From Thermoplasma volcanium GSS1 (GTDB lineage Archaea; Thermoplasmatota; Thermoplasmata; Thermoplasmatales; Thermoplasmataceae), in contig NC_002689.2 in assembly GCF_000011185.1 (NCBI RefSeq), positions 1,178,001-1,242,000 on the forward strand: 64,000 nt of DNA. Direction: 5' to 3'. The first letter of the stretch is position 1. Each line of letters opens with the position of its first letter. A program made the position numbers and the translations under genes. Below are positions 1 through 64,000 of the stretch, piece after piece. Under the pieces are notes generated by a model. It was not told where the DNA came from and searched no databases. It was given only the letters and a program-made list of their open reading frames with translations.

Positions 1-471
1 ATCCTTGTAGAGCTCTTCAGCCCCTATATTGGCCTTTACCGAGGACATTTTATAGAATGATGATGGTGTTGGAAGAAAAATACTAGACCCTTTAGCTAAG
101 GCAAACAAAGGCAACGGCGGATTCTCTTCTAACAGATCGAATGTGTCTAGTTTTCTTTGTAAAGTGATGTGCCCCGAAATTTCTGGTTCCCTATAGAATG
201 TATTAGTCTCCAAGTATCTTTTGAGAGGGCCAAGGGTGACCCCAGAAACAGATAGCGCAATAGGCCTAAATATATCATGCCAGTTAAAGAGCGGATCTGT
301 AAACTCGGATATGCCTACACTTTTAACATATTCATAAAACCTGTCCTTTTCCTCACTGATCGTTCTCCTTATCTCTTCATTTCCTACTAACCCACGTTCC
401 CATCTGTTGTAAGCTTTCCTAAGCCTCTCGCTTCTCGGATATATGCCGTAAACTAAGCTTTTTACAACCAT
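1..471 (-). CDS. MetE-like methionine synthase, N-terminal part (cut by window edge)
   Basis: The open frame runs from an ATG at 471 off the left edge, giving 157 residues. The segment near residue 60 (FTDPLFNWHDIFRP) resembles the N-terminal domain of archaeal cobalamin-independent methionine synthases, which transfer a methyl group to homocysteine. The gene lies 9 bases after the methylenetetrahydrofolate reductase gene and has a good ribosome binding site (GAGGTG) about 5 bases before the ATG, so the two are probably co-transcribed. That context, methyl-group formation followed by use, is the stronger argument. The C-terminal zinc-binding half lies outside the window, so the assignment is moderate. 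Confidence 0.6.
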   Translation of the reverse strand, partial: MVVKSLVYGIYPRSERLRKAYNRWERGLVGNEEIRRTISEEKDRFYEYVKSVGISEFTDPLFNWHDIFRPIALSVSGVTLGPLKRYLETNTFYREPEISGHITLQRKLDTFDLLEENPPLPLFALAKGSSIFLPTPSSFYKMSSVKANIGAEELYKD

Positions 472-480
472 CAAAACACC

Positions 481-1272
481 TCATATTGATCCAAGTATGT
501 CTGCTGCTATGTCGTTATGACCTAGCGGCATTATATGTATACCATCCACAAAATCCTTCACTTCGTCAAAAACGTTGAGTATTATATTTACCGACGTTGA
601 TCTGATATCTTCTGAATTAAGCAGTTTTTCTTTCACTACCTTTGGTAAAAAAATTCCAAGCTTTTCAGAAAACTCTACCTGATTCTTCCTTATGAGCGGC
701 AAAAAGCCAGCGATAAGCTTGAAATTTCTTTTCTTAAGCCAATCCATGGAAAGGGCGTCAGAGGAATAGATAGCTTGCGTTATAAAAAAATCTGCTCCAG
801 CATTCTTCTTGGCCCACGCTATCTCCTCTTCAACGTTTCTATATGGATTTAGTGCAGCTCCCACTGTAGAACCACTATTTGCCTTTATAAGTTTGATAAG
901 ATCAATTGGATCGATCTCTCTGACCTCGTGAGATTCGTACTTTGGATTTATTGGGTCCCCACCTATAACAAAGAAATTGTTTATCCCGAATTTATTGGCT
1001 GTGTTTATCTGGGAAATTATGTGCACCTTATTTTTATCCCTTGGAGTTATGTGCGGTATTGGGATAATATTGCGATCCTTTGATAGAAAGAAAAGAGTGA
1101 TTATTGGGTCAATACCCGGGCTGCCACGAGGATTTTCTGGTGACGTCAAAGCGTTTGCTTTACCTTCAAGAGAATCCAAAGAGTGAGCTAACTCTTCGAG
1201 CCCTTGATTTCTAGATGGCACTATCTCAACTGATCTGACAAAGCGAAGTTCCTTTAAACTGCTGGAATACAT
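481..1272 (-). CDS. Methylenetetrahydrofolate reductase family protein
   Basis: The product of 263 residues has the (beta/alpha)8 layout of MetF-type reductases. Visible features are an early VEIVPSR strand, PIPHITPRDKN around residue 74, a FFVIGGDP strand near 100, AALNPYRN near 143 and FFITQAIYS near 164. The family reduces methylene- to methyl-tetrahydrofolate (or a related C1 carrier) using a flavin. The frame stays open to 1368, but the ATG at 1272 is preferred because an AGTTTATTG TATA-like box lies about 30 bases before it and the protein then begins where the family begins. It precedes a MetE-like gene and probably supplies its methyl donor. It diverges from the gene at 1340 across a 67-base shared promoter region. 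Confidence 0.82.
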   Translation of the reverse strand: MYSSSLKELRFVRSVEIVPSRNQGLEELAHSLDSLEGKANALTSPENPRGSPGIDPIITLFFLSKDRNIIPIPHITPRDKNKVHIISQINTANKFGINNFFVIGGDPINPKYESHEVREIDPIDLIKLIKANSGSTVGAALNPYRNVEEEIAWAKKNAGADFFITQAIYSSDALSMDWLKKRNFKLIAGFLPLIRKNQVEFSEKLGIFLPKVVKEKLLNSEDIRSTSVNIILNVFDEVKDFVDGIHIMPLGHNDIAADILGSI

Positions 1273-1339
1273 TTTTGGGCTATGTATAAGTGCAAAGCAA
1301 TAAACTTTTCTTATTATTTTATTACCTTGAGTAATCAGT

Positions 1340-1765
1340 ATGAAGATGAAAGCACACACAGATTGCAAAAAGATCAGGGAAAGCGTGCTATTAGTAAAAA
1401 CACAAAATGGGTCTTCTTACAGGATATTTGGTGAGCTGGCGGATAGAATAATCAAAGGCTCCGAAAAAATGCATATGGAGATTACAGACTATATAAAAAG
1501 ATACAACAAATTCAAAGACATAATCGAGGCCCATATAATATGCCGATCAAACAAAAATATGGATATACAAAGCAAGTATCTTACCATAACCATATCCTTT
1601 AAGGAGTATATGGTACTTGGCGCCAAGAATACTTTAACAATTAGGGGCAAAGAAGCGATGAAGATTAAAGAACAGGCAGATAAGTTAAAAATGGGTATAG
1701 ACGAATATCTCAAATCTCCTCTATCACCATATAAGTGGGTAGAATCTATTACTGTAAACGAATGA
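1340..1765 (+). CDS. Hypothetical protein, 141 residues
   Basis: I do not recognise this family. It is a basic, soluble-looking protein rich in Lys and Ile, with no signal peptide or membrane segment. Predicted helices dominate the second half (residues about 100-130). An AT-rich TATA-like stretch (cttattattttatta) centred near 1315 sits about 26 bases before the ATG, as expected for a leaderless archaeal message, and supports the start. Its 3' end overlaps the convergent Lrp-type gene by 17 bases. The frame keeps coding-like composition throughout, so I believe it is real, but no function can be given. Confidence 0.6.
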   Translation: MKMKAHTDCKKIRESVLLVKTQNGSSYRIFGELADRIIKGSEKMHMEITDYIKRYNKFKDIIEAHIICRSNKNMDIQSKYLTITISFKEYMVLGAKNTLTIRGKEAMKIKEQADKLKMGIDEYLKSPLSPYKWVESITVNE

Positions 1766-2156
1766 GAGTATCCGTATCAACAACACCCTCTATTTCCCTT
1801 ATCTGATCAACGATCCTATTCAGGTTATCAGTAGAATCTGTCTTTATTCTTATAGCCACATCAATCCTTCCGGAGAATTCGTAAATTTCGTAGTACCTTG
1901 CCCTAAGCCGCTGAAGTACTTCTTTATACTTCTTATTGTCTATTTTAACTAATATCAATGCATCAATGGTATTATCGCTCGTTTCCACTGTGAATCTTTT
2001 TATTATACCTTCATCAATCATCTTTTTAATTCTTTTTCTAACCGTTCCCTCGGATACATTCAAAACTTTTGCTATTTCTGTATTGCTTATCCTCGAATTA
2101 TCGATCAACAAGTTGAGAATGTCTCTGTCTTTTTCGTCCACATTATCGTAAGTCAC
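1749..2156 (-). CDS. Lrp/AsnC family transcriptional regulator
   Basis: A 135-residue protein with the standard two-domain layout. An N-terminal winged helix-turn-helix (residues about 5-60) contains DRDILNLLIDNSRISNTEIA and EGTVRKRIKKMIDEGIIKRF, and a C-terminal alpha-beta RAM/AsnC effector domain follows from residue 65. Family members bind palindromic DNA as dimers or octamers and respond to amino acids. The start is a GTG at 2156; no ATG fits. Just upstream lies a CTGTAA-N16-TTACAG inverted repeat around a TATA-like sequence, consistent with autoregulation. The same intergenic region drives thermosome alpha in the other direction, so it could also affect that gene, though this is only inference. 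Confidence 0.9.
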   Translation of the reverse strand: MTYDNVDEKDRDILNLLIDNSRISNTEIAKVLNVSEGTVRKRIKKMIDEGIIKRFTVETSDNTIDALILVKIDNKKYKEVLQRLRARYYEIYEFSGRIDVAIRIKTDSTDNLNRIVDQIREIEGVVDTDTLIRLQ

Positions 2157-2174
2157 TGCAGATTAAAAATTTAA

Positions 2175-2202
2175 CTGTAAATTACTTTACTATAACTTAC
2201 AG
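2175..2202. promoter_or_regulatory. Inverted repeat upstream of the Lrp-type gene, putative operator
   Basis: CTGTAA at 2175-2180 and TTACAG at 2197-2202 are perfect inverted 6-mers separated by 16 bases. Inside lies a second small palindrome, gtaa-a-ttac, at 2177-2185. The element is 19-46 bases before the GTG start of the Lrp-type gene and overlaps its TATA-like sequence (TTATAGTAA on the minus strand). A lone CTGTAA recurs at 2257-2262. Lrp-type repressors often bind such sites in their own promoters; binding here is inferred. Confidence 0.45.
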
Positions 2203-2285
2203 GTTTTAGGACGTGAAATAAGCTAATTTTAGTACAGCCCATTTTCGTAATATATACTGTAATTTTTATAAACTCCTTAATTAGT

Positions 2286-2330
2286 AAAGTTTATATTGAA
2301 GAACATATTTATCCGGTTAGCTAGGTGATC
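2286..2330 (+). promoter_or_regulatory. Promoter and ribosome binding site of thermosome alpha
   Basis: A TATA-like box aagtttatatt lies at 2287-2297, which would place transcription start near 2318. The sequence aggtgatc at 2323-2330 is an 8-base match to the complement of the archaeal 16S 3' end and stands 6 bases before the ATG at 2337. The in-frame GTG at 2325 is part of this ribosome binding site and is therefore not the likely start. Confidence 0.6.
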
Positions 2331-2336
2331 AGAAAT

Positions 2337-3974
2337 ATGATGACTGGACAGGTTCCAATTCTAGTTCTTAAAGAAGGTACGCAGAGGGAACAGGGCAAAA
2401 ACGCACAGAGAAACAATATTGAGGCCGCCAAGGCCATTGCAGATGCTGTGAGGACTACACTGGGCCCGAAGGGCATGGATAAGATGCTGGTAGATTCAAT
2501 AGGGGATATAATCATCTCAAACGATGGTGCTACAATTCTAAAGGAGATGGATGTTGAGCATCCCACAGCAAAGATGATCGTTGAAGTTTCTAAGGCACAG
2601 GATACCGCCGTAGGAGATGGAACAACCACTGCGGTCGTGCTCTCAGGAGAGCTTCTAAAGCAAGCTGAAACCCTCCTGGACCAGGGCGTGCATCCAACAG
2701 TTATATCCAACGGATACAGACTTGCAGTAAATGAGGCCAGGAAGATTATAGATGAAATATCTGTAAAATCGACCGATGATGAAACCCTTAGGAAAATAGC
2801 TTTGACTGCCCTCTCAGGAAAGAACACCGGGCTCTCCAATACATTCCTAGCGGATCTGGTAGTAAAAGCAGTTAACGCTGTAGCCGAAGAGAGGGACGGA
2901 AAGATAATAGTTGATACCGCCAATATAAAGGTAGATAAGAAGAGCGGAGGCAGCATCAACGACACTCAGTTCATAAGCGGCATAGTAGTTGACAAGGAAA
3001 AAGTACATTCTAAGATGCCAGATGTCGTCAAGGATGCAAAAATAGCGTTGATAGACTCTGCTCTGGAAATAAAGAAGACTGAAATAGAAGCAAAAGTCCA
3101 GATATCAGATCCAAGCAAAATACAAGACTTCTTGAACCAGGAAACTAGCACCTTCAAAGAGATGGTAGAAAAGATCAAGAAGAGCGGAGCTAACGTTGTC
3201 CTATGCCAGAAAGGTATCGATGATGTAGCCCAGCACTACCTTGCAAAGGAAGGCATATACGCAGTACGCAGGGTAAAGAAGAGCGATATGGAGAAACTGG
3301 CAAAAGCTACAGGTGCAAAGATAGTCACGGATCTTGATGACCTTACTCCATCAGTACTCGGTGAAGCTGAAAAAGTAGAAGAGAGGAAGATTGGCGATGA
3401 CAGGATGACCTTTGTAACAGGTTGCAAAAATCCAAAAGCCGTGAGTATACTTATCAGGGGCGGAACAGAACACGTCGTTTCCGAAGTTGAAAGAGCACTC
3501 AACGACGCCATAAGGGTCGTAGCCATAACAAAGGAAGATGGCAAATTCTTATGGGGTGGAGGAGCCGTAGAGGCTGAGCTAGCAATGAGGCTAGCCAAGT
3601 ATGCCAACAGTGTCGGAGGAAGAGAGCAATTAGCTATCGAAGCCTTCGCCAAGGCCTTGGAGATCATACCTAGGACGTTGGCTGAAAACGCAGGCATAGA
3701 TCCGATAAACACTCTTATCAAGCTGAAATCTGAGCACGAGAAAGGCAAGATATCAATGGGCGTAGATCTAGACAGCAACGGTGCAGGCGACATGTCAAAG
3801 AAGGGTGTAATAGACCCGGTAAGAGTGAAGACTCACGCACTCGAAAGTGCAGTAGAAGTTGCTACGATGATCCTGCGTATAGACGATGTTATAGCCAGCA
3901 AGAAATCCACGCCACCTTCTAACCAGCCAGGCCAAGGAGCTGGAGCGCCAGGCGGCGGAATGCCTGAGTATTAA
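2337..3974 (+). CDS. thsA: Thermosome subunit alpha (group II chaperonin)
   Basis: A 545-residue group II chaperonin. It begins [20 protein letters not shown], matching the T. acidophilum alpha subunit as I recall it rather than beta. ATP-site motifs are [10 protein letters not shown] near residue 40, NDGAT near 60, GDGTTT near 94 and [11 protein letters not shown] near 405. The C-terminus ends in the Gly/Met/Pro-rich tail (GGGMPEY). It assembles into a double-ring cytosolic cage that folds proteins under heat and acid stress. It is preceded by its own TATA box and a strong ribosome binding site, and followed by T-rich sequence, so it is a single-gene unit. The beta subunit gene is not in the window. 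Confidence 0.98.
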
Positions 3975-4010
3975 ATTTTTATTTTTTTAATATTTTTGGT
4001 ACTTTTAAGA
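3975..4010 (+). terminator. T-rich transcription terminator after thermosome alpha
   Basis: Directly after the TAA come runs of T (attttt, tttttttaa, tattttt) without a stem-loop, the usual archaeal intrinsic terminator form. The next gene has its own promoter. Inferred from composition only. Confidence 0.4.
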
Positions 4011-4042
4011 TAATTATTTTAAATTTGAACCTATATAGGGGC

Positions 4043-5005
4043 ATGGAATTTAACCTTAGATCCGTATCTACAGAAGCAAAGGAAAGGGATTTTGACGTAA
4101 TTATTATTGGTGCAGGTGCTGCTGGTTTTTCTGCTGCAGTCTATGCATCTAGATCAGGGCTATCCGCAGTAATTCTTGATAAAAATGTGGCAGGAGGCCT
4201 GACCGCGGAGGCGCCCCTTGTTGAAAACTACCTTGGCTTCAAAAGCATAGTTGGTTCAGATCTTGCCAAAAATTTTGCAGAACATGCTAGCGAATATGCC
4301 TCTATCAGAGAGGGGGTAGAAGTAAAATCCGTGAAAAAGGGAGACGGTGGATTCATTGTAGATACAAGCGACGGAGAATACCACTCTAAATACATCATAA
4401 TTACAACTGGAACAACGCACAAGCATCTTGGCGTTAAAGGTGAAGCTGAGTATTTCGGCAAAGGGGTGTCTTATTGTTCAACATGCGATGGATACCTCTT
4501 CAAAAATAAAAATGTAGTAACGATAGGAGGAGGAAACTCTGGAGCCATAGCAGCTATATCAATGAGCGAATACGTTAAAAATGCTACGATAGTCGAATAT
4601 ATGCCACGGTATATGTGCGAAAACGCATATATTGAAGAGATTAAGAAAAGAAAGATACCATATATAATGAATGCGCAGGTTACAGAAATAGTAGGTGATG
4701 GTAAGAAGGTTACTGGTGTAAAATACAAAGATAGGTCAAGTGGAGAGGAAAAGACGCTGCCTGCAGACGGTGTCTTTGTATACGTTGGTCTAATTCCCCA
4801 GACATCGTTCCTTAAGGACAGCGGCGTGAAATTAGATGAAAGAGGCTACATAATTGTCGATGGAAGGCAAAGGACTAATGTTCCAGGGATTTATGCAGCT
4901 GGCGACGTAACCTCAGGAAGCTTTGCGCAGATAGCTTCCGCTGTGGGTGATGGATGCAAAGCTGCACTCTCGCTCTACTCTGATACAATTTCAAGCAAGA
5001 AATAA
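4043..5005 (+). CDS. trxB: Thioredoxin reductase (FAD-dependent, NADPH motif altered)
   Basis: A 320-residue low-molecular-weight thioredoxin reductase. Domain order is the FAD Rossmann motif GAGAAG near residue 22, the redox-active CSTCDG with cysteines at about 145 and 148, a second nucleotide-binding fold beginning GGGNSG near 165, and the C-terminal FAD signature AAGDVTSG near 292. The arginine-bearing HRRxxxR stretch that binds the NADPH phosphate in E. coli is replaced by VEYMPRYM. T. acidophilum thioredoxin reductase, nearly the same sequence, is reported not to use NADPH. The frame could begin at a TTG at 4025, but the ATG at 4043 lies about 25 bases after a TATA-like attttaaattt and matches the family start, suggesting a leaderless message. 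Confidence 0.95.
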   Translation: MEFNLRSVSTEAKERDFDVIIIGAGAAGFSAAVYASRSGLSAVILDKNVAGGLTAEAPLVENYLGFKSIVGSDLAKNFAEHASEYASIREGVEVKSVKKGDGGFIVDTSDGEYHSKYIIITTGTTHKHLGVKGEAEYFGKGVSYCSTCDGYLFKNKNVVTIGGGNSGAIAAISMSEYVKNATIVEYMPRYMCENAYIEEIKKRKIPYIMNAQVTEIVGDGKKVTGVKYKDRSSGEEKTLPADGVFVYVGLIPQTSFLKDSGVKLDERGYIIVDGRQRTNVPGIYAAGDVTSGSFAQIASAVGDGCKAALSLYSDTISSKK

Positions 5006-5056
5006 GCACCGGAAAAGCTTATCAATAGTTTATCCCTTACCTTTTTTCGTATAGAT

Positions 5057-5129
5057 GGCCGGGGTGGGGTAGTGGATATCCTTGGGGACTGTGGATCCCC
5101 GGACCCGGGTTCGATTCCCGGTCCCGGCC
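5057..5129 (+). tRNA. tRNA-His (GTG)
   Basis: A full cloverleaf can be folded. The acceptor stem is 5058-5064 with 5122-5128, and the extra G-1 at 5057 opposite C73 at 5129 is typical of tRNA-His. The anticodon loop CTGTGGA carries GTG, and the T arm is CCGGG-TTCGATT-CCCGG. CCA is not encoded. A TATA-like agtttatccc lies about 25 bases upstream. Confidence 0.95.
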
Positions 5130-5364
5130 CATCAAATTTGTTTAATCCTTACGTTGTGCTAAATAGATCTTCTTAGAAATCCGCTCCGAGCATTGGGAAA
5201 TAAGTTTATGATTATTAGCCAATTGGGAAAAGGTATAATAGAAAAATGAATTGTGACTACGATGCATAATTAGCCAGGAAATGCAAAAATTATTCTTCAT
5301 TCTTGCGTAATAATATATTCTGTCTAAAAAATAAAATTTATTGGAACTCTATACTTCTTGAGAA

Positions 5365-6113
5365 ATGAGCGGATGGATAAGATCAGAATTAAGAGATGTT
5401 ATTGAGGTTGAAGAAATAGTTAGAAAGCAATTTCTTCCAAGCCCGCTTGTATCTCTAAATTCGAATGTAGTTCAGGGTATAGAGACTCTACTTAAGCTTG
5501 ACAATCTATTACCAACTGGTTCATTCAAGGTTATGGGATCAACTTTTCTTATCTACAAGTTAAATCCAGATGAAATAAAGGCCAGAATAATAGCAGCGTC
5601 TACCGGCAATTTTTCTCAGGGATAGGCTTACGCATCACGAATCTACTGGATAAAGGTACGAATTGTGATGACAGATAATTCAAACCCAGATAATGTTGAT
5701 GCCACCAGAAAATTAGGAGGTGAAGTGATCTTTCATGGCCCCAAATTCAATGATGCTAGAAATTACGCAGAGGAACTTGCAGTCAAAAATGGTTATCGAT
5801 ACTTTCACTCAGCAAATGAGCCTCTACTTGTTGCTGGAGTAGGTACACACACTCCAGAATTGATTGAATCGGATCCAGAGATAGATGCCATAATAGTCCC
5901 GGTTGGAGATGAAAGCGGGTCCAGAGGAGCCGCAATCGTTGCCGAGACGATGAGCAAAGACATAAAAGTTATCGGTGCGCAATCTGAGATGTTTCCCGCT
6001 GCATATAAAGCACGGAAGAGCGGCGTGCACGAGTAATGCCAAACGAAACTTATTCTGATGGCCTTGCTACTGGAGAAAGCTTTGATTTCACGCAATCGAT
6101 AATAGAAGAATAA
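5365..6113 (+). pseudogene. Broken threonine dehydratase (PLP-dependent), 3' end lost
   Basis: The translation aligns with serine/threonine dehydratases: LPTGSFKVMGS with the PLP lysine near residue 55, STGNFSQG (normally GNHAQG), then VMTDNSNPDNVDATRKLGG, VPVGDESGSRGAA (the glycine-rich loop) and, in another frame, TYSDGLATGESF. A TAG at 5623-5625 interrupts the first part, after which the same frame continues to a TAA at 6034. The next conserved block sits in a different frame from 6036 to 6113, so there is at least one frameshift as well. The last third of the enzyme is absent because a TnpB fragment follows. The promoter (aaatttattgg, about 27 bases before the ATG) still looks intact. Confidence 0.8.
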
Positions 6114-6459
6114 CCAGAACTTTGTCCAGCTGCCATTCAACATGCTCATATACCAGATAAAATACAAAGCCGAAGAGATTGGGATCACTGTCATAATGCA
6201 GAACGAGGATTACACAAGCAAATGTTCATTCCTGGACAATGAGAGCATAGAACATCATGACACATACATGGGCAAGCGGATTCATAGGGGCATATTCCGA
6301 TCTGCAACTGGAAAGTTGATTCATGCTGATCTACAGTCTTCGTACAACATAATAAAGAAAGCAATCCCCGAAGCTTTTGCGAACGGGATAGAGGGTATAG
6401 GGTTATATCCACGAAGTTTAAGCATAAGACAGATGATAACTTCCAAAGGTGGCTGTTAA
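6106..6459 (+). pseudogene. TnpB (IS200/IS605 family OrfB) C-terminal remnant
   Basis: The frame reads from NQNFVQLPFN through YKAEEIGITVI, YTSKCSFLDNE, GKRIHRGIFRSATGKLIHAD and SSYNIIKKAIPEAFANGIEG. This is the C-terminal third of the TnpB subgroup whose last RuvC block is ADxNGAYNI. About 250 N-terminal residues are missing, and the upstream sequence is the threonine dehydratase remnant. The surviving frame has no internal stop, so decay or truncation may be fairly recent. TnpB proteins are RNA-guided nucleases that accompany IS605-type transposons; this remnant has lost the first two RuvC acidic residues and must be inactive. Confidence 0.82.
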
Positions 6460-6471
6460 CATTGTTAACAG
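6453..6471. repeat. 8-base perfect hairpin at the TnpB 3' end
   Basis: ctgttaac at 6453-6460 and gttaacag at 6464-6471 are perfect inverted repeats with a 3-base loop, overlapping the TnpB stop codon. IS200/IS605 elements carry subterminal hairpins recognised by TnpA, so this may be the right-end hairpin of the lost element. No TnpA gene is present. Confidence 0.45.
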
Positions 6472-6912
6472 AAATCGTAACCTTATAAGTTTGATCTCTC
6501 AACCTTACATCTACAATTGCACAATTCGAAAAGGGCCTCTCGTCTTTTGATACGCCAGACAGTTCTTCAGGTTCATTATATCAACATTCATTATATTGAG
6601 CCCGCACTTAAAAGATCATTTTAAGTTTATGCACACTTAGATATATTTAATGATACGATAATTCTTCTTTTGCTAGAATAAATTTATGGATTTCTTCTTC
6701 CTTTTTAGCCCATTGACAGGTTCTGCTTAAATTAATTCGCGCTATTTTTAGAATTTCCTGCCGCTATACGTAATAATAATTCAATAAAACTAAGCTTTTC
6801 TTTAGATGTCAATTTTCCACAGCCTATCATTAAATCACGTCGTCTTAAATATGTCTCATATTATTGATTGAACTAAACATAACATTAATCTATTCACGTA
6901 GAATTCTCTATT
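6472..6912. other. AT-rich non-coding stretch with relic sequence
   Basis: No intact gene is visible. The stretch at 6648-6850 on the minus strand holds a frameshifted relic (listed separately). Bases 6472-6647 show no convincing reading frame or RNA gene. The promoter of the haem O synthase gene should lie in the last 60 bases, but its TATA box is not clear. Confidence 0.5.
6648..6855 (-). pseudogene. Frameshifted relic of an unknown small protein
   Basis: On the minus strand the frame reads YETYLRRRDLMIGCGKLTS and SFIELLLRIAAGNSK. After a one-base shift it continues IARINLSRTCQWAKKEEEIH and KFILAKEELSYH to a stop at 6648. The join at a single shifted position and the charged, helical character suggest the remains of a real protein of about 70 residues or more, perhaps a DNA-binding one. 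I do not recognise the family. The location beside two other broken genes supports decay. Confidence 0.35.
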
Positions 6913-7779
6913 ATGGTAAGCAGGGTAAGACTGTACTTTGGTTATACGAAACCAAAGGTATGGTCTCTCCTCGTATTTGTCGGAGTAATTGGGGCCATAG
7001 TGGCCATAAACAGGTTTACGCTCACGAATATCCTTCTTATCTTAATTGCAACTGTTTCTATTACGCTTGGGTCTATGGGTGCTGAGGCCACTACCAACTA
7101 CATAGATCGAGATATTGATGCTATCATGGACAGGACAAAAAAGAGACCGCTGGTTACGGGCCAGATTAAACCAGTTAAAGGACTGTATTTTGGTCTCATA
7201 TTGATGTTTCTGTCTATTATAATTCTCCTGTTTTTTTCTAAATATTTGGCTGCCGTATTTATGGCAATCGGCCTATTCGACAACGTTTTTATTTATTCCT
7301 ACCTTACAAAACGCAGGACTCCATGGAACATAATACTTGGAGGTTTTTCAGGAGGCTTCCCAGTCGTAATAGGATGGTATACAGTCACTAACGCATTTTC
7401 TGTATTGCCCTGGTTCTTATTTGCCCTAGTTGTAATATGGATACCTATACACGTATGGAGTTTAGCTTATAGGTATAGAGACGATTATAACAGAGCAAGA
7501 GTCCCAATGATGACTTCGATACAAAGTGATAGGATCTCCGCAATATGTATTTCCAGTTCTGCGGTGATCCTTTTTATATTTTCAATTATTCCCGTATTCT
7601 TTAAGGCTATGCCCTACACTTATATGATTGTCGCAACGATAATCGCAATACCAATGCTTGTATACTCAGTTTTATTTGTACGAAAACCGGATAGGAAAAG
7701 TTCACTTAAGCTATTTATATATAGCAGCCCATACCTTGCAATAATATTTGTGCTGGTGTTAATATTCAAATACCTCTAG
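6913..7779 (+). CDS. ctaB: Protohaem IX farnesyltransferase (haem O synthase), UbiA family
   Basis: A 288-residue UbiA prenyltransferase with about eight membrane segments. The first Asp-rich motif is NYIDRDIDAIMDRTKKRP at about residues 62-79, and YTKRRTPWN is near 130. The haem O synthase signature HVWSLAYRYRDDY, followed by ARVPMM, is near 180-200. The enzyme attaches a farnesyl group to protohaem in the cytoplasmic membrane, the first step toward haem O and A for haem-copper oxidases. The cell may therefore make such an oxidase; none is certain in this window, although the histidine-bearing membrane protein at 11091 is a remote possibility. It has no operon partner. Confidence 0.88.
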   Translation: MVSRVRLYFGYTKPKVWSLLVFVGVIGAIVAINRFTLTNILLILIATVSITLGSMGAEATTNYIDRDIDAIMDRTKKRPLVTGQIKPVKGLYFGLILMFLSIIILLFFSKYLAAVFMAIGLFDNVFIYSYLTKRRTPWNIILGGFSGGFPVVIGWYTVTNAFSVLPWFLFALVVIWIPIHVWSLAYRYRDDYNRARVPMMTSIQSDRISAICISSSAVILFIFSIIPVFFKAMPYTYMIVATIIAIPMLVYSVLFVRKPDRKSSLKLFIYSSPYLAIIFVLVLIFKYL

Positions 7780-7823
7780 ACAGCAACCTATTTTTAAATT
7801 AAAATAATACACCAAAGCACAAA

Positions 7824-8360
7824 ATGAAACTAGAGGAATTTTTAAAAACTATAGTTAAGAAAAGAATGTACCCCGAAATAGAAGGCGGAATAGCTAACGG
7901 ATTCCCGGTTATGACAACAATTGCATTATTTGCCTATTCAGAAATGATTGGCGGTCTTTGGAGAATAGTCAATGGTGAGACAGAAGAAGTTGTATTTGGG
8001 CCCGGGCAGTCAAACAAAAATTTTGCAAGCTTCCTTTCTGCAGCTGGAAAGGATTATACAAAACTTAACAGTAAAAATACTTACCGAATTATAAGGGGAG
8101 GCCTCATACACCGGTATTTCATAAGAATAAGATCCACTATAGAGATGGACACAAGCGATCCTAAGGCCATTAAAGATTACGGCTTAAATTGTGCTGTAAA
8201 GTTTCATGGGGATGAGTATGTGTACTTCAACGTAAATCAGTACTTTAAAGATATGAAAAAGACCGTTGACAAAATACTTAAAACGGCCAAGAAAAGAAAT
8301 CGGCTAGAAGTTGAAATAGCTACTCACATTGATGAAACCCAATATCTAATACTAAGCTGA
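7824..8360 (+). CDS. Hypothetical protein with HEPN-like Rx4H motif
   Basis: A 178-residue soluble protein of unknown family. The segment YRIIRGGLIHRYFIR near residues 87-101 contains R91 and H96 in the Rx4H spacing of HEPN ribonucleases, inside a region that looks helical as in that fold. HEPN domains are common in toxins and antiviral systems, but usually have a polar residue after the Arg, here Gly. There is no adjacent nucleotidyltransferase antitoxin. A tttttaaatta TATA-like box about 30 bases before the ATG suggests a leaderless single-gene transcript. The HEPN link is a pattern-level hint only. Confidence 0.6.
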   Translation: MKLEEFLKTIVKKRMYPEIEGGIANGFPVMTTIALFAYSEMIGGLWRIVNGETEEVVFGPGQSNKNFASFLSAAGKDYTKLNSKNTYRIIRGGLIHRYFIRIRSTIEMDTSDPKAIKDYGLNCAVKFHGDEYVYFNVNQYFKDMKKTVDKILKTAKKRNRLEVEIATHIDETQYLILS

Positions 8361-8694
8361 TATATTGTTAATCCTAGGGAATGATTGACCTCTGATTCGT
8401 ATACTATCCGTTCCTGAAATTATTATTGCTTGTATCCACTTTGAAGCAATAAATTGTCCGATAAGCTAATAATCATTTAGTATGCCTGAATTATATAACT
8501 ATTAAATTTTTAAAATAACCATACTGTGTAGCTTAAACATATAAGTTCCACAACTTCTTAAATACTGATTCGTTATAAAATTCTAGTTTTTTCGTAACCA
8601 CATAGGTATGGACCATGATTCAGAAACACATACACACGAAAGAATCATAATATTTATTAACGTCGCATTATTTGCTGTCTATCGGTGTAAGTCA
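8361..8694. other. Intergenic region before the L18e operon
   Basis: No gene is supported here. The frame of L18e stays open back to 8608 but lacks family similarity. A TATA-like atatttattaac at about 8650-8661 and a GGTG ribosome binding site at 8685-8688, six bases before the ATG at 8695, are the likely operon promoter and leader. Nothing else is recognisable. Confidence 0.5.
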
Positions 8695-9063
8695 ATGTCA
8701 TTAACCGTTACAACAAAAGAAAATGAGGCCCTAGTGAATGAAATAAGGTCATTAGTGGAGATATCTAGGCAAAATAGCGCCAAGATCTGGAGGGATATGG
8801 CAGAAAGGCTTGCTAATGGTAGAAGAAGATATGCCTCCATTAACCTATATAAAATAGACAAATTTGCGAAGGATGGGGATGTTATTGTTGTACCTGGTTC
8901 TGTTCTAGGTGTCGGCAAGATCACAAAAAAGGTGACTATCGGTGCAGTTCATTTCTCCAGGGCTGCTACCGAAAAACTAGTCCGCAGCGGATGTGCATTT
9001 ATGAGCTTATCCGATGTTGCAAAAGCGAATCCGAAGGGTACCAACGTGAAAATAATGAGGTAA
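8695..9063 (+). CDS. rpl18e: 50S ribosomal protein L18e
   Basis: A 122-residue homologue of eukaryotic ribosomal protein L18 (eL18). Recognisable blocks are the N-terminal helix LVNEIRSLVEISRQN, the FAKDGDVIVVPGSVLGVGKI block and the C-terminal GTNVKIMR. It belongs to the large subunit. The upstream extension to 8608 is rejected because the family begins close to this ATG. It is the first gene of the conserved archaeal operon L18e-L13-S9-RpoN; its TAA overlaps an ATG of the next frame by one base. Confidence 0.93.
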   Translation: MSLTVTTKENEALVNEIRSLVEISRQNSAKIWRDMAERLANGRRRYASINLYKIDKFAKDGDVIVVPGSVLGVGKITKKVTIGAVHFSRAATEKLVRSGCAFMSLSDVAKANPKGTNVKIMR

Positions 9064-9068
9064 TGTAT

Positions 9069-9479
9069 ATGAAGATAATAGATGCATCAAATACTGTTTA
9101 TGGCCGATTATCCGCGTATGTCGCAAAGCAACTCCTTAACGGGGAGGAAGTAGTAATAGTTAACGCCTCTAAGGCCGTAATAACTGGAGACAGGAAATTC
9201 ATTATAGACAAGTTTAAGCAGAGGCTTGACATTGGAAGTGTCAGAAAGGGTCCATATTACCCAAAAACTCCTGAAAATATACTCAGGAGATCCATAGGTG
9301 ATATGCTTCCTAAAAAGATAACAAGGGGAAAAGAAGCCTTATCAAGGTGCAAAGTGTACCGCAATTTGCCAAAGAATGTTTCATCTGAAAAGATAGAGAA
9401 AGTTGATGATGTCATGACTGATAAAGTTGTTGGCATAATAACTCTTGAAGAACTATCCAAAGAATTGGGGGGTATGTAA
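9069..9479 (+). CDS. rpl13: 50S ribosomal protein L13
   Basis: A 136-residue uL13. It shows the N-terminal MKIIDASNTVYGRLSAYVAK, the NASKAVITGD loop near residue 35 and the KGPYYPKTPENILRRSIGDM block near residues 60-80. It binds 23S rRNA early in large-subunit assembly. Two in-frame ATGs exist, at 9063 and 9069. The site gaggt at 9056-9060 has proper spacing only for 9069. Translation is probably coupled to L18e just upstream and S9 just downstream. Confidence 0.93.
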   Translation: MKIIDASNTVYGRLSAYVAKQLLNGEEVVIVNASKAVITGDRKFIIDKFKQRLDIGSVRKGPYYPKTPENILRRSIGDMLPKKITRGKEALSRCKVYRNLPKNVSSEKIEKVDDVMTDKVVGIITLEELSKELGGM

Positions 9480-9480
9480 T

Positions 9481-9879
9481 ATGGATTATGTAATTACTAC
9501 AGGCAAGAGAAAAACCGCAGTTGCAAGAGCGGTTGTTAAAAAAGGGAAAGGGATCATAACAATAAACGGAACGCCAGCAGAACTTTATCCTGTTGAAGTA
9601 CTTAGAAATAAGATTCTTGAGCCTGTAAAACTCGCTGAAGATAAAGCAAAAGGAATAGATGTTACAGTCAAAGTAAAGGGTGGAGGAGTGACCGGCCAGG
9701 CTGATGCTTCTCGGACAGCCATAGCAAGGGGTATTGTAAAATTCCTACAGGATAATGAGCTCGAAAACCTGTTCAGGCAATACGATCGTACATTAATAGT
9801 CAATGATGTAAGGATAAAACTGCCGAAGAAGCCCGGTGGCCGTGGTGCCAGAGCTAAAAAACAAAAATCTTACAGGTGA
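9481..9879 (+). CDS. rps9: 30S ribosomal protein S9
   Basis: A 132-residue uS9. The N-terminus YVITTGKRKTAVARAVV, the GGGVTGQADASRTAIARGI block near residues 62-80 and the basic C-terminal tail ending KKQKSYR, which reaches the ribosomal P site, are all present. The ATG at 9481 is directly preceded by a G-rich ribosome binding site inside the end of rpl13 (ggggggt). The TGA at 9877-9879 overlaps the ribosome binding site of rpoN. Confidence 0.95.
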   Translation: MDYVITTGKRKTAVARAVVKKGKGIITINGTPAELYPVEVLRNKILEPVKLAEDKAKGIDVTVKVKGGGVTGQADASRTAIARGIVKFLQDNELENLFRQYDRTLIVNDVRIKLPKKPGGRGARAKKQKSYR

Positions 9880-9884
9880 GGAAA

Positions 9885-10103
9885 TTGATTATACCTGTAA
9901 GATGTTTTAGCTGCGGCAGAGTTATCGCTTCGGATTACGGCAGATACCTGAGGAGAATAAACGAAATAAGATCTGAAGGCAGAGAACCTACCGCAGAAGA
10001 AATCGAAAAGATATTTGATGATCTAGGGGTAGAGAGGTACTGCTGCAGACGCATGATAATATCACACGTCGATCTCATAAACGAAATAATGCCGTTTTCT
10101 TAA
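9885..10103 (+). CDS. rpoN: DNA-directed RNA polymerase subunit N
   Basis: A 72-residue subunit N (Rpb10 homologue) with its zinc site: RCFSCG near residue 6 and the CC pair in YCCRRM near residue 55. It bridges subunits D, L and B in RNA polymerase assembly. Family members start MIIPVRCF, which corresponds to a TTG at 9885. The overlapping GTG at 9876 is the alternative start but lies within the aggtgagg ribosome binding site. The TAA at 10101-10103 directly abuts the tRNA-Pro gene. Confidence 0.92.
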   Translation: MIIPVRCFSCGRVIASDYGRYLRRINEIRSEGREPTAEEIEKIFDDLGVERYCCRRMIISHVDLINEIMPFS

Positions 10104-10176
10104 GGGGCCGTGGGGTAGCTTGGTATCCTGCCAGCTTGGGGTGCTGGTGACTTGAGTTCAATTCTCAACGGCCCCA
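10104..10176 (+). tRNA. tRNA-Pro (GGG)
   Basis: The cloverleaf has acceptor stem GGGGCCG (10104-10110) paired with CGGCCCC (10169-10175) and discriminator A. The anticodon stem-loop is CCAGC-TTGGGGT-GCTGG with anticodon GGG. CCA is not encoded. It begins on the very next base after the rpoN stop codon, so it is probably cut out of the ribosomal operon transcript. Confidence 0.95.
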
Positions 10177-11090
10177 TACTTGTTTACTAGGGGATACATT
10201 GTTCATATGATTAATTTTTTTCTGAAATATTTCTAATATATAGTTTCATCAACGAGTATCTAGCAGTTCCTTGGATTTCAATGTTCAAAGTGAGTATATT
10301 CAGTATCTTGCACCAGTTCCATTAATTATAGCAGGTATTCTCGCTTAATATCACTTTGCTGGAAGGATACATATTTTCACCGATGCGGTTGTCCTGAATA
10401 TCTTGTACTATTATTCCCAAAAAAAATTTTTTATATTTCGACAGTTTGTTCTTGTCAATTCTTGAATTGTATGCCAATATTGGGTTAATAATAGGGATTA
10501 TTGCAATTACTTCTTATAAATCTAAAGGGAAAAGAAGTAAAACCTATTACAGAATCGCTTAGGCGTATTCATCAGGGATTGTTGCCTTTTTAATGATCAT
10601 CTTCTACGCATACCCTTACATTTACTAATATTGGACTTATTTTAGATGTACGTTTGTTATTACGTTGTCTCTCTTCTCTGCACTCATTTAGATTGATGAT
10701 AGTTTTATTCTGATTTTGGCATACAGGATAACTGTATAGTCAAATATATCGTATAATATTATTTCATGATCGACTATTTTATTTGTATATGAGAATAAAA
10801 TGGGTAATTTTTAAGTCTTATGCATATCCTTCCATACCTATCTAAATCAATTCCTCTTTTCTTGTACCTGGGTTTTTCTGCCTATTGCTAGATGAGTATA
10901 CAGTTCCAGACAATAGTTTCTAGCAAACCAGTAAAGTGCAAGTATTTCTACGTTTTTATACTTGATATTTAATTAAATAATTATTATATTTTAGTATATT
11001 GTCAAAATTAGTTAAAAGATGTAGGTTTATATCTTTTTATAACGAGAATAAACTATTTATTTAAGTAATTGATTATGACATGTGGAGTAA
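10177..11090. other. Long AT-rich non-coding region, probably decayed
   Basis: No intact reading frame, RNA gene or repeat is visible over about 900 bases. Part of it (10244-10735) looks like a decayed membrane-protein gene, listed separately. The end holds a TATA-like stretch (aataaactatttattt near 11046-11061) and a ggag site at 11084-11087 for the next gene. Confidence 0.5.
10244..10735 (+). pseudogene. Possible decayed integral membrane protein gene
   Basis: One frame reads EYIQYLAPVPLIIAGILA, then a stop, then YHFAGRIHIFTDAVVLNILY. After a frame change it reads LSILELYANIGLIIGIIAIT, a stop, then AYSSGIVAFLMIIFYAYPYI, another stop, and FVITLSLFSALI. Hydrophobic segments separated by a basic loop (SYKSKGKRSK) resemble a polytopic membrane protein with at least three stops and one frameshift. 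The family is not recognised. AT-rich DNA often yields hydrophobic translations by chance, so confidence is low. Confidence 0.3.
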
Positions 11091-12485
11091 ATGAACACAA
11101 ATTTAATATTCGATCAGAAGAAAAATATAACTGCACTTACCCTATTCATAGCAGTATTCCTCATCATAAGCTCGCTTTTTGGAGTGACTTGGTTTTTCCT
11201 TGGAGACTTCACATACAATGCTGTAAACTACTATCATGTTATTATGATTCCATTTGCCCTTCTGTTAATAATTATTTCAGCGTTTATAGTTAAACTTCCA
11301 AATATCTTCCAAAAAGCCATAAACTCTGTAACGTATCCGGTTATCATATTTACCGTGCTAGGCCTTGCTTTCTTTTATTATCCAAGTCTAACCATAGCCG
11401 ATGAATATATGCAGGCTATACGCGATTTCATAATGCTAATTATAGGCTTGGTTTTCATTGTTGGGTTGATATATTACCCGTTCAAAGACAAATATAATTT
11501 CAAGACTATCTGGGGTGCTTACTCATTTTTGGCAATAGCCGCAATAGCTGCGGAGATAGCCGCTGTGTATGGACTCATAACTGCCGCTGGAACGTTCATT
11601 GGTTTCTCGAAAATACCAATTCTCCAGAGCTACATAAATTCACTTAATGAAACAGACTCCACATTTATGGGGAATATCGTTACATCTCATTCACATGCCA
11701 TGCTGCCCGCCGTTATGGGAGGCATCGTCGCATTAACAGCCCTCGCTTTCAATTACGAAAAATTGCCTTCAAGATGCAGGAGCATAGTCAACTGGGCTTT
11801 CGTAATTTCTATATTCGGGACTCTGTCTATGAGCTATCTTTACTGGATATCCGGATTAGGCACATACGTTATACCTACTATAGCCCCATTTGGCCCTGGC
11901 GGAATGGATGGTCTTGCATTGGATGATTCACAAACTGGCATAGTTGGCTGGGGTGCATTGATAGCTATAGCAGGGCTATGGTACACTGCAACTAGGAATG
12001 GCAAACTCGACAAGCTAAGGATTGCTGAGTTTGCAACTTGGATATTTACAATGATAGCTATGATAGGTATTGGTTACGTCATAGAATTCAATGAAGCCTT
12101 CTACGGATTTGCAACTCCAGGTGTACCACCAAATGGCGGTCCAGGATATTTATACGACATGGCCTTCATAAACGGCCACTTACTCTATGCTTTCTTTCTC
12201 ATGCCGGTATTAGCTCTCGTGATCGTAGCAGCTGACCTTATGATACCGGAAGAAAATGCCGGAACAAGGAACTTGATCGGATACCTAGCAATATCTGGTA
12301 TGGTTATAGGCGTTGCCGGCCTTCAACTATACACTATGACGTTGCATTGGCAGGTAGAAGCTCTCGGGTTGTACCTCATAGTCATTTCCATACTACTAAT
12401 GGGCGTTTTTCTAGCTATGTCATTTAGAGGGATTGTTATGTCAAAGAGATCCGAAAGCAAGAGCAAAGTATCGACCGGAAACTAA
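11091..12485 (+). CDS. Polytopic membrane protein with conserved-looking histidines, function unknown
   Basis: A 464-residue protein with about 12 hydrophobic segments. Histidines lie in or beside membrane helices: H49 (NYYHVIMIPF), H200 and H202 (TSHSHAMLPA), H363 (NGHLLYAFF) and H419 (TLHWQVEA). Such a pattern recalls haem-binding membrane proteins, including remote haem-copper oxidase or nitric oxide reductase relatives. The HPEVY, HH and HFH motifs of true oxidase subunit I are absent. A haem O synthase gene lies 3.3 kb upstream but is not contiguous. A ggag site precedes the ATG. No redox partner gene is adjacent, so the role is open. Confidence 0.7.
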   Translation: MNTNLIFDQKKNITALTLFIAVFLIISSLFGVTWFFLGDFTYNAVNYYHVIMIPFALLLIIISAFIVKLPNIFQKAINSVTYPVIIFTVLGLAFFYYPSLTIADEYMQAIRDFIMLIIGLVFIVGLIYYPFKDKYNFKTIWGAYSFLAIAAIAAEIAAVYGLITAAGTFIGFSKIPILQSYINSLNETDSTFMGNIVTSHSHAMLPAVMGGIVALTALAFNYEKLPSRCRSIVNWAFVISIFGTLSMSYLYWISGLGTYVIPTIAPFGPGGMDGLALDDSQTGIVGWGALIAIAGLWYTATRNGKLDKLRIAEFATWIFTMIAMIGIGYVIEFNEAFYGFATPGVPPNGGPGYLYDMAFINGHLLYAFFLMPVLALVIVAADLMIPEENAGTRNLIGYLAISGMVIGVAGLQLYTMTLHWQVEALGLYLIVISILLMGVFLAMSFRGIVMSKRSESKSKVSTGN

Positions 12486-12494
12486 ACTGTATAT

Positions 12495-13295
12495 CTATTG
12501 TTCTAATTTTTTTATAGATTCTGATATTTTATTTGCCTTCATTGTTGAAACTTCAATTGCTTTCATTATTGCTGTCCTTACCCTAGCGTCTTCAAGCTCG
12601 TATATGCCATCAATTGTAGTTCCCCCTGGGGTAATGACCTTTTCTTTTAACTCGGATGGATGTTCACCACTTTCTGCGAGTAACTTTGCAGATCCCATAA
12701 CAGTTTGATAAGATGCCTTTAGGGCTAGATCGCGTGGCAAACCTAATTTTAGGCCACCATACATCATTGCCTCAATAATAGTAAGTATATAGGCAGGGCC
12801 GCTCCCACTCAGTGCAGTAAGTGCATCCATGTATTTCTCTTCAACCAGGTAGACTTCCCCCAATGCTGAAAGAATTGAACTTGCCCTCTTCGCAACCTCT
12901 TGATCCCCATCATCAACACAGAAGGGTGTGAATCCGGCACCTACTTTAGCAGCAATATTTGTCATCGCCCTTACAACTATAGAATGAGGAGCTGCATCCT
13001 TTATTAACTTCAGAGGTATTGCAGCGGCCATAGATATGAGCAGCTTGCCTCTTATGTTTTCCTCTATCTTCCTAACTTCTGGGATTATGTCAACAGGCTT
13101 AAGAGTTAAGAATACAACATCTGCCTCCTTCGACGCAGTTTTGTTATCACTCATAACAGATATTCCGTAGCTTTCAAGATGCTTGAGTACAGCTGTATTT
13201 CTCCTAGTCACTATAACTTCGAAGCCGGATCTCTTAAGCGGGATTGCTATGGACGACCCTATTGTGCCTCCACCAATTATTGAAATAACAGTCAA
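12495..13295 (-). CDS. proC: Pyrroline-5-carboxylate reductase
   Basis: A 266-residue ProC. The N-terminal NAD(P) Rossmann motif IIGGGTIGSS is at residues about 5-14, AMTNIAAKVGAGFTPF near 128, and the family signature ALTALSGSGPAYILTIIEAM near 155-175, followed by ITPGGTTIDGI near 222. It reduces pyrroline-5-carboxylate to proline. The frame reaches a GTG at 13334, but a TATA box (TTTATAAA, minus strand, about 13322-13331) overlaps that extension, so the TTG at 13295, about 30 bases later, is the likely leaderless start. It is convergent with the upstream membrane protein with only 9 bases between stops. Confidence 0.93.
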   Translation of the reverse strand: MTVISIIGGGTIGSSIAIPLKRSGFEVIVTRRNTAVLKHLESYGISVMSDNKTASKEADVVFLTLKPVDIIPEVRKIEENIRGKLLISMAAAIPLKLIKDAAPHSIVVRAMTNIAAKVGAGFTPFCVDDGDQEVAKRASSILSALGEVYLVEEKYMDALTALSGSGPAYILTIIEAMMYGGLKLGLPRDLALKASYQTVMGSAKLLAESGEHPSELKEKVITPGGTTIDGIYELEDARVRTAIMKAIEVSTMKANKISESIKKLEQ

Positions 13296-13380
13296 CTTGT
13301 ATCTGTAAGTGATTAAGAAGATTTTTATAAACACTTCTTGGAAATTTTGGACTTTTTATTAGAAATCTATAAACTAATTT

Positions 13381-13875
13381 TTAATAATGTAATTTCTTTG
13401 CCTTTATCTTACGTTTTACCAAAACAACCGATTTCTTTGAATAATCCAAACATTCACCATCTAGTCCACAGTATATTTCGCGGGCATCTGGCTTTAGCTT
13501 GCGTCCGGTTTTAAAGTCGTGGTTCACAGCATCGAATACATCTTCTGCCGAAAGACCGTTCCAGGAAATAACACCAGCATTAATGTAAATGAAATAGCCA
13601 CGAATTTCCATAAAGGATCCGCCAGTCTTTATCTCAGTTTCTGAAGTAATCGATCTTAAAATGGCAGATGCGTAACCACCTGTCTTCACAACATCCATAA
13701 TCCTCTCAGAATAGTCCGGATCTATTCCGTTTTCGTCTTCGAATATAACTTGACCAGGTACTCTCCTGAGGGTCCATCTTATATAGCCAGATTTTCCTAA
13801 AATGGTGAGCTGGGCATCAGAATAAACGTATCGAGATATGTTTCTGATAAAGGATCTGATCGCTGATTTATTCAT
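13381..13875 (-). CDS. Hypothetical protein, 164 residues
   Basis: I do not recognise the family. The protein is soluble-looking with mixed alpha and beta character and a strongly basic C-terminal tail (KRKIKAKK), preceded by a YCGLDGEC segment whose two cysteines, five apart, might pair or bind metal. A TTTATAATCC TATA-like box about 30 bases upstream of the ATG supports the start as leaderless. It precedes proC on the same strand with an 85-base gap that holds the proC promoter, so the two are separate units. Confidence 0.6.
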   Translation of the reverse strand: MNKSAIRSFIRNISRYVYSDAQLTILGKSGYIRWTLRRVPGQVIFEDENGIDPDYSERIMDVVKTGGYASAILRSITSETEIKTGGSFMEIRGYFIYINAGVISWNGLSAEDVFDAVNHDFKTGRKLKPDAREIYCGLDGECLDYSKKSVVLVKRKIKAKKLHY

Positions 13876-14128
13876 TATTATCTATCCTCTATCTCCGGAT
13901 TATAAAAAACCATTTTGGTGTTGAGAACGAGACCATATAAATAGTGAACGGAGGCAAAGTCGCAGAAATTCAAGAATGCACTTAATATTCCTCAATCTGC
14001 CTATCTAGCATTATTGATGTATAAGAATATTACTAAAATCTGAATATTGATATAAGGTAGTAAATTGTTCGTTGGTTATTTGGTTGAAAAAACCCAATTA
14101 AAATAAGTATAATTAGATTTTTAAAAGA

Positions 14129-15625
14129 TTAACCTTGGTTTTTGGATATCACAGAAAGAAGGAATGAACGCCAAGAATTAAATTTTTCAGCTATTTCGTC
14201 CCTCTTGTCATTAGGGTTAAATTCTTTGCCTCCAGCACTGACCGTTAATTTCCGTTCATCGATACCGTAATAGCCGATCATAGACATCATTGCTATGCCT
14301 TTCATGGTGGCATCAACATTCCTTTCGCGTATTATCTTCATATCAAGCAAATTAGCAAGCATCTCTGCTATTAAGTCACTTTTCGATAGGCCGCCATCAA
14401 TGTGCAGCGGTTCTAATAGTTTAATATGTTTCCTCATTTCTTCAATGATCACCGTACTAAGAAACGCCTGCGCCTCTAGAAAAGACCTTATTACTTCATA
14501 TATATCCGTTGATTCTGATAGCCCAGAAATGTATCCCCTTATGTCGCTAGAATAAAATGGCGACCCTAAGCCTGATAATGCTGGCACTGATAAAACATGA
14601 CTCCTTTCGATTTGTTCCGCTCTCAATATGGATCTTGGCACGCTCTTAAGCCCAGCGAGGGAAACTAGCCAATCTATTGAGGAACCAGAAGAAAGGATTG
14701 TTCCTTCTAGAGCGTATGTCCTCTTGCCCTTGTATGTGTAAAATAGCGTCTCCAATAGACGATCCGATTTTACTCTAACTCCCGTGTTTTCCAAAATAAA
14801 TGCACCAGTTCCATAACTTGCTTTGGCTTGACCTGGATAAAGGCAGCCATTCCCAAAAAGCGAAGCTTGCTGGTCGCCAGCAACAGATAATATTGGAACT
14901 TCACGTGTAGTTGAACCGTAGGTCAATTTCACTTTTCCATATGAATCTGACTCAATTGTCCGTTTTACCTCCGGCAGGATTTCTTCACTTATACCTACAA
15001 TTTCGAGAAGATCGCTATCCCATTCCAATGAATCTATATTGAAAAGCATAGTTCTAGACGCGTTGGAATGATCCGTTAAAGGTTTAATCGAACTCGAATT
15101 AAGATTTTTGACCAACCATGAATCCAGTGTTGTAATAACGTAGTTTTTATGGTTAGAGCTCCGTTTAATATTTTCGACCAACCACTTTATTTTTGTGGCG
15201 GAAAAGTAGGGATCGCTTATTAAGCCTGTCTTATCCTTTATCACTTGACCATAACGCTCTTTCAGATCAAGAGATAACTGGGCTCCTCTTTTGTCCTTCC
15301 AGCTTATTAGTTTAGTGATCGGCCTTCCATCAATAGGTTCCCAGGCCAAGACGCTTTCCCTCTGGTTTGTAATACCGATTGCCTTTGGTTCCCCGTATCT
15401 TTTCGGTATGCGCCTTAAGATTGAGTTTAGGCAGTATTTAGCAGCTTCGAGTATTTCATGTGGATCCTGTTCAACTACACCGCCTTGGCCATAATATACC
15501 CCTATTCTCCTTTTGCATGAAGCGATTAGGTTCATCGATCGATCATATGCTCCTGCCTTAACGTCTGTAGTACCCGCATCAAGTGCGAGGAAAATATCGT
15601 CACTATCAATCGGTCTTCTAGCCAT
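14129..15625 (-). CDS. glpK: Glycerol kinase (FGGY family)
   Basis: A 498-residue FGGY carbohydrate kinase. Blocks in order are the phosphate-1 loop LALDAGTTDVKAG near residue 13, GITNQRESVLAWEP near 83, ISWKDKR near 107, the glycerol kinase hallmark GDQQASLFGNG near 249, KASYGTGAF near 265 and the C-terminal DGGLSKSDLIAEMLANLL near 402. These favour glycerol kinase over xylulo- or gluconokinase. The enzyme phosphorylates glycerol to sn-glycerol-3-phosphate, for central metabolism and perhaps archaeal lipid backbones. No glycerol facilitator or dehydrogenase is adjacent, and it has its own promoter region. Confidence 0.88.
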   Translation of the reverse strand: MARRPIDSDDIFLALDAGTTDVKAGAYDRSMNLIASCKRRIGVYYGQGGVVEQDPHEILEAAKYCLNSILRRIPKRYGEPKAIGITNQRESVLAWEPIDGRPITKLISWKDKRGAQLSLDLKERYGQVIKDKTGLISDPYFSATKIKWLVENIKRSSNHKNYVITTLDSWLVKNLNSSSIKPLTDHSNASRTMLFNIDSLEWDSDLLEIVGISEEILPEVKRTIESDSYGKVKLTYGSTTREVPILSVAGDQQASLFGNGCLYPGQAKASYGTGAFILENTGVRVKSDRLLETLFYTYKGKRTYALEGTILSSGSSIDWLVSLAGLKSVPRSILRAEQIERSHVLSVPALSGLGSPFYSSDIRGYISGLSESTDIYEVIRSFLEAQAFLSTVIIEEMRKHIKLLEPLHIDGGLSKSDLIAEMLANLLDMKIIRERNVDATMKGIAMMSMIGYYGIDERKLTVSAGGKEFNPNDKRDEIAEKFNSWRSFLLSVISKNQG

Positions 15626-15764
15626 TTGTCAAGATCAAGCAGAAAAAAACCTTAAATGTTTGTAAAGATTTTGATTTATAACTATTAGCCTGTGAATCCT
15701 TCGTAGTACTGCATTTGTTGAAAACTTCTGCATCATTCTTCGATTACGTAAAGGAGGTTAATCT

Positions 15765-16688
15765 ATGGTTAGGAAAAATATGCTAGTTTTGCTAGTGTCG
15801 CTGCTTGTTACTTTATCAGGAATAGTTGTGACGTTCAACATCTACCATAACGATTCCGAGGTAATATCCGTCACTCCTCTGGAAAATTCTATGATGAATC
15901 GGACGGATTATTCCCCTTCCTTTATTGTGAATGTTTCCACGAGTTCGAGGGCCGTGGTATCCATTTATACTTACTCATCTGATGGTAAGAATTTTATAGA
16001 AAACTTTTCTGTATCGGGCAGACTTTCAATCACGGTTCCGACAAATCTTAGTTCATCGCTACTAGAAGCATATCACCTACAAGGATACGGCCTACACTAT
16101 GTTTATTTCAAACTAAAAACCTCATCCGTTTCTAAGATTGTTAAAATAGGAATCTTCACCTTTCACAAGTTTCATTTTTATGCTAAATACCTAAACATAG
16201 ATCAGGGAATAACAGACATTTTAAGTTATGTAAGCAAAGGCAACGCAACTGTAGAATGGCTTGTAGACGGTTCATTTGCTGGAAAAGGCAACAACGTGTC
16301 CATAAATATCGAGAAAACAGGATCATACCTTTTAAACGGAATCATTAGTACTAGAAGTTTTATTTTCAACGCAACCTTGGGCTACATTATCGTATATCCC
16401 CGCCCACAAGTGAACATAGAAATTCATTCCTATAAGGATTTTCAGAATTTCAGTTATCTTATAATTTATGCTAATGTTTCTGGAGGCTATATGTCTTATA
16501 ATCCAGATAGCCCGGGTTATCCAACAGCAACAATATACGTAAACGGTTCGCCACAGGAACATTTAACCCCAAGTGAAGGCGAAAACATCTTCTATCTGTC
16601 ACTGCAAGGATATGGACCTTTCTTCATTAATGTCTCTGTCCATGATAGATTCTATGGGGCGAAATCGAATATTATCAAATTTGACTAG
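15765..16688 (+). CDS. Exported or membrane-anchored extracellular protein, unknown function
   Basis: A 307-residue protein with a single N-terminal hydrophobic segment (residues about 6-25) followed by a Ser/Thr/Asn-rich beta-type ectodomain with many NxS/T sequons, for example NVS, NFS and NLS. This is typical of glycosylated surface proteins of acidophiles. Repeated Ig-like or PKD-like strands are suspected, but no family is certain. An excellent ribosome binding site (aaaggaggtt) lies 5 bases before the ATG. It stands between glycerol kinase and the sugar ABC importer on the importer strand, so a role at the cell surface in sugar capture is possible but unproven. Confidence 0.65.
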   Translation: MVRKNMLVLLVSLLVTLSGIVVTFNIYHNDSEVISVTPLENSMMNRTDYSPSFIVNVSTSSRAVVSIYTYSSDGKNFIENFSVSGRLSITVPTNLSSSLLEAYHLQGYGLHYVYFKLKTSSVSKIVKIGIFTFHKFHFYAKYLNIDQGITDILSYVSKGNATVEWLVDGSFAGKGNNVSINIEKTGSYLLNGIISTRSFIFNATLGYIIVYPRPQVNIEIHSYKDFQNFSYLIIYANVSGGYMSYNPDSPGYPTATIYVNGSPQEHLTPSEGENIFYLSLQGYGPFFINVSVHDRFYGAKSNIIKFD

Positions 16689-16835
16689 GACTAAAGAATT
16701 AAATCCTATCTTAGCTTAGAGGTTATAATAAATACTGTTAAATAATTTCATTATATTTTATTCTTAGGCCTACTCATATATATGAAATTAAATTTGATAT
16801 ATAAATAGTAAGTTTTAAATATCTATTTTTTAATA

Positions 16836-16863
16836 TACTAATAACAGTTAGTATATAACTGTT
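16836..16863. promoter_or_regulatory. Nested palindromes before the sugar ABC operon, putative TrmB-type operator
   Basis: Two perfect inverted repeats overlap: tactaa-N6-ttagta (16836-16853) and aacagtta-N5-taactgtt (16843-16863). They end 12 bases before the start codon of the binding-protein gene and follow several TATA-like stretches (atatataaatag, ttttaaatat). A TrmB-family regulator gene closes the locus. TrmB proteins in Thermococcales bind TACT-type palindromes in sugar-operon promoters, so this is a natural operator candidate. Confidence 0.55.
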
Positions 16864-16875
16864 GGAGACGATTAA

Positions 16876-18198
16876 ATGGAAAGAAAGAGAGTCATAGCAA
16901 TAGCTGTTGTAGTAATTGCAGTAGCGGCGATTGCAGGGGGAGTCGTGTACTATCATAATTTAACTGCTGCTAAGAAGCCAACAATTACGTTCTCGGGTTG
17001 GGTATCCAGTGGCGAAGAGTATACATTTGATGTCCAAATGGTGAATGAATTTAATTCCATACATAGTAACGTTTCAGTAAAATTTGTGCCAATAACAAGC
17101 AATTATTATGGTACTCTGGAGACTGAGCTTTCGTCCAATTCTGGTCCTGCTGTATTCTATATGGAAAACGATATATTACCAGAATTTGTGAAGGCAGGAT
17201 ACCTTTTAGATCTTACGCCTGCACTCTCTGCGAATTCAACTTACAACTTATCAGGCTTTGTTCCGGAGATATTAGATACATTCATGCAGCACGGACAGCT
17301 TTATGCAGCTCCGAAAGACTGGAGTCCACTTCTTGTACTGTTTAATAAGAACATCTTCAATGCAGAACACGTGCCTTATCCAACTAATTACACAAATTGG
17401 AATTGGACAGCCATGAAAAACACGCTAGAGCTTCTGAAGGCAAATGAGAGTAAGCTTCCAAACGGTGGGAAAGGATATTATCCAATGGTGGAAGGGCCTC
17501 AATTTGCAAGGATACTAGCCTTTATGCACGAGGCAGGAGGACAGTGGATAAACAGCAGCGGAACTGGTGCATCTTCTAATTCAGCTGGCCTTTTAACTGC
17601 GATAAAATTTTGGTATGGCCTCTATTCAAGCGGTCTCTCTGGTTTGAATAGTAATCTTAGTGCCGGTTGGAATGGAGGGGACTTCGCGTCCGGGAAGGTT
17701 GGTATGGTAGTAACAGGAACATGGACCGTTCCAGTACTATTTGCTAATGGTTCATACTTTAAGAACGATACTTCGTCTATTGGATATGCGTTTATGCCAT
17801 ACGATGTACAGAATGCAACAATGATGTTTAACGTGGGCCTGGCTATAAACAGCCACCTTAACCCTACACAAAAGTGGATAGCGGAACAGTTCGTTGAATT
17901 CTTTACAGGCCCATCTGGAGAAAAGACATGGGTATCAAAGGGCTTAGCATTACCCTCAAGATCAGCTATACTCGACAGTTCATGGTATAAAACCAATTTC
18001 CCTATACAAAGCTTTGCTGGAGAACAGTTCCCATTTGCGTATGGATGGAATTATAACACAACCAATTTCCAAGCCACAGAGACCGCTGCCCACAATATTA
18101 TCGTAGACCTATTTGCTGGAAAAATATCACCTACCCAGGCATATTACCAGATACTAAATGAGACGAATACTAATCTAAAAGGAACTTCAACTCTCTGA
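16876..18198 (+). CDS. ABC sugar transporter, extracellular substrate-binding protein
   Basis: A 440-residue family 1 (maltose-type) binding protein. The N-terminus ERKRVIAIAVVVIAVAAIAG is an uncleaved-looking anchor without a lipobox cysteine. The mature part opens ITFSGWVSSGEEYTFD and carries VGMVVTGTWTVPVLF near residue 275, typical of the hinge region, then the C-lobe signature FFTGPSGEKTWVSKGLALPS near 340. It captures a sugar outside the acid-facing membrane for the two permeases that follow. Many NxS/T sequons fit glycosylation. It is the first gene of the operon, behind a palindromic element. Confidence 0.92.
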   Translation: MERKRVIAIAVVVIAVAAIAGGVVYYHNLTAAKKPTITFSGWVSSGEEYTFDVQMVNEFNSIHSNVSVKFVPITSNYYGTLETELSSNSGPAVFYMENDILPEFVKAGYLLDLTPALSANSTYNLSGFVPEILDTFMQHGQLYAAPKDWSPLLVLFNKNIFNAEHVPYPTNYTNWNWTAMKNTLELLKANESKLPNGGKGYYPMVEGPQFARILAFMHEAGGQWINSSGTGASSNSAGLLTAIKFWYGLYSSGLSGLNSNLSAGWNGGDFASGKVGMVVTGTWTVPVLFANGSYFKNDTSSIGYAFMPYDVQNATMMFNVGLAINSHLNPTQKWIAEQFVEFFTGPSGEKTWVSKGLALPSRSAILDSSWYKTNFPIQSFAGEQFPFAYGWNYNTTNFQATETAAHNIIVDLFAGKISPTQAYYQILNETNTNLKGTSTL

Positions 18199-18201
18199 TC
18201 G

Positions 18202-19131
18202 GTGGTATGTTTGAATACGGAGGTATATCAAGTAAATAAGATCAGGGAAGGAAAAAAGAAAAATAAAAGCCCGGAAAAGATGACGGGCATACTATTTATA
18301 ATCCCATTGATGATCTTTATATCAGTATTCACTTTTTTCCCTGCGATATATTCATTTGTAATTAGTCTGTTTCATTATAATCCATTTTTCCATTCCATAT
18401 ATTTTACAGGTGTTTCAAATTACATTCACGTAGTGGAGAGCCCTGCTTTCTTAAAGTCTTTGCTCAACGTGTTGTTATATACGGCCGTCGTAGTCACTGT
18501 TCAAACATTTCTAGCCTTTGTATATGCGCTTCTTTTCAATACAGCGTCTAAGATAAGCAGGATCGCAAGAGCCATTGTTTTTATCCCAGCAGTGGTTTCT
18601 CCAGTTTCAATGTCCATAATATTCATATGGGTTTTCTCAGATTCTGGATTGGTAAATTTCTTTCTATCATTTTTTGGGATAGCCCCACATAATTGGCTAT
18701 TCAGCACTGAATTTGCATTTCCAGCAATAATGGCAATGAATATCTTTACTACAGCTCCTTATTTTATGATAATATATTCGGCAGGGCTTCAAGCCATACC
18801 GCAAGATGTACTTGATGCTGCAAAAATTGACGGCATAACTTCAGCCTTTGCCAGGTTCAGGTATATATATTTCCCGATGATGAGATTTTCAACAGTTCTA
18901 GTTGTTATTCTTGGCTTAACAGGAGCAATGCAGCTCTTTGATCAAATATACGTTATTACTGATGGTGGCCCAGCCAGATCCACATACGTTCCTTTAATGT
19001 ACATCTATAACAGAACTTTCGTTTACATTGGGGATATTGGGCTTGCAGCGGCAGCATCGTTTGTTCTATTCGTGATAATAATGGCCCTTACGATAACACA
19101 AAGAAAGGTAATAACTGAAAGGACGTGGTGA
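18202..19131 (+). CDS. ABC sugar transporter, permease (MalF/UgpA type)
   Basis: A 309-residue inner-membrane permease with six membrane segments. The EAA-type coupling loop DAAKIDGITSAFARFRYIYF near residue 210 contacts the ATPase. The start is uncertain: GTG at 18202, or TTG at 18211 with ggtgg placed 5 bases before it; no ATG fits. It lies 3 bases after the binding-protein stop. Its last bases overlap the ribosome binding site of the next permease, consistent with translational coupling. Confidence 0.92.
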   Translation: MVCLNTEVYQVNKIREGKKKNKSPEKMTGILFIIPLMIFISVFTFFPAIYSFVISLFHYNPFFHSIYFTGVSNYIHVVESPAFLKSLLNVLLYTAVVVTVQTFLAFVYALLFNTASKISRIARAIVFIPAVVSPVSMSIIFIWVFSDSGLVNFFLSFFGIAPHNWLFSTEFAFPAIMAMNIFTTAPYFMIIYSAGLQAIPQDVLDAAKIDGITSAFARFRYIYFPMMRFSTVLVVILGLTGAMQLFDQIYVITDGGPARSTYVPLMYIYNRTFVYIGDIGLAAAASFVLFVIIMALTITQRKVITERTW

Positions 19132-19133
19132 TA

Positions 19134-20021
19134 ATGTTAAGCACAGGTAAGAAAGTTTATGCTAGACCAAAAAGATCGATGAGGCCGCTGTTGAAAAAAA
19201 CCATAATTTACGTACTGTCTATAGTTTTGGCAATGATCTACCTCCTCCCGTTTTATTGGACTGTAATTAAAGCGTTCAGAAACAGTATCTTTGCAAATTT
19301 TCCTCCAAACTTAAATCCGCTCAGTGAGACAAGCCTATCCTACTTTCTGGCAAATCTTAGGACAGTTTGGAGTTTTGGAGACTTTCCTCTCTGGTATTTT
19401 AATAGCGTATTCGTATCGGCTTGCGTCGTTGCTGGCAGTGTATTCGTTGGCATGTTATCGGGATACGCGTTTGCGAAACTGAAGTTTCCGGGTAGGAACG
19501 TATTATTTTATGCTGTTCTTGCAACTTTGATGATCCCATTCCCCGTAATATCTATAGCATCTTATGTATTTATGCTAGACCTTAATTGGCTAAGCACGTA
19601 TCAGGGTCTTATTCTTCCTCAGATAGCTTCTGCGCTGGATGTTTTCATTATGAGGCAGTATTTTCTCACGATACCTGAGGAAATGGAACTTGCAGCTAAA
19701 ATTGATGGTTTGAGGCCTTGGCAAATTTTCTTTTCTATAGATCTGCCCAATGCAAAGCCAGCAATAGCTGCTGCTACGATATTTTCGTTTATAGGTTCAT
19801 GGAATAATTTCTTGTGGCCTTTGATGGAAGTTCACAGCCTCAACATGTTCACGCTACCTCTTGTCCTTAACTTCTTTAAGGGTGCAAACGGGACGCAAAT
19901 ATACTGGAATCAGATGATGACCGTCAATATACTAACAATGATTCCAACTATAGCTATATTCGTGGCATTCGAGCGATATTTCATCAATGGCATATCCATG
20001 ACTTTTTCTGATGGGAGGTAA
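19134..20021 (+). CDS. ABC sugar transporter, permease (MalG/UgpE type)
   Basis: A 295-residue partner permease with six membrane segments. Its EAA loop is ELAAKIDGLRPWQIFFSIDL near residue 187, and the C-terminus FERYFINGISMTFSDG is typical of MalG-type proteins. The frame also has GTG codons at 19125 and 19128, but the ATG at 19134 follows a ggtgat ribosome binding site. It forms a heterodimer with the preceding permease and is followed after 6 bases by the ATPase gene. Confidence 0.92.
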   Translation: MLSTGKKVYARPKRSMRPLLKKTIIYVLSIVLAMIYLLPFYWTVIKAFRNSIFANFPPNLNPLSETSLSYFLANLRTVWSFGDFPLWYFNSVFVSACVVAGSVFVGMLSGYAFAKLKFPGRNVLFYAVLATLMIPFPVISIASYVFMLDLNWLSTYQGLILPQIASALDVFIMRQYFLTIPEEMELAAKIDGLRPWQIFFSIDLPNAKPAIAAATIFSFIGSWNNFLWPLMEVHSLNMFTLPLVLNFFKGANGTQIYWNQMMTVNILTMIPTIAIFVAFERYFINGISMTFSDGR

Positions 20022-20027
20022 ATAAAT

Positions 20028-21143
20028 ATGGGTGTACGTATCGAGAACCTCACAGTTAAGTACGGCGATAAGACTGTAATTGAGAGGATGAACCTTGATG
20101 TAAAGGACGGCGAGTTCTTCGTTATACTAGGTTCTTCAGGAAGCGGTAAAACTACCCTGCTCAGAAGCATAGCTGGACTTACCGAGATATCTGGCGGCCA
20201 TATATACATAGACGATATTGACGTCACTGATTTCTATCCCTCTGATAGGAACATAGCAATGGTATTCCAAAACTTTGCACTTTACCCCCATATGACTGTG
20301 TTCGACAACATTGCCCTGAATCTTAAGATAAAACACCTGCCAAGGGATCAAATAAAGAAAAGAGTAGAAGAGGTAGCAAGCTTACTCCACATAGAAAAAC
20401 AACTTAAGAAATATCCAAAACAGCTCTCTGGTGGCGAGCAACAAAGAGTCGGGATAGCAAGAGCGCTTGTCCGTGATCCATCCGTCTTTTTGATGGATGA
20501 GCCGTTAAGCAACTTAGATGCAAAACTTAGGAGAGAAATGCTAGGCGAACTCAGATCATTCCATGAAAGGGTAAGAAAAACAACAATATATGTATGCCAC
20601 GATCAAGACGAAGCTATGGCGCTCGCAGACAGGATTATGGTCCTAAATAGCGGAGAACCTGCCCAAATTGGGACTCCTGATGATCTTTATATACATCCAA
20701 CTAACCTATTCGTGGCAAGTTTTATTGGCAATCCGCCCATGAACTTGATCGAATGCGATATCATAAAAGACGAGTCATCTTCAGAGATTGTTTTAAATGG
20801 TGTTCCAATTACTACAGTTGATCACGTGCCTGGAGATCACGCAATCCTTGGTATCAGGCCGGAGAAGGTAAACATTTCTCTTAAAAATGGTGTTCCGGCA
20901 TCCTTCGATTACTTTATAAATTCAGGCGTAAATGTGGAAGTTCACTTAGATATGAATAATATTCTTGTGAGGGCACTCATTCCTAGAGAAGAACTAAAGT
21001 TGAACTTGAGAGATCTAAGTCATGGGGATGCTGTGTTTATTGAGATTAAACCTGGACCCATTTACTTGTTTTCAAAGGATTCTGGAAATCTCATTACGGA
21101 GGTAACTTATGATAGTGCCAGAAATGTCGAGAAAAAAAATTGA
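20028..21143 (+). CDS. ABC sugar transporter, ATP-binding protein (MalK/UgpC type)
   Basis: A 371-residue ATPase. It has Walker A GSSGSGKTT (residues about 35-43), the Q-loop VFQNFALYPHM near 81, the signature LSGGEQQRVGIARAL near 133, Walker B VFLMDEPLSNLDAK and the H-loop VCHDQDEAM near 190. A C-terminal MalK-type regulatory OB domain follows from about residue 240. It powers the importer from the cytoplasmic side. The sequence gggaggt upstream of the ATG lies in the end of the permease gene. Its own 3' end overlaps the next gene by 35 bases. Confidence 0.95.
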   Translation: MGVRIENLTVKYGDKTVIERMNLDVKDGEFFVILGSSGSGKTTLLRSIAGLTEISGGHIYIDDIDVTDFYPSDRNIAMVFQNFALYPHMTVFDNIALNLKIKHLPRDQIKKRVEEVASLLHIEKQLKKYPKQLSGGEQQRVGIARALVRDPSVFLMDEPLSNLDAKLRREMLGELRSFHERVRKTTIYVCHDQDEAMALADRIMVLNSGEPAQIGTPDDLYIHPTNLFVASFIGNPPMNLIECDIIKDESSSEIVLNGVPITTVDHVPGDHAILGIRPEKVNISLKNGVPASFDYFINSGVNVEVHLDMNNILVRALIPREELKLNLRDLSHGDAVFIEIKPGPIYLFSKDSGNLITEVTYDSARNVEKKN

Positions 21144-23040
21144 ATTATGCAGGGAACTTGATGAGTCTAGCAATCACAAAGATATTCTTCACTGGGTGGT
21201 AGTACCAAAGAATAATCTCGACACCTATAGATACTCAATGGTAAAGGGACAAAAGTCTCATTTCATAACGTACTTGAATGGCAACATAGCAAGATCGGAT
21301 CTTCATCGATCACGAACTGGCTTCTGGTTCGATAACATTTGCTATGTAGCCTCTATGGAGTGGATTGTGGGAAACGTATCACTAAGCGATTCTCTTTCAA
21401 AATATGTTAGAGGTCTTGGTTATATTTATAGGAGCTACGATTCTATTGAACGATTGGACTACATTGCAAAAAATGGTGCTTTACACATAGACGTGCTGAA
21501 CCCAAACAAATCTAAAATTACGCTTAATTTATTGATAACTCACTCAGTTGCCTGGCCGTCTAATAAAAGTGCTAGCCACATTAATATAAGTGAGAAATCT
21601 GGATTGATTTCGTTGGAAAGTGATGTTGCGAAGACGTTCATCAACTTAGCATGCGACGGTTCGTATTCAATAAAATTTTCAGAAAATAACCTGATATTCA
21701 ATATAGAGGATTCCAAGGAGATTTCATTCGTTTTTTCTCCATTCGAAGAGAAAGACAGCTCAAGCTTGGACGATGTGATCTTGGATCATATGCAGGTACT
21801 TAGTTTAGCTGATTTGGAAACCCCTGATTTTAAATTGAATAAGATTTTTTTCTGGGCAAAAAACGACCTATTCGAATTTTATAGTGAAACGTCCACTGGG
21901 AATGGCTGGTTTGCGGGTTTCCCTATTTTCTCATGGTACTTCGGAAGGGATGGCCTTTGGATGGGATTAGCTGCGAATACGGTTGGCATGTCGCATTTGA
22001 CACGAGAGCACATGAGAACACTATTGATTTATTCTAAAGATGGGAGAATACCTCACGAAATTGGATTGTCAAATGATGGTATGCAGAGCTATTCTATATC
22101 AGACAGAATCTTTAACACTATGTACATGTCAATAGATAGCAGTTTACTCTGGCTTCTAAGTAATAAATCACTGGAAAACTGGGAGTCAAAAGGTTTCGAG
22201 CACGACAATGTTACGAGAGTATTCAAATTTGCCTCCTCATGCGACTCCGACGGCGATGGGCTTTTAGAAAACAACTTCTCTGATGGCCTAATAGGATGGC
22301 CTGAAACCTGGGCAAATATTAGGAATGGGAAAGCAGTAGATATAAACGCACTATGGGTAAAGACGGTCGAGTTATACTCGAACGAATTAAATATTGCTAA
22401 TGCGGAGGAACTAAAGAAGAAATACCTTGAATCTTTCTTTTCTAATGTTAGCTTTACGGATTTTATAGATAACTCAGGATATGCGAAGTCTGTGAAAAGT
22501 GCGATGCAATTCGTCCCTGGGATATTCTTCACAAACAACAACATAGTAGAAACAATAAAACAACTTGCTGAGGGCAACTTGACTCCGTGGGGGGTTAGAT
22601 CCGTATCAGTCGATGATCCCATGTTCGATGGAGGTTACCATACTGGAACTGTATGGCCGCTCATGACAGGATGGTTCGTTTTGTCCGCTTACAAAAACGG
22701 CCTAAAAGACATTGCCTTCAAACAGCTTATGACTTTTTCGGAACTTGCCTTCTCCTCACCTGATCTGGGCAGGATCAATGAGACCTACGATTCAATGATC
22801 GCGAACCCTACGGGCCAGTTTGCCCAAGGATGGTCATCTTCAATGCTTGTGCTGAGCGTAATGCAAGGACTACTGGGTATTGACAGCATAGAGTTCGATC
22901 CGTCAAGCTTCAAGGCCAATGGGCACCACAACTTACCTGAGAAATGGAAAAAAGTCAAGATCAGCAAGTTGCCATGGAGGGGTAAACTCTACAACATATG
23001 CATAGACTCCGTTGAAGGAGTTTCGGTAACCGAGGTGTAA
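21109..23040 (+). CDS. Predicted glycoside hydrolase, (alpha/alpha)6 type, glycogen-debranching-like
   Basis: A 643-residue cytoplasmic protein with no signal peptide. The N-terminal 200 residues look like a beta-sandwich. From about 265 the sequence fits the (alpha/alpha)6 toroid of amylo-1,6-glucosidase/GH15/GH63-like enzymes: WYFGRDGLWMG near 281, DGRIPHEIG near 307, GWPETWANI near 400, GGYHTGTVWPLMTGW near 508 and GQFAQGWSSSML near 567. It likely cleaves the imported oligosaccharide inside the cell. The ATG at 21109, with gaggt 5 bases before it, overlaps the ATPase gene by 35 bases, so translation is coupled. The substrate (maltodextrin, trehalose or other) cannot be read from the sequence. 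Confidence 0.75.
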   Translation: MIVPEMSRKKIELCRELDESSNHKDILHWVVVPKNNLDTYRYSMVKGQKSHFITYLNGNIARSDLHRSRTGFWFDNICYVASMEWIVGNVSLSDSLSKYVRGLGYIYRSYDSIERLDYIAKNGALHIDVLNPNKSKITLNLLITHSVAWPSNKSASHINISEKSGLISLESDVAKTFINLACDGSYSIKFSENNLIFNIEDSKEISFVFSPFEEKDSSSLDDVILDHMQVLSLADLETPDFKLNKIFFWAKNDLFEFYSETSTGNGWFAGFPIFSWYFGRDGLWMGLAANTVGMSHLTREHMRTLLIYSKDGRIPHEIGLSNDGMQSYSISDRIFNTMYMSIDSSLLWLLSNKSLENWESKGFEHDNVTRVFKFASSCDSDGDGLLENNFSDGLIGWPETWANIRNGKAVDINALWVKTVELYSNELNIANAEELKKKYLESFFSNVSFTDFIDNSGYAKSVKSAMQFVPGIFFTNNNIVETIKQLAEGNLTPWGVRSVSVDDPMFDGGYHTGTVWPLMTGWFVLSAYKNGLKDIAFKQLMTFSELAFSSPDLGRINETYDSMIANPTGQFAQGWSSSMLVLSVMQGLLGIDSIEFDPSSFKANGHHNLPEKWKKVKISKLPWRGKLYNICIDSVEGVSVTEV

Positions 23041-23045
23041 GCATA

Positions 23046-24803
23046 TTGATAGCAAACGCTTGTAGTGGGAAATTCCCGGATTTATCTTTTGAAGGACATC
23101 GGCCTTTTACCATTTCAAGCCTCTTCTCTTACTTTATAGGCTTTACTGATTTAATACCGGATAAGATCGGATATCACGATCCCGGAGAGATGGGTGGGTT
23201 ATGGTATCACCCAATTAGATTAATAAGAAATATTTTCATTGATGTTGATGGAAAGATTGTGAAGGCTGAAAGCTGTCGCCTCTTACCGTATAGTGCTCTG
23301 TTCCAATTTCCAAGCTTTTCACTTTGCCTAAGCATTGAAGAAGATGGCACATTCCATGCCTTTATCGAAGGAAACCCACCAAAAAAGGCAAGGCTTGTAT
23401 TGGAACTAATGCCTAGGCCAGTGTGGAACTCCATAGATACTTTCTATTATCAGTATAATGACGATTCAATAGATGTAATGAGCAACGCTTTTCCATGGAT
23501 ACATATCAATTTACATTTTAAAAACGGTTATAACCTGCTTAGATCAGATCTAATTGCAACCAGTGGATCAGATCTAGTACTCACCATAAGCAGTAAATTT
23601 TGCAATGAAAACTCTCTCACAAAGAGCCTAATTCCAAAATTGGCATTAGAGGGAAGTACAGAATTGAACTCTGAAGACGAACTAACTCTAGAAAGATTCA
23701 ATAGTGCGAAAGCAAACATTATACAGCTCACGAAGTATGTAGAAGGCGTCGGATATGGCCTCACAGCGGGGCATCCAGACTTCCCATGGTTTTTTGGTAT
23801 TGACACACTATTATCTGTTAAGGGACTACTGTTTGCAGGCTTAGATGAAATTGCCTACGGCTCGCTTAACTTAATGTCCAGATTTAGTTTCTCCGGCAGA
23901 GTACCACATGAAATAATAACAAGCGGCAAGATATATAATCAGGGAGACTTAGAAGAAACTGCACTTTTTCCCTTTGCCGTCTATAGGTATTTGGTGTATA
24001 CATCTAAGATAGGGGAAAGTACACACTTGTTAAGCACTGCCAAGCAGTCTTTTCAATACATTTTCGACCATGGACTGGCAGGAAGAGGAATAATGGAAGA
24101 TGCTGAAGCTGGTACCGGCATTGATTTGGATACTGTGGTATTTCTATACATGAGCTTGAAGGAACTGGAACAGCTATATTCATTTTATAAAGATAATGAA
24201 ATAATTTTAGATACGCTTGATTGGAGTAAGCACAATCTAAGCATGAGACAGTTGAAACGATTAATAGACGCATTTTGGATAGACGAACGGAATACCTACG
24301 CAAATAGGATCGTCAACGGATTTCCTAAGGACAATAAATTCTGGACTTCGATCTTGCCATTTTATGCAGGAATAGGGGACAGAGAACACTTCGAGAACTT
24401 CATTTCAAGTACCGGTGGATTGCATAATATATCCAGAAATGGTGAAATAACCGTAGATGCAATGAATAATTCGATGCCGATAAATACTGGAATGTTCGTT
24501 ATATCCGCACTAAATTATGGGAAGACTGAAATTGCGAGGCAGTTTTTTTACTCTCTTGAAAAATCCTATAGCAAATTTTCGCCAAATTCGTTTCCTGAGA
24601 TCAGCAACAATCCAAATGGATGCTATCTACAAGCTTGGTCAGCAGCTATATATATCGAAGATTTAATCGGCGGATTCCTAGGGATAGCCCCCGAGGGAGA
24701 TGTATTAAAGTTGAAGCCAGCTATAGATCCTATGGTTCTTAAAATACACAGTGTTTCATTAAAATTCAGGGGAAAGAAAATAAAACTTACGATAGATGAG
24801 TAA
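23046..24803 (+). CDS. Second predicted glycoside hydrolase, paralogue of the preceding enzyme
   Basis: A 585-residue protein with the same plan as its neighbour: an N-terminal beta-rich part, then a toroid with DFPWFFGIDTLLSVKG near residue 242, SGRVPHEI near 284, a DLDTVVFLYMSLKEL helix near 362 and GCYLQAWSAAIYIEDLIGG near 526. The FGRDG of the neighbour is FGIDT here, so specificity or chemistry may differ. The start is a TTG at 23046 preceded by a gaggtg site, only 5 bases after the previous stop. Its end overlaps the convergent TrmB-type gene by 17 bases. It may handle a second linkage of the same imported sugar. Confidence 0.72.
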   Translation: MIANACSGKFPDLSFEGHRPFTISSLFSYFIGFTDLIPDKIGYHDPGEMGGLWYHPIRLIRNIFIDVDGKIVKAESCRLLPYSALFQFPSFSLCLSIEEDGTFHAFIEGNPPKKARLVLELMPRPVWNSIDTFYYQYNDDSIDVMSNAFPWIHINLHFKNGYNLLRSDLIATSGSDLVLTISSKFCNENSLTKSLIPKLALEGSTELNSEDELTLERFNSAKANIIQLTKYVEGVGYGLTAGHPDFPWFFGIDTLLSVKGLLFAGLDEIAYGSLNLMSRFSFSGRVPHEIITSGKIYNQGDLEETALFPFAVYRYLVYTSKIGESTHLLSTAKQSFQYIFDHGLAGRGIMEDAEAGTGIDLDTVVFLYMSLKELEQLYSFYKDNEIILDTLDWSKHNLSMRQLKRLIDAFWIDERNTYANRIVNGFPKDNKFWTSILPFYAGIGDREHFENFISSTGGLHNISRNGEITVDAMNNSMPINTGMFVISALNYGKTEIARQFFYSLEKSYSKFSPNSFPEISNNPNGCYLQAWSAAIYIEDLIGGFLGIAPEGDVLKLKPAIDPMVLKIHSVSLKFRGKKIKLTIDE

Positions 24804-25845
24804 GCCTGAATGATTTCATTATAACATCCTCAATCTGGGAATCATAACCGCCCACAGTATATCGCCCACTCGACGTTTCAAATTCAAAATTTATTATTTC
24901 TGTATCCACATTTATTCCTTTTATTTCGCCAGCCTCAACAAATTTGCTTCCGTTTTTTCTCAATACACCCTCAAGTGTACCACTTATTCTGGAATATTTT
25001 GTTGCCATCCTCTGAAGATCGCTTATAAGAATTCTCTGCGATTTATACAGACATGGAACATTCACATTTATCGATGTGATCTCTTTTGCCTTATACCATC
25101 CAACAAAAAAGTTATGGGTTATGAACCACGACATATCTCTATCCATTATTATATACCCATACTTTGGGGTCTCAGGGTCTATAGCTACGCTCCTCGGCAT
25201 AAACACAGAATTAACCTCATCTGAGATCAATACATAGAATTGCCCAGGATCCAGGTATCTAATCTCTACCGGAAGATCCTTGAAGTATGCGATCGTTTCG
25301 TCGGGTATATTTGATTTCCCAAAGAGGAGCAGTTCAACCCTAACACCATTCCTAGCCTTACGTTTGATAGGTTCCTTTATGTATTCGAGAAGTTCTATAG
25401 TTGTCTCAGCTTCTAAGGTTAGACTTGCTTCCTTGACTAGCTCTATGGAGTTGTTCACAACGCTTCTCAGGTTTTTGGCGTTGATCAGTGCTGTTTTTTC
25501 TCTCCTAGAATCTGCGGTCTTGTTTGCCCAATTAAGAAAGTAGTCTCTATTTTTCTTAAGTATTTGCTCTCTTGCCTCTATTACTACATCTGCGCTTATA
25601 GCCTTGTATTTTTTTGGCCGGCCTTGCAAAACGTTGATAAACCCCTTTCGCTCAAGCGAAGACGTTATATCATAAAGTTGTGGCTGTCTGAGAGGCATAT
25701 TCCGGAGGATGTCTTGGGCAGTCATGCTCCCACGTTGTAGCAATACCATATACAACTTTGCCTCATTTTCGCTGAGCCCAAGATCCTGAAGTATACCAAC
25801 TATAGTAGTATTCTCAGTATTGTCTCCCCAATCTCTTTCCTGCAT
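24787..25845 (-). CDS. TrmB-family sugar-responsive transcriptional regulator
   Basis: A 352-residue regulator. The N-terminal winged helix-turn-helix (residues about 15-80) includes LGLSENEAKLYMVLLQRG, QPQLYDITSSLERKGF and GRPKKYKAI. A coiled linker follows, then the PLD-like and C-terminal sugar-binding domains of TrmB (for example ARNGVRVELLLFG near 165 and VGGYDSQIEDVI near the end). TrmB proteins bind maltose, trehalose or related sugars and repress ABC importer operons. The position at the end of a sugar importer/hydrolase operon, in convergent orientation, fits a local regulator. A TATA-like AAAAATATAAGG precedes the ATG. Confidence 0.9.
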   Translation of the reverse strand: MQERDWGDNTENTTIVGILQDLGLSENEAKLYMVLLQRGSMTAQDILRNMPLRQPQLYDITSSLERKGFINVLQGRPKKYKAISADVVIEAREQILKKNRDYFLNWANKTADSRREKTALINAKNLRSVVNNSIELVKEASLTLEAETTIELLEYIKEPIKRKARNGVRVELLLFGKSNIPDETIAYFKDLPVEIRYLDPGQFYVLISDEVNSVFMPRSVAIDPETPKYGYIIMDRDMSWFITHNFFVGWYKAKEITSINVNVPCLYKSQRILISDLQRMATKYSRISGTLEGVLRKNGSKFVEAGEIKGINVDTEIINFEFETSSGRYTVGGYDSQIEDVIMKSFRLTHLS

Positions 25846-26139
25846 TCAAATCTGATATCCTAATCTGCCTTATATTTTTAATCGAATACTACAAAAATCC
25901 TAAGAATAAATGTAAATAAAAATTATGAAATATCTTTAGTGAGTGATTCTTTATTTGTTTTATCGCCAGCTACTACTATTGACGTGATAGGTATAATTCA
26001 AGAATACGCAAAGTTAGTTTTTAGATGTTTCTTGCTTTATTCTATAAAAGTATATTGTAATTTAATTAGGTTTATATTATGGCTAAGATTACCATAGGGT
26101 TATCTAAAAAATATAAGTACTATCACGAAATGTTATGGC

Positions 26140-28092
26140 ATGGACATAGAAGGAGAAAAGTCCGTTCTTCCGACAGAAGAGGTGTATCACCCTGATATGA
26201 ATTTGTACAAGAGGGCTTACGATGATTCGTTCAAAAATATGGAGGCTTTTTGGTCGTTTAATGCTGAAATACTAACTTGGTACAAAAAATGGGATAGGGT
26301 GCTAGATGATACAAAAAAGCCATTCTATAGGTGGTTTGTAGGCGGTAAATTAAACATGTCTTACAACTGCGTTGACAGACACATAGAGCAACACAGAAGG
26401 AATAAGGCGGCATATATATGGGTTGGTGAGAAAGGAGATGAAAAGATAGTCACTTACGATGGATTGTTTCGCAGGATAAACAACTTAGCTAAAGCTTTAA
26501 TAAACTTAGGCATAAAAAAGGGTGACAGGATTGTCCTGTACATGCCAATGATAATCGAGGCACCAGTTGCTATGCTTGCCGCGGCTAGGATTGGTGCCGT
26601 TTTTTCTTTCGTATTCGCCGGTTTTGGAGCTGGTGCTCTGGCAGAGAGGATAAATGATTCAAAAGCTGTGCTACTCATAACCGCAGATGGAAGTTTCAGA
26701 AATGGAAAGGTGGTTGAACTAAAGAAAATAGCCGATGAAGCTCTGGAAATGACATCTACGATTAGAAATGTCATAGTTGTAAAGCACGCAGGCAACAATG
26801 TTGATATGAACGAAGACAGAGACATATGGTATCACGAGGTAGTAGGGGATTCTTACACATACGTAGAGCCGGTCCAAATGGATGCCAACGATCCGTTGTT
26901 TATACTCTACACGTCAGGCACAACAGGGAAGCCAAAAGGAGCTGTGCATAGCACGGGAGGGTATGGTGTTTGGGTTGCGAATACTTTGAAGTGGGCCTTT
27001 AATCCAGATGAAGACGATAGATGGTGGTGTGCTGCGGACATCGGTTGGATTACAGGCCACAGTTATATCGTATTTGCACCCTTGATATTAGGTCTTACCA
27101 GCATAATGTATGAAGGATCAATAACTTATCCGGAACCCGATAGAGTATGGGAAATTATAGAAAAATACAGAATAAACATACTCTACACATCCCCTACAGC
27201 TATAAGGATGCTCATGAAGTTTGGCGATAAATACCCGAAGAGGCATGACTTATCAACGCTAAAGGTTCTCGGTACCGTTGGCGAACCTATAAACCCTTCA
27301 GCATGGAGATGGTATTACGAAACGATAGGGAACTCTAAGTGCCCCATAATAGATACGTACTGGCAAACAGAGACTGGAGGCTTTATGATTGCTCCACAAA
27401 GGGCGCTAGGGCTTCCTCCTTTAAAACCTGGATCAGCAACATTCCCGCTTCCAGGCGTAGATCCAGCGATACTCAACGATAGGGGTGAAGAAGTTAAGGA
27501 TAATGAGAAAGGGTACATAGTGTTTAGAAGGCCTTGGCCAGGAATGCTGATGACAGTAAACAATGACGATGAGAGATACGTGAAGACGTATTTTTCCAAG
27601 TTCTATGGCTATTACTTTTGCGGAGATTACGCCATAAAGGATTCCGACGGTTATTACTGGCTCCTAGGAAGGGCTGATGAAGTCCTAAACGTAGCAGGAC
27701 ATCGCCTCGGTACAATAGAAGTTGAAGACGCATTAGTTTCAACAGGGCTTGCCGTTGAAGCAGCAGCTTTTGGTAAACCTGATCCTATAAAGGGGGAAGT
27801 TATAGTGGCCTTCATTGTACCCAAACAAATTCAGGCTGACCGAAGGGAATTAATTTCTGAAATTAGAAAGCGAATTAGATCTGATTTAGGGCCAATTTAC
27901 GTACCAGACGAGATACATATTGTAAAACTGCTTCCAAAAACTAGAAGCGGCAAGATAATGAGGAGAGTTGTAAAGGCTGTTGCACTGGATCAGATACCAG
28001 GAGATCTAACCACTCTTGAGGACTCAAGCTCTGTCGATGAGATTAGATCAGCAATAGAGGCCTTTAGGAAGGAGGCAAAGGGAGGGGAGTGA
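26140..28092 (+). CDS. acs: Acetyl-CoA synthetase (AMP-forming)
   Basis: A 650-residue AMP-forming acyl-CoA synthetase. The P-loop YTSGTTGKPKGAVHS is near residue 259, WWCAADIGWITGHSYIVFAPL near 297, and YWQTETGGF near 407 contains the tryptophan that keeps the acyl pocket small in acetyl-CoA synthetases. LLGRADEVLNVAGHR is near 508, and the C-terminal catalytic lysine lies in TRSGKIMRR near 607. It activates acetate to acetyl-CoA; propionate is a possible second substrate. A TATA-like aaaaatataag precedes the ATG by about 30 bases. The stop overlaps the start of an acetate-permease gene, supporting acetate as substrate. Confidence 0.93.
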   Translation: MDIEGEKSVLPTEEVYHPDMNLYKRAYDDSFKNMEAFWSFNAEILTWYKKWDRVLDDTKKPFYRWFVGGKLNMSYNCVDRHIEQHRRNKAAYIWVGEKGDEKIVTYDGLFRRINNLAKALINLGIKKGDRIVLYMPMIIEAPVAMLAAARIGAVFSFVFAGFGAGALAERINDSKAVLLITADGSFRNGKVVELKKIADEALEMTSTIRNVIVVKHAGNNVDMNEDRDIWYHEVVGDSYTYVEPVQMDANDPLFILYTSGTTGKPKGAVHSTGGYGVWVANTLKWAFNPDEDDRWWCAADIGWITGHSYIVFAPLILGLTSIMYEGSITYPEPDRVWEIIEKYRINILYTSPTAIRMLMKFGDKYPKRHDLSTLKVLGTVGEPINPSAWRWYYETIGNSKCPIIDTYWQTETGGFMIAPQRALGLPPLKPGSATFPLPGVDPAILNDRGEEVKDNEKGYIVFRRPWPGMLMTVNNDDERYVKTYFSKFYGYYFCGDYAIKDSDGYYWLLGRADEVLNVAGHRLGTIEVEDALVSTGLAVEAAAFGKPDPIKGEVIVAFIVPKQIQADRRELISEIRKRIRSDLGPIYVPDEIHIVKLLPKTRSGKIMRRVVKAVALDQIPGDLTTLEDSSSVDEIRSAIEAFRKEAKGGE

Positions 28093-28700
28093 AGTTGGAA
28101 AGCAATGCCTTTGAAAAAGCTTTTTCCTCTGACCCAGCTCCGTTGGGCCTTGCAGGATTCGCTTTCACAACATTTCTATTAAGCTTTATCAATGCAGGCC
28201 TTATTCCTGCGTCCGGTGTAAATGTTGTTGTTCCGCTCGCAATAGCATACGGTGGCCTTGCACAATTAATAACGGGATCTTGGGAAATGCGCAGGGGCAA
28301 CAACTTTGGTTTTACCGCTTTTACTAGTTACGGATCCTTTTGGATTTTTTATGCATTAATGGTGATACTTGCAGATCTCCACATAATAAATGCCCTTCCA
28401 GCAGTAGCGGTTGGATGGGCGCTCATACTCTGGGGCATATTCACACTTTATATGTGGGGAGGGGCCATGATGGCATCGATGTCTCTAAACCTAACATTCC
28501 TCTTCCTTTGGTTAACCTTCGTGGTCCTTGGATTAGGCGCGATATATTCGTCCGTAGCTTTAACCCATGCTGGTGGTTACCTAGGCATACTTTCAGCCTT
28601 TTTTGCAGCTTATACAAGTTTTGCTATAATAATAAACTCAATGAAACCAGGCACTATTCCCGTTGGGCCTGGTATGTTTCATAAAAAGGCTGGAAAATAA
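28089..28700 (+). CDS. GPR1/FUN34/YaaH family acetate transporter
   Basis: A 203-residue membrane protein with six hydrophobic helices. The family signature near the N-terminus is DPAPLGLAGFAFTTFLLS, and FGFTAFTSYGSFWIFYA follows near residue 75. Relatives (E. coli SatP, yeast Ady2) import acetate or succinate with protons. It overlaps the acs stop by 4 bases. The start is GTG at 28089 or TTG at 28095; the G-rich ggaggggag upstream could serve either. At the very low outside pH acetic acid also diffuses in freely, so the transporter could instead manage export or balance. Confidence 0.9.
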   Translation: MKLESNAFEKAFSSDPAPLGLAGFAFTTFLLSFINAGLIPASGVNVVVPLAIAYGGLAQLITGSWEMRRGNNFGFTAFTSYGSFWIFYALMVILADLHIINALPAVAVGWALILWGIFTLYMWGGAMMASMSLNLTFLFLWLTFVVLGLGAIYSSVALTHAGGYLGILSAFFAAYTSFAIIINSMKPGTIPVGPGMFHKKAGK

Positions 28701-28710
28701 AAAACCTTTA

Positions 28711-29577
28711 TTAATTGAAATATTTTCTTAACTCTTCTATTTCTTCCTGATCTAGCTTTTGTTCCACAGACGCTATGTTTTCCTTAACATGTTCAGGATT
28801 TGATGCCCTAGGTATTGGAAAGACTAATTTGTTCCCATATATAAGGTAGCTAAGGGCAATTTGTGCGGGTGTTATGCTGGGATGTTTAGCTTTTATTCGC
28901 GCAAGAATCTCACTTGGATAGTCTGATTCCCTAACAAGGCTACCGTGCTCAAGTGGATACCAAGCTAGCACGGCCATTCCGTTGTTTTCGCAAAACTTGA
29001 CGATATCCTCTTCAGCATCCCTTTTCTTTAGGCTATAGTGGATCTGGTTTGATACGATCTCGTACTTCTTCACGTATTCCATAGATTTCTCAAGTTTCCC
29101 CCTAGAAAAATTGCTGACACCTATGAACTTTACTAGGCCATCATCAACCAACTTCTCCATAGCCTTGAAAGTTTCCTGAAGGTTTGCAGTAGGGGAAGGG
29201 AAATGAATTTGATACAGATCTACATATTTTGTATTTAGTCTTGAGAGGCTTGCTTTGCAAGCCTTTATTACCTTGTCGTACCTAAGGTGATTTATCCAGA
29301 CTTTTGTCGCGATGAATAGTTCCTCCCTATTATGGCCCTCAATAGCCTTTGCAACAAGATCCTCACTCCCATAAATCTCAGCTGTATCTATTAACGTGAC
29401 CCCAGCGTCAATTGCAGTACGTATAGCCTGTATCTTTTTCTCAGCATCTCTCTTAACGTTGAACCTTGATAAGGCCATCCAGCCTGGATCGTAGTATGTT
29501 CCTATTCCAACAGATGAGACCTTTACACCAGTATTCCCGAATTCCTTGTACTCCATCTCAGTGATAAGGCAGTCCAT
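28711..29577 (-). CDS. Aldo/keto reductase
   Basis: A 288-residue NAD(P)H-dependent aldo/keto reductase. The catalytic tetrad is visible: Asp and Tyr in TLIDTAEIYGSE near residue 61, Lys in FIATKVW near 87 and His in LYQIHFPSP near 121. The cofactor loop FPIPRASNPEHV is near 258. It reduces an unknown aldehyde or ketone, or oxidises a sugar. The ATG at 29577 has an aaaggtt site upstream; an internal ATG at 29556 fits the family start but lacks one. It is 5 bases after an Ig-domain membrane protein gene, apparently in one transcript. Confidence 0.9.
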   Translation of the reverse strand: MDCLITEMEYKEFGNTGVKVSSVGIGTYYDPGWMALSRFNVKRDAEKKIQAIRTAIDAGVTLIDTAEIYGSEDLVAKAIEGHNREELFIATKVWINHLRYDKVIKACKASLSRLNTKYVDLYQIHFPSPTANLQETFKAMEKLVDDGLVKFIGVSNFSRGKLEKSMEYVKKYEIVSNQIHYSLKKRDAEEDIVKFCENNGMAVLAWYPLEHGSLVRESDYPSEILARIKAKHPSITPAQIALSYLIYGNKLVFPIPRASNPEHVKENIASVEQKLDQEEIEELRKYFN

Positions 29578-29582
29578 GTTGA

Positions 29583-30518
29583 TTAACCTTTCAGGACCCT
29601 AGCTTCTCTCAATGAAACTCCTGCATATATGCCTACGAATATAAATAGAAGAGTAAAGGCCAGAGATATACCTACTGTTGATATTGAAGTTGTACCATAA
29701 CCGAATAGGTAATCCCACCCTACATTTGTAGTAACATTGTGAAGTGACGAATATGGAAGGCCAAATACAGTATCAACGATCATAAGTAGGCCCAGGAGGA
29801 TATTACCGACAGTAAGTAAGTAAAGGCTTGATCGTTTTAACGCTTGAGAAGAGGAGAAGGTAAGGCCGAAGAAAATTGTGGATAGCAGGAGATAAACTAT
29901 CAGGCCTAGCCAGTGGGAATACGCATACTTCAATAGAACATGATCGTAGGTTATTAGGTACATTGAGAGTATTAAGGTGACAGTGTAAGTAACGTATCTA
30001 ATAGGTTTTGAATAGGCCGGCAAGAAAAGGCTGAAAATTATTAGGAATACTACAAAGAGAGCTATTGCTATTCCACCAACTATAAACGGAATATAATTCA
30101 CATGCACAACTGGTGCTGGCGGTGGAGCTGTCGTTACAGTAGTGTTCATTACCGTTACGCTTAACGTTGCCGGAGACGAGGATGGATCGTCTCCAGTCGC
30201 AGAAATTTCGATAGTATAGGTGCCAGGCGAAACCGTCTTTGCGACGGTTACAGTGGCAGTGCCACTGAAAGGCGGATCGCCTGTTGGATTACTGAATGTT
30301 ACTGATATACCGGAAGGGGCTGATGCTGAAATGCTCGTACCCCATGTGTTCCCACTAGCTAGCTTCACATTGTACGTGACGGTAGAAGACCCCCCTCTTG
30401 GAATTGAAATAGATGTAGTTGAAAGCGTAATCTCACTCGTGCCACTAGCTGCAGATGAAACCATTGGAAGCATAAACAAGGCGATCACCAAAACGATGAG
30501 TAGGATCGAATATTTCAT
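29583..30518 (-). CDS. Membrane protein with extracellular Ig-like domain and seven-helix region
   Basis: A 311-residue protein. It has a signal peptide (KYSILLIVLVIALFMLPM, residues 2-19), one Ig-like beta domain (residues about 28-130, with SPGTYTIEISATGDD and a Thr/Pro linker TTAPPPAPV), then about six to seven membrane helices to the C-terminus. A sensor or adhesion role at the surface is plausible; I do not recognise the exact family. The frame opens at 30611, but the ATG at 30518 gives a proper signal peptide. It is likely co-transcribed with the aldo/keto reductase downstream. Confidence 0.65.
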   Translation of the reverse strand: MKYSILLIVLVIALFMLPMVSSAASGTSEITLSTTSISIPRGGSSTVTYNVKLASGNTWGTSISASAPSGISVTFSNPTGDPPFSGTATVTVAKTVSPGTYTIEISATGDDPSSSPATLSVTVMNTTVTTAPPPAPVVHVNYIPFIVGGIAIALFVVFLIIFSLFLPAYSKPIRYVTYTVTLILSMYLITYDHVLLKYAYSHWLGLIVYLLLSTIFFGLTFSSSQALKRSSLYLLTVGNILLGLLMIVDTVFGLPYSSLHNVTTNVGWDYLFGYGTTSISTVGISLAFTLLFIFVGIYAGVSLREARVLKG

Positions 30519-30677
30519 ACTATAAAAAATGAATACCAAGTTATAATCATTTCTATCTTTACTAATTACTGAATCATAATATATACTTCTTAATACGGAG
30601 TTGAAATTCATCCAATACTTCCTTAGTGTGCTAATTTTAAATTAATTTGTATGTTATCGATTAAAACAACATCTATA

Positions 30678-30887
30678 CTAAAGGTTGAAGTGGCGCAGTA
30701 TGTTGCCATCTTTGCTAAAATAGTAAACTACAACTCTTTCTTCGTTCTCTAACTTAAACCTAACTATCATAGAGTATTCTTTCAGAGTTTCGTCGAATTT
30801 AAGCCTTTCCGGCCGGATATCATCTATTTTGCCATAACGTTCCTCCAGGTCTCTTTTTATCTTGTCAACTGCTTGATCTGTTTCCAT
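30678..30887 (-). CDS. Small hypothetical protein, 69 residues
   Basis: A compact charged protein: helical N-terminus (DKIKRDLEERYGKIDDI) followed by two or three beta strands (YSMIVRFKLENEERVVVYYF). No family is recognised. A TTTTTATTC TATA-like box lies about 27 bases before the ATG, as in leaderless neighbours, and the composition is coding-like, so I consider it real. Confidence 0.55.
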   Translation of the reverse strand: METDQAVDKIKRDLEERYGKIDDIRPERLKFDETLKEYSMIVRFKLENEERVVVYYFSKDGNILRHFNL

Positions 30888-31021
30888 ATTTCCCTATGGC
30901 TTATGAATAAAAATCTTTTTCGTCATATGTTGAATAAATACAACGTATATTATTACGAAATTTGACATAAATATTGTGTGTCACGCAAAACAATTTATAA
31001 AAAAAAGAGATAACAAGGCAA

Positions 31022-32005
31022 ATGCTCACGATCATCGAGATTGTTATCAGGTTTCTATCTATACTCATTGGCGCATTCATAGCCGGATTAATAGGCTCCC
31101 TTACCGGACTGGGAGGCGGAACCGTACTGGTACCAGTACTGACGCTCTTCTATGGAGTCCCAATAATATACGCTACAGGCGCGAGTCTTATTTCGACTAT
31201 AGCGACTTCAGCCGGATCAGCGAGCGCCTATGCGAAGGAAAAGATAGCCAATATCAGGTTAGGCGTTGGCTTAGAGGTAGCAACTACTACTGGTGCAATA
31301 GTTGGTTCGCTTACTGCAGTCTATATTTACGATCATCATCTCTCTTGGTTGGTATACGTAATATTTGGTATGGTACTACTGGGTTCATTAATACCAACAA
31401 TACAAAGAGGAAAATATGAGATACCTAAGATCTTGAAGCCTGACTGGACAACAAGAATATTTCAGCTTTCTGGATCGTACTATGATGCAAAGCTTCACAA
31501 GAATGTTGAATACTCCGGAGTAAGGTGGTGGCTTGGCGAAATAATAATGTTCTTTGCCGGGCTTATATCAGGGCTCCTTGGCATAGGAAGCGGGGCCCTC
31601 AAAGTGCTAGGAATGGACTGGGCTATAAACTTGCCTATGAAAGTAACTACCACGTCGAGCAACTTCATGATAGGAATAACAGCGGCAACAGGAAGTTCTA
31701 TATACTGGTATGCCGGATACATACAACCTTTTATAGCAGCTGCCACTGCCATAGGTGTTCTGATCGGTGCTTTTCTTGGTGCGAAAATACTTGTGAGGAT
31801 AACTAACAGAAGTATTAGGTGGATCTTCTTTGCCATTCTTATGTTTCTAGGAATACAGATGGTTCTCAAGGGCCTTTACATAATAAACGTAATAACAATA
31901 TCTCCGTACATACAGTTCGCGATATCAACAATAATATCAATTATCTCGATAATAATCCTTTTCCAAGTTATGAAAAAAATAGAGGCAAGGGGTGATGTTT
32001 CTTGA
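31022..32005 (+). CDS. TauE/SafE family membrane exporter
   Basis: A 327-residue membrane protein with the internal duplication of this family: GLIGSLTGLGGGTVLVPVL near residue 23 and GLISGLLGIGSGALKVLGM near 180, each opening a helical half. Family members move sulfite, sulfoacetate or other organosulfur anions outward. The long loop between the halves (residues about 120-175) faces water. The last codons overlap the start of a DUF1634 gene, a partner seen with TauE-type genes in other prokaryotes. Sulfur respiration in Thermoplasma makes a sulfur anion a plausible substrate, by inference only. Confidence 0.85.
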   Translation: MLTIIEIVIRFLSILIGAFIAGLIGSLTGLGGGTVLVPVLTLFYGVPIIYATGASLISTIATSAGSASAYAKEKIANIRLGVGLEVATTTGAIVGSLTAVYIYDHHLSWLVYVIFGMVLLGSLIPTIQRGKYEIPKILKPDWTTRIFQLSGSYYDAKLHKNVEYSGVRWWLGEIIMFFAGLISGLLGIGSGALKVLGMDWAINLPMKVTTTSSNFMIGITAATGSSIYWYAGYIQPFIAAATAIGVLIGAFLGAKILVRITNRSIRWIFFAILMFLGIQMVLKGLYIINVITISPYIQFAISTIISIISIIILFQVMKKIEARGDVS

Positions 32006-32382
32006 AATTTGATAGAGATCTAACAATAAGTTACGCCTTGAGAATTGGCGTTTCCATAAGCATGTTCTTCATTATCGTCGGGGTTATACTTTTATTCGTC
32101 AAAAACGGAGGTTCAGGATATACTCTTGCACAAATAGCTAGTTACCATTCGCAGATGAATTCTAAGTTCATATACTTAGGGCTCATACCCAAGGGTCTAC
32201 TCGATCTAGATGGGATATTTTTTATAGCTACAGGCCTATGGGTACTAGTATTTACACCCATAACCAGTGTCGTTATCGCTCTGGTATCCTTTTACCTGAC
32301 AAGGAATAAGCTCTACATTGCATTGAGCATTATAGTCCTCTTCAACCTGTTCTTTGCTATGCTTGTGATCCCGCATATTTGA
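32002..32382 (+). CDS. DUF1634 membrane protein
   Basis: A 126-residue protein with three hydrophobic helices (residues about 14-32, 65-90 and 100-122), matching the DUF1634 family that accompanies TauE/SafE exporters. It starts with a TTG at 32002 inside the exporter stop codon (overlap of 4 bases), with a very good ggggtgat ribosome binding site 6 bases upstream. It is probably an accessory subunit; the molecular role of the family is unknown. Confidence 0.8.
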   Translation: MKFDRDLTISYALRIGVSISMFFIIVGVILLFVKNGGSGYTLAQIASYHSQMNSKFIYLGLIPKGLLDLDGIFFIATGLWVLVFTPITSVVIALVSFYLTRNKLYIALSIIVLFNLFFAMLVIPHI

Positions 32383-32439
32383 GGATTTGTGCTAAAGAAG
32401 GTTTATTAGTGAAATAATAATGATGAAAGGTGTGATCCA

Positions 32440-33894
32440 ATGCTCAGTTTTGAAAGAGTCAGGATCCGGAAAGCAGACCCTGTCAAGCGAGTGGGAACGT
32501 TCGAATTAGAGCCATTAGAAAACTACAATGATGGAGAAGCAATAGCTGAGGCCAGCAGATGCATAGGTTGTAATATGTGCTCTGCTGCATGTCCTGCTAG
32601 TCTAGATATTGGTGGTTACGTAAGAAGCACAGCCGCTGGAGATCCTGCACAAACGATCAGAATAATAATGGAAACACTTCCGTTTCCAGCAATAATTGGC
32701 AGAGTATGCACACATATGTGCGAGGATGTCTGCGTATTGTACGATGGAGGGGGGCCAATAGCCATAAGGCACCTGAAGAGGTACGCAGCTGACAAATTTG
32801 ATGATTATGGCGAAATATTAAAACCCCAGAAGAGAAAGTTTATTGGAAAGCGTGTTGCTGTTGTTGGCGGTGGCCCGGCTGGGCTGACTGTTGCTTACTA
32901 TCTCACCTTACAGGGCGTGAAAGTCACTGTTTTTGAAGAGAGGCCTGCTTTAGGCGGGTTTATGAAAACTGGCATACCAAGGTACAGACTTCCGCAGAAT
33001 GTTCTTGACAAGGAGATAGGGTATATATTATCCAGAGGTGTTCAAGTCAAGCTCAACACTGCTGTTGGACGAGATGTCAAATTCGAAGACTTAATGAAGG
33101 AATATGATGCTATTTTCCTGGGTGTTGGAAACCACAAACCACGCATGACCGGCACTCCTGGAAGCGATGCACCTAATGTAATGCACGCTACGGAATTTTT
33201 AGAGAGAGTAAGTTTTGGTGAAAAGATAAACGTCGGAGAAACCGTAGCAGTAATAGGTGGTGGTTTCACAGCCAACGACTCTGCTAGGACTTCCTTAAGA
33301 CTGGGAGCGAAGCACGTATATATAATGTATCGGAGAAGGGACGTGGATAGGCCTGGATATCCAAGTATGAATGCAGACGAGGAGATGGAAGAGGCGGAAG
33401 AGGAAAATGTAGAGTATGTATGGGAAGTGACGCCTTTCGAATATGTAAAGGAAAATGGGAGAGTTGTGGCTATGAAATACTGGAAAAACGAAATGGTGTC
33501 ACAGGGAAAAGGAAGGGCAAAGCCTGTACCAATAAAAGATAAATTCTATACTATAAAAGTCGATATGGTAATTGAGGCTACTGGCCAGGAAACAGATTAT
33601 TCGTTCCTAGGCAGCTATGTAGAAAAGCTCAGACTTAACGATAGGGGGGAGCCCATAGTTGATCAATACGGAATGACGTCAATACCGGGTGTATTTACCG
33701 GAGGGGATTCTACCAACCCTAACAGGGATCTCATAAGTGCGGTTAGGGATGGGGATATAGCAGTTCAGGGTATTTTAAGATACCTCAATGTTATGGATCA
33801 GGTATCCTACGATGATCTGCCGCTTTTAGATAGGTTTAAGCCATATTCATATACAGCAGCAGCGGAGGCTTACGCGTCTCGTGGGCTTGAGTAA
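32440..33894 (+). CDS. GltD-like FAD/NAD(P)H oxidoreductase (glutamate synthase small-subunit type)
   Basis: A 484-residue flavoprotein. The N-terminal iron-sulfur domain carries CIGCNMCSAACP near residue 41 and CTHMCEDVC near 90, the FAD Rossmann motif VVGGGPAG follows near 141, the second nucleotide motif AVIGGGFTAND near 270, and GVFTGGDSTNPNRDL near 418. In glutamate synthase this subunit passes electrons from NAD(P)H to the amidotransferase subunit. No large subunit is adjacent, and stand-alone homologues serve other reductases. A ribosome binding site aggtgtgatcc precedes the ATG. The electron acceptor is unknown. Confidence 0.85.
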   Translation: MLSFERVRIRKADPVKRVGTFELEPLENYNDGEAIAEASRCIGCNMCSAACPASLDIGGYVRSTAAGDPAQTIRIIMETLPFPAIIGRVCTHMCEDVCVLYDGGGPIAIRHLKRYAADKFDDYGEILKPQKRKFIGKRVAVVGGGPAGLTVAYYLTLQGVKVTVFEERPALGGFMKTGIPRYRLPQNVLDKEIGYILSRGVQVKLNTAVGRDVKFEDLMKEYDAIFLGVGNHKPRMTGTPGSDAPNVMHATEFLERVSFGEKINVGETVAVIGGGFTANDSARTSLRLGAKHVYIMYRRRDVDRPGYPSMNADEEMEEAEEENVEYVWEVTPFEYVKENGRVVAMKYWKNEMVSQGKGRAKPVPIKDKFYTIKVDMVIEATGQETDYSFLGSYVEKLRLNDRGEPIVDQYGMTSIPGVFTGGDSTNPNRDLISAVRDGDIAVQGILRYLNVMDQVSYDDLPLLDRFKPYSYTAAAEAYASRGLE

Positions 33895-34118
33895 GCAAGC
33901 CACTAAGATCCAACCATTTTTACTGCCGCTGCAGTGTATCCTATTTATTAACCGATGGATTCCAAGAGGGCGGTATTTTACACCTAAATAAAAACTTTTA
34001 TTGAATATTAACAGCAGATAAAAATAGATGATAATTTTTTAATGTAATAAACACTATAAAATAAATTGATGGCATCTTTTCGCAAATAATTTATATTTTA
34101 AGGGTAAATTTGATAGAT

Positions 34119-35330
34119 GTGAAGAGCATAATTTTGATAGTTCTAGACGGATTAGGAGACAGGCCAGGAGAAATTTTAGGCTATAGAACACCACTCCAAG
34201 CGGCATATCACCCGAATATGAACAGAATGGCTTCTTTAGGGATGACTGGTTTAATGCATCCAATCTCTCCAGGTATAAGAAGCGGATCAGATACCTCGCA
34301 CATGTCATTGTTGGGTTACGATCCAAGGGTATACTATCAGGGAAGAGGGCCATTCGAAGCACTTGGGCTGCATATGGATATGAAACCGGGAGATCTGGCA
34401 TTCCGCGCTAACTTCGCTACGAATAGGGACGGAAAAATAATAGACCGCAGGGCTGGGAGAATTAACGCCGGAAATGACCAATTAGCCAGTGCCATAAGCA
34501 TAGATATAGGTAACTATAAGTTTAGGGTAAAGAGTGGTGTAGAACATCGTGCTGCACTTGTAGTATCGGGACCTAACTTGTCCGACAAGATCTCAGATTC
34601 CGATCCACACTCAGAGGGCAAACCGCCGGAACCTATTCGGCCGCTTGATCCTTCTGCCGACAGTACTGCTAAGATCATGAACGAATACTTAAAAAGAATC
34701 AGGGAAATATTAAGGGATCATCCAGTTAACGTAGAAAGAGAGAAGAATGGCCAGATCCCAGGAAATGAGTTGCTTATAAGAAGTGCTGGCAAGGTTCCTG
34801 ACATTCCATCGTTCCAGGAAAAGAACGGCATCACTGGCGCATGTGTAGTTGGCAGCCCGTGGTTAAAGGGACTTTGCAGACTTTTGGGCATGGCCGTCAT
34901 TGATGTTCCTGGAGCCGCGGGGACAATAAATTCGAATTACACAGGGAAGATTAAGACTGCTATAGATGCATCCAAAAGATACGATTTTGTTCTTGTAAAC
35001 ATAAAAGCTACCGACGTTGCCGGACATGACGGGGACTATGAGTTAAAGAGAAGGGTTATAGAAGACATAGACATAGCCATGGAACCTCTACTTGGCCAAT
35101 CGGATAGAATAGTAGTGGCGATAACCGGTGACCATAGCACACCATGCTCCGTAAAAGATCATTCAGGTGATCCTGTACCCATAGTCTTTTACACCGACGG
35201 CATCTATTCGGACGATGTAAAGCTCTTTGACGAGGTAAGCGCCATGAAGGGGGCTCTTAGGATAACGACACAGGATGTGCTGAATATCCTTATGGAGATG
35301 GCCGGAAGAGCAGAAAAATTTGGATCGTAA
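34119..35330 (+). CDS. apgM: 2,3-bisphosphoglycerate-independent phosphoglycerate mutase, archaeal type
   Basis: A 403-residue member of the alkaline-phosphatase superfamily. Metal and catalytic blocks are [12 protein letters not shown] at residues 4-15, the phosphoserine region [15 protein letters not shown] near 60, [27 protein letters not shown] near 294 and the C-terminal [20 protein letters not shown] near 335. It interconverts 3- and 2-phosphoglycerate in glycolysis and gluconeogenesis. The GTG at 34119 is preferred because a tttatatttta TATA box about 26 bases upstream implies a leaderless start; a TTG at 34110 is the alternative. Confidence 0.93.
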
Positions 35331-35429
35331 TTCACCGTTTAATCAACAAATGAGATATTTATTTTTTAATATATATTTAAATTTCAGGCGATCGATAAGT
35401 GTAAATACTTTTTCTTATATTGTCTGACG

Positions 35430-35972
35430 ATGGCATACTCCACTGCAGATGAAGGGAAAGCAAAATCCGAGATCAAGGCTAATACAAATCCATACTCTCA
35501 AGAAGCAGGTGTTTTATATACCTTGCTTTTTTCGGTTCTTCTATGGTGGATGCCAGTGATTGGCCCTGCGTTAGCGGGTTATCTAGGTGGCAGAAAGTCT
35601 GGCAGCATAAGGGCCGGCCTTATATCTTCTCTAACGGTTTCAGGTCTCTTCGTTATAGTTTCGATTTCGCTTCTACCCTACAAGGATAGTATTCTGGGGA
35701 AAGTAGGTCAGTACATTTCCTATGGTGTTTTGCCCATATCCGGCTCAAATTTGGTCTCTGTCTCTAATTTAGCCACTTATCTTTACTCTTCGGTAGGTTT
35801 TGCTTACACCTTTTTTCTGCTTGTTCCTTCTTCGTTGATGATAGTCGTGATTTTCTCCATACTTGGAGGCTTCGTATCCAACCTGCGAAGATCTGAGACC
35901 GGAAGTGAGGAAAAGTTGGAACCTGTAGAAGAAGATGAAGATGTAGAAGACAATAAGTACGATTATCTATAA
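35430..35972 (+). CDS. Small membrane protein with acidic tail
   Basis: A 180-residue protein with three to four membrane helices (residues about 28-50, 62-80 and 122-150) and a glycine-rich loop GPALAGYLGGRKSGSIRAG, a feature of DUF5518-type archaeal membrane proteins. The C-terminal 25 residues are strongly acidic (EPVEEDEDVEDNKYD). It has no operon partner; the next gene is convergent. Function unknown. Confidence 0.6.
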   Translation: MAYSTADEGKAKSEIKANTNPYSQEAGVLYTLLFSVLLWWMPVIGPALAGYLGGRKSGSIRAGLISSLTVSGLFVIVSISLLPYKDSILGKVGQYISYGVLPISGSNLVSVSNLATYLYSSVGFAYTFFLLVPSSLMIVVIFSILGGFVSNLRRSETGSEEKLEPVEEDEDVEDNKYDYL

Positions 35973-35985
35973 AAGATAAAAAATA

Positions 35986-37350
35986 TTATTCAACTGATCT
36001 GAGTCTTGTCCCCAACGTTTCGGGCCCAATCCATTGGCCAATGAATATTATGATTGCCCCAATCATCAACAGCACTGCTGTCGAAAACCAAATGTTAGTA
36101 GATGTATCTATCGATTTGAAGAGATAGTTATGCATCAAAGGAACATATATACTAAACCAGCCGCCAATGAAGATGCCTGATGAGTAGCCGAACCCCACTC
36201 CTGAGGCCCTAACAGCAGTTTTAAACCTCTCAGACAGGTAAACAGGAACAATACCCCATGGACCTTGTGTAACTATTCCTATTATTATTGACATTAACAC
36301 TGCCAATGGTACGTTTCCAAGCTCTGCTGCTCTCATAAGGCCGTAATACATTGGTACTGATATTATTATAGTCATTATTGCCCAGATAAGAGTTAGCTTT
36401 CTCCTGCCAACTTTCTGGCTGGCTATTCCAAATCCAAAAGCGCCGAAGAATGCCCCGGCAGTACCTATCGTATACACCGTAGTTGCCAGCCCTAAATTTG
36501 AAGACCAGGCAGACGGTGCATGTTCAAGTATCGTTGGAACATAGGCAAAGAGTGCGTATGCATAAAAGAACATACCAGTCATCCAGATCATGACCTGCAA
36601 GAAATCCTTTCGAACAGGTTTCTTGAACAAATCGATAAATGGAGACCTCCTAATCTTATTCTTTTCCTTTAATTCAGTAAATATTGGGGTATCCTTCATG
36701 GAAAGCCTTATGGCTAATGCAATAGCTGCTGGAATCAAAGTTGTAAGGAAGAGGTATCTCCAAGCATAACTAACAAGGCCGGTTTCACCGTATATGTGAG
36801 TAAACACAGCAACTGTAGCTGCTGCCGCAAGAGCACCGAATGAGAAGCCGCCTTGGACGAGGCCACTTATCAGCCCACGCCACCTAAACGGGGTCCATTC
36901 CATAACAAATGGATGGCCGGCAGAGTACTCGCCGCCTGCGAATATGCCAACAAATATACGGATAATTATGAAGAGGACGAACGACAGTATGCCAACGCTT
37001 GCATACGTCGGAAGTGCAGATGTAAGGGCACTTACGATCCCAAGCCCTAGGACAGTTATTATGAGATCTGTCCTTCTACCAAGCCTATCGCCTATATGCC
37101 CAAATATCGCGGATCCAACAGGCCTAAAAATTATGGTAAGAGAATACGCAAGTATCACCGAAAAAACTGCAATGAGAGGCGAAGACGGAGGCAAAAGCAC
37201 GGCAGCTACAACAGGTGCAATGGACAGTATCATTGTTAGATCAAAGGAATCAAGCAAGAATCCAAGAAACTGGGATCCTGTGGCCTTTGCAGAATCTCTT
37301 CCAAATCTTTCAAGGGCTTTAAACCCTTCAATATTTGTAGTATCAGCCAT
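35986..37350 (-). CDS. MFS transporter, metabolite:H+ symporter type
   Basis: A 454-residue transporter with 12 predicted membrane helices. Between helices 2 and 3 lies [13 protein letters not shown], and [16 protein letters not shown] near residue 145 is typical of the metabolite:proton symporter and sugar porter branches. The frame extends to a TTG at 37371, but the ATG at 37350 lies about 28 bases after an AATATTAATATT TATA-like box. A perfect 9-base inverted repeat sits between that box and the ATG. Substrates in this branch are mostly organic acids; the next gene upstream on the same strand is a CoA transferase, which would fit a carboxylic acid. Confidence 0.87.
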
Positions 37351-37372
37351 TGCTACGTCAACTCGTAGCAAT
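37349..37372. promoter_or_regulatory. 9-base perfect inverted repeat at the MFS start, putative operator
   Basis: attgctacg (37349-37357) and cgtagcaat (37364-37372) are perfect inverted repeats with a 6-base spacer. The element fills the space between the TATA-like box and the start codon of the MFS gene, the classic place for a repressor site. It could also form a hairpin at the mRNA 5' end. The cognate regulator is unknown. Confidence 0.5.
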
Positions 37373-37415
37373 ATTAATATTTTTCTACATTTATCTAATT
37401 AATTATTCTACACAT

Positions 37416-38615
37416 TTATTTTTGATAAGCTATTATTGTTTTGCTGTCAATTAAATTAGAAATTTCTTCCGACCTAAAGCCAAATTCCTTTAGCACATCT
37501 ATAGTATGCTGCCCCAATACAGGCGGGGCGGAAAATATCTGCCCAGGAGTCCTGCTCATCTTAAGAGGGGAGTTTATAAGCTTTACCTTGCCATAAATGT
37601 CGCTAAACACACCGACTACCATGTCCCTATAATTGACCTGATCACTCTTCAACGCTTCTGATACAGTGTTTACCGGTGAACAAGGTACACCATATTTTGT
37701 GAGTTTGCTGTATGCTTGTGAAGTCGACAGCCTTGTTAGATATTGCTCTATTACAGGAACAAGTTCGTACCTGTTTTTTACCCTCAACTCGTTTGTCATA
37801 AACCTAGGATCCTGCTTCAGTTCTGGCATTTCAATTGCATCACATAGATTTTCCCATATTTTTTGGCTTCCAGCAGTTATTACAATGTATCCATCCTTTG
37901 TTCGGAAGGCCTGATAGGGGGCTATGCTGGAGTGCGCCGATCCGAGCTTAACAGGGTCTTTGCCCGTTGCAAAAAAGTACGTAGCCTGATGCGTAAGAAT
38001 ACCTACTGCTGAATCTATCATTGCTGTATCTATGTACTGGCCTTCTCCAGTTTTATCCCGAAAGCGTAATGCGGATATTATAGATATTGCTGCAAACATA
38101 CCAGTAACTATATCAACTATAGGCACTCCAAATTTTACAGGCCCACCATTAGGTTCCCCAGTTATACTCATAAGCCCGCTAAACGCCATAACACTTAAAT
38201 CGAATCCGGATAACCCCATGTAAGGACCGGTGCTCCCGTAACCAGAGATGCTGCAGTAGATAACATTCTGGTTGACCCTCTTTGCATCTTCGTAAGATAT
38301 ACCGAGCTTTTCAGCTACCCCTGGCCTAAAATTTTCAACTACTATGTCAGATCCTTCAATTAGCCTTAGCGCTATATCTCTCCCTTCACTCTTTTTAAGG
38401 TCTACAACTATGCTCTTCTTATTTCTGTTTACACTTAAAAAATAAGCGCTCTGACCGTTCATCATTGGTGGTACCCAGCTTCTTGTTTCATCACCTTCTG
38501 GGCTTTCGACCTTTATCACTTCTGCTCCAAGATCTCCTAAGATCATTGTTGCGAATGGACCTGACATTGCCCTAGTAAAATCGATGATCTTTATGCCAGA
38601 CAATGGCTTATCCAT
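37416..38615 (-). CDS. CaiB/BaiF family (class III) CoA transferase
   Basis: A 399-residue class III CoA transferase. Blocks are GIKIIDFTRAMSGPFATMIL near residue 7, GDLGAEVIKVESPEGDETR near 27, VVENFRPGVAEKLG near 97, SGYGSTGPYMGLSGFDL near 124, whose GFD aspartate is the expected catalytic residue, and HSSIAPYQAFRTKDGYI near 230. The family exchanges CoA between carboxylic acids. It lies just upstream of an MFS symporter, so both may serve uptake and activation of one organic acid; the substrate is unknown. A TTTATTAT TATA-like box about 30 bases upstream suggests a leaderless start. Confidence 0.9.
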   Translation of the reverse strand: MDKPLSGIKIIDFTRAMSGPFATMILGDLGAEVIKVESPEGDETRSWVPPMMNGQSAYFLSVNRNKKSIVVDLKKSEGRDIALRLIEGSDIVVENFRPGVAEKLGISYEDAKRVNQNVIYCSISGYGSTGPYMGLSGFDLSVMAFSGLMSITGEPNGGPVKFGVPIVDIVTGMFAAISIISALRFRDKTGEGQYIDTAMIDSAVGILTHQATYFFATGKDPVKLGSAHSSIAPYQAFRTKDGYIVITAGSQKIWENLCDAIEMPELKQDPRFMTNELRVKNRYELVPVIEQYLTRLSTSQAYSKLTKYGVPCSPVNTVSEALKSDQVNYRDMVVGVFSDIYGKVKLINSPLKMSRTPGQIFSAPPVLGQHTIDVLKEFGFRSEEISNLIDSKTIIAYQK

Positions 38616-38672
38616 AAACCGTCATGTATATAATAATAAAGAAACTTATGAGACTTATATACTTTAAAACTT

Positions 38673-39104
38673 TTATTGAAGCGTTTCCTCTATTTTCTTT
38701 AGTATACGCCGAAACTCGTCTAATTCGCTATCGGTTAGAGAACTTAATGATCTTTTCAAGAAATCAAGGTATACCTTTTGGCTCTCATTTAGAACTTCTA
38801 TGCCCTTTTCAGTTATATGAACATTTACTACCCTTCTGTCCTCTCCGCTTCTTGACCTAACTATAAGCCCCTGACTTTCCATCTCATCAAGTGTCCCCGT
38901 TATCCACGCAGGTGTAACGTCAGTTAATTCTGCAAGCTTATTCACAGTAGATTCGTCTTCGGAGAGGAGGTACAGTATTCTTACTTCTATCGGCTTCGCT
39001 GAGATGTGTGATAGCGATTCACCCATTTTTTTCTTGCTTAGGTTGAATACCCTGATGAACATGTGCCAGATATCCATGAGATTGGTGCATTTTTCTTCGA
39101 TCAT
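38673..39104 (-). CDS. MarR family transcriptional regulator
   Basis: A 143-residue MarR regulator with its winged helix-turn-helix: [20 protein letters not shown] near residue 42, [20 protein letters not shown] near 64, and the wing [18 protein letters not shown]. Family members are dimers released from DNA by drugs or phenolic ligands. The start overlaps the stop of a 14-helix MFS exporter by 4 bases (ATGA), so it is the second gene of that operon. A 14-base palindrome in the operon promoter is its obvious target candidate. Confidence 0.92.
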
Positions 39105-40864
39105 TTCTTTCCATCCCTTCCAGCGTTGACTTTAACTTCAGGACCTACGCTTGACACCGTAATAGACTTTCCGATCTCTTGAACCTGCGCCTCTTTATTT
39201 ATGTTTTCGTCATAAATAAACCTCTTTCCACGTAACGCCGAAAGAACAGCTGCTATAATGAGTATCCCGGCCCCTGCATAAAATGAATCATGAAGTGCCT
39301 TCATGAAAGCAGGTGCCAGAGCAAGCGGGAACCAGTGGGTTCCTTCAAGGATCGATAGTGATGATGGGCTTATTAGAGAAACAAAGCTTGACGGCAGAAG
39401 GGACAGTATAGTCCCCATTGGGTTGTATCCAAGAAATGCCGAGAATAACGCCGAAGTTGCTGGGATCTTATCAAATACAGGTATTAGTACAGATGCACCT
39501 GCAGATGCTAATGCTGTATTGAATGAGGATGAGAGATAACTAGACAGCGTTATAAGCACTATGGAAAAGAATATACCCATACTCGCAGTCTGGCCTGTGT
39601 TTTGAAGGGTGGCTCTCATTCCTGAACCTGTTCCTCTGTAATGAGCTGGCAGTGAGTTCATGACGGCAGTTATGTTCGGTGCTCCGAACATGCCCATGCC
39701 AGCACCCATCAAGAATAAAGTGGCTGCGAAAGGTGGATAGCTGAAGTTATATGGGAATAAAGTTAGGAGTATGAAAGCAACTGCACCTATGATCATACCG
39801 ACAGTCGTTAGGAGTCTGGCTCCTATCTTATCAGATAGGGCTCCGCTTATTGGACCAAGTATGACAAAGCCGGCCATCATTGGTATGGTGTATATACCTG
39901 CCCAAAATGGAACGGAGGTGTAGGAATAACCATGAAGAGGCAACCAGATTCCCTGGAGCAGTATAATGACCATAAACATTACTCCGCCCATACCCATCGA
40001 CTGGAAGAATCCTGCAAAGTTTCCAAATGTGAAACCTCTGTACTTGAAAAGATGCATGTCAAACATAGGCTGGTCAACATGCAGTTCTATGAATGGGAAG
40101 GCTACCAGCATTCCGATTCCGATGATCATAGCGGTGAGAACCCATGGGTTTGTCCATCCCATGCTGGATGAACCATAGGGCATTAAACCATATGTTATAG
40201 CTATAAGGACTAGCGTAAGGCCACCAGCAAAAGTCAAGTTGCCTGGTACGTCTATCTTTTCGTCCTTTCTCCTTATAGACTGATCTTTGAGCTTTAGATA
40301 CGACCATGCGGTACCAAGCACACCAACTGGAACACTCACAAGAAAAACATACCTCCAATTTATCGTGGCGAGTATCCCTCCTATTATGAGACCTATCAAT
40401 GATCCTGCCAACCCTGCTATCTGGTTTATGCCCATGGCCTTCCCCCTCTCACCAGCGGGGAAAGCATCGGTAATTATAGCGGCTGAATTAGCAAAGAGGA
40501 AGGAACCTCCAACTGCTTGGATCATCCTGAAAAATATTAATTCAGTTGCAGCTGTTGTCCCCTTGCCAGGCGTTAAGAAAAGCAGTATAGATCCGACGGT
40601 AAATATAAGAAAGCCAAAGTTGAATAGCCTTACCCTCCCAAATATATCTGATAGCCTCCCAACAGTTACAAGAAGCACAGCTGTAACTACCATATATCCC
40701 ATCAATATCCAAAGGAGGTACTGGAACGATGATGGGAGGAAGGGATTTAGGTCGATGCCTCTGAATATCGCAGGAAGAGAAATCATTAGTATCGTAGCGT
40801 TTATCGATGCCATAAGCACGCCTATGGTAGTATTCGAAAGCGCTATCCACTTATACTGAACCAT
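39101..40864 (-). CDS. MFS multidrug exporter, EmrB/QacA (DHA2, 14-helix) type
   Basis: A 587-residue transporter with about 14 membrane helices. Typical motifs are [18 protein letters not shown] near residue 17, [14 protein letters not shown] near 67 (motif A) and [20 protein letters not shown] near 153 (motif C). The DHA2 branch exports drugs and lipophilic compounds with proton exchange; in an acidophile it may export organic acids or uncouplers. It is followed by its probable regulator MarR. The ATG at 40864 lies 12 bases from a perfect palindrome. Confidence 0.9.
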
Positions 40865-40876
40865 GGTTGGTGAATG

Positions 40877-40890
40877 TTATACATGTATAA
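40877..40890. promoter_or_regulatory. 14-base perfect palindrome, putative MarR operator
   Basis: ttatacatgtataa reads the same on both strands and stands 13-26 bases before the exporter start codon, in the divergent promoter region shared with the gene at 40947. Placement close to the expected transcription start suits repression. MarR proteins favour palindromes of this size. Confidence 0.5.
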
Positions 40891-40946
40891 ATAGATAACT
40901 AATAAATTATTTATTAATTAATTACTAAAAAACGTTTTATACTTAA

Positions 40947-41474
40947 ATGAAATCCCCTTTCATGCTTTCAAGAAATGCAACGGTAGCAATCAGCGTTATA
41001 GTTCTTATAGTTTTTGCCGGTGTCGCCTACGAAGTTATACACAATTCTTCATCTACTTCAGAAACGCTAAAAATATCAGGTAACATAAAGGTTAAACCTG
41101 ATCTCAAGCCTTCTCTTACAAAAACCGTAAATAATACAACTTATCCAATATATTTAGTATCGCAAAATACTAACTATATATATCTCAATTTTACGTTAAA
41201 CTCAACATCCAATACAGTATACGTTTATGACATATCGCCATTAAACTCTAGTACTTACTCATGGACTAATCTGACGTTCTTTAACGGTACTGGAAATTAT
41301 GTGGAGTTGGCAAATGTTTCTTCGGTGCCTATCAACTACAGCCTCAAACTATATATTAACAAGGAAGCAATACCTATGATGAAACCGGATATCCCGTACG
41401 ATGTCGTTATTCTATTTATATCGGATCAGGGTGTATCGACCTATCTACCTCTTATATTTATGACTTTGCAATAG
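40947..41474 (+). CDS. Membrane-anchored extracellular protein, unknown function
   Basis: A 175-residue protein with one N-terminal hydrophobic helix (ATVAISVIVLIVFAGVAYEV, residues about 11-30) and an Asn/Thr/Ser-rich beta-type domain with many sequons (NNTT, NFT, NLT, NGT), as seen in surface proteins of this genus. It resembles the exported protein at 15765 in style, not demonstrably in sequence. It is divergent from the drug exporter and may share its palindrome. Function unknown. Confidence 0.6.
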   Translation: MKSPFMLSRNATVAISVIVLIVFAGVAYEVIHNSSSTSETLKISGNIKVKPDLKPSLTKTVNNTTYPIYLVSQNTNYIYLNFTLNSTSNTVYVYDISPLNSSTYSWTNLTFFNGTGNYVELANVSSVPINYSLKLYINKEAIPMMKPDIPYDVVILFISDQGVSTYLPLIFMTLQ

Positions 41475-41530
41475 AAATGCAAAAGTGCATATGACAAAAA
41501 AGTTATATATTCCTAGCTATTCGATTATAT

Positions 41531-41926
41531 ATGCCTGAGAGAGCCGTTGAAATGGTGAGGCGTGAAGGGGATAGATACTTTGTCAGACTAAGTGTTGAAA
41601 CAGCGGTATACACTTCACTGGAAGGCAAGCCTGATGAATTCCTCTTGTTAACAATTGTAGGATCCTATGACCCAAAGTTAAAGATGCTAAAACAAAAGAT
41701 AAACGAAAAGGCTATATGTAGAACATCGACTTTCAAAGACAGCAGAGGTTTTGATCATCCGAGTGTCATAATACCTGCTGAAATAGTAAGGGAGTATAAG
41801 ATTGAAGAAGGTGAATACCTGGAACTTCTCATAGAACACATAGTGAAGGAAGATAAAATAGCTGCTATATATCCAAACCTTGAGGTTTTGCAGTCTTACC
41901 CATACTGGTGGAGAAAGATAACATAA
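41531..41926 (+). CDS. Hypothetical protein with AbrB-like C-terminal half
   Basis: A 131-residue protein. The C-terminal half (HPSVIIPAEIVREYKIEEGE near residues 77-96, then YLELLIEHI) has the pattern of SpoVT/AbrB swapped-hairpin DNA-binding domains, where xVxIPxEIvrxxxikeGd is the core. The N-terminal half (RYFVRLSVETAVYTSL) is beta-rich and may be a second copy. It could be a small transcription factor or antitoxin-like protein, but no toxin is adjacent. The pattern match is weak. Confidence 0.55.
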   Translation: MPERAVEMVRREGDRYFVRLSVETAVYTSLEGKPDEFLLLTIVGSYDPKLKMLKQKINEKAICRTSTFKDSRGFDHPSVIIPAEIVREYKIEEGEYLELLIEHIVKEDKIAAIYPNLEVLQSYPYWWRKIT

Positions 41927-41959
41927 GCTTATTTTTCTGTATTATAAAATAGTTTCTTA

Positions 41960-42490
41960 CTAGATTTCATCTATTGCGCTATTGGTGGTGTTTATTCGAT
42001 AGATATCAAATGAAACTCTGCCACTGTTTATAGCTTCCATTACTGCTTTTTCCCTCTCAGTGAGCTTAGATGCACCGCTCTTGACCTCTAAAAATACTAT
42101 CGATGTTATGTTACCGTTATCCATCCCATCAAAGATTATAAGATCGATAGGGGTACCGATAAACCTCACATCTTTCGGATTATATTTGAATCCTGGAAAA
42201 AAAGGAGCTAGCTGTTCACTGACTCTCCCGACCACAACGTCTCTGCTCTTGCTTACAGATTCTCTACGCGCATCCTCTATTTTTTTATTTATCTCCTCCT
42301 TCTCTTTCATGGCTTCTTCTCGCGATGCCATTGCCTCGTTTATAAGTTCGTTTGCTTTCTTCAGAGTCATTTCAACCTCATGCTGTTTTAAGAGCACCGA
42401 TCTCTTAAGCGATACTATATAGAATATAAGCAAAACTATGACGAGAAAAAGAGCAGCCAAAACTAAGATAAGAAATGTAATAAGGTTCAT
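41960..42490 (-). CDS. Membrane-anchored endonuclease-like protein (Holliday junction resolvase-related)
   Basis: A 176-residue protein: N-terminal membrane helix (residues about 4-28), a long charged coiled coil (residues about 33-85), then a C-terminal domain with DLIIFDG near 120 and VFLEVKSGASKLTEREKAV near 136. D...ExK is the core of the PD-(D/E)xK nuclease fold, and this layout matches the COG4741 group of predicted nucleases related to archaeal Holliday junction resolvases. The frame opens at 42532, but the ATG at 42490 lies about 25 bases after a GTTTAATAC TATA-like box and directly precedes the membrane helix. What a membrane-tethered nuclease would do is unknown. Confidence 0.75.
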   Translation of the reverse strand: MNLITFLILVLAALFLVIVLLIFYIVSLKRSVLLKQHEVEMTLKKANELINEAMASREEAMKEKEEINKKIEDARRESVSKSRDVVVGRVSEQLAPFFPGFKYNPKDVRFIGTPIDLIIFDGMDNGNITSIVFLEVKSGASKLTEREKAVMEAINSGRVSFDIYRINTTNSAIDEI

Positions 42491-42592
42491 GAAGACTATA
42501 TTTTCAAGCTGTATTAAACGCATATGGTGCATAACGCTTTATATCAAGTATACTGATCAAAGGGCATATATCTATTGAAGTCATTATCACGC

Positions 42593-43180
42593 ATGAGTGA
42601 TCAATTTGTACAGGTAAAGTCCAAAAAAATTCATTACATCGAGGAAGGTAGCGGGATTCCGATAATAATGGTACATGGAGCGCGCTTTTCATCAGAAACT
42701 TGGGTAGAAGTAGGAACTGTTTCCGCTGTTTCATCTATTCCTATGAGAGTAATTTCAGTAGATCTTCCTGGATACGGCAGATCTGAAGGTGGTCAATGGA
42801 AGGACCTGCGGGATTTTATGAATGATTTCATAGATGTATTAGGGATACAGAAAACTGCGCTCTTAGGGGCTTCCCTTGGAGGAAACGTAGTAGCGTCTTT
42901 CGCCGTTTCCAAACCCGAAAGTGTACTGGCATTAATACTAGTTGGAGCTGTAGGCATAAGGGATCTTAATGCAGATCTATCTAAACTTGACGGAAAACCC
43001 ACTCTACTTATATGGGGCAGCAAAGACACCGTTTCCGACAGAAGCAACTACGAAACATACATGAAGTATGTTAAGAGTTCACAGTTCATGAACATAGGAA
43101 CAAATCATGCTTGCTATTTTGATGATAAAAATACCTTCAATAATGCGGTTGTTTCATTCTTAAAAAAATTGAGGGCATAA
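42593..43180 (+). CDS. Alpha/beta hydrolase
   Basis: A 195-residue compact alpha/beta hydrolase. The oxyanion region is IIMVHGARFSSETW near residue 25, VDLPGYGRSEG near 60, the nucleophile elbow GASLGGN near 91 holds the catalytic Ser, TLLIWGSKDTVSD near 138 holds the Asp, and GTNHACYF near 168 the His. It has no lid domain. It could be an esterase or a C-C hydrolase. The ATG at 42593, not the TTG at 42575, follows a gcatatatcta TATA-like box by about 25 bases. It is convergent with HMG-CoA reductase, one base apart. Confidence 0.88.
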   Translation: MSDQFVQVKSKKIHYIEEGSGIPIIMVHGARFSSETWVEVGTVSAVSSIPMRVISVDLPGYGRSEGGQWKDLRDFMNDFIDVLGIQKTALLGASLGGNVVASFAVSKPESVLALILVGAVGIRDLNADLSKLDGKPTLLIWGSKDTVSDRSNYETYMKYVKSSQFMNIGTNHACYFDDKNTFNNAVVSFLKKLRA

Positions 43181-43181
43181 C

Positions 43182-44441
43182 TTATTTGGTTTTCCTCATT
43201 TTCTCTAATATTTTTATTGCGTTGCTCATGGTGATTTCCTTGGAGGATATCATTTCATTGACAACACTGTCGACTTCCTCCGGCGATGCACCTGCCGATA
43301 ATGCAAGGTTTCTAGCATGCAGTTCCATATGCCCACGCTGAATCCCCTCAGTGGCAAGGGCCCTAACTGCAGAGAAGTTTTGGGCCAAGCCTACCGCAGC
43401 CAGTACCCCTGCGAATTCAGTTGCGTTGCTAACGCCGAGGATCTTCCTGGCTATCCTTGCCTTGTCTATGCTGCCAGTGGTTCCACCTACTGTTCCTACT
43501 GCTATGGGGATTTCTATGGTTCCAACGAGATCTCCATTCGAGTTCTTCTCATACTTTGCCAATGGCCCATATCCTTCCAGCGCTGCATAGGAATGTGCGT
43601 TAGCTTCCGCAGCTCGCCAGTCATTCATTGTTGCTACTAACACTGCATCTATCCCATTCATTATACCTTTATTATTAGTAGAGGCCCTGTATATATCTAC
43701 TACGGCCATCCTATAAGCCTCAACTATGTTATCGACCGCTTCCTTGCCTATAATGTCCTTACTGAAAACTGCCGATGCATAGGCCACCCTATACTTTGTA
43801 AGATTGCTAAGTATCCTTAAATTGACCCTACCGCCAGTTATTTTTTCTATTTCCGGTGCTACGTATTCACACATGCTGTTAACTACATTTGCACCCATGG
43901 CATCCCTAACATCAACGATTAGGTGTACGATCAGCATCCTGTGAGGCCTTTCGTATACGTTTACCTCTATATCTTTAGCCCCAGCTCCAAGCGAAGAGAG
44001 AGTTTTGCTCCTTGTATTAGCTAGTTCCAGTATCCTCGATTTATCCCTAAGTATATTCATCTTGGCAAGGTAAAGCGAATCTATGCCTAGAACCTGGATT
44101 TCTCCTATCATTACAGGTTCAGTGGCATAAGCGTTGAAACCTCCGCTCTTCCTTGCGACCTTCGCCGCATTGGAAGCTGCAGCAACAACGGATGGCTCTT
44201 CGATTGCCATAGGTATCAGGTAGTCCTTTCCATTTATCAAAAAATTTACCGCTATCCCCAATGGCATTTCAATAGTTGTTATCACGTTTTCTATGATCTT
44301 ATCTGCCTTGTCAATAGCTAAGGATCCATTGGTTCTCAATATGCGAATATCATCATCGCTGAGTCTGCTGAACTCCTTCACGAAATTTAGACGCTCATCA
44401 ACAGTCATCTTGTAAAATCCAGATACCTCAGATGAAACCAT
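43182..44441 (-). CDS. hmgA: Hydroxymethylglutaryl-CoA reductase, class II
   Basis: A 419-residue HMG-CoA reductase. Motifs are ENVITTIEMPLGIAVNF near residue 51, EEPSVVAAASNAAKVARKSG near 81, the cofactor loop DVRDAMGANVVNSMCEY near 177, NDWRAAEANAHSYAA near 274 and the C-terminal GHMELHARNLALSAG near 373 with the catalytic His. These blocks and the length fit class II (bacterial-type) rather than class I of most archaea. Thermoplasmatales and Archaeoglobus are known to carry this laterally acquired form. It makes mevalonate for isoprenoid ether lipids. Confidence 0.94.
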   Translation of the reverse strand: MVSSEVSGFYKMTVDERLNFVKEFSRLSDDDIRILRTNGSLAIDKADKIIENVITTIEMPLGIAVNFLINGKDYLIPMAIEEPSVVAAASNAAKVARKSGGFNAYATEPVMIGEIQVLGIDSLYLAKMNILRDKSRILELANTRSKTLSSLGAGAKDIEVNVYERPHRMLIVHLIVDVRDAMGANVVNSMCEYVAPEIEKITGGRVNLRILSNLTKYRVAYASAVFSKDIIGKEAVDNIVEAYRMAVVDIYRASTNNKGIMNGIDAVLVATMNDWRAAEANAHSYAALEGYGPLAKYEKNSNGDLVGTIEIPIAVGTVGGTTGSIDKARIARKILGVSNATEFAGVLAAVGLAQNFSAVRALATEGIQRGHMELHARNLALSAGASPEEVDSVVNEMISSKEITMSNAIKILEKMRKTK

Positions 44442-44484
44442 ATTCGAATATAATGGTAAATTATAATAATTTTAACCTTTAACG

Positions 44485-45699
44485 TTACTGCGGACTAGAC
44501 GACGGCATTCTCCTTATTATAGATCCGTTCTTGAGGGATTCGTACGCTATGTATGCCATAGGTATCAACATGACGATCATAGCTACCCTTATATTAACGA
44601 TCTGCGCTATAAAACCAAAGGCGGGTGGCAGCAATAGCCCCAAAATGTTGAATATTATATTAAAGGTCGCGAATGCTATTGAAACCTCACTCTTTGATAC
44701 AGAGGATGAAACGCTCATCGTTGCAATAGGGTATATAGAACCATGGGGAAACCCGAGTATAAACATTGAAAGAAGGAATAGGTAAATATTATCGCTAAAT
44801 ATTAACACAATAAATCCTAATACAGTAGTGACTAGCGATGCAAGCATGAGATCGTACTTATTTTTCGGCGGATAAAATGACATAGATAGCCTTGTGATCA
44901 TCGATACCCCAAAGAATGTAGCAAGTGCGTAAAAGAAGATAGATGGGTTAATGCCGGAATAGTATTTTGCTATTATACTACCGTACGCTATTATTATTAC
45001 GAATGGAAAAGAATAGGTAAGGTTTCCGAAGAAGCCGAAGTTGAAGCCTCTATTTTTAAATAATTTCGGTATAGTTTGAACGATCTTCTTTGTAGTGACT
45101 TTAGATCTGCCGCTATCTTCTTTTATTTTAAGACGTGATGCTATCACAAACATTAGAATGGCCGAAAGAAGAGGTACGGGAAAAAAGTACAGAAACAGTG
45201 AGCGGACTGATACTGACACGGATGATGTGAGATATCCCTGCAAAAAAGTTCCAACTATAAGGCTTATCGAGAGCGCAGACGTATAAAAGCCTAGGACGTT
45301 GTCCCGAACTTCGTCGTATGAGAGTGAAATCATAGTGAGCAAGAGCGGAGGTACAAGGCCCATGGATACACCGTCGAGGGCGGATATTGCTGAAACCTCC
45401 CACACATTTGATGCCATAAAGTAAAGTGGCATCGTAAAAGCCATCACAAGCAAGGAAATAGCTATGGCCTTGCCTATCATTCCGTTGTTTATCCGCCCAT
45501 TTATGAAAAGATTGGCGAGCAATCCCGTAACAGCATAGAGAGCAACAGGGAGTGAAGTAAGAAACGTAGTTGTTAAAAGTGTGAACTTAGTCAAAACAGG
45601 AATCGAAGTCATTAGCATATTTGTCGTCATACGCATCGTAAACGTAACTGCCAGGATCAATATTATTGTAAGAACAGTTGATCTTGAGAATTTAGGCAT
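44485..45699 (-). CDS. MFS transporter, substrate unknown
   Basis: A 404-residue protein with 12 predicted membrane helices and a basic central loop (KIKEDSGRSKVTTKKI near residue 195). The first half has ALDGVSMGLVPPLLLTMISL near residue 110 and the second half FILGFPHGSIYPIATMSVSS near 315, the symmetric MFS pattern, but motif A is poorly kept. It precedes the HMG-CoA reductase gene on the same strand with a 43-base gap that holds a separate promoter, so a shared role is not evident. Confidence 0.8.
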   Translation of the reverse strand: MPKFSRSTVLTIILILAVTFTMRMTTNMLMTSIPVLTKFTLLTTTFLTSLPVALYAVTGLLANLFINGRINNGMIGKAIAISLLVMAFTMPLYFMASNVWEVSAISALDGVSMGLVPPLLLTMISLSYDEVRDNVLGFYTSALSISLIVGTFLQGYLTSSVSVSVRSLFLYFFPVPLLSAILMFVIASRLKIKEDSGRSKVTTKKIVQTIPKLFKNRGFNFGFFGNLTYSFPFVIIIAYGSIIAKYYSGINPSIFFYALATFFGVSMITRLSMSFYPPKNKYDLMLASLVTTVLGFIVLIFSDNIYLFLLSMFILGFPHGSIYPIATMSVSSSVSKSEVSIAFATFNIIFNILGLLLPPAFGFIAQIVNIRVAMIVMLIPMAYIAYESLKNGSIIRRMPSSSPQ

Positions 45700-45863
45700 A
45701 ACTATTCACTTCGCCTTGATTTCTTTCTTAAAAATATACTTTTCTAATAAATATTTAATATTTAAAATATATCGAAGTTGGATTGAATATTTTTATTTTA
45801 GATGACCTAAATATGTAGGCAGCGTTTAGAAGATTTTACATATTCATAAACGGTAACCCTCTG

Positions 45864-46769
45864 ATGTCTGATATTTCGACTACACTTGCCGGAATAAAAC
45901 TCGTGAATCCTTTTATGGTAGCTTCCGGCATACTCGATGAAAATGGCTATACCATGAAAGAATTGCTGGAACGTGGGGCAGCAGCCGTTGTAACAAAATC
46001 CATTGGCATATCTGAGAGGGACGGGTATCCAACGCCTGTCATAGTAGAGTATGGTGATAGTCTAATAAATGCGGTTGGCCTATCAAATCCTGGCATTGAA
46101 AACTTTGGCGAAGAGATTAACATTGCGAAGGAGGCCAAAAGACCTATAATTGGAAGTGTATTTGCATATAATGCAGAAGAATTCACTAAACTTTCGGTGA
46201 AGATGGAGGAGTACGGCGTTGACGCAATAGAACTAAATTTGAGCTGCCCCCATGTAAAGGGGTTCGGCCTTGAGGTTGGTTCTGATCCAGATCTAGTTGA
46301 AGATATTGTTAACGAAATTAAATCAAAAGTAAAGGTGCCTGTATTTGCCAAACTTAGCCCTAATGTCTCCAACATAATTGAAATAGCAAAAGCTGCTGAA
46401 AAAGCGGATGCTTATGTGCTCATAAACACTGTAAAGGCAATGGCAATAGATATATACTCTCGCTCGCCAGTCCTATCGAACCTCTATGGTGGCCTCTCTG
46501 GACCAGCTATTAAGCCGGTAGGCATAAGATACGTCTATGAAGTTAAGAAAGAAACTGGCAAGGAAATTATAGGTGTCGGAGGAATATCAAACTACAAAGA
46601 CGCAATAGAATATATTATGGCAGGGGCATCAGCTGTCCAAATAGGAACTGCCCTATACAAGTACGGAAAAGGTATTTTCCGTGAAATGGAGTGGCAGCTC
46701 CGCACCTTTATGGATGAAGAACGGTTTGAAAAAATAGAGGAAATGGTCGGGGTGGCGATCAAAAGATGA
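45864..46769 (+). CDS. pyrD: Dihydroorotate dehydrogenase, catalytic subunit (class 1B)
   Basis: A 301-residue FMN barrel enzyme. Visible blocks are NPFMVASGILDENGY near residue 15, TKSIGISERDGYPTP near 44, NAVGLSNPGIENF near 68, the active-site loop ELNLSCPHVKGFG near 125 with its catalytic Cys, KLSPNVSN near 162 and the phosphate-binding GVGGISNYKDAIEYIMAGAS near 236. It oxidises dihydroorotate to orotate in pyrimidine synthesis. The stop overlaps the start of an electron-transfer subunit by 4 bases, defining the NAD-linked class 1B complex. Confidence 0.94.
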   Translation: MSDISTTLAGIKLVNPFMVASGILDENGYTMKELLERGAAAVVTKSIGISERDGYPTPVIVEYGDSLINAVGLSNPGIENFGEEINIAKEAKRPIIGSVFAYNAEEFTKLSVKMEEYGVDAIELNLSCPHVKGFGLEVGSDPDLVEDIVNEIKSKVKVPVFAKLSPNVSNIIEIAKAAEKADAYVLINTVKAMAIDIYSRSPVLSNLYGGLSGPAIKPVGIRYVYEVKKETGKEIIGVGGISNYKDAIEYIMAGASAVQIGTALYKYGKGIFREMEWQLRTFMDEERFEKIEEMVGVAIKR

Positions 46770-47518
46770 TAAACCTAAAGATTGAAGAAAATGTTAAAGA
46801 ATCACAAAACGTCAATACCCTCTATTTCAATTGGGATCAAGATATAAGGCCAGGACAATTTGCAATGATATGGATTCCAGGGTACGGTGAAATACCTATG
46901 TCTTTTTCTGGATTAGGGAGGAGAAAATCCATAACAGTAAAGGCTTATGGATCTGCATCCAGAAAGTTGACCGAATTGAAAGCTGGCGATGATCTATTCT
47001 TAAGAGGGCCTTACGGAAACGGCTTTGATGTGAGGGAAGGACGAAAACTACTTGTAGGTGGTGGATCAGGCATTGTATCTCTTTACCCTATAGCTGACCA
47101 GGAAACAGACGCCCTAATATCTGCTAAAACGCGAGACGAGCTCATATTCAAGGACAGGTTTCCGGAATCAAGGAGATTTATAGCAACTGACGATGGCTCT
47201 GATGGTTTCCATGGATTTGCCCATGAGCTGTTACAGCGAATAAACATCGACAGTTATGAAGCTATTTACGTATGCGGCCCAGAACAGATGATGTACAAGG
47301 TCCTTCAGGTATTAAAAGGGCGTAAAGTATTCGTACAGTTCTCGCTGGAAAGAACTATGAAGTGTGGCATCGGTATATGCGATTCTTGCTCTCTTGGAGG
47401 AAAACAGGTATGCAAAGAAGGCCCAGTATTTAATATTGAAGAGTTAATTGGCAACCCCGAGTTCGGAGTGTACAGAACTACATATTCCGGTAGGAGGATA
47501 AGGCTGAATGTGAAATGA
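46766..47518 (+). CDS. pyrK: Dihydroorotate dehydrogenase, electron-transfer subunit
   Basis: A 250-residue ferredoxin-reductase-type protein. The N-terminal FAD domain has RPGQFAMIWIPG near residue 28 and PMSFSG near 46, the NAD domain has LLVGGGSGIVSLYPIA near 91, and the C-terminal 2Fe-2S cluster motif is KCGIGICDSCSLGGKQVC near 202. It carries electrons from PyrD to NAD+. The overlap with pyrD ensures paired synthesis. It is shorter in the NAD-domain region than many bacterial PyrK, with otherwise complete motifs. Confidence 0.92.
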   Translation: MINLKIEENVKESQNVNTLYFNWDQDIRPGQFAMIWIPGYGEIPMSFSGLGRRKSITVKAYGSASRKLTELKAGDDLFLRGPYGNGFDVREGRKLLVGGGSGIVSLYPIADQETDALISAKTRDELIFKDRFPESRRFIATDDGSDGFHGFAHELLQRINIDSYEAIYVCGPEQMMYKVLQVLKGRKVFVQFSLERTMKCGIGICDSCSLGGKQVCKEGPVFNIEELIGNPEFGVYRTTYSGRRIRLNVK

Positions 47519-47569
47519 AATTGTGATCTAAGGAGGAAATCCTTAATTTTAGTGATTCTATTTTTGGTT

Positions 47570-50122
47570 ATGGAAAAAGCCCTTACTCTCCAACAAATGC
47601 CGGACTTTATAGTCTCTACCATACCTAAAGGACAGGCGTCTTATTTAGTATTCGGAGAGCGATCAATAGGAAAAAAGGATGTTATAGATATAGTAATTAA
47701 ACAATTAGAGAAGATCGGATTTAGAACAGGAGTTGAGCAGGTACCTTCTGTGGGTGAAACGTATAAGAATCAGACGCTCAACTCTATTATGGATAAAATT
47801 ACAGGTAAAACGGAGGTAAGGGATAAGAATACGATTATAAAGGAGTACGATGAATTTACAAGAAACAACAAGGAAAAGATCGTGATAGCTGTCTATGGTG
47901 TTGAGAAGCTATCTATGGAATCTAAGAACTTATTTCTGTATATGTGCAGGATATCAAGGAATCGCAACGTAACTCTTATAGGGACATACAATGCAGACAG
48001 TACTGACGAATATGATAGATTCATTAATTTAATAGCAAGCGAGGACTACATCAATATAATTAAGATAGAAAAGCCGACAATAGAAGATATAGCATTTCTA
48101 GTAAAAAAGATGGGATATAAGTTACCGGATGACTTCGTAAAAGAAATTGCAAGGCTTACGAACTATAACATTGATTCTATGAAGTATGCACTTAGATACT
48201 ATCAAGATCTAGGAGTCATAAACGACCGTAAGGAGATCAATACCGTGTCTTTCCGATATATACCTGTCCCGCCAACCACTGAACTATACTATGAAAAAAT
48301 GATCAATTCCCTGACAGATCTGGAAAAGAACGTGGCGTACCTCATGGTTATGCTAAGCAACGACATCGATGTTGATTCTGCAGCCATTATCCTTAATCGA
48401 AAAAGGACTGAAGTGCTCAATATCATTAGAAAGCTTGAAGATAAGGGGCTCGTAAAATTTAATGGCCAGGTTGTAGGGTTCTACAGCGATAAAATTAGAA
48501 GAAGCGTTGAAAAAAGCATGAAAACTTCCGATATAGCTTACATGACGAGCCTAATAGAATCGAGCCAATTGTTCATGAGGATGCCCCCGGCTCAAAGAAT
48601 GCACATACTTATGAAGGCCAATAAGCTAGACGAAATAAGGGATATAATAAAGGAAAAGGGCCAATCTCTTGTCGACGGATATAACTCAGTGGATGAGGTA
48701 ATAGAAGATCTTGAACAGCTGGGAAATGTGTTTTCTGAGGACTCTGATGTAAAAAAAGTACTCTGCCATGCCTACTACCTTAAAGGGCGTTTTGACAAGG
48801 CTATTTCATGCTATATGGATATAAAGCCAGACCATGATTTAGATTCAATGATAGACCTCTCATCGATATATTCTAATATGGGGAAGTTTGAGGAAGCCGA
48901 GAAGATATTAGAAGATGCAAAGAATAATTTCACCGATGACTATCCTCAGACGATAATAAGTTATAGGATAGCCGCCCTATATTATAGAATGGGAAGATAC
49001 AAAGATACTATAGATATGCTTACACCCCTCCTTGGGAAAATTGATGCTGAGAACATGTCTGGAGTTAAAGCTGGTATATTGAATATTCTTGGAAACATTG
49101 ACATGACTTCGTATAGATATGGCGATGCGCTAAAGAAATACAATGAAGCTCTTGAAATTAACAGAAAGTTATCAAACTATGCAGAGATATCGAGAAACCT
49201 TAACAATATAGCCCTTATAGACGTATATACAGGAAAGTACGATCTTGCGATAAGCATACTCAAGGAGTTAATAGAGACTACCTATAGTACCGGCGATCTA
49301 GTTTCTAGAATATATGCTATTTACAACCTTTCCGAAATATACTATGTTATAGGAAAACAAGAGTATGCTGAAGGCTACATCCCATTAATGATGAGGATTC
49401 TCGACGTAGTAAGCGAGAAGCGTGTTTCTTTCCATATATACCGTTTCCTCACTATGTACTATGTTGGCCTCCTTGACTTTAAGATGGCAAAGAAATATGC
49501 AGAGCTTGCGATAGAAAATGCCATAATGGAAGATCAGAAGATAATGGCTATAATTTTTCACAAGATTATAAATTATGTCTTGACTGGCGAAGATCCTAAC
49601 ATTGATACGCAGGAAATAGATAGCACAAACTTTACAGATGATTACACAAGCACCTTCCTCATAGCTCTTGCCTATTACTACAGAATTATAGAAAATCAAG
49701 AAATGGCCAAGCACTACGTTGATATGGCTGAAGAAGCTGCATATAAAATGAAAATTCCTTACGTAATCGTAAACGCTTCATTCCACAAGGCAGTTATACT
49801 GCTTTCAATTGGAGATCTGGACGGTTTCAGGAGACATTTTGAAAGAATGCAGAAACCTCCCACAACTATCCAGTTTTACGATGATTCATTCGAAATATTC
49901 AGATCGATATACGACGGAAACTTTGATGCGATAAAATCTTCGAAATATAGGATCATAGAGGAAGATCACGTAAATGGCACGCTGAAAGGCCTTATGCCAG
50001 TAATATTAAATGCATTTGCACTTTATAAGTTCTCTGGCATCCCAGACGATCTGCACCACCTTATAAATGTGACTCCGGAACCTTATTCACGACTACTTGC
50101 GTTGATAACGAACTACCATTGA
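47570..50122 (+). CDS. Large STAND/AAA-like protein with TPR repeats, P-loop damaged
   Basis: An 850-residue protein. Residues about 1-180 look like a P-loop NTPase, but Walker A reads GERSIGKKD (no Ser/Thr after the GK) and Walker B ends in Glu (IVIAVYGVEKL). A winged-helix segment follows near 250-320 (DIDVDSAAIILNRKRTEVLN, IIRKLEDKGLVKF). From about 390 to the end there are at least eight TPR-like helical repeats (for example KGRFDKAISCYMDI, MGKFEEAEKILEDAK and YGDALKKYNEALEINRKL). The ATG at 47570 fits a leaderless start after cttaatttt. Proteins of this plan often act as scaffolds or signal-transducing regulators. Its end overlaps the convergent TPR gene by 62 bases. Confidence 0.75.
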   Translation: MEKALTLQQMPDFIVSTIPKGQASYLVFGERSIGKKDVIDIVIKQLEKIGFRTGVEQVPSVGETYKNQTLNSIMDKITGKTEVRDKNTIIKEYDEFTRNNKEKIVIAVYGVEKLSMESKNLFLYMCRISRNRNVTLIGTYNADSTDEYDRFINLIASEDYINIIKIEKPTIEDIAFLVKKMGYKLPDDFVKEIARLTNYNIDSMKYALRYYQDLGVINDRKEINTVSFRYIPVPPTTELYYEKMINSLTDLEKNVAYLMVMLSNDIDVDSAAIILNRKRTEVLNIIRKLEDKGLVKFNGQVVGFYSDKIRRSVEKSMKTSDIAYMTSLIESSQLFMRMPPAQRMHILMKANKLDEIRDIIKEKGQSLVDGYNSVDEVIEDLEQLGNVFSEDSDVKKVLCHAYYLKGRFDKAISCYMDIKPDHDLDSMIDLSSIYSNMGKFEEAEKILEDAKNNFTDDYPQTIISYRIAALYYRMGRYKDTIDMLTPLLGKIDAENMSGVKAGILNILGNIDMTSYRYGDALKKYNEALEINRKLSNYAEISRNLNNIALIDVYTGKYDLAISILKELIETTYSTGDLVSRIYAIYNLSEIYYVIGKQEYAEGYIPLMMRILDVVSEKRVSFHIYRFLTMYYVGLLDFKMAKKYAELAIENAIMEDQKIMAIIFHKIINYVLTGEDPNIDTQEIDSTNFTDDYTSTFLIALAYYYRIIENQEMAKHYVDMAEEAAYKMKIPYVIVNASFHKAVILLSIGDLDGFRRHFERMQKPPTTIQFYDDSFEIFRSIYDGNFDAIKSSKYRIIEEDHVNGTLKGLMPVILNAFALYKFSGIPDDLHHLINVTPEPYSRLLALITNYH

Positions 50123-50927
50123 ACTCTATTATCCTCTTGGACATAACTAGTTCGTCCATGCCTATATAACTAGCTGTTTCTATTTCTTTGAGGCTTAATT
50201 CTCGAAGCCGCAGTATATGAAAACGCACCGCCCTTGTATACGGATCTGCAATTTCGTAGGTTTGTTTTAGGAAATCTGAGTACTTGCCTAATATAAAGGC
50301 TTTGAAAACTTCATGATCGGGAAGAGAGCTTATCTCTATGAAAGAATCTCCGATCCTCCCTATTGAATAGAAATAGAATGCCCGACCGTATGAACTGAGT
50401 TCTACAATGTCTCTATTCCTATAGTCCATTATATCTGTGTATAGCCCATTTATAGTTTCAGTACTTATCCTTTCCGTCAAAATCTTCTCTTTGAGCTGCT
50501 GAAGGTCGCAGTATATAGCACTTTTGCCCAGCTTCATTATCAGATCTCGCACGGATTTGGAAAATGTGTAAGCATAGTTATCGTTAAAATCCATACTCTG
50601 GAACGGGGCATTGAGTTGACTCGATGCAACGGAGTTATCATTGAAATTGATCTGCGCCATAGATAAAACATCCTTTGTTTCAAGTGCAAGCACCATTTTC
50701 CATATTCTGAATACGGTGCTTCCTGGAAAGATTGATATTGCAGTATTAAGTGTGGATTTGGCTTCTTCAAAGCGCCGGCAAGTAAAGAGTATTGATATTT
50801 TATAGTATAGGAAAGAAACGTCAGGTGAATCCTCAATCACTTCATCTATTATTCGAAGGGCCTCCTTGTATCTTCCTAACTTTATTAGTATTTTAACTCT
50901 ATCCAAGAGGTCATAATAATCATTCAT
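50061..50927 (-). CDS. TPR-repeat protein, unknown function
   Basis: A 288-residue helical protein with two clear TPR units at the N-terminus (LGRYKEALRIIDEVIEDSPD and RRFEEAKSTLNTAISIFPGS) and less regular helical repeats after them. It is convergent with and overlaps by 62 bases the large TPR protein. The nested overlap of two real coding frames is unusual for this window. A TTG at 50930 precedes the ATG at 50927 used here; a TATA-like CTATTTAC lies about 35 bases upstream. It probably mediates protein contacts, perhaps with its neighbour, but this is inference. Confidence 0.7.
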   Translation of the reverse strand: MNDYYDLLDRVKILIKLGRYKEALRIIDEVIEDSPDVSFLYYKISILFTCRRFEEAKSTLNTAISIFPGSTVFRIWKMVLALETKDVLSMAQINFNDNSVASSQLNAPFQSMDFNDNYAYTFSKSVRDLIMKLGKSAIYCDLQQLKEKILTERISTETINGLYTDIMDYRNRDIVELSSYGRAFYFYSIGRIGDSFIEISSLPDHEVFKAFILGKYSDFLKQTYEIADPYTRAVRFHILRLRELSLKEIETASYIGMDELVMSKRIIEFNGSSLSTQVVVNKVPESHL

Positions 50928-50986
50928 CAAGTTATTTTCATAGGGCCATTTTGTAAATAGATTATTTGCAATCTCATATGTATACT

Positions 50987-51313
50987 CTACGTCACATATG
51001 AAAATCCAGAGACAAAGAGCTTATAGCCACGCCCATATTTTAGCTTTATCTCCTCCCTACCCTTATTTATTGAATTGTAAACTGACTTATCCATGGCTAT
51101 TTTTACCTTTTCATTACCAAAGAATAGCAAATTCTCCGAAACCCTATCGACTATTTCTGCCTGCAATTCCCTTATGACTTGGCACATGCCGTCAAGGCAG
51201 GGCCCGCTCTCAACTCTAGTAGTCAAAAGTATGTACTTGCCGTTTAATGATGAGGTTATATTCTCATCAACTAGCACTTTCCCGGCACCCACCTGAAATT
51301 CACACCATGACAT
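50987..51313 (-). CDS. Hypothetical protein, 108 residues
   Basis: A small alpha/beta protein of no recognised family, with a GPCLDGMCQ loop near residue 37 whose two cysteines could bind metal or pair, followed by an amphipathic helix (VIRELQAEIVDRVSENLL). A TATA-like ATCTATTAAG about 30 bases upstream supports the ATG at 51313. It precedes the TPR gene on the same strand with a 59-base gap, so it might belong to the same unit. Confidence 0.55.
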   Translation of the reverse strand: MSWCEFQVGAGKVLVDENITSSLNGKYILLTTRVESGPCLDGMCQVIRELQAEIVDRVSENLLFFGNEKVKIAMDKSVYNSINKGREEIKLKYGRGYKLFVSGFSYVT

Positions 51314-51498
51314 ATCGATTACCCTTGCTATTTTGTAATCACTTAATAGATTTTAATGATTCAGTTATAACCATTTATTCTACTATCGATTTGGCGATAA
51401 AGACTGATCATCGCTTATTTTTGATTTTTTATAGGTACAATGCAAACAACCATAATTAGGAAATTAGAATTTAATCCTCGACAAAATTAGTGGCTTTA

Positions 51499-51943
51499 TC
51501 AAATGTCCGTTGACGTTTGGCTTCTTGCCGTCTGCTCAACATCTTCAATTAACGAGCCTTTAAAGGATCTTTTCGAACATGTACGAACACTTCTCGCTAC
51601 ATTCGTGTATGCATTAACATCTCTATCGATATTAAGACCATAGTATTCTTTCCCTTTAGGCTTTAACGAGTGCGACTGCCATGTTACTTATCTTTGAATA
51701 ATAATATGAAAGCATCTCGTATTCTTCAAGTTAATTATAAATTTACTTTGATAAAGAATATCTTGATATAATATTTTTATCGACAATAATATTCAGCATG
51801 AAATTAACCATACCAGTAAATTCGTACATGATATCTTTCAATTTATCGGATGGTGGAATATTCTGTGTTATGGCCTTATAGCATACACAGATATATACTA
51901 TATATGAATCTACCCGCACCATTTCATGATCCTCATTCATCAT
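51499..51943 (-). pseudogene. TnpB relic with a large internal deletion
   Basis: On the minus strand the N-terminal part reads QNIPPSDKLKDIMYEFTGMV and NFMLNIIVDKNIISRYSLSK, then two stops, then EEYEMLSYYYSKISNMAVAL. It is joined near 51664 to a C-terminal part KGKEYYGLNIDRDVNAYTNV and ARSVRTCSKRSFKG. The DRDVNA block is the third RuvC motif of IS605-type TnpB. A normal TnpB has about 380-400 residues; here only about 150 remain, so some 250 central residues are deleted. It belongs to a different TnpB subgroup from the remnant at 6106. Confidence 0.7.
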
Positions 51944-52029
51944 CTCATTCGATATACCGATCTATTAAAAATCAACAAAAAAATTGACAACGTCAAATTA
52001 GCAAAAAAATTTAACGTGATTACCGCTAT

Positions 52030-53223
52030 ATGTCTATGGATTTCGATTTTACAGAGGATCAAAAGCTGCTGCAAAGTACAGCAAAAGACTTTGCAGAAAA
52101 AGTTATTGCACCAAATATTGAAAGAATGAGAAAAGACAGACGCATACCAAAAGAAGTTTTCGATGGGTTAGCAAAAATGGGTTTTTTGGGCATGGCTATT
52201 CCTGAAAAGTACGGTGGGATGGGAATGGATGCCGTTTCAACAGGTATTGTCGCAGAGCAAATTGCGAGGGCTGATCCAACTGCATCCATACCAGTTCTCT
52301 TTCTAGTTGACAACGCATGGTCGTACCTTATAAGCAAATACGGTAATCCTGAAGTCTTTTCCGGAATCCTGCAAAAGGTTGCTAGAGGAAGCCTTATAAC
52401 TGGCATAGGCTCTACAGAGTCCGGACATGGATCCGATGTAGCTGGCATAGATACAGTAGCCGTGAAGAAGGGCGACGAATATATTGTGAATGGTGAAAAA
52501 TCGTTCATAAGCCTTGTAAGGGATATCAAGGAAATCGGAGGAGGCTACGTAACAGTGGTAAAGACTGATCCAAAGGCTGGCGCAAGAGGCATTTCATTGC
52601 TCTACATACCCTATTCTGAGGAAATAGAGATCGGTTATCTCGAAGAAATGGGTAGGGAAGGGTCCTCTTGGGGCACACTAAGGTTTAATGATCTGCACGT
52701 TCCAGCTAAATACTTAATTGGACAGGAAAATAGGGGCTTCAATATAGTGCATGAAGGTTTTGAATTTGCCAGGGGCTTAATCTCGGTTATATCTGCATCA
52801 ATGGCCTTAAAATCGATAGAAAACGGAGCTGCGTACATGAAGCAAAGGAAAGCCTTTGGAAATTCCATTGCAACCTTCGAGGGGCTTCAATTCCAATTGG
52901 CAGACGATGTTGCAAAGATGGAGGCTGCACTTAACTTTGCATACAAGGCACTGTGGATATACGATCAAGAGCAGAGATACGGGAAATATAGCAGATTCCA
53001 AGTAAGCAAAATGATAGCCATGGCTAAGCTCATATCTACCACATGGGGATTCGATGCAGTCAATGATGCTATGCAATGGCAAGGAGCCTATGGATATTCA
53101 AAGGATTGCCCAGAAGAGTGGGCATTAAGGGGAATAAGATCCTTCCAGCTCGCTGAAGGCTCTAGAGAAATAATGAAAATCATAATTGCCAGAGAAACCT
53201 TGGGAAAGGAATTCATAAAATAA
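52030..53223 (+). CDS. Acyl-CoA dehydrogenase
   Basis: A 397-residue FAD flavoprotein with all-alpha N-terminal domain (residues 1-115, EKYGGMGMDAVSTGIVAEQI near 60), beta domain with the FAD loop GIGSTESGHGSDVAGI near 131 and NGEKSFIS near 153, and C-terminal helices (RKAFGNSIATFEGLQFQLAD near 275). The likely catalytic Glu lies in FQLAEGSREIMK near 375. It oxidises an acyl-CoA to the enoyl form; chain length cannot be read. An electron-transfer flavoprotein is not in the window. An aaaaaaattt stretch about 22 bases before the ATG fits a leaderless start. Confidence 0.92.
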   Translation: MSMDFDFTEDQKLLQSTAKDFAEKVIAPNIERMRKDRRIPKEVFDGLAKMGFLGMAIPEKYGGMGMDAVSTGIVAEQIARADPTASIPVLFLVDNAWSYLISKYGNPEVFSGILQKVARGSLITGIGSTESGHGSDVAGIDTVAVKKGDEYIVNGEKSFISLVRDIKEIGGGYVTVVKTDPKAGARGISLLYIPYSEEIEIGYLEEMGREGSSWGTLRFNDLHVPAKYLIGQENRGFNIVHEGFEFARGLISVISASMALKSIENGAAYMKQRKAFGNSIATFEGLQFQLADDVAKMEAALNFAYKALWIYDQEQRYGKYSRFQVSKMIAMAKLISTTWGFDAVNDAMQWQGAYGYSKDCPEEWALRGIRSFQLAEGSREIMKIIIARETLGKEFIK

Positions 53224-53362
53224 TTAGAAATTTTTATCTACAATGCTCTTTCAAATTTTTATGGTATATAACCAATAATTACACGTTCATACTCTATCGC
53301 GTCGAACTGGAACGGCAACCTTGATATGCTTGGAAACAATAGTTATTTGCGGTGAGATCGAG

Positions 53363-53911
53363 ATGTTTCTTGAAGCTATAAGAGTTCCAAAAGACAGAAT
53401 TAAAGTAGTCATAGGCAAAGATGGCGAAGTTAAAAAGAAAATAGAGGAAATGGGAGAAGTAAAGCTGACGATAGACACCGCAGAGGCAGAGGTAAGTATT
53501 GATCAGCTAGGTGATGCTGTCAAATCGAGCATCGCCAAAAACGTCGTGCAAGCCATTGGCAGAGGATTTAATCCAGGAAAGGCCATGCTCCTCTTTGAAG
53601 AAAACATGCAATTGGTAATAATATCACTCAGAGAATTCGCAAAACCAGGGTCGAGCAAGATAACTCAAATCAAGGCTAGAGTGATAGGTACGGGAGGAAA
53701 AACTAGAGCTATAATCGAAGAGCTAACTGGATCTTACCTCTCGGTTTATGGGGATACGATATCCATAATAGGTGATTACCTGGCTGTAACGTATGCAGAA
53801 GAAGCGATAAACATGATAATAAACGGAAAGAAACACAGAACCGTCTATGCATTCCTTGAAAAGAGAGCTAGAGAGTTGAAGTACAAACGTATTGAGGAGT
53901 CATTCGGATGA
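53363..53911 (+). CDS. KH-domain RNA-binding protein, Pno1/Dim2 (Krr1) type
   Basis: A 182-residue protein with two KH domains. The first (residues about 2-75) contains VPKDRIKVVIGKDGEVKKKI, the second (about 90-170) ARVIGTGGKTRAIIEELTG and ends ALEKRAR-like (FLEKRARELKYKR). The second has the divergent loop of Pno1/Dim2, which helps 18S/16S rRNA 3' end maturation with the Nob1 nuclease and Rio1 kinase. A ggtgagatc ribosome binding site precedes the ATG at 53363; the extension to 53321 is unlikely. It faces rio1, with initiator tRNA-Met between. Confidence 0.88.
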   Translation: MFLEAIRVPKDRIKVVIGKDGEVKKKIEEMGEVKLTIDTAEAEVSIDQLGDAVKSSIAKNVVQAIGRGFNPGKAMLLFEENMQLVIISLREFAKPGSSKITQIKARVIGTGGKTRAIIEELTGSYLSVYGDTISIIGDYLAVTYAEEAINMIINGKKHRTVYAFLEKRARELKYKRIEESFG

Positions 53912-53951
53912 TTGGGAAATCATTATATCTCTGCATGCGATAATGGAAGAA

Positions 53952-54026
53952 AGCGGGGTGGGGTAGTCAGGAGATCCCGATGGGCTCATAACCCGTAGAT
54001 CGATGGTTCAAATCCATCCCCCGCTA
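53952..54026 (+). tRNA. Initiator tRNA-Met (CAT)
   Basis: A 75-base cloverleaf with acceptor AGCGGGG (53952-53958) pairing with CCCCGCT. The A1-T72 pair, the three G-C pairs below the CTCATAA anticodon loop and the overall match to archaeal initiators mark it as initiator rather than elongator. A TATA-like cattatatctc lies about 27 bases upstream. CCA is not encoded. Confidence 0.95.
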
Positions 54027-54028
54027 TC

Positions 54029-54799
54029 TTAATCTTCTTGTTCTAAATTTTTAGGAATTGCATTCTTTATATCTTGGATCATCTCTTCAAAGCTGGTTTT
54101 AATCCCATGTTTTGAGAAGAAGGTCGATATATTTTTTATATCCCTCTTGAGGAACTCCGTTGCCATAGGATGATCTATATCCACGGCTTGCGCTAGATCT
54201 ATAAAATAAACCCTTCTTCTATGGTATAGTATGTTGTACTCGCTAAGATCAGAATGTACCAGCCTTGCAGAAAGCATCTTCTTAATTCCATCGAGCGTCA
54301 TGGTATATATCTCCTCGGTGACCTGAACATCCTTTAACTGGGGCGCAGGCTTTTCTTTTGTTCCAATATAACCTTCAACCAGTATGTTCTTGAAGAAACC
54401 AATTGGCCGTGGTACGGGCACGTGCTTTTCATATAAAGTAAGCATATTCGTATACTCTTTCCTTACCCACAATGAGATGATGCTCATTCTGTCAATGCGC
54501 TGCTTCACAAATCTCTGATCACCTTCTATGTATTCCCTTATGTTCATGAACTTGAGCGTAGACATCTTAAATACTTTTACTACAACGTATCTCTTGTCGC
54601 TGACTGCACGGAAAACTACAGACTCCTTGCCTGTAGATATTGGAAAATCGAGATAATCTATACTGTACCTTGAAAATGCGTACTTAATTGCTTCTAGAGT
54701 TCTACGATCAAAAACAAGGTCAAGGGTCTTTCTATCAAGGTTAGATCTGAAAGCAAATTCATCAAGTTTTATTAATTGTTTCAGGGCAGATTCATCTAT
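54029..54799 (-). CDS. rio1: Rio1 serine kinase, apparently starting at AUA
   Basis: A 256-residue Rio1-type atypical kinase acting in small-subunit maturation. Motifs are the N-terminal winged helix (LDRKTLDLVFDRRTLEAI near 22-40), the P-loop STGKESVVF near 59, the catalytic Lys in VVVKVFK near 77, EYTNMLTLYEKHVPVPRP, the catalytic loop LVHSDLSEYNIL near 178 and the metal site YFIDLAQAVDIDHP near 197. The first ATG (54565) would remove the P-loop and Lys. Upstream, 78 open codons with no ATG, GTG or TTG reach a TAA at 54803-54805. An ATA at 54799 has AGGTGGT 5 bases before it and is the best start. It lies 12 bases after aIF1A. Confidence 0.88.
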   Translation of the reverse strand: MDESALKQLIKLDEFAFRSNLDRKTLDLVFDRRTLEAIKYAFSRYSIDYLDFPISTGKESVVFRAVSDKRYVVVKVFKMSTLKFMNIREYIEGDQRFVKQRIDRMSIISLWVRKEYTNMLTLYEKHVPVPRPIGFFKNILVEGYIGTKEKPAPQLKDVQVTEEIYTMTLDGIKKMLSARLVHSDLSEYNILYHRRRVYFIDLAQAVDIDHPMATEFLKRDIKNISTFFSKHGIKTSFEEMIQDIKNAIPKNLEQED

Positions 54800-54811
54800 C
54801 TTTTACCACCT

Positions 54812-55183
54812 CTACTTGAAAATATCAATTACTTCAGGGAGCATATGATTTCTGCTGAGGTAGCTAGCCTGTGTCTTAGTGTACCTATAGACAACATCCG
54901 CTTTTTCGGGCTGGAACTCCCATGGCTTTACTATAACAAGATCCTTTTCCCTAATCCACATTCTCTTCCTCATCCTACCAGGGATCCTGGCATTTCTTGT
55001 ATATCCGTCTTCGCACATCACTGATAATCTAGACGCACCTTCCATCTTCTCGACAATTCCAAACATTTCCCCTTTTTTCTTGTTTGGAAGGATAACTCTC
55101 CCAAGTGATTCTTCTTCTTCATTAAATTGATCTTGATCGACGTTAACGTCCTTATCTTCGTCTTCAGTTTTATCTGGGCTCAT
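54812..55183 (-). CDS. eif1A: Translation initiation factor aIF1A
   Basis: A 123-residue factor with the OB-fold blocks GEMFGIVEKMEGASRLSVMC near residue 38, RNARIPGRMRKRMWIREKDL near 63 and VIVKPWEFQP near 83. The N-terminal 27 residues are an acidic tail (DEDKDVNVDQDQFNEEEE). It binds the ribosomal A site and assists initiator tRNA and start-site selection. A TTTTTATATC TATA-like box about 27 bases before the ATG separates it from the RNA polymerase operon. It is followed by rio1, a pairing common in archaea. Confidence 0.93.
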   Translation of the reverse strand: MSPDKTEDEDKDVNVDQDQFNEEEESLGRVILPNKKKGEMFGIVEKMEGASRLSVMCEDGYTRNARIPGRMRKRMWIREKDLVIVKPWEFQPEKADVVYRYTKTQASYLSRNHMLPEVIDIFK

Positions 55184-55260
55184 TCGTAACTGTATGTATA
55201 ACAGATATAAAAATATGGTATTATTTATGACGTAGAATTTTATAACTCTGCATCAGGAAA

Positions 55261-55689
55261 TTACTGCTTCACACTTATAGTGTTTATATTGAAGTACCTA
55301 GACACAGCGTCCCTGAACAGCTTAATGTTTTTGCCCTCCTTCCCTATCACTTTGCCTATTTCCTCTTGCTTGACACCAACAACTATATCAGTTCTATTAT
55401 TCTTCCAGCTGATCTGAATTTCATTTACTCCGTACCTGAAGAATATATTCCTCACAAAGGTGAGAAGGTCCCTTGATATCTCAGCAACTAGTATATGTTT
55501 ATTGATCTTATCCTTCAAGTCAGAAATGACGTCTTTGTTTTTCTTGAACATCTCAGCCATCTTATGCTCTCCAACAATGAAGAGTGCCATATCCTCGTTC
55601 TCGACACATTCCATTAATTCAACCTTAGCTATCTTCTCAAATATGGCAATATGCGCCATAATTTCATTATCAACGGTTATCTCCTTCAT
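55261..55689 (-). CDS. nusA: NusA-like transcription factor
   Basis: A 142-residue archaeal NusA consisting of two KH domains only: CVENEDMALFIVGEHKMAEM near residue 28 and GVKQEEIGKVIGKEGKNIKL near 109, the latter with the GxxG loop. Bacterial NusA N- and S1 domains are absent, as in all archaea. It probably binds RNA in termination or antitermination. It is 9 bases after rpoA2 with a GAGGAAT site before the ATG, hence the last gene of the RNA polymerase operon. Confidence 0.9.
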   Translation of the reverse strand: MKEITVDNEIMAHIAIFEKIAKVELMECVENEDMALFIVGEHKMAEMFKKNKDVISDLKDKINKHILVAEISRDLLTFVRNIFFRYGVNEIQISWKNNRTDIVVGVKQEEIGKVIGKEGKNIKLFRDAVSRYFNINTISVKQ

Positions 55690-55698
55690 CCCTATTCC

Positions 55699-59893
<4,195 letters not shown>

Positions 59894-59897
<4 letters not shown>

Positions 59898-62800
59898 TTC
59901 ATATCACCCAACATAAGACGCATAACAACACCGAGAGATATCAGCTCATCCCTCATGAGCTTAAAGGCGTAACTGGTCTCTATTGGATAGATGTTACCTG
60001 TATTGCCGCAAACTGGACACCGAAGAGTTCCCTTTCTCCTGTCGTATATTGCTATATGCCCACATGAAGGGTTACCACACACGTAAAGTACGGTGCCATC
60101 GCTCTGATCTAGCAAGCGATCCTTTATTACCATTGCAGCCCCATGCGCAATTAACGTATCTCTTTCCATTTCTCCGAACCTTAAACCACCCTGCCTGGAT
60201 CGGCCTTCGGTTGGCTGCCTGGTAAGTATTTGGACAGGCCCCCTAGACCTGGCGTGGAATTTACCTGCTACCATGTGGTGCAACTTCTGGTAATATATTA
60301 CACCCACAAATATGTCGGCCCTGAACTTACGTCCGGTTATTCCGTCGTACATAACCTCTGTTCCAGACTTCCTAAAACCATATTTGACAAGTTCGTCCCT
60401 GAGGCTCTTTTCTGGTTCCCCGCTGAAAATTGTACCATCGATGAACTTGCCCGTCCTTGAGGCTATTTTCCCTCCAATCATCTCAAGTATATGGCCAACG
60501 GTCATCCTTGACGGTATAGAGTGCGGGTTGAATATAAGATCCGGTATTATACCTTCCTCGGTAAACGGCATATCTTCCTGCGGAACTACTAATCCAATGA
60601 CGCCTTTCTGACCGTGCCTAGAGGCAAATTTATCCCCTAGTTCAGGAATCCTTTCGCTCCTTACCTTTATTTTAACGACCCTGCTATTACTCTCTGAAAC
60701 TGTGAGAAAAACGTTGTCTACATAACCGCTTTCGTTTGGTCTCATCGTAACAGAAGACTCCCTTCTTCTCTGCGGACCGAGCCTTTCCTCTCCTTCCTCT
60801 AGGAATCTCGGCGGTGAGGTCTTTCCTATGAGGACGTCAGAGCCTTCTACATATGCTTCTGGGTATATTATTCCACTTTCGTCGAGGTTCTTATAATACT
60901 CTTCCGCCCTGGCCCCTATTACGTCGTGAGTGGGAATTTCGAACTTATCTTCCTGACCGCCGGGGTATCTTCGCTCTTCAGCTGAATAAGTCCTGAAGAA
61001 TGTGCTTCTTCCTAGTCCACGGTCTATTGCAGCCTTATTTATAACCAGTGCATCCTGTATGTTGTAACCTTCATAGGATAGAACGGCCACTACAAAGTTC
61101 TGCCCTGCTGGCCTTCTGTCGTAATGCGTGTATTCCATCACACGAGTACGTACAAGCGGAACCTGAGGATAGTGAAGCAGGTGTCCTCGCGTATCGGGTC
61201 TTATCCTCACATTAGATTGAGCAAAGCCAAGAGACTGCTTTGCCATCGCAGATGCAATAGTTATTCTTGGTGAAGAATTATGCTCAGGATACGGAATTAT
61301 CGATGCTACAACACCAAGTATCATTGCTGGGTCTATTTCTAAATGTGTGTGCTCCGGAGTTATAAGCGATGGGACTTCGAATTTGTTGTAACAGAATCCG
61401 CACTCAAGGATAATATTATTGGAGCCTGGGTTAGACCAGTCAACCATAGATCTGTATAGGTAACTCGAGCAGTGTGGGCATTTTTCGGGTATATTATAGG
61501 CATACACTGCTACGTATGCATCTTCCTCTTCTTCTGCATCAAGCCATTCTAATGCACCAACCTTAACAAGGTCTTCGAAGCTGTACTCGTCCTTCCTCAG
61601 CTTCTCTATCATGTCTTCGGTTATCACGGTACGGCCGTCCTTAAGAACAAGAAGCGGCCTTCTCAACCTGCCCCTATCGCAGTTAACAATGACCTCATTT
61701 GTGTTATCATCATACCTTACATTGATCTCGTCCGATATACGCCCTGCACGACGTTCTTCTCTTAATCTCCGGACAAGATACCTTGGATCGTCGTGGTAAC
61801 CCACGAAATCTCCATTGAGATATACTCTGCCCTTGTTTGGGCTTTCCTCTAGGACCTCCTTAACGTCCATACCTTTCAGGATCTCCATCACAGTTTCAGA
61901 ATCTATTCCTTGAGTTACGTTGATGAGAAGGGCTGCGTTTTTAACAAGGCCGCAGTTTTGGCCTTCTGGAGTTTCGTTGGGACATATCCTCCCCCACTGA
62001 GTAGGGTGTAGATCACGAGCTTCGAAGTGAGGCTGTGTCCTGGTAAGCGGAGATATTATTCTGCGCAGGTGACTTATTGTACTTAGATTAGAGACTCTAT
62101 CAAGTAATTGCGATACTCCAGTACGGCCACCGATCCAATTTCCTGTTGACATAGCATGCAGTATTCTTTGCGTCAGCAGATCCTGCCTTACGGCTGGCCG
62201 AATCTTTATCCCTCTCTTCCTGTTGTAAGTTTTTTCTAGCTGATATTTTAGGTCCTTCATCACGGATTGGAATGCACTCCTGAACAGTTCGTCCATAAGG
62301 TCCCCGGCAAGCTTTATCCTCTTATTTGCCAGGTGGTCTTTGTCGTCTTCCTTCCTTATGCCTAGGCTTAGTTCAAGTAGAGAACGGGCCATCCTTCCAA
62401 GATAAATAGCCTTTCTAATCCTATCAGATGCTGAATCGCCCAGATGTGGAAGAAGTGAATGATCAAGCATCTGAGATATCTTCTTGTCCCTAAATTCCTT
62501 CGCCTGGCCTGCAGCAAACCTCTTTTCTAAGTATGATATAGCGTCCTCAGTCGTATTTACCCCGTTCGGCGGCAAAATCTTTGGGTTTTTAGAATCCTCT
62601 ATGTTGGCGTATATGATCGGCTCCATTTCAGGAACTGATGCTATTGCATCGTGGACGTCTACATCACGTTCAAGACCTAATGCTTTCATAAGTATAACTA
62701 GTGGCACTGTTCCGGCGACGCTTGGAATCGATACATTTATAGTTCCGTCTGAGCCCTTTTCCATAGATGTTAGGGCACGGAAACCTCCACGCTGTGAGAA

Positions 62801-63481
62801 TACCTTGGCGACCTCAACTTTACTCTCATAGCGATCCTCCCATTCAACCATTATCTTGTTGGGAGCCAGATCTTCCAGGGAAACGATCACTCTCTCAGAT
62901 CCGCCTATTATAAAGTAACCTCCTGGATCGTCAGGGTCTTCACCAACATATTGGAGTTTTTCCCTGCGCGAAAGGCCAATTGGGCCATTGTTCTTCTCAA
63001 TATACTGATCTAAATTGCCTTCAGCCAACGTGCATATTTTGGATCTTACCATCACAGGTATGTCTCCAACTTTTATGGTTTCGCTTCCCTTTTCTATACC
63101 GTCCTCAACTATTCTGAGCTTTAAAGTAACCGGAGCCATATAATTTAGGTCTCTAAGACGTGCCTCATTTGGCGTTATCTGGTTCGAAGCGCCGGAAGCT
63201 TCTTTTATTTCAGGCTTACCGACAAATATTGTTTGTTCTCCGACATAATGCCCGTTTTCTCTTACACGGCCATAGTATATCCTTATGTCGTGCCCACCAG
63301 TCTTAGCTGGATCCAAAACAAAAAACCCCGGGTCTGCATCGTCCGATACCTTAGTCTCGTCTACGATCTGCTGCATAACGCTGTTGGGGTTATCAGAGCT
63401 TGCATAAAAAGAATTCATTGAATCGAGCTGATGATTTACAATTCCATATTTTTTAAAATAAGCATCAACAATCTCTCTCAC
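59894..63481 (-). CDS. rpoB: DNA-directed RNA polymerase subunit B (unsplit)
   Basis: A 1195-residue second-largest subunit in one piece, unlike methanogens and halophiles where B is split into B' and B''. Blocks include [20 protein letters not shown] near 188, [20 protein letters not shown] near 519, a zinc ribbon CPHCSSYLY with CGFCYNKF near 685, [17 protein letters not shown] near 806, [14 protein letters not shown] near 957 and the C-terminal zinc site CGNPSCGH with CPVCGN near 1150. It overlaps rpoH by 4 bases at its start and rpoA1 by 4 at its end. Confidence 0.97.
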
Positions 63482-63741
63482 TTAAACACCTCAGATGCTA
63501 CAACGCGATAGTAAACAGAATGGCCCATTGTTGGGCTGTTCCTTATTATCTTAATAACCGTACCATCCTTTATCTTGCCATGAATTGCCTCCAAAGCCTT
63601 TATTACAGGATCGTTTGGACTTATTCTCGGCAAAAATTCCTTTTCAATACCAAGTTCCTTCAGTATGGTTTTCTCCTCCTCTTCACTCACAATATGATGT
63701 TCCGGAACGAGATTATGATCTAATACATTAAATTTTGCCAT
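63478..63741 (-). CDS. rpoH: DNA-directed RNA polymerase subunit H
   Basis: An 87-residue subunit H, the homologue of the C-terminal part of Rpb5, with [20 protein letters not shown] at the start, [19 protein letters not shown] in the middle and GHSVYYRVV at the end. It sits at the lower jaw of the polymerase. The frame stays open to 63792, but that would run into the tRNA-Lys gene; the ATG at 63741 fits the family. It is the first protein gene of the H-B-A'-A''-NusA operon. Confidence 0.95.
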
Positions 63742-63761
63742 CTTCTTCCACCACGCGTGAA

Positions 63762-63835
63762 CGGGCCCGAGGGGGTTCGAACCCCTGACCACCTGGTTAA
63801 AAGCCAGATGCTCTACCTGGCTGAGCTACGGGCCC
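63762..63835 (-). tRNA. tRNA-Lys (TTT)
   Basis: On the minus strand the acceptor stem GGGCCCG pairs with CGGGCCC, the anticodon loop CTTTTAA carries TTT, and the T arm has GGGGTTCGAACCCC. Discriminator G; CCA is not encoded. A TATA-like TTTATTAATC lies about 40 bases upstream on the minus strand. It ends only 20 bases before rpoH and probably shares the RNA polymerase operon promoter. Confidence 0.95.
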
Positions 63836-63899
63836 ATAATTAGAAGCCTACATAACGAGGCGATTAATAAACATTTTTAGGCTTGATCTCATTAATGGA

Positions 63900-64000
63900 T
63901 TATTCCGGTTCAACCGCCTTGTATCTCTTAAGCGAAATTTCGAAGATCTCTCCAGACGATCCAAGCGTGTTCAGTATTTCATCAGTAGTGCTTTGATCTA
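63900..64000 (-). CDS. C-terminal end of an unidentified protein (cut by window edge)
   Basis: The minus-strand frame reads STTDEILNTLGSSGEIFEIS then LKRYKAVEPE to a TAA at 63900. About 33 residues are visible, mildly acidic, with a helix-strand pattern. The other two minus frames have early stops, so this one is likely coding. The gene precedes tRNA-Lys on the same strand. No family can be named from so little. Confidence 0.45.
   Translation of the reverse strand, partial: DQSTTDEILNTLGSSGEIFEISLKRYKAVEPE

Follow-up and report, generated by a model that had tools for sequence, protein, structure and literature searches.

The rio1 gene of Thermoplasma volcanium GSS1 very probably uses AUA as its native initiation codon, a reading that draws on comparison of the gene across the genus and the wider family. 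The codon follows a strong Shine-Dalgarno (SD) sequence, and both elements recur in all five Thermoplasma species compared. We also report, as a new observation, that g15, another genus of the same family, has no canonical start at rio1 and carries an invariant TTA at the same distance from its SD sequence. A literature search, mostly of open-access journals, found no prior report of AUA or UUA starts in archaea.

Data and comparisons

The window analysed here is a stretch of 64,000 nucleotides from contig NC_002689.2 of T. volcanium, and all coordinates refer to positions within it unless another source is named. A rio1 gene was identified in 58 of the 61 relatives and in 73 of the 77 family genomes, and its start region was compared across 71 of the latter. 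Open reading frames were also ranked by the strength of the coding signal upstream of their first canonical start in samples, rather than whole genomes, of T. volcanium (464 kb, 435 ORFs), a second Thermoplasma, G001 (160 kb, 152 ORFs), and g15 (~330 kb, 332 ORFs).

The rio1 reading frame and its predicted product

On the minus strand, the rio1 frame opens after an in-frame TAA (54803-54805), runs for 257 codons and ends at a TAA at 54031-54029; read from the ATA at 54797..54799, the coding sequence (54029..54799) comprises 256 codons and a stop. The order along this strand is the aIF1A stop TAG (54814-54812) and then AGGTGGT-AAAAG-ATA-GAT-GAA-TCT-GCC-CTG, in which the TAA closes the frame two codons before the ATA and the SD sequence AGGTGGT (54805..54811, minus strand) stands five bases from it, its GGTG beginning at -11. 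A first-pass annotation of this DNA had described just this arrangement, including the SD spacing and the lack of any ATG, GTG or TTG after the TAA, but its count of 78 sense codons before the first canonical start should read 79: that start is an ATG at codon 80 (Met80; 54563..54565, minus strand).

The translation matches the RIO domain PF01163 at 192.3 bits, above the curated cut-off of 22, and its best structural matches, the solved Rio1 structures 12ez and 1zp9, cover residues 19-246. Aligned to 12ez, it contains the P-loop STGKES, the catalytic lysine, the catalytic loop HSDLSEYN and the metal-binding motif IDLAQA. The P-loop (ISTGKESVVF) and the catalytic-lysine strand (VVVKVFK) both lie 5' of the first ATG, as the first-pass annotation had noted, so that a start upstream of Met80 is required to retain them. 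Codons 2-79 have dN of 0.03-0.10 with dS of 1.7 or saturated between divergent Thermoplasma pairs; such strong purifying selection indicates that this stretch is protein. Judged from its translation, the product is a complete, full-length archaeal Rio1, with predicted kinase/ATPase activity and a predicted role in 30S maturation. To call the gene essential, as had been done, is an overstatement, as rio1 has been deleted in Sulfolobus islandicus, giving a viable mutant that grows faster (PMC7744417).

Conservation of the start region in Thermoplasma

A comparison of sister species, which the first-pass annotation had proposed as a check, places ATA in the identical alignment column in all five Thermoplasma, with no ATG in its place, followed in each by GAT-GA[AC]-TCN-GCN-CT[GC]. 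In all five there is no usable canonical start at this site, and the SD sequence keeps its 5-nt spacing, over a range in which silent-site divergence is near saturation (dS 1.7 to saturated in divergent pairs). In-frame stops lie at most 9 nt upstream of the ATA in three species (G000, which is T. volcanium, G001 and G003); in G002 and G004 a GTG of the rio1 frame, five codons 5' of the ATA, overlaps the aIF1A stop, but both genomes still possess the ATA and the SD sequence. From the in-frame stops to the SAL motif, no column other than the ATA has T as its middle base in every one of the five species, and a central U is the one base common to all bacterial start codons (PMC4611024). Where family members start rio1 with ATG, that codon too precedes the SAL motif, at almost the same position.

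The invariance of the ATA is too weak to serve as stand-alone evidence for an AUA start, as judged from codon usage around it: 6 of the 15 invariant Ile columns of rio1, and 68 of 220 in the operon, are likewise all ATA. The CTG at the sixth codon, put forward earlier as a weaker start option, was rejected; it is present in T. volcanium and replaced by CTC in the other four species.

Start codons of rio1 elsewhere in the family

Among the 71 family genomes rio1 starts with ATG in 59 and with GTG in three. ATG is the start in all 16 genera other than Thermoplasma, g15 and g10, and the 34 further genomes of the order from outside the family have ATG, or GTG in one case (G037). The three GTG starts belong to the three species of g10 (L036, L040 and L095) and represent a third departure from ATG within the family. 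A separate scan of genome contigs found no relative. In G006 (L038/L195, genus g3), a one-base length difference near the N-terminus of rio1 breaks the frame relative to sister species, possibly through a draft-assembly error.

In g15, all four species—represented by draft assemblies—lack ATG, GTG and TTG at the rio1 start and share the arrangement GGTGAT-5nt-TTA-GA[CGA]-AA[GA], in which the TTA, unchanged throughout, is as far from the SD sequence as the ATA is in Thermoplasma. An in-frame TGA lies within the SD sequence, three codons before the TTA, in all four genomes, and from that TGA to the SAL motif the TTA is the sole column with a central T. TTA is rare in g15 (402 of the 6,117 sampled Leu codons) and none of 19 invariant Leu columns in rio1 and aIF1A is all TTA across three genomes, so an invariant TTA is not what would be expected of an ordinary Leu codon. 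On the strength of these four draft genomes, rio1 of g15 seems to start at UUA. The two genera thus share a NUN codon at SD distance where no canonical start is available, and in each the codon without a 3' G is conserved (AUA in 5/5 Thermoplasma, UUA in 4/4 g15).

A tree of Rio1 and aIF1A puts Thermoplasma, g15 and g10 in three separate places, each fully supported. An AU test rejects Thermoplasma and g15 as one clade (p=0.036), a mild result with long branches in play.

Association with the Shine-Dalgarno sequence

GGTG begins exactly at -11 in nine of nine rio1 genes with AUA or UUA, and occurs at -14..-8 in none of the 57 family rio1 genes with ATG, so the odd starts are coupled to an SD sequence that is missing from ATG-started rio1. 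Fisher's exact p for this association (2.7e-11) is overstated, since the lineages amount to two events. The position is an ordinary one: -11 is the commonest SD position among the ATG genes of G001 and g15, and falls within the T. volcanium peak of -12..-9, although such an SD sequence is found in only ~10-14% of ATG genes (31/315, 14/101 and 20/202). The anti-SD sequence TGGATCACCTCC occurs once in each of the four genomes tested (G000, G001, G018 and G034). A search for a hairpin over the rio1 start was negative, six 80-nt stretches folding no better than shuffled sequences (z -1.4 to +1.1).

rio1 as an outlier among sampled genes

In all three samples rio1 ranked first on this measure of upstream coding signal. 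In T. volcanium it scored 19.3, the next of the 435 ORFs reaching 12.6, and in g15 it held places one and two. The next-ranked candidates that we inspected were mostly transposase-like or truncated and frameshifted ORFs, and none of the other flagged candidates inspected had an SD sequence at a near-cognate codon. Among 35 genes of the window with relatives in other Thermoplasma, rio1 is the only one to lose a long conserved N-terminus. A genome-wide habit of AUA or UUA initiation was thus not seen in the 435, 152 and 332 sampled ORFs or in the 35 window genes. Elsewhere in T. volcanium, a cobalamin-pathway methyltransferase-like ORF (L130:10615-11253; G000 ~970.6-971.3 kb) appears to have no in-frame N-terminal part, as though a frameshift had occurred.

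Gene neighbourhood

The gene for translation initiation factor aIF1A (54812..55183, minus strand; PF01176, E=3.6e-24) lies upstream of rio1, its stop 12 nt before the AUA. Convergent with rio1 are an initiator tRNA-Met(CAU) gene found with ARAGORN (53952..54026, plus strand), with A1-U72 and GGG/CCC anticodon-stem pairs, and a gene for a Dim2/Pno1-type KH protein associated with 30S maturation (53363..53911, plus strand), which has KH_1, KH_KRR1_2nd and KH_PNO1_2nd matches. Together, aIF1A, Rio1, Dim2 and the initiator tRNA form one translation-initiation neighbourhood.

The tRNA-Met(CAU) gene adjoins rio1 convergently in all five Thermoplasma. Most other family genera checked, g15 included, have it on the rio1 strand, ~0.6-0.8 kb downstream of that gene, and the KH-tRNA block therefore seems to be inverted in Thermoplasma. 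The loci compared with the window for this arrangement were L006-L034, L136, L146 and L148. Where its sequence was examined, in Thermoplasma and g15, this tRNA is of the initiator type. The octamer AUAGAUGA (54792-54799, minus strand) includes, in all five Thermoplasma, an AUG of another frame that lies four bases on from the first base of the AUA; if ribosomes scan locally, this AUG could be a competitor of the AUA.

Discussion

Initiation at AUA could proceed with ordinary components. The SD sequence would position the 30S subunit 12 nt after the end of aIF1A, and the usual initiator Met-tRNA (CAU) would pair with the first two bases of AUA, a C-A mismatch at the third being tolerated; Rio1 would then begin with Met. 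Such a start would be weak, rescued by the strong SD sequence, and sensitive to start-codon proofreading by aIF1/aIF1A. In bacteria, IF3 spares starts with a 3' G and discriminates against those without, AUA being a known, weak and IF3-discriminated start (PMC4611024), while archaeal aIF1 makes initiation complexes on non-AUG codons less stable (PMC6237735). As AUA and UUA both lack a 3' G, the behaviour of IF3 and aIF1 leads to the prediction that rio1 output would fall under strict proofreading. Evidence for the proofreading roles of archaeal aIF1 and aIF1A is mainly in vitro, and a genus-wide AUA together with a second-genus UUA in one conserved gene would provide a natural test of archaeal start-codon fidelity. 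If true, the g15 start would add UUA, a codon outside the NCBI table 11 set. There is a practical consequence as well: gene callers that accept ATG, GTG and TTG only truncate Thermoplasma Rio1 and remove ATP-binding residues; the first-pass annotation had foreseen a start at 54565 with loss of the catalytic lysine, and the first canonical codon is indeed there.

Other readings of the start region are improbable to differing degrees. The first-pass annotation had left the choice between a native AUA and an error in the base sequence; the former has gained from the comparison, and the latter can be set aside as having a negligible probability, because the ATA and its SD sequence are common to five Thermoplasma species, and four g15 genomes agree in the same way on TTA. 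Translation from Met80, with the upstream stretch untranslated, is extremely unlikely. Met80 is, in its favour, where the T. volcanium frame has its first ATG. However, other species have their first canonical start at a different position, ATG-started relatives include the upstream stretch, and codons 2-79, with the P-loop and catalytic-lysine strand, evolve as protein. Initiation further upstream is very unlikely too, whether at an ATG or GTG overlapping the aIF1A stop and followed by readthrough of stops, or as a readthrough fusion of aIF1A with Rio1. ATG AGG TGA (G001 and G003) and GTG AGG TGG TTA AGG ATA (G002 and G004) do occur in the rio1 frame, and aIF1A and rio1 share one frame in T. 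volcanium, but T. volcanium has a TAG where the upstream start would be, the in-frame stops vary in number and place, the frame relation of aIF1A to rio1 varies between species, and all four g15 genomes keep their TGA three codons before the TTA.

Initiation at an out-of-frame AUG, either that in AUAGAUGA or the GUGAUG at the SD sequence, followed by a frameshift, is similarly very unlikely. The presence of an AUG at +5 of the AUA codon in all five Thermoplasma is simply a product of the Ile-Asp-Asp/Glu coding; in T. volcanium the frame of this AUG ends after four codons, no slippery site recurs, and the AUG is missing in g15 L035. A-to-I editing of the third base would give AUI and UUI, to be read as AUG and UUG respectively, and it has some appeal in that each start equals a canonical codon save for an A in place of G at base 3, and in each the next base is G; we nevertheless consider it most improbable. 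To our knowledge, no mRNA A-to-I editing is known in archaea, which counts against it. Unedited AUA starts are, moreover, documented in bacteria (PMC4611024).

What an AUA start means for the cell is a separate question. The main rival to a regulatory role agrees that AUA is the start and differs only on function: AUG was lost by drift after a strong SD sequence had evolved, leaving an AUA without regulatory meaning. This we regard as somewhat the likelier account. In its favour, non-AUG starts go with stronger SD sequences across prokaryotes, such compensation being documented for GUG and UUG (PMC5622118), and the AUA and UUA rio1 genes carry an SD sequence missing from their ATG-started counterparts. 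Against it, one transition would be enough to turn ATA into ATG, but there are no reversions across the near-saturated divergence of five species, and a 3'-A start was reached in the same gene by two lineages. Moreover, of 209 K, E and Q codons ending in A in T. volcanium, only 22 keep that A in all five species, the Ile codons (68/220) being less striking; for a third-base A kept in 5/5, the neutral chance is 0.07-0.31 depending on codon class. The reversion argument thus gives modest support to selection on a weak start.

That the weakness of the AUA start is a selected regulatory feature is therefore only a tentative proposal, which we would put below even chances. We are marginally more reserved about its extended form, in which two genera independently acquired a rio1 start without a 3' G (AUA and UUA) together with a strong SD sequence, and Rio1 synthesis would read out the start-codon stringency of the 30S subunit, as an archaeal counterpart of infC linking 30S maturation (Rio1) to initiation (aIF1A and initiator tRNA).

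Compared with known systems, Thermoplasma rio1 resembles the SD-compensated GUG and UUG starts of prokaryotes (PMC5622118) in pairing a weaker start with a stronger SD sequence, but the codon in Thermoplasma and g15 has no 3' G at all. Starts of that kind are very rare, given that 61,358 ancestral AUG starts yielded two switches to CUG and one to AUU, with AUA and UUA absent from the switches counted (PMC5622118). The protein itself is conventional: it has the same RIO domain, catalytic motifs and length (~255 residues) as archaeal Rio1 such as that of Archaeoglobus fulgidus (PDB 1zp9), and its gene is unusual in the initiation codon only. The AUU start of infC, which encodes IF3 in E. coli and its relatives, serves in autoregulation. 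Like rio1, infC is a translation-machinery gene with an SD sequence and a start lacking a 3' G that is conserved among relatives. Unlike infC, rio1 is archaeal, uses AUA (UUA in g15) and encodes a 30S-maturation kinase rather than a fidelity factor; a control of the infC type is, for rio1, only a proposal. In Thermoplasma, rio1 stands directly after the gene of an initiation factor, aIF1A.
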